This document shows, in pieces, positions 1 to 64,000 of a DNA stretch of 64,000 bases. Origin of the DNA: Onthophagus taurus (Eukaryota; Arthropoda; Insecta; Coleoptera; Scarabaeidae); contig NC_091968.1 in the NCBI RefSeq assembly GCF_036711975.1, positions 29,683,001 to 29,747,000 on the forward strand, in the 5' to 3' direction. The notes beneath the pieces were generated by a model. That model was not told the DNA's origin. It saw only the letters and a program-made list of their open reading frames with translations, and ran no database searches. The position numbers were made by a program, and so were the translations under genes. Numbering within the stretch: the stretch's first letter is position 1; each line of letters begins with the position of its first letter.

Positions 1-2939
1 GTAAACTTGGACATTAATTTCGGGCGAGTTATACATCCATTTTGATCGACTAAAGGAATCGGCGCTCGCTTACCATCGTGCGCCATACAATTTCTCACTA
101 ACATATCAAATTTAGATTCATCATCTTTTATAGCTAAAACCATCGTCATCGTTTGACCGATTTTTACCAAACCGGAAACTTCCGAAGCCCACGGTCCCTT
201 TCCAACTTGAATTTGCATCCAACAACCAACGTTATCCCCAGCGAAATCAGTTCGAACCACATCAATCATATCAACGGGGAATGGTCGAAACGTTACTGAT
301 TTTTCATATTGATCGTGCCACGTGCAACGAAGCTTTCGAGCTTGATCCCAAACTTCTTGTACTTGAGGGTCGTATTGAATTATTATGATGTTTTCGAAAA
401 ATGTACCGGAACCTGAATCGGCTCCGTAACCATAAAGACCATTTTCGGTGTTTCCTAAAGTCCCACATTGATGTATTCCAATTTCAAATTGTGCACTTGT
501 CCTTCCTAAACCAGCTGGGACGTGAATACAATGTAAATTACTGAAATAACCTAAAACAAAATTTATATTATTAAATATTAAATAATATGTAATGTCAGAG
601 CTACTTTGAGTTCTGCCATTCAAAGAGATAAAGTTATAACTATGAATCAGTTCTTAATCATTTAGACAACCTTTCAATTATTACCATCTGGTTTTTAGTC
701 ATTTTAAACAACTTGACATAGCTGTGGAGGACTTCTTTGTCATTTGGACAATTTTCCAATGCTTAACAATCATATTTCCAGGATTTTGAACAACTTGGAA
801 TAGCTATAAACTTGTACCCAATGATTTAGATAAACTTTCAATAATTAGTATCAAGTTTTAATTATTACGAACAACTTGAAATACCTATGAGCTACTTCCT
901 AATCATTTAGACAAGCTTTGAATGATTCTGAGCAACCTGAAATAGCTATGAACTAGTTCTTAATCATTTAGACTAGCCTTTTATGATGTCGAAATAGCGT
1001 CCAATCGTTTTGAACAACTTGAAGTTTCCATAAATCAGTTGTTACTAAGTTAGACAAGTTTAGACATTCTTAGGATAACTTAGCATAAGTTTCCAACTAA
1101 TCACCTTTCGATGATTTTGAACAATTTGGAATAGCTCTGGAGCAGTTCTTAATCATTTAGAAAAAAGTTAATTCAAATTTTATTTACCTTTACTAAAAAC
1201 AATTCCATAAAAAGGTTTATCAAATTCCAAATAAACCTTCATTAAATTCTTCTCGCATTTAGCATCCAAAGAAATAACTCTTGGTGTATCCAAGACGGGT
1301 TTCGGCCAAAGATCATTTCCGCCGCCCCCAACTACACTTCCGAGTTTATCCATTGCGTGTTGTCGTAGTGGTAAAGGTGGTGGAGGTCCGTTATAAATTT
1401 CCTTGTCAAATTGAGGTTTTCCGAAAGGTTTTCCTCCTCTTGGTGGAAATCCGTTTCGAACTGGACCGCCACCATTAAACTGATGGTTTTTTAATTGTTG
1501 TTCCATCGATTCTAACGCGACTTGGTCGGGTTTTTGCTCGTTGTCTTCACGGTCGGTGGCTAAAGGGATTTCGTTAAGTTCTTCTTTACTGGGAATGGCC
1601 TCAACGACTTCTACATCTTCTGCAAGGGTTACATAAAAAAGCTGGAAAAGAAAAATGATTTGAAAGGTAAATTTGTTTTTTTTTGCGTGGGGTCAAGAAA
1701 TGACCGGAGGCAGGAAATAACAGTTAAAAGAAGTGGATGGAAGCCGGGGGCTATGGTCTTGAGGACGATGGTCTGCTCCACATCGTCGGAGTTAATTAAA
1801 TATCAATTCCCGGCCCCGAATTATGCTGATTCTGAATTCATATAGTCGTCGACCCGAATATCATCAGCCGGCGAACGCTTTCTTCTACCATTAAAGAGCG
1901 ATGCTCTGCTGCTGAAGAAGTGGTAAAAAGCGATCGAAGCGGAGGGGGTCACGGATGTTCTTCAAGACAAGGTCAATCGGTCAAACGACCATTCCAATTT
2001 TTTTTATCACTTAATAAGTATACAAAAAAGGCAATAAAAGTTTACTATTATTATTATTAATTATTAATATTAAAATAAATCTTTAAAATTTTTTGGAAAT
2101 ATCAAAATTTTGACGTTTATTTGACATTTTTAGGTTATTTTTTTTTTGTTATTTCCTCTAAAAAGGTATTTCTTTTCCATTGAGGAAATAAATAAAAAGA
2201 TAATTATAAATAAAATGATAATTAAAATAATAATTTAAACCACGTAATCATAATAATTCATCACGTTCATTTTATTACACCAAATAAAAAGAATAAGAAG
2301 AGAAACGTTCTTTCCGATTCATTTCACTTGCACTTTACTCTCGATTTTGCATCCGTTTTGCATTTGAAGATACAATCCTTTCATTTCCAGGTTTGAACCC
2401 TAACCGAAATCGAATCGATTTTTAACCACCCAAAAAATCAAGGTTTATTTGAACGTATTGGAGTGGCAAAATGAAAAATTCAACACCACGATGGAACTGG
2501 ACCGAGCTAACAGTAATACGTCAATCAAACTGTTCGCAGCGTATCCTGTAAGCATCCTCAATTTCTTTCGTCGCTCCAACGTCTTCTATACATGGTCAAA
2601 GAACGACTTGGACGGGATTCTTAGACCTTAAATGGTTTATGACGGACACGTTGCGTATGGGTAATTTGGGTAATTAACACGTTTTTGATAAATTTACGGG
2701 AATATTCTTACAATTAGATCGAAATAAGATTTCAACAAAAAATTTAGGTTAACATTTCAGGTACATACAGTGAATTTAAAAAAAGAGGGTTATTAATCTA
2801 ATGACGTTAAATGCGAAGTACAGTCCTCCCTTTTCGAATACACTATATTAATTTAGTGACATTGACGTTTAACGTCAAATCAAAAATTACTTACATTTTG
2901 TAAAAATAGCCCGGCGAAAAGCAGATGTGATATCCTCAT
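1..2939 (-). CDS. ZP-domain cuticular protein, dusky/miniature group (3' end outside window)
   Basis: Coding exons on the minus strand are 2895-2939, 1188-1641 and 1-550. The first exon gives a clear signal peptide (MRISHLLFAGLFLQN, then LFYVTLAED after phase-0 splicing). The second has an acidic and proline-rich stretch (GPPPPLPLRQ) and the start of a zona pellucida domain (LDAKCEKNLMKVYLEFDKPF). The third, joined as SKG|YFSNLHC, carries the rest of the ZP core with conserved cysteines, including MLVRNCMAHDGKRAPIPLVD. The sequence matches insect ZP proteins of the dusky/miniature/dusky-like group, which are membrane-anchored organisers of apical extracellular matrix and cuticle shape. The transmembrane tail is not in the window. 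Which paralog it is cannot be settled here. Confidence 0.88.
655..1165. repeat. Degenerate ~60-bp tandem repeat in ZP-gene intron
   Basis: The intron at 551-1187 is filled by diverged copies of a unit of about 60 bp. Recurring pieces are TTCTTAATCATTTAGACAA followed by GAACAACTTGGAATAGCTAT. The AATCATTTAG piece recurs near 656, 901, 962 and 1151. No coding potential is seen. Confidence 0.7.
1690..1985. other. GC-richer block in ZP-gene intron 1, unexplained
   Basis: A segment of about 300 bp, clearly richer in G and C than the surrounding intron, has a longest + strand ORF of only 61 codons. No domain is recognisable. It could be a degraded insertion, an enhancer or an unrecognised RNA. The remainder of the intron (1986-2894) is plain AT-rich DNA in which I see nothing. 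Confidence 0.3.
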
Positions 2940-3178
2940 TTTAAGCACCCCAAAAAAAACTAAAAATAATTCTAGATAAAAAAAAAATAATTAAAAAAAA
3001 ATTTGTTTCAATAAATTGACTTACCAATTGTTAATTTTTTTATAAATAAATATTAATCCCAAAGATAACTTAATTTTAAGTTTGTCTTTCTAATAACACT
3101 TGTAAAAAAAGGTATAAAACTCCACTTAAAAAGAATAAAACTTAACCTCCAAAAAATAAAGTATTAAACTTTTTTGAA

Positions 3179-3420
3179 GTGTTTCGAAACTTCTTCTGCA
3201 CCGGCAGGTTACCGCGAGCCTTCAAGATCGAGTGCGTGTTCCACCTGTCTTCGCAGGAGGGCTTCTCCGGGCCCCACCAGCCGAGCACCGGTGACCTAAA
3301 GACGGTAAAGATTCAGGTCCCCATACAGTTATGCGACGCCCCGCAGCCTGTATGGGCCTCGTGGCCTACAGAAGAGGAGCGTCTCCGTGTTTCCAGACGT
3401 CCAATAGACACGAAATGAGA
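3179..3420 (+). other. GC-rich 240-bp block with 79-codon ORF, upstream of ZP gene
   Basis: This compact GC-rich island lies in very AT-rich DNA (2940-3178 and 3421-3800 hold only low-complexity A/T). An ORF runs through it (CTGRLPRAFKIECVFHL near the start), beginning with a GTG rather than ATG codon. It also contains CCCATACAG and CTGTATGGG as a possible hairpin. No family is recognised and no convincing splice sites frame it on either strand. It may be an exon of an unknown gene, a conserved regulatory block or a gene fragment. Confidence 0.3.
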
Positions 3421-3844
3421 AAAAAATTAGAGCAAAATAAATAAATAATATAAAAAAAATTTTTTGAGGTTATAACTTTGAAATGACGTTTCTTTAAATA
3501 ACCAATTTTAAAAATTAATAAGAGATGGCGTTATTTATTTATTTTTAATTTAGATTATTATTGAAATAACATTTTTTATGTAATAATATTTATATTTAAA
3601 TCATTAATTTTTAATATATAGTAAATAAATAAATTAAAAATTAATTTTTTTTCGAAAAATTTTATTTTTTGACAATTAATCAAAAAAAAATTATGACATG
3701 GCGTTGTTATCACATTACAAAAATTTTTGCGGTTAAAGATTTATTATTATAGTGTTTTTACGTGCCAAATCGAATTGAGGAGTGTTGAAAAGAATCCGTG
3801 ACAATTATCGTAAAAATCTGGGGTACGACAACTCGCCAATACGG

Positions 3845-4212
3845 TCAATTCTCTTGCAGGTCGATTCCTTCGCGTAGAAGACCGACTTCTTTGGGCGCTA
3901 ATTCGATGTAAATGATGATGCCGTAGCGGATTTCGGCCCCGGTTCCTAAAACGAATACTAAAAAGACCTGAAAACAAGGTCAAGGTTTCAAAGACACGCC
4001 CGTGACCTCTGGATTCTTCACCAACAAAAAAAAAATAAATATAAAAAGACCATAAAAAAAGTTACATAAATTGAAGATTAAAAGGAAGTTAATAATGAAC
4101 ATAAATACTAGTAGATTCCTCAAGGTCCATAAGGAGTCGTTAGATAAGAAAAAGAAGTAAGAAAAAGATCTTACAAAAGCGATTACTCGTGATGCAATAC
4201 TTTCATATTCTG
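3845..4212 (-). CDS. Possible 3'-terminal exons of an unknown membrane protein
   Basis: The minus strand shows a terminal exon at 3845-3967 after a good acceptor (TTGTTTTCAG). It reads VFLVFVLGTGAEIRYGIIIY and ends LLREGIDLQEN-stop, giving a hydrophobic stretch and a short tail. An upstream segment at 4175-4209 (YESIASRVIAF, then GTAAGA donor) splices to it in frame. A further open segment near 4390-4475, ending AACCAG|GTAATC, could be an earlier exon but its phase does not fit simply. No start codon, signal peptide or family was found. Codons are richer in GC than the flanks, which supports coding. This is tentative. Confidence 0.35.
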
Positions 4213-5302
4213 TGGTCTCCGAGGATTTAGGTCAAACCAATTAACTCGGACGGTTGAGAGTCGGAGAGCTTATTGAGGATCGAAAAGAAAGAAGTCATAG
4301 AGAAGGATGAAGAAAAATGGTAAAGAAAGATGAAAAAACCAAAGATGAAGGAAGTGGTAGAGAAAGAGGATCGTCCTCGGTGAATGATTACCTGGTTCTT
4401 AACGAAAAATCTGTCTTCTTCTGTCTGGTGGTCAAACGACGTCGACAAGTCTGACACAGTCACCGCAGCAGGAAGTAAAAATACTAGGTCAAAACCAATG
4501 TATGGATTCAAGGACAAGTTCAAAAGAATTTCATTGAAATGTATTTAAGTTATTTTAAGATGTTAATAAAACATATTATTTTTTTTAGCTATTCCATCAA
4601 GAATTGGTTGAAAGCGATAGATAACATCGGTGATCATTTAAGTCAAATAACTACGTTTGGCTTGAAATGATTTATCCACTTTTCCTTGAAATGATTTTTT
4701 TTGACATATACCCCTTTGCACGCGCACCAGCGATATATTCTAGAATGTCTACAATACATTAAAAATAATCCAACCTCATGTCGTAAAGTGAGCGATTAAT
4801 ACAATTATCAAACTAGAAATAATAACGATATTGAAACAAATTTTTCACGTACTGTGAGAGTTTATTGAATACAAAATAAATTAATAAATAAAGAACTCTT
4901 ACTGACACGAACACATGGTGTCACGATTGTCAGACCGAAGCATATATGTTAATATGTCAAGTAGAAGTGTGCCTTCGAGCTATTGTTGGCTGAAGCGCAA
5001 GAAGAGATGTGCACGTTTCGATCACGCAAACATATTAAATCCTTTTTATTCTCAAACATAAATTAACTCAATAATAGGTACCGGCTTAGTCATACTTTGA
5101 AATTTAAATTATTTGATTTGATTTTCTAAGAAACAATTAGATTTTAAATGAATATTTAATAAAACGACCAAAACGTGCTCTTCATAAAGGAAATCACGAA
5201 GAGGAAATTTAACACCCACTTTAACAGATAACGATTATTACTCTCGACATGATTTTAGTTTCTTATCAACTAGAAACGAAACAACAACTCAAAATAAGCA
5301 AA
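4213..5302. other. Intergenic, no gene recognised
   Basis: Mostly AT-rich. The 98-codon minus ORF at 4227-4523 is S/F-rich low complexity and not convincing on its own. Nothing else here can be named. The last 60 bp are presumably the 5' untranslated leader of the lipocalin gene. Confidence 0.5.
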
Positions 5303-6215
5303 ATGAATAAAAAATTGATTTTGTTAATTTTTGCGCTATTTCTGGTGGTTTCGGAATCTCGAAGACGTGTTGAAGACAAGAAACATTGCCCGAAAGTTAA
5401 ACCAATCAATCATTTCGATTTACATAAAGTAATTTTAAATAAATTCAAAAATATCAATTTTGACGTTTGATATGACATTTTAAATGTCAAAACAAAAAAT
5501 TTTGTAGCTTTTAGGAAAATGGTATGTTATTCAATATTTCGCAACATCGGAAGAAGCACTTCCTTATAGATGTATGAGAGCAGAATTCACGATGTCGCCC
5601 CACATAGTCGATGTCACAATGAATTTCACATACAGTTTCACCGACGACCCTCTAAATGAACAATTAATGGGCAACATAACGTGGACGATACCAAACAAAA
5701 AAATTCCAAGTCATTGGACCCATTCAGAAAACATATGTGAGTATTAAAATCAATTAGTTCTGCATATCAAGAACCGCTTTAGAGAAACAGAGAGAGAGAG
5801 AGAGAGAAGTGAATTAGACCAGAAGAACTATTCGGTTCACCTCCTTTTCTTCTCTCACTCTTCCCTCTTAAATATTGTTCTTCTATTTTTTACAGATGAG
5901 GGCGTCTATAACACGTTCGTTCTCGATTCGGATTACGATTCCTGGGCATTACTTTTACATTGTGCTGAAAAATCGAAAAGTCCCCGATATTTATCCAGTT
6001 TTATTATGAGTAGAGAAGCTGTTTTAGGCGTGAATGTTATTTCTTATTTAAGAGATAAATTACCAAGATACGATATTGATTTAACTTATATGTTTGATAT
6101 GTCTCAAAATGATTGCGATATTTCACAATTTGAATTAAATATACCGCAATCGTTAATACCTGAAAGAAAACCGATTTATATTCGAAAACATCCGTTAAAA
6201 AGTCACCATAAATAA
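5303..6215 (+). CDS. Secreted lipocalin (apolipoprotein D / insect lipocalin family)
   Basis: Exons are 5303-5428, 5508-5736 and 5896-6215, giving 224 residues. The start MNKKLILLIFALFLVVSES is a clean signal peptide; an upstream in-frame ATG at 5249 would bury it, so 5303 is preferred. After KHCPKVKPI the first splice creates LLGKWYVIQYFA, the hallmark GxW strand-A motif of lipocalins. A second conserved block is GVYNTFVLDSDYDSWALLLHC. Cysteines at KKHC, PYRC, LLHC and NDC fit the usual two disulfides. Lipocalins bind small hydrophobic ligands such as pigments, retinoids or lipids in the haemolymph; the ligand here is unknown. The tail is basic (KHPLKSHHK). It is tail to tail with ATPAF1, with 67 bp between stop codons. 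Confidence 0.9.
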
Positions 6216-6282
6216 ATACAACGTGTATTAATTAATATTTCAATATATTAAGTATTTTTAAACTAATTTTAAATAAAACAAT

Positions 6283-7179
6283 TTAACCTAACGAAATATT
6301 TTCAATTTGTTTTATTAAATCAGTATGTTTAAATTCATCAGGGTTTTGACTAAAAATTTTCAATAATTTGCTTTTTTCTGGATCCCTTTTATCGTAATAA
6401 AGCTGTAACTGATTAGCTAAACATTGCGCTTCTTTCCCGGTAATAACATTTTTATCGTATTCACCCCGCATTAAAACAATCCCTTTTTCATCTTTAAATT
6501 CAGTGTAGTGATTGATCGTTAAACATTCCGGCGAATTTTCTTTATGAACCTAAAATCACAAAATCAAGTTGTAATCATAATATCAAATATTATATCAAAT
6601 TACTTGGTAGCAAATTAATGGTGTGAAATGAACTGAGTTTCCCTGAAATTCACACATTATAAATTCAAATCCTTGACTTCTCGGAATTGGGAATAAAAAA
6701 ATCGGGCAATTTTTCGATTCCTCAATAATCGTATTAAAATCTTTTGTTGGAATTGTGGCCGCTATAACATCTTTTTGAATATGATAGGCCTCCCAAATTG
6801 TTTTGATCTCATCGGCAGTTTTATCTTTGATCAAATCCACCTTCATAATCTTATCCAAAGGTTCATTTTCAACTTGTTTTGATTCCGAAATTGTTTTTTT
6901 CGGTTGTAATAATGAGGAAAATTGTTTCTCCTTCGGTTTTTCGGCCTCTTTAACATCCTTTCTTTTCTCAATCCTATTCAAAAACTCCTCCGGCGATGTT
7001 TGTTGTAATTTTGCGATTTTATCAGCATACTTTTTATAGTACGGATTATCTTCCAATTCTTCGTTGGCTTTTTGGAGAGCCGCGGACGTGTTCATTATAT
7101 TTCTGGATAATATCGACTTTCGAAATACGCAGTTGTGTAAGATTCTAACCGCGAATTTGCGAGTTAAAGAAAAATTCAT
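6283..7179 (-). CDS. ATPAF1: ATP synthase mitochondrial F1 complex assembly factor 1
   Basis: Exons 6604-7179 and 6283-6549 join in phase 0 (ICYQ|VHKENSPECL) to give 280 residues. The N-terminus MNFSLTRKFAVRILHNCVFR is basic and free of acids, as expected of a mitochondrial presequence. The family (ATP11 in yeast) chaperones the F1 beta subunit in the matrix. Recognisable conserved segments are the PIPRSQGFEFIMCEFQGNS region, HFTPLICYQVH and HYTEFKDEKGIVLMRGEYD. Length is close to other animal ATPAF1 proteins. It is divergently arranged with PUF60, with 366 bp between the start codons. Confidence 0.93.
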
Positions 7180-7545
7180 AACTTAATGTAACACTTGGTG
7201 TAAATTTGGTTTTGAGGTTATACTTTTAGGGATTTTTTTTGTTACTGAGGTAAAGATTATTTGTTTTTGAATTTAATTAAATTAATATTTGTTGTAGATT
7301 ATTAAACGTTCTTTTTCGGTTTATTAATAAAATGTTGATAAACACGTTGGGGTAATATTATAAAAACGCCTACGATAAAATTGTTAACTAACGTGAAATT
7401 AGTTACAGTGATATTGATCGGAACATTATTTCCGGTGTGCTATTATAACCCCTTTAACCGCCATTTTTGCTGCAATCCGAACCGTTTGTGTGGTTTGTGT
7501 TTAGTGTCGTCTTCTTTATAACAATTTGAATAAACATTAATAACA
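7180..7545. promoter_or_regulatory. Bidirectional promoter region between ATPAF1 and PUF60
   Basis: The two start codons face away from each other over 366 bp. No TATA box stands out. Both genes are housekeeping types, so a shared TATA-less promoter is the simple reading. The boundaries of the untranslated leaders are not visible. Confidence 0.55.
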
Positions 7546-10500
7546 ATGACGACGTTTCAAGAAGAGCCCGTCCAATTAAACGGTGACAGTAATATCGTAA
7601 GTTTTGAAATATCAGTTTGATTCGATTACCAATTGTCCTCAATTACAGAGTGAACCGGAGCCCCCCGTACCGGGAACAGAGGAGCCGCCTTTAAAACAAC
7701 TCCGGCAAGCCGGTAAGTTTAAAATGTAGCTTATAGCGATCGCAAACGTTTTTAGCTGGATTCCTGCTCACGATTTTTGAACTAATACGCGATATTTCGG
7801 TCTGCTTGAGATGTTGCAGAATGTGAATTCGACTGGGTCTAAAACGTATACCATGCCCGGAGTCGTCTGTCTGTTAAGCTGTAACCGTTTCCTGCGCGGT
7901 TACATGGTAGGATTCTTATAAATGGAACCAAAAAATTAATTTTAAATGACCTAATTAAACAAAAAGCTCTTAAACAGTTTGAGTACATGTTAAAAATTTT
8001 ATTTATTAATTATTTGATACGAAAGTGATTTATTATTTTTTTTTAGTTTATAACATGTACTCATTCGATTCATTTAACTTTATTTAGTTCAATTTATTTC
8101 AGATTTGAAGTAAAAAAAAAACTAAGAATTAAATAAAATAAAAAAAATAGGGGTTGTGTGTTTAGACATATCTATTTTCTCTTTGTGTTTCCAGATACAG
8201 AGTACAATTAGGTGACGTTGTGTCCAATGGGTGGTTCTACGTGATCAAAAATAAGAAAAAAAAAACAATCCTTCATAATTTGAACCTGTGTCCTGATTTT
8301 TTTTTGAATTAAGGCTAATTTTATCATCAATTTTTGATGTCTTATCCATGTCTTAAAAAAAAAATAAATATAAAAAATTAAAACAATAAAAAAATAAGAT
8401 GATTGATTAACTTTAATTGAACTTAATCGATTACATTTTATTGCACTTCGTTTTGTTTTAGATGAAAGTGAACGTGTTGAATACTTTTATGATCTTATTC
8501 AAACCGGGGAGGTTCTTACAGGTGAGAGTTTATTTAATTTTTATCAAATTATAAAAATCCTTGTTTATAAATAATACAATGAATTTAGTTTATTTGTGAT
8601 TACATTACATTTACATAAAGTATAGTCTTCCACATGGCGATCAGTTTTTATGACTCTGTCACTTTCCTACTGTAGTTGTAAAACTAACAAAGACGGGGTT
8701 GTAACAGGTAGTTCCCCATTGTAAAATGCTGGGATTCCTCACTCAGGGCGGCATTAAGGACCACACTTTACTGGCAAATTGTAGAAAAATAATAGGGTCA
8801 TATATAAATACTCATTATTCTCTTATTTGTTGTGTTTCTAATATTAAGTACATATTTTTTCTAAGAAATGTTTTGAGGAGGCATGCATTGTCTACTTACA
8901 AAAGAGGGCGGAGAATAATTAGATTCTTTAAAATTTTGTTATTCTATTATTTAGACATTCCTAAAAGTAATATTTTTTTCTAAGACTTTTATACTAGTTT
9001 TTATAATTAAATTTTAGTTGTTATAACTAAACTTTGGTTTTTAATTAAATTTTAGTATAAAAAAATTTAAGTTCTACCCTGTCCTTGTATGACTGTCATA
9101 AGTCTTTTCAGGTACTCGAGGGGGAAAAAATTACCAAGGCTTTTATTTATGACTGTCATAAAAACCGATCTGGATGTGGAAGAGTATACACATTGGGGGG
9201 TGGCTGGACCAATCAACATTTATACTCTTAAAGTGTCCTGTAAAGCTTTCCCTGTATCCTAGCTGCTTCAAAATCCTTATTAACTTTTTTTGCAATTTAA
9301 AAATCTCTTCAGATACCATGAAAGTATGCAAAATACACATTTCTTAGTTCTTCTGCAAGTAATATTTTTGATTCCACTCGCAGGCAATATGGCGAACTCG
9401 CTAATTTCTAATTCTATTATGTGGTGACCCCAAGAAAGGGTTTCAGATAATGTTACACTTAGAAATCTTGTTTGATTTTTTAGCTTTTGTGTTTTTCTTG
9501 TATAAAAGGTAGTATATGAGCTTTTTCCCTGTTTAAGTGTAAATAGTTAATTCAATTTGAACCAATTGTTGGCTGTATCTAATGGTTTTTGTCTTTTGAT
9601 CCAGGTCTTGAAAATCCTTTGAAGTATTTATAAAAGAGGTGTCATGTCCGCCTCTATATTTTGAGGCAAATCGCCATTTTAATCTTGCTCCAATTAGATG
9701 TTGTTTGATTCCAATAAACCTGTTGCTGTCTATCATGAAGATAAGAACTGATTACTTTTTTTCCGTTTTCTTTTATACAAAATTTTTCTATTTTCTTCAA
9801 GAGAAAATTATGGTCTACAGAATAAAAAGTCTTGCTAAGATCACAGAAGGTTACATTACATTACATTACATAGAATACATATCGGGTAGGCGGACCAACC
9901 AACCTTGCACCGCGACCCTAAGGATCTATTGTACCCCGATAGATATCATTATCAAATTTCACAGTAGGCGAAGTCTCTCTTCAGCCCACAGTCCAATCCT
10001 ATATTTGGCCATCGCAAATGATACACCAACTGCTGGTTCCGGTCCCACAAACGCTTCAGCGCTGCCATCTCGTGCTAGCTTATCTGCCGCTTCATTGCCA
10101 GCAACACCAGAGTGACCCGGGACCCAGATCAGAGAGACTCTGTTATCACAACTCAGTGTGTTTAATGTTCTCTTACAATCATTAACCAGAGCCGACACCG
10201 TTTTCACGGCTTGCAGCGCCTGGAGAGCGGCTTGACTGTCTGAGAAGATTCGTACTGTCATGTTCTTCACCCCTCTTTCAAGAAGGATTTTAGCACCCAT
10301 GTCAATAGCAAATACTTCCGCCTGGAATACAGTACAGTACGTACCCAGGCTGTAGGCTTGCTTAATTCGAGGTGTCTGGCAGTATACTCCTGCTCCTACC
10401 CCTTCAGGCGTTTTTGATCCATCTGTGTACAAGCAAATGTCTGCCCGAACCAGAGAATTTTCATTTTCGATCCAGGACTGCCGCTCAGGCAGTACAATCT

Positions 10501-13500
10501 GGTATCGAGCATTAATCACTGATAGTGATACCGCCAAATCTGACGGCATTGATAGCACAGTATCAATGCTTATAATGTCTTCCGCAGCCCATTGGTAGGA
10601 CATGTCGGAACAGTTTTGAGCATATTGCTTAAATCTGTAAATGGTTGTTCTAGCCACTTTCTCTATATGCAAATGCAGAGGAGATAGGCCAAGCAGAACC
10701 TCCATTGCTAGAGTTGGCGTTGTGCCTATCGCACCAGAGATTGCCAATCCAGCTACTCGTTGAATTCGTGAAAGTTTACTGATAGCTGAAGTCTGTCGGA
10801 CTTTCCTATACCAGGCTGCTGCTCCGTATGTGATCATAGGTCTAACCACAGTCACATAGAGCCAGTACAGTCTTTCAGGGGTAAGACCCCAACTTTTTCC
10901 ACAAAGACTGCGACAAGTCCACAAGGATATTCTAGCTTTGTGCAAAACTCCCTGCAAATGTCCATTCCATGACAGGGTTCTGTCTAGGATTACTCCTAGA
11001 TATTTGTCTTCCTTTGAGAAAGGAATTTCTTCACCTTGGATAGTTGAGCGGATTAGTCCATCCAACTTTCGCTTCCTGGTGAAGGGCGCAACAATTGTCT
11101 TTTGCGGGTTTATTGAGAGGTTCTCTCTCTTACACTAAGCGCAAATGGTATCTAGGGTCACCTGGAGGACTTTAGATATCCTCGGCAAACAGGTTCCTTT
11201 GACCATAACGACAATGTCATCAGCATAAGCTTGTATTTCCACACCAACGGCTTCGACTATCGCAATCAGATCGTCAACTAGGAGGGACCACAGCAGGGGA
11301 GATAACACCCCTCCCTGTGGGCAGCCACCTCCCGGCCTGAAGCGTATCGTATCACCGTGGAGTGAAGTAGAAACTATTCTACTATCTAGCATATTGCGGA
11401 TCCAACCCGCTATAGTTGCTTCCACTCCCCTGTCAAGAGCAGCTCTTTCAAGAGATTGTGGTATTGCGTTGTTGAACGCTCCCTCTATATCCAACGCACA
11501 AACCAAGATTTCTTTATCCTGCAGCGTCCTGGATACTCTACCAACTAAGTTGTGTAGAGCCAATTCTGCTGATTTTCCCGCTTGATAAGCATACTGGTGG
11601 CGACTCAGTGGACCAGATACCAATGGCACCGTACGGATATACCGTTCCAGAACGTTTTCAAGGGTTTTCAGCAGAAATGACGTTAGGCTGATGGGTCGAA
11701 AGGCATTAGGAGTAGGGACCGAACGGCCCGCTTTGGGTATGTAAGATACCCGTACCTTAGTCCATTCTGCCGGCACATATTTCCAGGCGACACTCGCTCT
11801 GAAAATTTTTACCAAAATTGGCAACAACAGAGACCTCCCCTGCTGTAACAAAGCAGGAAAGATATTGTCTTCTCCAGGCGATTTGAACGGCTTAAACGTT
11901 TGAATTGCCTGGTCCACGGATGTGTAAGTGACGACTTTTCTAGCCACACTCCAATCCGTATTTGAGGGGCGCTTTGCCTTGCAGGAATAGCCCGCTGTGG
12001 CATTATCGGCCCTCATCATCAGGCTTCCTGGGAAGTGAGTCTGCATGAGAAGCTCCAACGAGGCTCTGCTAGAGTCCGTAAAACTACCGTCAGGCCGCCT
12101 AAGTGAGCCCAGGGGTAGTGCCGGATCTCTAGCGAGAATCTTGTGAATTCTTGCACTGCTGGGTGTGTCTTTCACTCCCTCACAGAACCTCCTCCAAGAC
12201 TCTCTTTTTGCCTTACGTATGTTTTTGGTGTAATTCGTTAGAGCTTGTTTATATTTCTCCCAGAAGGTTACTTGCGTGTAACGCTGCATATCACAAGCAG
12301 CTATTATGTTTTGAATTACAGTAAGCTTTTATCATTTGCACTCTAACATACTTTAATTCATTTGGAAATATTCCCTCTTTTAAGCATTTGTTTAATAATA
12401 TACATAATACTTCTCTTATTGTTGGATCTATGTTCTGAATTAGTTTCGTTGTCATCCTGTAAACATTTTTGTATTTGTCTTATTCAAGTTTTTGATTATC
12501 TTTTCCACTTCTTCTTATATTGATCATCTTATATTGATTATCTTCTTCATATTGATAGTTTGAGTTTTATCACTGAGAGAATTATTTTCTTTCTTGCGCC
12601 TTGTTTCTTGTTTCACTATATTCCAGGCAGCAATTATTTTATTTTCTGAATATCATCATCATAAATAAGCTTTTTTTTGTATTATCTAACAGTTTTCGCG
12701 TTGTGCGATAAACCAGAGATTGCCAATCCAGCTACTCGTTGAATTCGTGAAAGTTTACTAATAACTGAAGTCTGTCGGGCTTTCCTATACCAGGCTTTGC
12801 CATGCAGGAATAGGCCACTGTGACATTATTAGCCCACATCATCAAGCATCCTAGGAAGTGAGTTTGCATGTGAAGCTCTAACAAGGCTCTGCTGGAGTCT
12901 GTATTTGTGATTAAGTAAATTATTTGATTCTATAAAATTCTATAAACAAGGATAAAAAAATTTGATGCTAATAAAGCTTAAAAAAATGCGTCCTAAATAG
13001 TTTATTTTAATAAAATCAATATATTTAAGTAGGACCTGGGGCTCGAAGTAATACATTGGCTGGGATTTTGGGTGGTGCTCTTCCAAAACTATCAACAGAA
13101 CAAACCGATTCAGTTAGCAAGGCGAAGAAATATGCCATGGAACAAAGTATTAAAATGGTTTTAATGAAACAAACGTTAGCTCATCAACAACAGGTAAATA
13201 AAGAGTATTTTGTTATTAAAATTTATTTTTTATAATTTAATTTTTTTGTTTTTAACTTATTTTTTTTTTAATTGGTTTTATTTTAATTGGTCAAAAAATT
13301 TAGGTTAAATTTCTCTTAAAACCCTGTTTAAATTTGCTCCGCAGAAACATAAAACGTTCCAGCGACACCAAGTATTGGTTTTAATGTGCAGGTTAGTGTC
13401 TAACGTTTGTTGCGTAGACGTTTTTACGGCGAGCCCGCCCGCGGGGCGAGAGCTCCTTGCGGACCAACAATTATAAGAAAAATAATGCTCTTATTGAGCT

Positions 13501-15904
13501 TACTATTAACTCCTTTTCAATATTGTAAAAAAATGAGCAAACTAAAAGCAAAAAAAAATGTTACAAAAAAAAAACAAATTAAGAAGTGAATTGTAAACGT
13601 ATGCCCCTCTGTTGTTACAGCAAATGGCTAGTCAGAGGACGCAAGTACAACGCCAACAGGCTCTCGCCCTAATGTGCAGGTTAGCCCTTAAAAAAAAACA
13701 AAAAAATAATAAAAGAAATGGTCGAAAATCATCTTTTTAGGTTCTAACACTTCAACGCATTATAATTGTATTATTTTAAACGATTTTTTAATAAATATTT
13801 ATGCGTTAAAGGGTTAAATAGAATTAAGAATCTAAATCAACAAGATGTCTTATTTAAGTGTTAAAAAATGAGACAATTTGTAAGATTTTAGATTAATATA
13901 ATGGATATTATTTACAAATTGTTGAATACTAACCATTATATTCGAAATTAATCTTTCTCTTTATACAACGACCTTTCTTTTGCATGTATGTACAAAAATG
14001 ATGATCACTTTTGATAATTTTAAGCGAAGTTGTCGAGATTTTTTTTAATATAACCTTAAAAATTACTCCAACTCATGAAAATTAACCAAAAAAGCTGATA
14101 AGATCTGATTATATGTACTTACAACTTCTAATTTTTGCTTTATTAAAAGAGTATAGTAATATGGAAAGAATTCAATTTTACTAACATATTTTTTTTTTAT
14201 TTTTCTTTTTCAACTCCAACCCACGGCTACATAAAATAATTAAAAATAGAGTTTACGTTGGAAGTATAAGTTTCGAATTGAAAGAGGACACAATAAGACA
14301 ATCTTTTCTGCCATTCGGCCCCATAAAATCCATTAACATGTCTTGGGATCCCGTTACGCAAAAACACAAAGGTTTCGCATTCGTTGAATATGAAATTCCG
14401 GAAGCCGCCCAATTAGCTTTGGAACAAATGAACGGCGTTATGATCGGCGGAAGAAACATTAAGGTTGTTGGAAGACCGAGTAATATGCCCCAAGCGCAAG
14501 CTGTCATCGATGAAATTCAAGAGGAAGCGAAAAATTACAATCGCATATACGTTGCTAGTATACATCCAGATTTAACTGAAGATGATATTAAAAGGTAAAT
14601 ATTCAAATTTATTTAAATTGAATTTAGAATTTAAATAAATTAATTAATAAATAATATAAAATAAGAAAGATGGCGCAAATTCGTCGGTAATGTAGTTATC
14701 GATTTTTATTTTTGGTTAATAAACATAACCTATTAAAAAATTAAATTTTAAAAGAAAAATTGTATTCTAAAAACATATTTTTTTTCAATAATAGTGTTTT
14801 TGAAGCTTTTGGTCCAATAATATACTGTAAATTAGCTCAAGGAAGTACCGCACATAAACATAAAGGTTATGGTTTTATCGAATACGAAACGGCACAAGCA
14901 GCAAACGAAGCAATAGCAAGTATGAATTTATTCGATTTAGGTGGACAGTATTTACGAGTAGGAAGAGCAATAACACCTCCAAACGCTTTAATGGGACCTT
15001 CTTCGGGAAGTACAGCAATGCCAACAGCGGCTGCAGTTGCCGCAGCTGCAGCTACAGCTAAAATCCAAGCGATGGATGCGGTGGCAAGCAATGCGGTAGC
15101 TTTAGGATTATCAAAACTCAGCCAAACACCAAGTATACCAACAGTTGTACCTCAAATTCCCGCAATACCCGCTGCGATAACCACACTTCCCACAATTCAA
15201 AATCAAATAGTTCAAAGTACGCTTCCAGGGTATATCCCACCTCCGGGAGTTGCGATTCCTCAATTAGCGGCGGTTCAAGTTAATTTACCGCCGGCTACAA
15301 CGAATATTAACGCTACGACGACGCCCCATGTCGGGACTACGAATCTCCAAACAACAACGGTTAACGCGGCTTCAACGCAAGAAGCTATGAAGAGGGCCCA
15401 AGAAGCTCAGTTAAAACAACAAGAAGAGTTACAAAAGAAATTATTAGATCAAAACGAACCTCAAACGTTACAGCAACAAGAAAATATGTCGATTAAGGGT
15501 CAAAATGCAAGACATTTGGTGATGCAAAAATTGATGAGAAAGGTTGATTCAAAGGTGGTAATTTTAAGAAATATGGTAGGACCTGAAGATGTTGATCAAA
15601 CACTTCAGGAAGAAATCGAAGAGGAGTGTACAAAATTTGGGAATGTTGAGAGAGTTATTATTTATAATGAAAAGCAATCTGAAGATGATGATACTGATGT
15701 TATTGTGAAGATTTTTGTGGAGTTTACAGAAACGAAAGGTAACTTTAAATTTTTTTTAACTTTACTTAAATTAAATATATTTCTTTATTAATAGAAGCTG
15801 AAAGAGCAAGAGATGCGCTGAATGGAAGATATTTTGGTGGACGAATGGTACGAGCATCACTTTATGACCAAACGTTATTTGATCATAGTGATTTTTCTGG
15901 ATAA
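7546..15904 (+). CDS. hfp: Poly(U)-binding splicing factor PUF60 / half pint
   Basis: Coding exons: 7546-7596, 7649-7712, 8462-8521, 13033-13193, then either 13345-13391 or 13621-13679, then 14250-14594, 14795-15738, 15795-15904. The protein is 597 residues with the 59-nt exon, 593 with the 47-nt one. RRM1 starts at [23 protein letters not shown]2 at [18 protein letters not shown] with KGYGFIEYE, and the C-terminal UHM-type domain at [20 protein letters not shown], ending [20 protein letters not shown]. An alanine- and threonine-rich linker separates RRM2 from the UHM. PUF60 binds pyrimidine tracts with U2AF and regulates 3' splice-site choice; in Drosophila half pint controls alternative splicing. 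Intron 3 (8522-13032) is swollen by transposons. An AATAAA lies at 16015. It is tail to tail with the NDUFAF2-like gene. Confidence 0.95.
8621..9188. mobile_element. TIR MITE, TA-flanked (family shared with 50335-50786)
   Basis: Terminal inverted repeats of about 36 bp start TAGTCTTCC and end GGAAGAGTA with GTTTTTATGAC inside, flanked by TA. No transposase is encoded. An internal AACAAAGACGGGGTTGTAA segment is shared with the copy at 50337-50784. TA duplication suggests Tc1/mariner-type mobilisation. Confidence 0.75.
9735..9847 (-). mobile_element. Old non-LTR reverse transcriptase relic (part 1)
   Basis: The minus strand reads [20 protein letters not shown], the familiar [D]LSKAFD-VDH RT motif. 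Its upstream (N-terminal) part, reading [20 protein letters not shown], is on the far side of the younger element at about 12340-12440, so this Jockey-like relic was cut in two. DNA from 9189 to 9734 shows only weak traces. Confidence 0.5.
9848..12300 (-). mobile_element. RNase H-bearing non-LTR retrotransposon, copy 1 (5'-truncated)
   Basis: One minus-strand reading frame spans 12289-9959 and is broken by a single amber codon at 11135-11137. It holds RT motifs ([20 protein letters not shown], the catalytic [19 protein letters not shown]) and then an RNase H domain ([38 protein letters not shown]). The 3' end is a (TGTAA)n tail at about 9848-9868. This layout fits I- or LOA-like clades. ORF1 and the endonuclease are absent. 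Compared with copy 2 it lacks about 300 bp near 9961, including the C-terminal zinc knuckle. It lies in intron 3 of PUF60 and splits an older RT relic. Confidence 0.9.
12301..12480 (-). mobile_element. Old non-LTR reverse transcriptase relic (part 2)
   Basis: The minus strand reads [20 protein letters not shown] followed by [12 protein letters not shown], the region just before the RPISLLP motif in Jockey-type RTs. It continues the relic at 9735-9847. From 12480 to 12715 I see only AT-rich intron sequence. Confidence 0.5.
12716..12902 (-). mobile_element. Internally deleted fragment of the same RNase H non-LTR family
   Basis: The first part matches 10734-10817 and the second matches about 11973-12075, in the same orientation but joined directly. 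The junction carries GCTTTGCC. It is a separate, more diverged insertion or a deletion derivative, with about 1.15 kb missing. Confidence 0.75.
13345..13391 (+). other. hfp: PUF60 alternative exon 5a
   Basis: Acceptor GCTCCGCAG and donor CAG|GTTAGT frame a 47-nt exon reading [15 protein letters not shown] and sharing the LMC(R) ending with exon 5b. It enters in phase 0 and leaves in phase 2, exactly like 5b, so either one can be used, but using both breaks the frame. Confidence 0.7.
13621..13679 (+). other. hfp: PUF60 alternative exon 5b
   Basis: A 59-nt exon after TGTTGTTACAG, reading [19 protein letters not shown], then donor CAG|GTTAGC. It resembles the MAAQRQRALAIMCR region of vertebrate PUF60, so it is likely the canonical form. 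Confidence 0.8.
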
Positions 15905-16091
15905 AAGAGATTTGATAACATATTTTATTTCTACTGTGTAGGAAAAATAATCGTAATTATTTTGTAAGACGCATTTTTTGCATGTATAAACTTGTTTATC
16001 GATCTTAAGATGTAAATAAAATTAATTCATTGTCAAGTATTTTTATTATTTCTAAAAAAATAAATTACTAAAATTATTGTAACTATTTTAT

Positions 16092-16517
16092 TTATTCATT
16101 TCGATCTTTTCCTGGAGTTAGCTCATATTCAGTTCGTTTTGGAAATGATTCAAACCCTTTCGTGGCGGGCGTCATTAATCCTCCTTTTTTATCCACTTCT
16201 ATTGCGTTTATTTTCTTCATATGGATAAGAGCTAAATTACGGTCGATTTCATCCTCTGTGGGGGGCTCCCGTCTTTTCCCTCGAAGCCATGCTTGCCACT
16301 CGGGGGGTAATTCTTGTTCGAAATTCTCCTTGTTTATAGGTTCAAACCATCGTTCTCTTCGTCTACCGAGCGATGGATCGGCTGGAATTTCAAAATATTT
16401 CGTTCCGTGGTAATCTTTTCCAATTAAATCTCCTGACCATTGCCTCGGTTTTATCGAATTTATGAAATTTTTTAAGATTTTAGCGAGAATACTTCTGGAT
16501 TGCGGTTGATTTGACAT
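16092..16517 (-). CDS. NDUFAF2: NDUFAF2-like mitochondrial complex I assembly factor
   Basis: A single exon of 141 residues starting MSNQPQSRSILAKILKNFIN. An in-frame ATG at 16559 adds 14 residues (MYLMLVKLIVKDKN) but lies in what looks like leader sequence, so 16517 is preferred. Family signatures are GKDYHGTKYFEIPADPSLGR, RWFEPI, ELPPEWQAWLRGKRREPPTE. NDUFAF2 (mimitin, B17.2L) assists late assembly of respiratory complex I in the inner mitochondrial membrane and is a paralog of subunit NDUFA12. It is tail to tail with PUF60 (187 bp) and divergent from Slik. Confidence 0.85.
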   Translation of the reverse strand: MSNQPQSRSILAKILKNFINSIKPRQWSGDLIGKDYHGTKYFEIPADPSLGRRRERWFEPINKENFEQELPPEWQAWLRGKRREPPTEDEIDRNLALIHMKKINAIEVDKKGGLMTPATKGFESFPKRTEYELTPGKDRNE

Positions 16518-16559
16518 ATTTTTATCTTTGACAATCAACTTCACCAACATTAAATACAA

Positions 16560-17290
16560 AAATAACTGTGGATTTTAAAGCTGTGTTTTGTAATAAATTA
16601 AATTAATTTATTAATTATATTTAAATAGAGGGTGTAAATATAGTTTGTGAACGTGTTTTGTTAGATGTTTTAATTTAATTCGTTGTGATATTGCGTTTTA
16701 AATGTAGTAGAGGCGTGGCAACACTGTAAAGGTAACTGCTAACTAGTAACTAGTAAAAAATGATATGGCCGCCTAAGTGTGTATGAAATGTGATAAAAAC
16801 ACGGTGTTTTCGTGTAGAAAAGGTGTAATTTAAATCCAGTGTTGAGTGTGGATTCCGTGCCAATTAGAAAAATGTAAGTTTGTACTCTTGAAATGTAAAA
16901 TCGGCCGATGTTAGCTGTAGCGATTTTGCATACACTGACGTGCAAATTCCTTTCACTGCATTAAAAATCGAACCTACGTTCTCAAAATCTAAATTTCTAA
17001 ACCCCGGAGCCCCCCGATTCGACGTAAATAACTCCTGTGCTAATCGAATATCCTCGCTTAATTAAATCAATTCAGAGTATTAGTAGAAGTAGTCAATAGA
17101 TTTTTTTCGTAAATTTTTAGAAAAAAAATGGGATGAATCTTAGGGGTTTGTTTAAAAAGAACGATTATTTAGTGTTAATTTAATACAAGAAGTAAAATCA
17201 AGCTTAAATCTTTATAGATCCACCGAGACGTTCAAATGGCACTAAAAATAATAAAATAACCTCAAAAAGAAACCCCACAACGAACTCAAA
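16560..17290. promoter_or_regulatory. Divergent promoter / 5' leader region of NDUFAF2-like and Slik
   Basis: About 730 bp separates the two outward-facing genes. It likely contains the Slik 5' untranslated region. No TATA box is clear. A possible donor GTAAGT at 16872 (AAAAATGTAAGTTTG) may end a noncoding first Slik exon, with the coding exon acceptor near the end of the region. Confidence 0.4.
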
Positions 17291-37729
<20,439 letters not shown>

Positions 37730-38254
37730 TTAATTAAAAAAAAATTAAATACTCTCGTTAAAACGTGTATATAAAAAATATTGATTTATCGAGTTTAACG
37801 TAGCCATTTAAGAGATAATGATTTATATTTAGTTTATTAAAGTTTCTTTTTGATTCTCTGACTGAGCGTTTAAAATTATTTGTATAAAGGAATTAAAAAA
37901 AAGTATTTTTATCCAACACTTTATAAGTAGAATTTAACATTCAGATTCGATTGTAAAAAAAAAGATAAAATTAAGAATTGGTTTAAAAAGTGCCTATTTT
38001 TGGCCATACTTAGCCAATCGTCCGAAAAGAATGAAATTGAATTAGATTTTTTTGTCGTGTAATGTACATAATATAAATACTGCTATAATATAATAATATA
38101 TGATTTAGATTTATATAGCGGAAAGCATTTAGTCAATTATACCCCAACAACAAGGACTCGGAGTGAGTGATGCGTTTATACATATATTTTTTCTACTTAT
38201 AGTACCATATATATATATATTGTCTATACCGTATATATATTGTGCATTACTACT
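37730..38254. other. Slik 3' untranslated region and downstream DNA
   Basis: AT-rich sequence after the stop of last exon B, with a TATATATA microsatellite near 38205-38220. No gene. Confidence 0.5.
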
Positions 38255-38357
38255 TACATCAATAAATTCATATATACCATTTATTTTTTTCTTTAACCTT
38301 TTAATAAAAACAAATTTTTTAAATACTTTTATTATTTATTACGTAACTTGTGTTTCT
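38255..38357. repeat. Left copy of a ~100-bp direct duplication around the transposon cluster
   Basis: ATCAATAAATTCATAT, then AATAAAAACAAATTTT and TTATTTATTACGTAA recur in the same order at 43473-43552, where they overlap the DDRGK1 stop codon and 3' UTR. The left copy has about 20 extra bases in the middle. Confidence 0.65.
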
Positions 38358-38366
38358 AAACCCGAA

Positions 38367-38545
38367 TCTTTCTAGACCTAGGTTTAGTGGTAGTTCTAGT
38401 TTTACACTAGCACTAGAACTAACGCTATAGAACTAGAATCATTTGGTTTTAGCTGCATATCTCTAAAGAGGGCTAAACCAGAATGATTTTAGTTCTAGGT
38501 AAAGTGTTAGTTCTAGTTTTACACCAGCACTGTTGCTATATACCA
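38367..38545. repeat. CTAG-rich palindromic repeat, copy 3
   Basis: Same family, with the added GGCTAAAC and TTTGGTTTTAGC motifs seen in other copies. It sits at the left edge of the transposon cluster between Slik and DDRGK1. Confidence 0.6.
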
Positions 38546-39364
38546 GGTGTTTAAGAATTGTGTTCGGATATTTTGCCCACTTATAGTTCTCATCAAGATA
38601 ATAAACGGTTCCAGTGTAAAGCGTCTTGGTCATCAAATGTTTATTTAATTGGGAAAAATACAAACAGAACATAAAATGCTTAAAGTAAATGCTCTACACG
38701 ATCTCCCTCCATTTGAAGACATACTTCACATCTTCGTACAAAAGGATCGCGCACTCTTTCAAAAACTCCTGAAAATTGGCGAATAGTCTCTCATTTGCTT
38801 TGTATTCTTTGCTGGAGATCCTCCAAGTTATTAACAGGTGCTGAATACACTAATGATTTTAAGTAACCCCATGCAAAAAGTCTGGTGGATTAAAATCAGG
38901 TGATCTAGGTAGCCAAACTATTAAACCTCCTCTTCCTGTCCATCTTCCATAAAATTCAGTTAAGATAATTATGAACAATGATCGCAAAATGTGCAGACTC
39001 GCCATTATGCATGAACTATATTTAGGTTTTCAAAATGTTTCGCAGAAAGTTCAAATAAGTTTCACGAGTTAAGTGATTAGGAAGAATTGTTGGTCCTATC
39101 AATCGGTCATCAAGTATACCAAGCCAAATATTTACAGAAATCTTATAGTGGCTTCTTGATTGCACAACAGCGTGAGGATTTTCATCCGCCCAAACATGAT
39201 TGTTATGTAAATTCAAAATTCCGTCTTTTGTACAAGCAGCTTCGTCAGTGAATAAAACACTAGCTTGAAATATGGGATTTTATGCAAGCTTCTGCAACAT
39301 CACTTCACAAAATGCTCTTCTTGAAACGTAGTCAGGAGCGACAAGTTCTTCACTCGTTGAACAT

Positions 39365-41387
39365 GGTAAGGATAATAATAATAATAATTTATTCATGTAA
39401 TATCACTAATCACATAGAAATCGTCATACAAAAAAAGAAAGATTATTTATTATAAAGATTATTTAAAAGACTAATCAAGAAGGTATTCAGACCACGAATA
39501 GTAACACTTGGCAACTAAATAGTCCTTCACCCATTTTTTAAAACTCAAAATTTTCTTACTTCTGACGTCTTCGGGTAACTTGTTGTAGAATTTGACTCCC
39601 CAATAGTCAGCATATTTTTTAGTAGTTTCAATTCTGTGTAGTGGCGGTCTCAACATTTCTTTTTCTCTGGTGTTGTGTGAGTGGATATATACATTTTCAG
39701 TAAATTTGATCTTATTTTAATGTACGTATAGTAGAGTTGCTAATATGTATGCCCCAAATAAGGTAAGTAATTTTTCTCTTTTGAACGATTCTTTGCAACT
39801 TTCGGTCGATTCCAGATCACACAGTGCACGAACTGCCTTTTTCTGCAATCCGAAGACTCTTCCAATGTTGGACGAGTGGCCCCAAACAACAATGCCATAC
39901 GTCGCAATCGTATAGAAATTCGCGTAGTAGGCAATTTTTGCAACTTCATGAGAGGCAACTTTTTTAAGACGTCGGATAACATAAACAGCCGTTGACAATT
40001 TTTTACATATGGCATCAATGTGAGGACACCACGTCAGCTTAACATCCAATATTAAACCTAGAAACTTAACAGCTTCAGAGTTGTTGGGTTTCTTAAAATC
40101 AATGACAAGTTTCTCAGTTTTGTTTTCATTCAGTTTTAGCTTATTGTTCGAGAACCATTCTTTAGCTCTTTTGGTTGCAGCCGTGGACCGCTCCCGCAAC
40201 GCCTGATGATCTCTATCTTTGATCAAGATTGAAGTATCGTCTGCATAAATACAAACATCTTCCTTGACATGCACCGGTAAGTCGTTGATGTATATCAAAA
40301 ACAGCAGAGGGCCGAGTATTGACCCTTGAGGTACTCCATATTTTATTTCCTTCATTTCAGACGATTGATTTGCCCAGAAGACATATTGTTGTCTTCCATG
40401 CAGATAGGATCTAATCAGATTTAATTGTTGACCTCTAATTCCGTAGAAACTTAGTTTACCCAACAGTACTTCATGACACACCGTGTCAAACGCTTTGCTT
40501 AGGTCCAATAGATTGATTTGCACCAGCTGCTGCTCATCCAAACCATTCAATACAAATTCCATTACCTTCATAATCCCAGAAATTGTGGATCTATTTTCAC
40601 GATAACCATGTTGGTTATTATTTAAAAAATCATTGCGGTTTAAATATCTTACTAATCTGTTTAAAATTAACTTTTCAAAGACCTTTGAGAGAACTGGCAG
40701 AATCGAAATCGGCCTATAATTTTCACAGTCGTTAACATCACCTTTCTTGTGGACTGGTAGAACCTTCGCTATTTTCATTTCTTCGGGAAAAACACCTTCA
40801 GACGCACATTGATTGAGGAGAAACGTTAGTGGTTCCACACACTGTTGAATGATTTTCTTTAGAATATTGGTGTTCAAGCCATATTTATCAGCTGTATTAT
40901 TATTCTTCATTTTGTTCACAACTTCAATTAATTCGAAGACAGTTATAGGTTCAAAGTAAAAGGATTTAAATTATCAATTTTACTATCCCTGAGGTAAACC
41001 TCATAAGAACTAGTGCTAATTACATCTCTCAAAATGTTGGTTGCGATTGTATTGAAATAATTTCCCAGGTCTGCGGCGTCAATGTTGGTGGCAGTTGTGG
41101 TTTTACGTTTAGATTGACACACATTATTGATCACATCCCACATGGCCTTGATTTTATTGTTTGTGTTCAGAATATAATTACCGGAAGCTTTTTTCTTGTT
41201 TTCAGTGATTTTGTTCATATATTCTGTCTTATATTTTTTATACAGGCGAAAGCCTTCAGCATCTTTAGTCTTTTGAGCTATAGTGAGTAAAGCATCCAAA
41301 GTATCTTTTAGGTTATTTAATTCATGTGAGTGGTTAAACCGTACTTTTTTTACTATTTTTTTTTCTTTTGTAGGAAAGGAAAGGATA
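39365..41387 (-). mobile_element. CR1/Jockey-group non-LTR retrotransposon
   Basis: The minus strand has RT with NYRPISILPVLSKVFEKLIL, LLDLSKAFDTVCHEVLLGKL, YGVPQGSILGPLLFLIYIND and the catalytic IYADDTSILI (in 40919-39717), preceded by a linker ORF (41299-40943) that a frameshift separates. A C-terminal part follows at 39656-39471. The 3' tail is (ATT)n at 39371-39390. Flanks GGTAAGGATA (39365) and GGAAAGGATA (41378) look like a target duplication with one mismatch. No RNase H. Confidence 0.88.
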
Positions 41388-41590
41388 CAATTGTTGCTGA
41401 CGTAAAATTCTCCAAACTAGAGAGCCATTAATGTTTACAGCAGCAGATCTTGCACTCCTACCTGAATTTTCTTCAACCCTTCTCAAAACATTTCCTTCTA
41501 CTGCAGGAGTACTCTCAGATCGCGTTCGCCAGCATCGTAGTGAGTTGTTTTAAAAGAACCCACTACCGACAAACGTTGATGCAATTTTGC

Positions 41591-43107
41591 GAACAATTTA
41601 ACATTACATTACATTACATAGAATACATATCGGGTAGACGGACCAACCAACCTTGCACCGTGACCCTAAGGATCTATTTTACCCCGATAGATATCGTTAT
41701 CAAATTTCACCGTGCAGTCCAATGCTCTTAACGAACATTAATACCTTGCTCGGCGAAAGGTCATTCAGATCTTTTGAGGAGATAAACTGCGACCCAAAAA
41801 TCGAGAATCTGATACGGTTAATGGCAGGGCAGTGGCATAAAACATGCTCAACCGTCTCTGCTTCCTCCGCACATAGTCGGCATTCAACATCGTCGGCTAA
41901 ACCCAACAAGTTGAGGTGTGCTTTTAATCGGCAGTGCCCATTAGAACTTTTATGCTACTACGGGCAAGTCCTAAAATATTCCCGGGTCTCATTCCAGGAG
42001 AACTGGTCCACAGTAGGCGAAGTCTCTCTTCAGCCCACAGTCCAATTCTATATTTGGCCATCGCAAATGATACACCAACACACAAACGCTTCAGCGCTGC
42101 CATCTCGTGCTAGCTTATCTGCCGCTTCATTGCCAGCAACCCCAGAGTGACCCGGGACCCAGATCAGAGAGACTCTGTTATCACAACTTAGTGTGTTTAA
42201 TGTTCTCTTACAGTCATTAACCACAGCGCCTGGAGAGCGGCTTGACTGTCTGAGAAAATTCGTACTGTCATGTTCTTCACCCCTCTTTCAAGAAGGATTT
42301 TAGTACCCATGTCAATAGCAAATACTTCCGCCTGGAATACAGTACAGTACGTACCCAGGCTGTAGGCTTGCTTAATTCGAGGTGTCTGGCAGTATACTCC
42401 TGCTCCTACCCCTTCAGGCGTTTTTGATCCATCTGTGTACAAGCAAATGTCTGCCCGAACCAGAGAATTTTCATTTTCGATCCAGGACTGCCGCTCAGGC
42501 AGTACAATCTGGTATCGAGCATTAATCACTGATAGTGATACCGCCAAATCTGACGGCATTGATAGCACAGTATCAGTGCTTATAATGTCTTCCGCAGCCC
42601 ATTGGTAGGACATGTCGGAACAGTTTTGAGCATATTGCTTAAATCTGTAAATGGTTGTTCTAGCCACTTTCTCTATATGCAAATGCAGAGGAGATAGGCC
42701 AAGCAGAACCTCCATTGCTAGAGTTGGCGTTGTGCCTATCGCACCAGAGATTGCCAATCCAGCTACTCGTTGAATTCGTGAAAGTTTACTGATAACTGAA
42801 GTCTGTCGGACTTTCCTATACCAGGCTGCTGCTCCGTATGTGATCATAGGTCTAACCACAGTCGCATAGAGCCAGTACAATTTTTCAGGGGTAAGACCCC
42901 AATTTTTTCCACAAAGACTGCGACAAGTCCACAAGGATAGTCTAGCTTTGTGCAAAACTCCCTGCAAATGTCCATTCCATGACAGGGTTTTGTCTAGGAT
43001 TACTCCTAGATATTTGACTTCCTTTGAGAAAGGAATTTCTTCACCTTGGATAGTTGGGCGGATTAGTTCATCCAACTTTCGCTTGCTGGTGAAGGGAACA
43101 ATTTAAC
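41591..43107 (-). mobile_element. RNase H non-LTR retrotransposon, copy 2, with 12-bp TSD
   Basis: Body 41603-43095 between perfect GAACAATTTAAC repeats. It is the same family as 9848-12300 and nearly identical over the shared part, but 5'-truncated inside RT. It retains the C-terminal zinc knuckle (CRLCAEEAETVEHVLCHC at 41880-41830), which copy 1 has lost. Small deletions near 42079 and 42223 break its RNase H frame. The 3' tail is (TGTAA)n. Confidence 0.92.
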
Positions 43108-43184
43108 ACTCTGTAAGTTAAAACACGACTAAACGACTAGATATGAACTTTATTAAAAACCGACGTCTGAAGACGCACGGCTAA

Positions 43185-43440
43185 ACCCGAAACGTTATAG
43201 CCCTAGTTCAAGTGTTAGTTCTAGTTTCACACCAGCACTGTTACTATGTGGAACTAACACTATACCTAGAACTAGAATCATTTGGGTTTAGCCACACATC
43301 TCTAAAAACGGCTAAACCCGAATAATTTTAGTTCTAGGTATAATGTTAGTTTCACATAGTAGCAGTGGAAGTGTAGAATCATTTGGGTTTAGCTGCATAT
43401 CTCTAAAGAGGGCTAAACAAGAATGATTCCAGTTCATGGT
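43185..43440. repeat. CTAG-rich palindromic repeat, copy 4
   Basis: Contains GGCTAAACCCGAA, GTGTTAGTTCTAGTTT, AACTAACACTATACCTAGAA and repeated TTTGGGTTTAGC blocks in alternating orientation. Confidence 0.65.
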
Positions 43441-43472
43441 CTACTTTTGCATAACAATTAAGACTAGCATAA

Positions 43473-43552
43473 CTATCAATAAATTCATATAACCTTTAAA
43501 TAAAAACAAATTTTTAAAATATTTGTATTATTTATTACGTAATTTGTGTTGT
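43473..43552. repeat. Right copy of the duplication around the transposon cluster
   Basis: Matches 38255-38357 and includes the last codons and stop of DDRGK1, so this is probably the original locus and the left copy the derived one. Confidence 0.6.
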
Positions 43553-44434
43553 AGGAATTAAATTAATCAATTGATTACTATTTTCTGCTAATTCAGTAAT
43601 AGAAACTCTCCCTCTTTGTCGTATAAATTTGGCAACAGCATCCATTTCTTCCTGCGATACATAAATAAACTTCCCTCGGTCGTCAATTACACCAGTTAAA
43701 ATATCATCGGCTTGTAAATCTTTTAATCGATCGATAGCGGCTTGAGTTTTCAACCTAAATTTAGCAGCCAAATCTTCAATAACAACCACTTTTTGCGATT
43801 TAATATACCCCACAAATTCTTGTAATAAATTCTGTTCGTCTTCCTCATGTTCGCATCCCTCTTCATCAACCGTAAACGCCTCCTTCATTTTTAAATATTC
43901 CTCGTATTCTTTACGTTCTTTTTCCTCCCGAGCCAATTTTTCTTCTTCCTCTCGTTTTAATTCTTCAGCTTTTTCCTTTTCATCTTGCTTCTTTTTCTCT
44001 TCCAACGCTTGTTGATCCTTTTTCTTTTTTTCTTGTCGCATTTGCTCATCGGCTTCCCTTTGGGCTTTCTTTTTAGCTTTCGCTTGTAATTTAGCCATCT
44101 TTTTCGCCCCAATTTTTCCTTCGGGAAGATCAATTTTTTCTTCATCGTCCACTTCTAATTCGTTATCGGAGACTTCATCTTCTTGTTGTTGAGTATTCGC
44201 ACGTAATCGAGCCCCTCTATTTCGAGCCATTTGAGCTCGGCGAGGTGCCCCATCTCGAAGCCTGTTCGGTACAGGTCTTGGTCTATTTTCTTGGTTATCT
44301 AAAAATTAATTAATTGTTTAAAACATATGTTTTCGATTAAATCGCTTACTCTTTGTGGGGGTTGAACTTCTTAAATAAAAGATGATTGATAATATTAGGA
44401 TTAAAACGCTTAATAATATTCCGTAAATAAGCAT
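43535..44434 (-). CDS. DDRGK1: DDRGK domain-containing protein 1 (UFMylation pathway)
   Basis: Exons 44350-44434 and 43535-44298 give 282 residues. The N-terminus [20 protein letters not shown] is an ER signal anchor, followed by a long Lys/Glu-rich coiled coil and the C-terminal winged-helix region with the family signature [20 protein letters not shown] and [25 protein letters not shown]1 (UFBP1) is an ER-membrane partner of the UFL1 ligase and substrate of UFM1. It is head to head with hep (263 bp between start codons). Confidence 0.95.
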
Positions 44435-44697
44435 TTTTTTTGTTAAATAAATTAATTATTTAATAATCTTTACCTAAACGACGTTTTAGATTTTTTGACA
44501 GATGTCATTTTTTGGTGTTGAGGTTAAATTATTTTAAAAAGAATTTTATTAATATAATTAGTTAATTAATTAATTTAGTTTTTATAATTTATTAGATTAT
44601 TCTTTAAGAATTTAATAAATAAAAATAAAATTACGATATAATATGATAATTGACAGTTCACGCTTCGATGTTAACTTCACGCTAGTTATCCCCTTAT

Positions 44698-47600
44698 ATG
44701 TCAATTATGGACATGTCTTCGGTAACCAATAATACAAATAACAAAATAAACAGCCTCTTTCAACGATTGCAATTAGAAAAACTTAACGTGAACCATGTGG
44801 ACGCGGCAGGGAGGAGCCCTCAACATCAAAACCCGCCCGCCCGACCTAGCAACCGTAAATATTTATTTATCATACATTTTTGACGAACCAATTTTAACAT
44901 GATCTTTCCAAGTGGGCAATTTCAACATACCGAGGACACCACCCCAAATGAAACGCCCCAACGATCTTAATATTCGCCAGAAACAACCCGACACCTCCGA
45001 CATTGACCGGAGGTTTAAGGAAATCATGCAAAGCAGCGGTAAGTTAAAAATTAACAACGTCGTTTATGATACGGATATTAAGGAGATGGAGTATCTCGAG
45101 GATTTGGGAAGTGGAACTTGTGGGCATGTTGTTAAAATGAGGCATAAACCAAGCGGTGAAATCATCGCTGTTAAGGTAAATAATTAAAATCGTTTCTTAA
45201 TACTGATTAATTTATTTATTTGATTAACAGCAAATGCGTAGGTCTGTAAATACAGAAGAAAATAAAAGGATTGTGATGGACATAGAAGTTGTTATAAAAT
45301 CTTACGATTGCAATTATATCGTGCAATGTTTAGGTTGTTTTATAACCGATAGCGAAGTTTGGATTTGCATGGAATTGATGTCGACGTGTTTCGATAAATT
45401 ATTAAAAAGATTGCAAACGCCTATACCTGAAACCGTTTTGGGAAAAGTTGTTGTTGCGGTGTGTTATAATTATAATTAATAACTTTAACCACAATTATTT
45501 TTTTGATTGTTATTTTTTAGACTGTAAATGCCTTAGCGTATTTAAAGGATAAACACGGGGTTATCCATCGAGACGTAAAACCCTCAAATATTTTAGTTGA
45601 CGAACGAGAAAATGTTAAATTATGTGATTTTGGAATTAGCGGTCGATTAGTTGATTCTAGGGCTAAAACACGTAGTGCTGGATGTGCAGCATATATGGCG
45701 GTTAGTTTAAATGAAAAAAATAAATTATTTTTTAAGGGGGTGACTTCCCTTTAAGTAAATGGTCATTTTTATCATTTTTTTTTGTTTAGAAAATTTATTT
45801 AACAACTGTACATCATAATATTCATCATTTTAAGGTAACAAGTCGAAACAAGTTGCTCAGTAACGCGTTCTGTACATATGTCATACTACTATCTGTGCAA
45901 AAAGTCAAGGCCCCTCACTTTAGAGATCGATATCTTCGCAACCGCTCCATAAAAAAAATTGCAACAAAATTTGTTGTAATCACTGAACATTTCTACGTAA
46001 CTTATGTTAATCTGAAAATTTTCGGATCCACGGTTTTCTTGTTACCGCGAGTTAAATGAAAAATGTACCCGATTTTTTACGGAATTGGCAACTTTATCAA
46101 CTTTGCGATTTTTTTTCTCGAAAACTATCGTACGAAAAAATTTTAATTTTGAACAGGTGGTAGTCTGATGTGTTCTCAATGAGTGGCATGTTTTATTTTT
46201 TCGATATTTCATACAGTTTCGCGGAAAATCGCGGTTTAGTAAGACGCCGTTATGTCGAAAACGGTTGGGTGGATTTCTTCGCGGATTTGACCAAAATATG
46301 TCAAATAATGTTGGTTGTCGGATTCCGTTATCAGTTTTTCAATATTAAGGTTCTCTATTTTTTTAAGAGCGATTTAATGGAATTACAAATTAAAAAGAAA
46401 CAGAAATAAGCTCTGCGGGGTGACGAGGGTTCCGGCCAATCGGAACAGATGGTGCGTCCCAGACAGGACGTCGCGCCTTATTTCTTTATGTAGGCAAGAT
46501 AAAGGCGCGACGTACTGTCTGGGACTCACCATCTGTTCCGATTGGACGGAACCTTCCTCTCCCCGTATAGCTGATTTCTGTTTCTCTTTAATTTGTAATT
46601 CCATTAAATCGCTTTTAAAAAATTAGGGAGCCTTATTTTTGAAAAACTGATAACGGAATCCGAAAATCCGCGTTATTTGACATATTTTGGTAAAAACCGC
46701 GTTGAAATTCGCCAGGTCGTTTTCGAAATAACAGCATCCTACTAAACCGCGATTTTCCGCGAAACTATATGGAACATCGAAAAAATAAAATATGCCCCAT
46801 ATTAAGAACACATCGGTTTACCACCAGTGCAAATTTGAAATTTTTTCGTCAAATAGTTTTGGAGAGAAAAAATGGCAAAGTAGACAAAGTTGCTGGAACT
46901 CTCAAAAATCGGGTACTTTTTTCACTTAACACGCGATAAAAGTAAAACCGCGGACCCGAAAATTTCCAAATTAACATGTGATACGCAGAAATGTTCACTG
47001 ATTACAATAAACTTTACAGCAATTTTTTCCATCGAGCGGTTACGAAGATATCGATCTCTAAAGTGAGGGGCCTTGACTTTTTGCACGGATAGTAGTGTTA
47101 GTTCTTGTTTTACATCAGCACTGTTACTACATAGAACTAACATTGTAGCCACACGTCTCTAAAGACGGCTAAACCCAAATGATTCTGGTTCTAGGTATAT
47201 AGTGTTAGTTCTAGTTTTGTACCTTCCAGTTATAGGTATAGTGTTAGTTCTGCATAGTAATAATGCAGATATAAAACTAACGCTATACCTAGAACTAGAA
47301 TCATTCAGGTTTAGCAGTCTTTAGAGATGGGTGGTTAAACCCAAATGTTTCAAGTTCTAGATTTAATGTTAGTTCTAGTCACAGTGCAAGTGTAAAACTG
47401 GAACTAACGCTATACCTGGAACTAGGATCATTCCGGTTTAGCTGTCTTTAGTGACGTGCGGGTAAACCCAAATGATTTGAAATCATACGTGTACGAGAGC
47501 GCGCATACACAATTTACCTTTCAACTGAGAGGCATTGTCCATTTTTATACCGTGAAATCGTTTTACATCGTTATTGCGCTTTATATTTGAAAAATGATTA

Positions 47601-50600
47601 GAAAAGTGAGTGAAAATGAACCCAATTATCGTTCAAGCCGTCCACGTCGTCGGCAATATGGTAACAATTAATATACTAACGTACAAAACCCTGAAAAGGA
47701 GGAGGTACCGAATATAGTTCCATAACAAGTGCCTCAGCAAAAAAAAGGAGCGTCGTGAATTATAGCTTTTGCTACCGGATTATAGAATTTATGACCGTGT
47801 TTTCTGCTGTTTCTGACATAGCTGTTTCTAGCAGATATAAGCAAAAATTATCATTCATGCAAACCGGAGAGAAAATATCTGTAAAATGCATGTGCGACAC
47901 TATGCTCATAGATCTAACTGGGATCGAAAATAGAAGAGTGAAGAGAAGAGAAATGTGGAGAGAAGAGAAATGTGGAGAGAAGAGAAATGTGGAGAGAATT
48001 GAGAGATAGGGACAGAGACATAAAGAGGCAGGAAAGAAGGTCACAGATACTGGAAGGGAGATATAATAAAAGGTATGGTGAGATAGTGACAGAGCAACTG
48101 CCAAAGTATCTGTTGATGTAGGGGGATAATGAAGTTAAGAGATTGGTGGCTAGATTCCGCTGTGGCAATGAGGAGAGAGGGAACAGGTACTGGGTGGACG
48201 ATGTGGAGAAGTGGTGTAGGCACTGTAGGCTGTGCGGAGAGGATTGGGGGACGCTAGAACACATGCTGAGAGGGTCTAGTGAGCTGAGGGAGGAGGCGAT
48301 GCACAGGAAGCAGATTTTGGGAGAGATGGATGAGGGAAGTGATTGGAGTGAGGAGCCGAAGGTGTGGTGATGGAGGAGGTGGGTAGAGGATTTGGGTGTA
48401 TATATACAGGGTGTATCTGAATGACGTGCCCAAACTTCAGGGGGTGATTCTTTAGGCAATTTTAAGGGTACTTTCTCATATAAACTATCAGCGATTTCGA
48501 CTTCTTCGAAATTTGGGAAATATGTTTAGCTTATAATAGGGCATGTTTCGAGCCTATTTGTACTTTCAATCTTCCCTTCTAAGTTACTAAACATAACCAC
48601 CCCCGTTCAATTTTTATCTAGATCTTTTTTATGACGATGATAAATACATTGGAAATATTTTATTTAGATAGACGAAAATATTCTAAAACTTTTTTGCCTC
48701 TCTAATGTTCTTCGAAAAGTTAATAGTTTCTGAGAAAAAAAATAATTAAGCAAACACTAACTGTTAAGCTGTAGCGTTGTTAATCGAAAGTTGGATAGAA
48801 TTTTTAAAGAAAAAATCTTAGCAGGCTCAGCAATCTTCGTCAGAAATATTTTTGATGTTTAAATGTCAGTGGTTTTCTTACTATTATTATTGTTTTATTT
48901 AAAATTTTGAAACGTCGAGTGAACGAGCGTAAATGCGGTAGAACTTTATTCATAAATTAATTTGAAAAACAATAATAATAGTAAGAAAACCACTGACATT
49001 TAAACGTCAAAAATATTTCTGACAAAGATTGCAAAGCCTAGTAAGATTTTTTCATTAAAAATTTATTCCAACTTTCGATTAACAACCCTACAGCTTAACA
49101 GTTAGTGTTTGCTTAAATTTTTTTTTCTCAAAAATTAGTGGTTTTTGGAAAAATTTTAAAGAGACAAAAAAGTTTTAGGATACTTTCATCTACCTAGATA
49201 CAATTTTTTTAATGTATTTATCATCTGCATAAAAAAAATATTAGCAAAAATGTAAAGGGGGTGGTTACGTTTAGTAGTTTAGAAGGATAGGTTGAAAGTA
49301 AAAATAGGGTGAAAACGTGCCCTACTACCAGTTAAACATATTCCCCAAATTTCGTTGTCCTAGCGTTTATGGTTTTTGAGAAAAAAAAAATTAAACCAAA
49401 ATTTTCCGCAATTTTTAGAGGGGTGTAGCTCCTTAGGGGAGCCCAAGTCGCCCATGGTTTATATATCAAAGTACCCTTAAAATTGCCTAAAGAATCACCC
49501 CCTGAAGTTTGGGCATGTCATTCAGATACACCTGTATGTATTGTACTGTATAGTGTAAATGACTATTCGAAGGAAGGTCGATTCAGTGGATAAAATGAAA
49601 AAAGCGATTATGGCTACATTTAATTTCAACCGACATGGAACCGCAGCTTCACAACTGCCCTCCGGGCGTAGACTCGTGGTGGAAATAGAGGAAGCCGCGG
49701 CTGCAGAGTCTTATACTCATCCTCCTCCATTACATACTGCCGTGGCGAAGCAAATATTATTATTAAAGAGATGTTTGGGTGGCTACACCGAGAACGCAAA
49801 TGAATCCTTCAATGCTACGCTATGACGTTTGGCCCCTAAGCATCTAAACTCTGGCTCAAAAATTTAACGATGGCTATACATTCATTTTACAAGTTATGAA
49901 TGATGTGCAACTGTAAATCGGTCCGCATTGCAAACAATTCGCTAACGCGTACGACAAACACCGCGTGGACCGCCGCACCCAAAGTACATTGTGTTAATTA
50001 ATTACCCGACGTCATCGTTGCAAGTATGCAACCAATATCACAGTGTACGCGATTTGCAATACCAATACTGTGATATTGGTTGCATACTTGCAATGATGAC
50101 GTCGGGTATTATAATTAATTAACACACTGTACGTTAAAAAGAGGCAAGGACAGCTGTTTATAATTAAAAAATAAAGTGCCCATGAATTTTTAATTTTTGA
50201 TTTATCTTTTTTCAAATTTAGGTTCATGCAAAGCATATGAACGCATTTTAACAAAAAAAACTTTATTTTTTTATTTCAGTTAATTAGAGCGACCTGAGCG
50301 TTGCACAGCGCAAATCCGAGGAGCCGACATTAAGTATAGTCTCCGATTTTTCTGGTGGTTTTTATGACCCTCAGAAACAGTAGCGGCAGTAATTATCACC
50401 CCGAAAAAGTACCTGATCGTGATTTATGATAGGCCCTCCTAGCGAACTAGGTCCAGGGACTCACTTTTAAAAATATAAATTTGAAATACATTGAAAAGAA
50501 TAAAATTATGTAAGCCTTAAAAAAAGAAAACACTTAAATAGAATTTAGAGTACTAATTATTGTTTACATTCAAAAAATACAAATTTTAAATAAATTGTTG

Positions 50601-52671
50601 TATTTTCACACAAAGGAATGGTATTTATGTTTTTAAATATTATGCTTTTGTAATTTCCGTTAATGCGGACCTGAACAACTCACGCCGAAGTTTGGGGTTC
50701 GTCAACTACCTGTTTACAACCCCGTCTTTGTTCGTTATATGACTGTAATTAAGTCATAAAAACCACCAGAAAAATCGGAGACTATAACTGCTGCGCCGCC
50801 ACTCTGACATTCTTCAGCATCAAAAACATTCTATAATAAACTTTAAAATCATAGATATTATGATGTACATTGTTCAGATTTAGGGCCGGTTGTACAATAT
50901 GCCAATAAATCTACCTGATAACTATCCGGCCGATAACCTTATCGGGAGGATAAAGATACTGTTTTTATCGGTAGGACTGTTATCGGCGAAATAAGAATTG
51001 GTTGGTAGTACTTTTTCCCCATATCTAATCATTTCTGCCATAGGTTGGTAACGCTAATGTCTTTCTTTAAAATTTTAACTATGATTTTGATAATAATGAC
51101 ATTTTTTCACGACACACAACTGCCATATAGGATGTTATAGGTTAACCTATGCAGTAACCATACAAAGTGTTTATATAAAATCTTTGGTAAACATATATAT
51201 CTGGCTGATAATTGTTTTATCGGCACCGCTGAGTACTCGATAAGTTATCCTGCCGATAACCTCACCAACAAAAATATCCGTACATTGTAATACAGCACAA
51301 ACTAACTTATCGGCCAGATAACGCTGTCGGGAAGTTTATCGGTATATTGTACATTACTACTTCTTTCCATCTGTTTAATAAAAATTAATGATTATATTTT
51401 TAGCCTGAACGAATAGATTTACATAACCCGGATTACGATATACGAGCTGATGTTTGGTCTTTGGGGATAACGTTGATTGAATTAGCAACGGGAGTGCTGC
51501 CTTATCAAGACTGTAAAAACGATTTTGAGGTACTCAGTAGAGTGATAGTGAACGATCCCCCCTCGTTACCCACCGACAAATATTTTAGTCCGATGTTTCG
51601 CGATTTCGTTTCATCGTGTTTAATAAAAGACAAAGAAAATAGGCCAAAGTACGCTCAATTAAAAGCCCATTCGTTTATAAAAAAATATGAGCGTGATCAA
51701 TCCACGAATAATTGGTTTAAAGATGCGATTAAGCAAGCGGAAACGATTGCGACCGCTAATAAATCAACTCCGAGGCATACCCCTGAGTTATCGAGTCAAA
51801 AAAGGGGGGTACAAGTTTTGGGGAATAAACCTTACCAACAACTTTCACCACCTCCGCTAAATCAATCGATAGCAAACGGAGGTGGTAGTTTACCTCCGGA
51901 TGGAAGAGCCGGACATATTTCTCGTTTATCAACATTCCAAAGCCAAAGTTCTTGTTCTCCGAATGGGCATAGAAGTTTTTCGCCGATGTCTTACACTAAA
52001 TCGCATCAAGAATCGCGATTTTTACCAAGTCCCGGAACTAGTCCTATTTTACAAAGAAAACCTGACGGTGGGAGATTAGCTTCTTCGCCGTTTTTCCAAA
52101 GGAAAAACGTAGAAAGGAGCCCGATTGGGTCACCGCTTCCACTTCGATCACAAAGTAGTGGCGATGATTATCATCAACACGCCGGAGGGGTAGTTTATAG
52201 TGAAAATAATAGCCCCATTGTGTTACAAAGGTTTTATCACCAACAAAAGCAGCAACAACAAGCTAAAGAAGAAGAAAACGGCGGGGGTGGTAAAAAACGA
52301 TTCGGATCTTACATGAAATTACATTTAAGTAACGATCGTACTGGAAGAAATTCACGGCATCAAAGCCCCGAACCACCCCCTAGATTAAATAGAACGATTA
52401 GTGGTGATCAAAGTCCTTTGGCATTGAGGAGAAATTATTCTGAAACTTCAGCATCTCCTAATTTATCAAGACGGTAAAATTATTAACTAATTTATGTAAA
52501 AGAAATGAAATAATTCTTAATTGTAGATATATCTCGCCGACACCGCCTGTACCACCTCCGAGACGTTTATCGGAAAGCACATCGGTACCAGGATCCCCAC
52601 AACATCTTAGGGCGAGAATACATTACACACCGGAACCCCAAAGGCGTCCATATCCCCATGACGTCTCATAA
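44698..52671 (+). CDS. hep: Hemipterous, MAP kinase kinase 7
   Basis: Exons 44698-44854, 44913-45175, 45231-45458, 45521-45700, 51404-52473, 52527-52671; 680 residues. The N-terminal docking region is followed by the kinase: [40 protein letters not shown] and the MKK7-type activation loop [20 protein letters not shown], interrupted by an intron exactly after YMA. The C-terminal tail is Ser/Pro-rich and ends PYPHDVS. hep phosphorylates JNK (basket) and drives dorsal closure and stress signalling. The 5.7-kb intron 4 carries palindromes, MITEs and retroelement scraps. AATAAA at 53259. Confidence 0.95.
45885..47097. mobile_element. 1.2-kb near-palindromic foldback element
   Basis: Arms start GTCAAGGCCCCTCACTTTAG and end with its complement. 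They stay inverted copies into the centre near 46490, where GACGTCGCGCCTT and AAGGCGCGACGT face each other. Paired ORFs in the arms are mirror images of one another, so they are not evidence for a gene. Confidence 0.8.
47097..47480. repeat. CTAG-rich palindromic repeat, copy 5 (multi-hairpin)
   Basis: At least three alternating units with GTGTTAGTTCTAGTTTT, ATACCTAGAACTAGAATCAT and GGTTTAGC. It abuts the foldback element. Confidence 0.65.
47930..48400 (+). mobile_element. C-terminal fragment of a non-LTR retrotransposon
   Basis: Starts with three copies of an 18-bp purine unit (AGAGAAATGTGGAGAGA). It then reads [19 protein letters not shown] and [17 protein letters not shown], the zinc-knuckle end of several insect non-LTR polyproteins. 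Stops are present. From 47481 to 47929 nothing else is recognised. Confidence 0.55.
48404..49537. mobile_element. 1.1-kb near-palindromic foldback element
   Basis: Arms CTGAATGACGTGCCCAAACT and complement, with TTCAGGGGGTGATTCTTTAG matched on both sides. The centre is near 48925 between facing AATAATAATAGTAAGAAAAC blocks. No ORF of note. Confidence 0.8.
49559..49865 (+). pseudogene. Fragment of a transposon-derived protein
   Basis: An 88-codon reading ends [21 protein letters not shown] and continues in frame as [13 protein letters not shown]. The ENANESFN and PKH motifs are common in a widespread insect transposon-related family that I cannot name with certainty. There is one TGA where a tryptophan-like codon is expected. 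Confidence 0.4.
49984..50132. repeat. Long hairpin, ~62-bp arms, 22-nt loop
   Basis: The left arm includes TTGCAAGTATGCAACCAATA and the right arm its complement, with ACCCGACGTCAT and ATGATGACGTCGGGT further out. Few mismatches. It could be a small foldback element or a source of a hairpin RNA. Confidence 0.7.
50335..50786. mobile_element. TIR MITE, TA-flanked (same family as 8621-9188)
   Basis: Perfect inverted ends TAGTCTCCGATTTTTCTGGT continuing to TTTTTATGAC, with TA on both sides. The body is 448 bp and noncoding. Confidence 0.8.
50883..51354. mobile_element. TIR MITE, possibly Harbinger-like
   Basis: Begins GGGCCGGTTGTACAATATGC and has inverted ends of about 50 bp containing GGCCGATAA. 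The repeated TTATCGG/CCGATAA word recurs inside. The right end lacks the GGGCCGG tip. It ends about 50 bp before hep exon 5. Confidence 0.6.
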
Positions 52672-53373
52672 CGTTTTGAGATGCGGTCAAAGAGTCAAAA
52701 CGGCAAGCTAATCGGATCGAACCGACTTAAAAAAAAATAAATAATTAACTAAATAAAAATAAGTATAAAATGGCTGTTGCGCTTTTAAACTATTTAATAA
52801 GTTTCTACTTTTTTCTTTTTTATAATAATTCGATATAAATGAACGAAAAAAAATTCGGTTTGCTTGCTGCAATTTGTGTTCGATATAAAAAAGAAGAAAA
52901 AAAGAGATCGGTTCGTCAAAAACTACCCTAACTAGTCCTTGTTTCCGTCGAAACTTTTTTTTTTTGTTTTTTAATTATTTTTATGGTTTATAAATATTTT
53001 TTTAATTAAAAAGTGAGTACGTAAAACTTATTTTCTATTTTTAACAGTTTTAAAAAGCACAATTAAATTTATTGGGAAATTAATTAAAACTATTAGAATT
53101 TTTTTTAATAGAATCAAAGACAATGCCATACTCTTGTAATTTAAATGAATTAATTTAAATTAATTTGATTAATTAAGCGAAACCGTCGTAAAAAAATTTA
53201 TTATTGTATAGCGCCGTTTGTATTTAAGCCCGATTGTAAATATACCCGAAAATTGAAAAATAAATTCTATCAAAAACTCGAAAAAGCAGAGGAACAATAC
53301 ACACAAAAACAACTTTTCTTTATTTTATTGGTTTTTTTTATTCATTTAACTTGATTGTAAATCTTAAAATTAA
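52672..53373. other. Convergent 3' untranslated regions of hep and the hexapeptide gene
   Basis: AT-rich. AATAAA for hep on the plus strand at 53259-53264 and AATAAA for the next gene on the minus strand at 53324-53329 lie about 60 bp apart, so the transcripts may overlap. Confidence 0.6.
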
Positions 53374-56300
53374 TTAATACGCAGCAACCATGTTATTGTT
53401 GATGGTGAATTTATTTTTAACAACGAATGGAGTGCAGAATTTCGATCGTTGGATCGCATCAAACATGGATTCGTTGTTGGCGATGTGTTGGGATTTTTCT
53501 TCGTTTCCAGAAAAGGAGTAATTGATGTAATCGTTAATTTCAATGCGTTTTCCTTGGTTGACATATTTCTCGTAGTTGTCTTCAAACACTTTACCTTGGC
53601 AGATGTCAAGAGTTTTTCCTTGTTCGACGTATTTGGCTTGCCAAATTGATTTTGCTTGCGAAATGGTTTTGGCTTGTTCGATGTATTTAGCCTGTGACAC
53701 GTATTTTGCTTGGGAAATAGTCTTCGCTTGTTCGATGTATTTAGCCTGGGCAATGGTCTTGGCTTGATTAATGGTTGTAGCTTGCTCAATGTATTTGGCT
53801 TGAGCGATTGTTTTGGCCTGGTCGATGGTCTTGGCTTGTTCGATATATTTGGCCTGGGAAATGGTCTTGGCTTGCTCAATGTATTTTGCTTGAGCAATGG
53901 TCTTTGCTTGTTCGATGTATTTGGCCTGGGCGATGGTTTTAGCTTGATCAATGGTTTTAGCTTGTTCAATATATTTAGCTTGAGCAATGGTCTTTGCTTG
54001 TTCGATATATTTAGCTTGAGCAATGGTCTTGGCTTGATCAATAGTTTTAGCTTGAGCAATGGTCTTGGCTTGATCAATAATTTTAGCTTGCTCAATGTAT
54101 TTCGCTTGGGCAATGGTTTTAGCTTGATCTATGGTCTTAGCTTGTTCGATGTATTTGGCCTGGGCAATGGTTTTAGCTTGATCAATGGTTTTGGCTTGTT
54201 CGATATATTTAGCTTGAGCAATGGTCTTGGCTTGGTCTACGGTCTTCGCTTGCTCAATGTATTTAGCTTGAGCAATGGTCTTTGCTTGATCTATGGTTTT
54301 AGCTTGCTCGATATATTTAGCTTGAGCAATGGTCTTTGCTTGATCAATAGTTTTGGCTTGCTCAATGTATTTAGCTTGAGCAATGGTCTTAGCTTGTTCG
54401 ATATATTTAGCTTGAGCAATGGTCTTGGCTTGATCTACGGTCTTCGCTTGTTCAATGTATTTAGCTTGGGCAATGGTCTTGGCTTGATCAATAGTTTTGG
54501 CTTGTTCGATGTATTTGGCCTGGGCAATGGTTTTAGCTTGATTAATGGTCTTAGCTTGTTCGATATATTTAGCTTGAGCAATGGTCTTGGCTTGGTCTAC
54601 GGTCTTCGCTTGCTCAATGTATTTAGCTTGAGCAATGGTCTTTGCTTGATCTATGGTCTTAGCTTGCTCGATATATTTAGCTTGAGCAATGGTCTTGGCT
54701 TGATCAATAGTTTTGGCTTGCTCAATGTATTTAGCTTGAGCAATGGTCTTAGCTTGTTCGATATATTTAGCTTGAGCAATGGTCTTGGCTTGATCTACGG
54801 TCTTCGCTTGTTCAATGTATTTTGCTTGAGCAATGGTTTTGGCTTGATCAATAGTTTTGGCTTGCTCAATGTATTTCGCTTGGGCAATGGTTTTAGCTTG
54901 ATCTATGGTCTTAGCTTGTTCTATGTATTTGGCCTGGGCAATGGTCTTTGCTTGATCAATGGTTTTGGCTTGTTCAATGTATTTAGCTTGAGCAATAGTC
55001 TTAGCTTGTTCGATATATTTAGCTTGAGCAATGGTCTTGGCTTGATCAATAGTTTTGGCTTGCTCGATGTATTTGGCTTGGGCAATGGTCTTGGCTTGTT
55101 CAATAGTCTTAGCTTGTTCGATGTATTTAGCTTGGGCAATGGTTTTAGCTTGATCAATGGTCTTAGCTTGTTCGATATATTTAGCTTGAGCAATGGTCTT
55201 GGCTTGGTCTACGGTCTTAGCTTGCTCAATGTATTTTGCTTGAGCAATGGTCTTGGCTTGATCAATGGTTTTGGCTTGCTCAATGTATTTCGCTTGGGCA
55301 ATGGTTTTGGCTTGCTCAATGTATTTCGCTTGGGCAATAGTTTTAGCTTGATCTATGGTCTTAGCTTGTTCGATGTATTTGGCCTGGGCAATGGTTTTAG
55401 CTTGTTCAATGGTTTTGGCTTGTTCAATGGTTTTGGCTTGTTCAATGTATTTAGCTTGAGCAATAGTCTTAGCTTGTTCGATATATTTAGCTTGAGCAAT
55501 GGTCTTTGCTTGGTCTACGGTCTTTGCTTGTTCAATGTACTTGGCTTGAGCGATGGTCTTGGCTTGATCAATGGTCTTAGCTTGTTCGATGTATTTGGCC
55601 TGGGCAATGGTCTTAGCTTGATCAATGGTTTTGGCTTGTTCAACGTATTTAGCTTGGGCAACGGTCTTGGCTTGCTCAATGTATTTGGCTTGGGCAATGG
55701 TCTTGGCTTGGTCTATGGTCTTGGCTTGTTCAATGTATTTGGCTTGGGCAATGGTCTTGGCTTGCTCTACGGTTTTGGCTTGCTCGATGTATTTAGCTTG
55801 GGCAATGGTCTTGGCTTGCTCTACGGTTTTGGCTTGCTCGATGTATTTAGCTTGGGCAATGGTCTTGGCTTGCTCGATGTATTTGGCTTGGGCAATGGTT
55901 TTCGCTTGGTCTATGGTCTTCGCTTGCTCAATATATTTGGCTTGGGCAATAGTCTTGGCTTGATTAATGGTTTTGGCTTGCTCAATGTATTTGGCTTGCG
56001 AAACAGTCTTGGCTTGGTCTACAGTCTTCGCTTGCTCAATGTATTTAGCTTGGGCAATGGTCTTGGCTTGATCAATGGTTTTGGCTTGCTCGATATATTT
56101 AGCTTGGGCAATGGTCTTGGCTTGGTCTACGGTCTTGGCTTGCTCAACGTATTTGGCTTGGGCAATGGTTTTCGCTTGGTCTACGGTCTTTGCTTGCTCA
56201 ATGTATTTAGCTTGGGCAATGGTCTTGGCTTGATCAATGGTTTTGGCTTGCTCGATATATTTAGCTTGGGCAATGGTCTTGGCTTGGTCTACGGTTTTGG

Positions 56301-58827
56301 CTTGCTCAACGTATTTGGCTTGGGCAATGGTTTTCGCTTGGTCTACGGTCTTTGCTTGCTCAATGTATTTAGCTTGGGCAATGGTCTTGGCTTGATCAAT
56401 GGTTTTGGCTTGCTCGATATATTTAGCTTGGGCAATGGTCTTGGCTTGCTCTACCGTCTTGGCTTGCTCGACGTATTTGGCCTGGGCAATGGTTTTCGCT
56501 TGGTCTACGGTCTTTGCTTGCTCAATGTATTTAGCTTGGGCAATGGTCTTGGCTTGATCAATGGTTTTGGCTTGCTCGATATATTTAGCTTGGGCAATGG
56601 TCTTGGCTTGGTCTACGGTCTTGGCTTGCTCAACGTATTTGGCTTGGGCAATGGTTTTCGCTTGGTCTACGGTCTTTGCTTGCTCAATGTATTTAGCTTG
56701 GGCAATGGTCTTGGCTTGATCAATGGTTTTGGCTTGCTTGATATATTTAGCTTGGGCAATGGTCTTGGCTTGGTCTACGGTTTTGGCTTGCTCAACGTAT
56801 TTGGCTTGGGCAATGGTTTTCGCTTGGTCTACGGTCTTTGCTTGCTCAATGTATTTAGCTTGGGCAATGGTCTTGGCTTGATCAATGGTTTTGGCTTGAT
56901 CGATATATTTAGCTTGGGCAATGGTCTTGGCTTGCTCTACCGTTTTGGCTTGCTCGACGTATTTGGCCTGGGCAATGGTTTTCGCTTGGTCTACGGTCTT
57001 TGCTTGCTCAATGTATTTAGCTTGGGCAATGGTCTTGGCTTGATCAATGGTTTTGGCTTGCTCGATATATTTAGCTTGGGCAATGGTCTTGGCTTGGTCT
57101 ACGGTCTTGGCTTGCTCAACGTATTTGGCTTGGGCAATGGTTTTCGCTTGGTCTACGGTCTTTGCTTGCTCAATGTATTTAGCTTGGGCAATGGTCTTGG
57201 CTTGATCAATGGTTTTGGCTTGCTCGATATATTTAGCTTGGGCAATGGTCTTGGCTTGCTCTACGGTCTTGGCTTGCTCAACGTATTTGGCTTGGGCAAT
57301 GGTTTTCGCTTGGTCTACGGTCTTTGCTTGCTCAATGTATTTAGCTTGGGCAATGGTCTTGGCTTGATCAATGGTTTTGGCTTGCTCGATATATTTAGCT
57401 TGGGCAATGGTCTTGGCTTGCTCTACGGTCTTGGCTTGCTCAACGTATTTGGCTTGGGCAATGGTTTTCGCTTGGTCTACGGTCTTTGCTTGCTCAATGT
57501 ATTTAGCTTGGGCAATGGTCTTGGCTTGATCAATGGTTTTGGCTTGCTCGACGTATTTAGCTTGGGCAATGGTCTTGGCTTGGTCTACCGTCTTGGCTTG
57601 CTCGACGTATTTGGCTTGGGCAATGGTTTTCGCTTGGTCTACGGTCTTTGCTTGCTCAATGTATTTAGCTTGGGCAATGGTCTTGGCTTGATCAATGGTT
57701 TTGGCTTGCTCGATATATTTAGCTTGGGCAATGGTCTTGGCTTGCTCTACGGTCTTGGCTTGCTCAACGTATTTGGCTTGGGCAATGGTTTTCGCTTGGT
57801 CTACGGTCTTTGCTTGCTCAATGTATTTAGCTTGGGCAATGGTCTTGGCTTGATCAATGGTTTTGGCTTGCTCGACGTATTTAGCTTGGGCAATGGTCTT
57901 GGCTTGGTCTACCGTCTTGGCTTGCTCGACGTATTTGGCTTGGGCAATGGTTTTCGCTTGGTCTACGGTCTTTGCTTGCTCAATGTATTTAGCTTGGGCA
58001 ATGGTCTTGGCTTGATCAATGGTTTTGGCTTGCTCGATATATTTAGCTTGGACAATGGTCTTGGCTTGCTCTACCGTCTTGGCTTGCTCAATGTATTTAG
58101 CTTGGGCAATGGTCTTGGCTTGCTCGACGTATTTAGCTTGGGCAATGGTCTTGGCTTGATCTATGGTTTTCGCTTGGTCTACGGTCTTCGCTTGCTCAAT
58201 GTATTTGGCTTGGGCAATGGTTTTCGCTTGGTCTACGGTTTTGGCTTGTTCGACATATTTAGCTTGAGCAATTGTCTTGGCTTGGTCAATGGTCTTAGCT
58301 TGAACAATGCATTTAGCTTGAGTAACAGTTTTAGCTTGGTCAACAGTCTTAGCTTGTTCTACATATTTAGCTTGGCAAACAGTCTTTCCTTGATCAACGG
58401 TTTTAGCTTGCTCAATATATTTGGCTTGTTCAATAGTCTTAGCTTGATCAATAGTTTTAGTTTGGTCTACATATTTAGCTTGTTCAACAGTTTTGCCTTG
58501 CTCAATAGATTTTCCTTGTTCAATAAATTTGGCTTGTTCAATACTTTTTCCTTGATCAATACTCTTACCTTGTTCAACATCTTCATCATTTTTCTCCTAA
58601 AGCATTAAAACAAAGACTTATTTGAAATCAAGAATTAAAGTCTCTTAAACTTACTTCTTGTGCTTTCAAGTCCATGATCCATGCAGCGAATTTGAAGACA
58701 TTTTCCTTTTCGTTTTCGGAAAAATCCAAAAAGTCGTAATCTTGCTATAAAATTAATTCAAGTAGTGATAAAATAATCTTAGATCAGGCGTAATTCGAAT
58801 ACATACATGGAACAAAGTAATCTGCAT
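53374..58827 (-). CDS. Giant hexapeptide-repeat protein, AK[T/Y][I/V][A/D/E]Q, family unknown
   Basis: Exons 58807-58827 (MQITLFH), 58655-58744 (QDYDFLDFSENEKENVFKFA and on) and 53374-58596; predicted 1,777 residues. All three junctions have good splice signals and phase 0. After an acidic leader (EEKNDEDVEQGKSIDQGKSI) the protein is roughly 270 tandem hexapeptides such as AKTIAQ, AKYVEQ, AKTVDQ, usually in triplets of 18 residues. A unique C-terminus follows (CQGKVFEDNYEKYVNQGK to NNNMVAAY). There is no signal peptide or membrane segment, and Met and Cys are rare. Every hexamer has a Lys and a Gln. A TATA box lies upstream. The opposite strand is also open over 1,632 codons, but it lacks splice context and unique ends, so I take the minus strand as coding. 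Function unknown. Confidence 0.82.
53640..58560. repeat. 18-bp in-frame minisatellite with 162-bp and 360-bp higher-order units
   Basis: The basic unit is 18 bp. Between 56035 and 57979 the word CTCAATGTATTTAGC, or its one-base variant at the first site, recurs at exactly 162-bp steps (56035, 56197, 56359, 56521, 56683, 56845, 57007, 57169, 57331, 57493, 57655, 57817, 57979), giving twelve nearly identical 54-residue units. At 54241-54960 a 360-bp block is duplicated in tandem. Toward both ends units are more diverged. Confidence 0.92.
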
Positions 58828-58903
58828 TTTGACTCAAAATCGAACGGAAATCACTTGACACCACAAAATAGAGAAAGTAATAAGTCCTGTAAAGTTTTCT
58901 TCG

Positions 58904-58912
58904 ATATTTATA
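58904..58912 (-). promoter_or_regulatory. TATA box of the hexapeptide-repeat gene
   Basis: The minus strand reads CATATAAATATCG about 80 bp upstream of the start codon, with no earlier ATG in the implied leader. A strong TATA box suggests tissue- or stage-specific high expression. Confidence 0.6.
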
Positions 58913-59601
58913 TGTTGAGGACTTCCTTGTTTCGTTAGAATTCTTCAACTTCATTGGTCGCGGACTGATATCAGTTCCACATCATTCCAAAAACCAGCGT
59001 CATCACTCCAGATGTTTGTATTCTCCCAGACGGTTTAAGCCATCGTACGATTTATGTAAATAACGTTTTTCTGGATGATAACGATTATTATGTATTACTG
59101 TGTAAGGTCAATCGCCTAAAAGTTAATAATAAATCTTCTAAATTATGCTAATATTGATTGAAAATGAACATTGATTCCATTGCGTTGTATATCAAATTTA
59201 AGGAATACGAATTAAATTGTGGTCTCATAGTTTAACATTTTATCGTAATTACGTAGAAAATCAGGCCATTTCGAACAGGATATTCGATTATCAACTTAAA
59301 TTTGTTTATTTACTTTTTTAAAGCAAAGAAGATTCATATTAATTAAAATTTTGACGTATTTTTAAATTATTTTGGTGATTTTTTAGGGAATTTATTTTTT
59401 ATTAAAAAAATAATTTTATATTAATATAAAATATAAATAAACTCTTAATTTAAACTACTAAATAAATACTTTAACTTAAATTAAAATTTAATAATAATTT
59501 AATTGCAAATTAACTCATTTAACATTAATTTTCATATTAAATTTTGACGTTTAAAAGATAGGTTATGTCATTAATATAACCTAAAAATATTTTCTATAAG
59601 A
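58913..59601. other. Intergenic between hexapeptide gene and peptide deformylase
   Basis: The two genes diverge. The first 150 bp (58913-59060) are richer in GC and likely hold the upstream promoter elements. The rest is AT-rich with no gene seen. Confidence 0.5.
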
Positions 59602-60402
59602 ATGTTAATATCTTGGAAGAAATTCGAAATTTTAACAAAACCCTATTCAAGATCGATTGGTTATTGGGCGTTTAGAACGTGGTACGCTAAATTATGGAAA
59701 CGAAAACCGGGAAATCCACCTTATAACCATGTTGTGCAAATTGGAGATCCTCGATTAAGAGTTAAATGTAGTCCGATTCCTGTTGAAGATATTAAATCGA
59801 ACGAAATACAATATTTAATAAAACATCTTAAACACGTTTTAAAGCGGTATGATTGCGTTGGCTTATCCGCACCTCAAATTGGTGTTGATTTACAAGTTTT
59901 TGTTATGGAGTTATCCAAAAAACAATTAAAAGATTTTTCAGAAAGTGAAATAAAATCTAAGGATGTTAAAGTTTTTCCATTAACGGTGAGAAATTGTTGA
60001 TAATTTACTAAGTTTTTAATTTAGATTTTTAGGTTGTTATTAATCCAAGTGTAAAAATAGTTGATTTTAATAAAATTGTGTTTTCGGAGAGTTGTGAGAG
60101 TGTTAAAGGATTTTGCGGTGATGTTCCTAGGTATAAATCAATCGAATTAACTGGTAAATATAAATATTTCGCATTTATCAGTTAATTATATTTATTTTTG
60201 TTATTTAGGGTATAATGAGAACGGGGAAAACCTTAAAATGGAAGCAAACGGTTGGCTCGCAAGGATTATCCAGCACGAAACTGATCATTTAAATGGAAAA
60301 ATTTACACTGATATTATGAGTAAGGATACTTTAGCGTGTAGTTGTTGGGAGGCTGTTAATGAAAATCGTGGAAAAGTTGTGTTGCCTTATAGTCCCGATT
60401 AA
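59602..60402 (+). CDS. Mitochondrial peptide deformylase
   Basis: Exons 59602-59985, 60033-60153 and 60209-60402, giving 232 residues. The N-terminus is basic and presequence-like. Motif 1 is [20 protein letters not shown], motif 2 is [11 protein letters not shown] and motif 3 is [15 protein letters not shown], where HExxH plus the motif-2 cysteine bind the metal. The enzyme removes formyl groups from the N-terminal Met of mitochondrially made proteins. Motif 2 has ESC where EGC is usual; the cysteine is kept, so activity is plausible. Two exon joins were confirmed by phase. Confidence 0.93.
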
Positions 60403-60713
60403 GTGTTTTTAACCTTGTAAATAAATAAGTTGAAACAATTTTTTTTGTTTTGGTTTTTTAACGAAGCCGGATCTATCGCGTTGAAATAAAATGAACTTTG
60501 GTTTAATCAAACCACTTACTTGCTTGTGATAAAGGAAGTAATGATTAAAAAAAAGTTTGATAACGGGAAAAAAGCCGAAAACGGCAAATTTGTTTATTTA
60601 TTAGAGGTCAACTATTTTAGTTATCAAAAGTGATGTTGATGGGTGAAGTATTAAAAGGAAATTTTATTTACAAAAAGTAATTAATTAATTCTATTAATAA
60701 AATAGAATACATA
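60403..60713. other. Peptide deformylase 3' UTR and AT-rich spacer
   Basis: Several AATAAA-like words close to the stop codon (AAATAAATAAG). Nothing else recognised. Confidence 0.5.
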
Positions 60714-60905
60714 TAGTTCGTTTTTTTTCTATAATACTTGTCAATGTAAATTTTTTAGGGTTTCTGTTGGTATTATCTAGTACCCTTATAAAATTTATGT
60801 TGTTTTCCTGATTTTTAGTAAAATTATTAGTAACTAAATAATTGAGGTTAAAATACTAACACATTTTTAGATAAACACGATTTTAACGAAGTACATATTT
60901 ATTGT
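60714..60905. repeat. Dispersed repeat, copy 1 (single end)
   Basis: About 190 bp starting TTTCTATAATACTTGTCAAT near the left, repeated in the same orientation at 61664-61855. Only the left terminal inverted repeat is present here. Confidence 0.65.
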
Positions 60906-61349
60906 AAAAACGTGCTACAAAGTAATTAAATAGAACAAAACACCTTTTCTAGGTAAATAAATGACAAGCATCCGATGCTGTAATGAGATTTTAGTAACAT
61001 TTTATGGAACCAGTTCAAGTTGGTGACATTGGGTCATTAATTTTTCTAGTTGTCAATATGACAATTTTTGTCTATGGATGTTTAAACACGTTCTTAGCAT
61101 CGAATACAAGGTCCACAATGATGAGGACATTGCCTCTGAGCAATTTTTCGTATTTTGGGAGGTGTACATCAAACATTTTTTTTCAGGTGAATATATTTTG
61201 TGTTTTGACAGTTTCTAATTGTCAATTCAAAGTTTCTATTTTCAAGTGTTCCGGTGTTACCAACTGCTACATACCTATTTCCCTACATTGCCAAAATTTA
61301 CTTTATTTTTATTAAAAAAAAGTATAAAAACGCGAATTACAAAAAATAG

Positions 61350-61473
61350 CATAAAAAACACGTTTCATAAGACTTAAAGCACTCATTCATTAAAAAACTC
61401 GTGGCTTCGCCACTCGTTTTTCAACTTGAATTCGTGCATTTCAAGCGTGTCTTACGAAACTTGTTTTTTAATA
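61350..61473. repeat. Short hairpin element with GTGGCTTCGCCAC core
   Basis: AAACACGTTTCATAAGACTT and the complement of TGTCTTACGAAACTTGTTT flank the core CTCGTGGCTTCGCCACTCG. Between 60906 and 61349 no gene is supported; the 103-codon ORF at 61004 has no recognisable domain. Confidence 0.5.
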
Positions 61474-61489
61474 TACTAATTTCTTAACC

Positions 61490-61665
61490 TAACTAATACC
61501 TAGAACTAGAATCATTTGGGTTTAACCGCCCGTCTCTAAAGATGGCTAAACCCGAATGATTATAGTTCTTGGTCTAGCTTTGCATAACAATTAAAAATAG
61601 AACTAACACTAGAGTTAGAAACACTTACAGTTAGAGACACATGGCTAAACCCAAATGTTTCTATA
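61490..61665. repeat. CTAG-rich palindromic repeat, copy 6
   Basis: ACCTAGAACTAGAATCATTT, GGGTTTAACCGCCCGTCTCT and GGCTAAACCCGAATGATT as in copies 4 and 5, including GTCTAGCTTTGCATAACAAT shared with copy 4. Confidence 0.65.
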
Positions 61666-62028
61666 GTTTGTTTTTTTACTATAATACTTGTCAATGTAAA
61701 TTTTTTAGGGTTTCTGTTGGTATTATCTAGGACCCTTATAAAATTTATGTTGTTTTCTTGATTTTTAGTAACATTTTCAGCAACTAAATAGTTGATGTTA
61801 AAATACTAATAAATTTTTAAATAAATACGATTTTAATAAAGTACATATTTGACAAAATACCTTTTCTAGGTATAATAAATGGCAAATAAACGATTTGCCA
61901 AATAAAGAATTTTTGAATAACGAAAGTTCAAACGTCAGTGTGACATATTTATTTCAAAACATGACTCCCTGTTAATTTTGCCAACTTTACAACAATTTGG
62001 CAGGTATTATAGAAAAAAAATGAACTAT
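61664..62028. mobile_element. TIR MITE, ~360 bp (complete copy of the 60714 repeat)
   Basis: The left end (TATAATACTTGTCAATG) and right end (GGCAGGTATTATAGAAAAAA) are inverted copies. Noncoding. Confidence 0.6.
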
Positions 62029-62220
62029 AGTTCTAGTGTTAATTCTACTTTTTGAGTAATTGACAAGACAAGTTTATCTACGAACATGGAATAGAGCAAC
62101 TTGAGGTGGGTGCTCGAGGTTTTATTATATTTATTATTTACTATAATTTTTAGTTTATGGAGGCTTTGGTATATTTTATTATAAAAATTGTGACATCATT
62201 CCCTCCTTTATTTCTAAAAC

Positions 62221-62281
62221 TCCAATTATAACGACGTTTCGGGAAATGTTCCCATCATCAGGTTAATAATACTCTTATCTA
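62221..62281 (-). ncRNA. Hammerhead-ribozyme-like motif
   Basis: The minus strand reads CTGATGA, then a GGGAA/TTCCC hairpin, then GAAACGTC. This matches the hammerhead core CUGAUGA, stem II, GAAA, minimal stem III (A-CG-U) and cleavage after C of GUC. Stem I has at least four pairs (TAAC with GTTA). One extra U precedes stem II. Such minimal-stem-III type I hammerheads are known from Penelope-like elements. Confidence 0.5.
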
Positions 62282-62379
62282 AAGAAACACGAATTACTAA
62301 ATTAAAAATAACATAATTACTATTACAAACATGAAAAACAATCTACATACACTTAACTCACAAAAGATTTTTTGTTTAG

Positions 62380-62760
62380 TTTATAGAATATGATTCTTAC
62401 CTAAGACTATTATCAATTTTTATCACTAATTGTTTCTTAAATTTATTCCGATACATCTTATCATGCTTACGAATCAAGTCTAAGAGAAATTTTCATACAA
62501 GGTCAGATAACAATTGTATTCCTTTGTCCGAAACCTGTTTTCTCTCCTATATTCTATTATATCACTAATTTATTTAAAATATCCGCATAATGTGCCCCTA
62601 TTCTTCCTAAATCGGTTTTAAAATTAACTGTTTTATTATTATTTTTTGTTATGAAGATTGACTCTAAATTCTTCCTTATTTGTATGTTTTTATTTGTTGT
62701 TAATATCTTAGGATTATCGAAATCAAACTTATGACTTAAAGTTACGATGACAATAACATA
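62380..62760 (-). mobile_element. Penelope-like element, degraded C-terminal coding end
   Basis: The minus strand reads FDNPKILTTNKNIQIRKNLE, then KTVNFKTDLGRIGAHYADIL, which resembles the segment after the GIY-YIG domain of Penelope-like elements. Stops follow. The hammerhead-like motif just downstream (62221-62281) fits this assignment. Reverse transcriptase is absent. Confidence 0.45.
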
Positions 62761-63060
62761 ATAAGGACGAAATGGTATAAAAAAGATAAAAGCAGTGATA
62801 GACTATTGAATTACCATAGTAATCACCCAAAGTCGCAAATTATAAACACGATGAACAATTATATATGAGTTGTCTGGTTTCAATATCCCCTAAATCCATT
62901 TTTGGGCAAAAATGAGATATATCTGTTAGAAAAAGTTGTTTTCTATAAAATACTCAATGATTTGTATTAAAAAACGCGCGAATCCCTTAAAAATTCAAAT
63001 CAAATAGACAGCCTTTAGATATTAAAGAGAGCTACTTTCGATTTATTTTTAATTATAACA
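62761..63060. other. AT-rich spacer before the DUF7869-like exon
   Basis: No feature apart from TTTTAATTATAACAG just before 63062, which could be a splice acceptor for the next exon. Confidence 0.4.
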
Positions 63061-64000
63061 GTGCTAACTACAGAATACCGAATACATAAGCTCAGGGCCA
63101 AAGCATTTTTTGAACAGCTAAAAGAGAAACGGGACGGCCTTCTGACAATTTCTTTTGATTGTCAGAAAAACTTGGTATTGCCCAAAATACCAGATCAAAG
63201 TACCTATTATAGTAGACAACTGTACATTTACAACTTCACTACTGTAGTGGGGCACTCACATGCTCCGTTAACAAAAGATAATGTTAAAATTTTCACGTGG
63301 ACTGAAGATGAACATGCCAAGGGCGCCAACGAAATCGTAAGTTGCGTCTTTTACACTTTAAACAATAGTAACTTAGAGGGAATAGATACACTTTGATTGG
63401 TCGCCGATGGATGCGGCGGCCAACATAAAAATACCATTATGATATGTATGTTGTTCAAATGGCTAAGCAGTATAAGCAGTTCTATTAGAACAATCGAGCT
63501 GGTATTCCCAGTGGTTGGGCACTCCTACATTCCACCTGACAGGGTTTTTGCTACTATCGAAAAAGAAATAAGAAAGAAAGAAGAAATTGTAATGCCGGAA
63601 GAATACATAAATATTTTTCAAGAACATGCTACTGTTTTTAAACTTGGAAAAGATGTTCCCGATAGTGATTGGAAAGGTGCTGGTCAAAAAATCCTTAAGC
63701 CAGTGTCTCAGTGGCATTTTAAATTTAACCAATGTAAGAGATATATTATACGACGTGGAAACAAAAACGCCATCACCATTCGAGGTGAGTTATCTTACCG
63801 TTCAGACACCGGAACATTCAAAGGAGTTTTTAGGAAAAACCAAACCGCCATGAATATCCAGCCAAAAGAAATTCCTACCGGAGTGAAACCAAAAGATCTG
63901 AAAATGAGAGATGTAAATAACTTGTTAAGCAAACATTATGGAAGGAACTGGAGAGCGGTAGAAAATTTGGCTTATTATAGAGATGTGTTGGGAAAATTTC
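63061..64000 (+). pseudogene. DUF7869-like, probably transposon-derived protein, one in-frame stop, cut by window end
   Basis: One frame runs from 63062 to the window end, broken only by TGA at 63394-63396. It reads LTISFDCQKNLVLPKIPDQS, YSRQLYIYNFTTVVGHSHAP, then after the stop LVADGCGGQHKNTIMICMLF and FPVVGHSYIPPDRVFATIEK. The spacing of FDCQ and ADGCGGQ-KN resembles an RNase H-like nuclease fold, and the sequence recalls a domain annotated DUF7869 in many arthropod proteins (name given from memory). The stop replaces an expected arginine codon (CGA to TGA). The start is probably an exon acceptor rather than an initiation codon. Confidence 0.6.

Follow-up and report, generated by a model that had tools for sequence, protein, structure and literature searches.

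A single-copy minus-strand gene of the beetle Onthophagus taurus predicted to encode a putative orphan protein of 275 in-register hexapeptides

We identified a well-supported, single-copy and uncatalogued protein-coding gene on the minus strand of a 64,000-nucleotide stretch of Onthophagus taurus DNA (contig NC_091968.1, positions 29,683,001 to 29,747,000; hereafter the window, whose numbering is used below). The three-exon model, running from 58827 to 53374, predicts a protein of 1,777 residues, 1,650 of which lie in an array of 275 hexamers of the form AK[T/Y][I/V][D/E/A]Q. Within the limits of our protein search, the protein appears to be an orphan, so far without known relatives. Tentatively, with a probability of roughly 0.4, it may be an intracellular structural or scaffolding polymer, in which the regularly placed Lys and Gln residues are perhaps cross-linked and whose array would have grown by unequal crossing-over. 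Gene anatomy, purifying selection and the 54- and 162-nt organization of the array come from the DNA itself, whereas the structural role is one that we infer.

The predicted coding exons (58827-58807, 58744-58655 and 58596-53374, all on the minus strand) join with the frame kept and with phase 0 at both junctions, and this reading of the sequence confirmed the three exons and phase-0 splices of the initial annotation. Exon 1 contributes MQITLFH (58807-58827), its ATG being preceded by TCAAA, and is followed by intron 1 (58745-58806, 62 nt, GTATGT...TTTTATAG). Exon 2 (58655-58744) has 30 unique codons, with one match genome-wide, and intron 2 (58597-58654) has 58 nt (GTAAGT...GCTTTAG); both introns are of the GT..AG type. 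Exon 3 (53374-58596), previously described as a continuous frame of 1,741 codons, consists of 1,740 sense codons and the stop at 53376-53374, the single stop codon of the model. It holds the array (53620-58569), with higher-order repeats of 54 and 162 nt, and a C-terminal segment of 81 residues (53377-53619), in which a few decayed repeats are followed by unique sequence, with one credible genome match. The TATA box and poly(A) signal noticed earlier were found as a TATA-box-like TATAAATA at 58912-58905, ~78 bases 5' of the first ATG of the model, and as overlapping AATAAA signals at 53342-53319. A sigma-70 promoter scan was set aside as inapplicable to an insect gene.

Variation among hexamers falls mainly at third codon positions, and the minus-strand frame has a summed amino-acid entropy of 4.0 bits, versus 6.2-9.8 bits in the other five frames; together, these patterns suggest that the minus-strand protein is under purifying selection. 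In a comparison among non-independent copies, pN/pS was 0.24 for the full set of hexamers; inside three hexamer classes it was 0.141, 0.050 and 0.022. The plus strand is also open, with a frame of 1,632 aa; in the six-frame comparison, the pattern of variation does not respect its codons. In addition, folding 648 nt of the array as RNA gave no gain over 20 shuffled versions (z -0.29), which argues against a role at the RNA level.

The array accounts for 93% of the protein and its register is never broken; the count of 275 agrees with the ~270 hexapeptides estimated initially. Gln and Ile/Val are present in 275/275 hexamers, Lys in 274/275 and Ala in 269/275. The earlier statement that each hexamer contains both Lys and Gln is therefore correct for Gln and has one exception for Lys. 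The usual triplet order is AKT[I/V]DQ-AKTIAQ-AKY[I/V]EQ (18 residues), and the array repeat can be written as (AKTVDQAKTIAQAKYIEQ)n. At positions 1-6, residues other than the common ones, tallied per copy rather than per event, number 6, 1, 7, 0, 14 and 0 among all 275 hexamers, and 2, 1, 2, 0, 12 and 0 once the first six and last four are set aside; position 5 varies freely and the other positions are strict. His is absent from the array, as is Arg, though one step from Lys. Best internal identity is 0.975-0.997 across one long stretch and 0.70-0.76 at both ends, as expected of unequal exchange.

If the protein is a polymer, Ala and Ile/Val, which recur every third residue, would provide surfaces for self-association, and the near-invariant Lys and Gln would form an evenly spaced ladder, either of polar contacts or of isopeptide cross-link sites. 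Position 5 would be a tolerant site that probably faces outward. Array length would set the reach of a filament or gel and would be altered by unequal crossing-over. As a counterpoint, a long disordered spacer would be equally compatible.

The predicted protein has a mass of ~198 kDa, a pI of 9.5 and a GRAVY of -0.64. No signal peptide was evident in the model, whose N-terminal 30 residues reach a 9-residue hydropathy of at most 1.07. Among the best ten alternatives in a scan for upstream first exons to position 62500, one begins with a hydrophobic stretch: it starts at 61352, a long way upstream of the TATA box, and has a GTAAAT donor. A secreted form using this start is possible and would count against the intracellular reading.

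We further examined the occurrence of the gene and its parts. A search of the genome with a degenerate 29-base repeat pattern gave 44 exact matches, all of them inside the gene, which argues against satellite DNA spread over many loci, a possibility raised in the initial annotation. Exon 2, the 5' region and the C-terminal end had no credible second copy in the O. taurus genome, in line with the unique terminal segments described before. At E <= 10, the N-terminus of the array had 34 matches in its own genome, of which 20 fell within the gene and 14 elsewhere. Eight of the latter were read (two at C6:10310399-10313069, one at C7:35595052 and five at C5:11088094-11092116; E 7.9e-11 to 0.28), and the other six had E values of 0.36 to 9.4. 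The best outside match (E 7.9e-11) was rejected as a paralogue: it is a frame interrupted by seven stops, whose KMLEQQ-like repeats come from reading another repetitive protein in the wrong frame. The hexad was absent from all six frames of six stretches fetched around weak matches. Another candidate, a second C-terminal copy at C7:12132299 (E 0.136, two stops), was discarded, no related protein being present among the ORFs read there.

No relative was found among 5.8 billion proteins within the length limits of the search, in which a control gene returned many beetles, and PDB gave no match. In Pfam, PF05403 and PF19002 (with exon 3) and PF13881 and PF12651 (with its 5' part) exceeded the curated cut-off; we judged these matches compositional because the same Ala/Lys/Gln periodicity is hit by several families that are unrelated to each other. 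For example, Plasmodium_HRP (PF05403, His-rich repeats) scored 165.9 against a cut-off of 45.8, yet the array has no His. A prokaryotic or viral origin was rejected, as none of the pattern-matching stretches (nine in genome_contigs and six in viral_contigs) was a relative by tblastn. Our literature search found no paper on five of the hexamers or on a Lys/Gln hexapeptide repeat in beetles, and the available excerpt of a study of dung-beetle male reproductive genes (PMC8382682) contains nothing on the AK[T/Y][I/V][D/E/A]Q repeat. The description "unrecognised giant protein" is thus supported by codon-position evidence, by single copy and by the lack of a detected relative within the search length limits.

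A possible alternative to a structural polymer is a long spacer, or a protein of the stress type, that is hydrophilic, largely disordered or helical only transiently, and without a defined assembly; it would act like LEA-type proteins without belonging to them. The hydrophilic and basic character of the protein, its composition (20% Ala and a single Pro among 1,777 residues) and the low AlphaFold2 confidence in both runs are consistent with a spacer. However, strictness at four of six positions (A, K, I/V and Q) goes beyond what a spacer needs, as does a hydrophobic Ile/Val in every hexamer. Structure prediction, which had been proposed as a check, was run on monomers and gave two results that disagree, both at low confidence: a helix from the single sequence (pLDDT 60-72 over the first 90 residues and 30-48 over the last repeats), and bridge-like strands from eight array segments (pLDDT ~45, with values between 45 and 21 across the five models).

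Involucrin-type proteins are transglutaminase substrates joined via isopeptides, and a narrower, rather doubtful reading is that Lys and Gln are kept in the array for such joining. Like those proteins, the array has short Lys/Gln-rich repeats and no evident signal peptide; unlike them, it has another repeat length and another Gln context. The transglutaminase N-domain has five matches in the genome, all above cut-off, in two regions. Hexamers carry one Gln and, with the one exception, one Lys, and this Lys lies at +2 of Gln, where it is preferred by TG1 and TG3 according to the excerpt available of PMC9363462. On the other hand, Asp or Glu immediately precedes Gln in 176/275 hexamers, and the same excerpt lists these residues as least preferred there by human TG2 (the insect enzyme may differ). 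Ile/Val stands at +4, whereas the TG2 preference given in that excerpt is at +3, and the array keeps I/V and A about as strictly as it keeps K and Q. The initial idea of a transglutaminase cross-linked structural or clotting protein therefore survives in part: cross-linking is possible in view of the enzyme-domain loci and near-invariant Lys/Gln, with the acidic residue before Gln counting against it, and the lack of an evident signal peptide disfavours a clotting role.

Basic Lys-rich repeat genes without relatives are often male-germline-specific, and don juan and Mst101 are Drosophila repeat proteins of the sperm tail. A structural role in testis or sperm tail, similar in function to these two, would fit a basic, Lys-rich and repetitive sequence with no evident signal peptide and with no relatives in the length-limited protein search; yet no protein of this kind with the hexamer repeat was named among ten of the 95 papers from a literature search, and we consider this role unlikely.

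With regard to defined folds, hydrophobic Fourier power was 515 at 3.0 residues, 140 at 6.0 and just 3.4 at 3.6, which argues against a canonical alpha-helical coiled coil (periodicity near 3.5-3.67) and bears out the earlier doubt over a simple coiled coil. The 3.0-residue peak is unexceptional: when the six hexamer positions are reordered, 96 of the 720 arrangements reach it. The match between a 54-residue alpha helix (81 A) and the 8-nm tubulin-dimer repeat was regarded as a numerical coincidence and given no weight.

The hexapeptide signature of left-handed beta-helices is [LIV]-[GAED]-X2-[STAV]-X in consecutive hexads. A parallel beta-solenoid with one coil per 18 residues would agree with the triplet and with the six-residue unit, and the start of the signature, aliphatic then G/A/E/D, occurs at 260/274 places. 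However, the whole signature is present at 1/274 in-register places (and once when every register is considered) and fails at the other 273 because Lys sits at the [STAV] position. Triplet order is also broken, Tyr hexamers being 3 hexads apart in 76/93 intervals and 2 in 12/93, and the single-sequence model is a helix while the strand-like model reaches a pLDDT of only 45. A solenoid is highly improbable, as had been suspected. AlphaFold2 is reported to over-predict solenoids from repeats (PMC11795689, available in part).

There is similarly a very slim chance that the array is a natural hexad fibre of parallel chains, probably trimers, in which three-residue alpha and beta segments alternate around a core lined by Ala and Ile/Val. 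In the excerpt available, Hartmann et al. (2016; PMC4786415) proposed a minimal all-hexad alpha/beta coiled coil and detected none. The array resembles the alpha/beta coiled coils described there in its consecutive short repeats with small or aliphatic residues spaced by three. However, the array contains no instance of their beta-layer consensus, [aliphatic]-A-T-K-[polar]-[DE] (aliphatic then Ala occurs 85 times in 275 hexads), and their fibre consists of nonads in trimers, whereas the array is built of hexads. If true, this fold would realise the hexad coiled coil of Hartmann et al. over 1,650 residues, and the consensus mismatch would imply wider sequence rules for alpha/beta fibres than known. 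Finally, an open frame arising by chance within a tandem repeat is hardly credible: the opposite strand is open over 1,632 codons too, but the third-position bias and minimum entropy of the minus-strand frame, the splice, TATA and poly(A) signals and the restriction of the repeat to one locus all stand against it.

Giant tandem-repeat orphan genes such as this one are readily overlooked by annotation; the present example belongs to a developmental model beetle, and our length-limited search of the protein collection did not turn it up. With four strict positions and 275 copies of the hexad, the array offers a clean natural test of how six-residue repeats fold and, should the protein form a cross-linkable filament, it would provide a new biomaterial sequence.

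On the minus strand, the sequence from 58912 to 53319 reads as an insect gene of compact layout. A TATA-box-like TATAAATA (58912-58905) preceded the first ATG (58827), and three exons (58827-58807, 58744-58655 and 58596-53374) were separated by two GT-AG introns of 62 and 58 nt, both in phase 0. The last exon had 1,740 sense codons before its stop codon, with overlapping AATAAA signals 3' of it. The computed product had 1,777 residues, a mass of 198 kDa and a pI of 9.5. Residues 10 to 1,659 of exon 3 (53620-58569) formed an array of 275 hexamers whose register was never broken, most often AKTIAQ (84), AKYIEQ (70), AKTIDQ (36), AKTVDQ (30) and AKYVEQ (19). Their order was mostly AKT[IV]DQ-AKTIAQ-AKY[IV]EQ (D, A and Y classes), with whole hexamers sometimes missing or extra. 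Since successive Tyr hexamers were spaced by three hexamers in 76 of 93 intervals and by two in 12, the unit kept intact throughout is the hexamer, not the triplet of 18 residues. From position 1 to position 6, the hexamers that deviated from the common residues numbered 6, 1, 7, 0, 14 and 0 (2, 1, 2, 0, 12 and 0 without the first six and last four hexamers); position 5 is tolerant and the other positions are strict.

This pattern exceeds chance, and we consider the gene to be coding with a probability of about 0.93. Third codon positions varied freely (Ala GCC/GCT/GCG/GCA, 129/88/27/25; Lys AAA:AAG, 163:111), and Gln was retained in 275 of 275 hexamers. The pN/pS ratio, which compares non-independent array copies and is given without significance, was 0.24 for all hexamers and 0.141, 0.050 and 0.022 inside the D, Y and A classes, respectively, values pushed down by the residue-based definition of the classes. 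Although the opposite strand was also open (1,632 codons), summed amino-acid entropy favors the proposed strand (4.0 bits versus 6.2 to 9.8 in the five other frames). Beyond coding and selection, what is said below of the protein is inferred. Gln in the array was encoded 263 times by CAA and 12 times by CAG, whereas the CAA:CAG count was 132:16 in nine further stretches of the window that are probably coding (Fisher p 0.014, with non-independent array copies); for comparison, the array had Lys AAA:AAG 163:112 and Glu GAA:GAG 36:69. CAG may be scarce because CAG|G could act as a cryptic splice acceptor.

Higher-order periods of 54 and 162 nt were present in the array. Best internal identity was 0.975-0.997 for blocks starting at 57921 to 56625 and dropped toward the two ends, to 0.76 and 0.70. 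An array shaped by unequal crossing-over usually looks like this, its ends being old and decayed. The alternative of a satellite spread across the genome, raised in the initial annotation, was set aside: in the beetle's own genome (290.8 Mb, 33 contigs), the degenerate repeat pattern had 44 exact matches, all 44 inside this gene. Exon 2 and the 5' region matched only themselves there, and the C-terminal end had one true match, its further hits lying at another place (E 0.136) and in the gene itself (E 8.8). The N-terminus of the array had 14 outside matches (E <= 10), and the hexamer was not found in any frame at the eight checked (E 7.9e-11 to 0.28; the remaining six had E 0.36 to 9.4). Different repeats occurred in other open frames of this genome, such as a 3,710-residue frame with several unrelated arrays (contig C6:10303581-10314710, loci L020 and L021; its start by eye resembles a signal peptide), a 1,115-residue frame with KGDHS-type repeats (C7:35594228-35597572, L024), and several short-satellite blocks open in many frames (KYI/KIY, LYI, FYI; C5:11087986-11092163, L023). 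Window ORFs at 9959-12289, 19939-22681, 39717-41299, 42197-43075 and 30775-32038 resemble non-LTR retrotransposons and a transposase.

In a collection of 5.8 billion proteins, not one of the 7,999 candidates scored for exon 3 (about 957-3,045 aa) reached E <= 0.001, and not one of the 8 candidates for the C-terminal 88 residues (about 769-2,448 aa) reached E <= 10; these length ranges exclude short fragments of transcripts and proteins of very different length, and a diverged tail would hide an ortholog. As a control, DDRGK1, an exon of which lies near the repeat gene (229/231 identical to an O. taurus protein), had 1,843 relatives, and the 120 listed included many beetles, among them the scarabs Popillia and Holotrichia. 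A PDB search with 216 array residues found none, and Pfam matches above the cut-off to several unrelated families were judged compositional.

The initial annotation had doubted both a simple coiled coil and a hexapeptide beta-solenoid, and both doubts were supported. Hydrophobic periodicity was 3.0 residues (power 515 versus 3.4 at 3.6), which speaks against a heptad coiled coil and against an amphipathic helix of the ordinary kind. The peak is partly a consequence of any six-residue repeat: when the six positions were put in all 720 possible orders, 96 attained it. On an ideal alpha helix, position-1 Ala and Ile/Val were computed to point in six evenly spaced directions. The beta-helix signature occurred at only 1 of 274 places. 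AlphaFold2 predicted one long helix for the repeats in the C-terminal 210 residues (pLDDT 60-72 in the first 90 residues, lower afterwards, and below 50 in the unique tail) and a low-confidence bridge pattern (about 45) when supplied with eight array segments; PMC11795689 reports that AlphaFold2 invents solenoids for repeats. The two predictions disagree, and both have low confidence.

The initial annotation had also suggested a transglutaminase cross-linked structural or clotting protein. Because no signal peptide was evident in the gene model (hydropathy over 9 residues peaked at 1.07 within the first 30), an intracellular role is likelier than clotting but not proven. Of the upstream starts considered, one that is hydrophobic (61352, with a GTAAAT donor) is a possible alternative. 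Cross-linking is a possibility in view of the Lys and Gln of each hexamer, the absence of Arg from the array and the transglutaminase N-domain loci that the genome contains, though the sequence context of Gln is mixed. It is very improbable that the array is a fiber of the alpha/beta coiled-coil kind of Hartmann et al. (PMC4786415): it resembles the hexad form proposed but not detected there in being a 275-hexad run, but its residues do not fit their beta-layer consensus, which occurred 0 times, with aliphatic-Ala at 85 places among 275 hexads. Among the papers searched, from 2016 on, no other on hexad alpha/beta coiled coils came up. The reading we favor, at somewhat less than even odds, is that the repeat protein serves as an intracellular structural scaffold or fiber.
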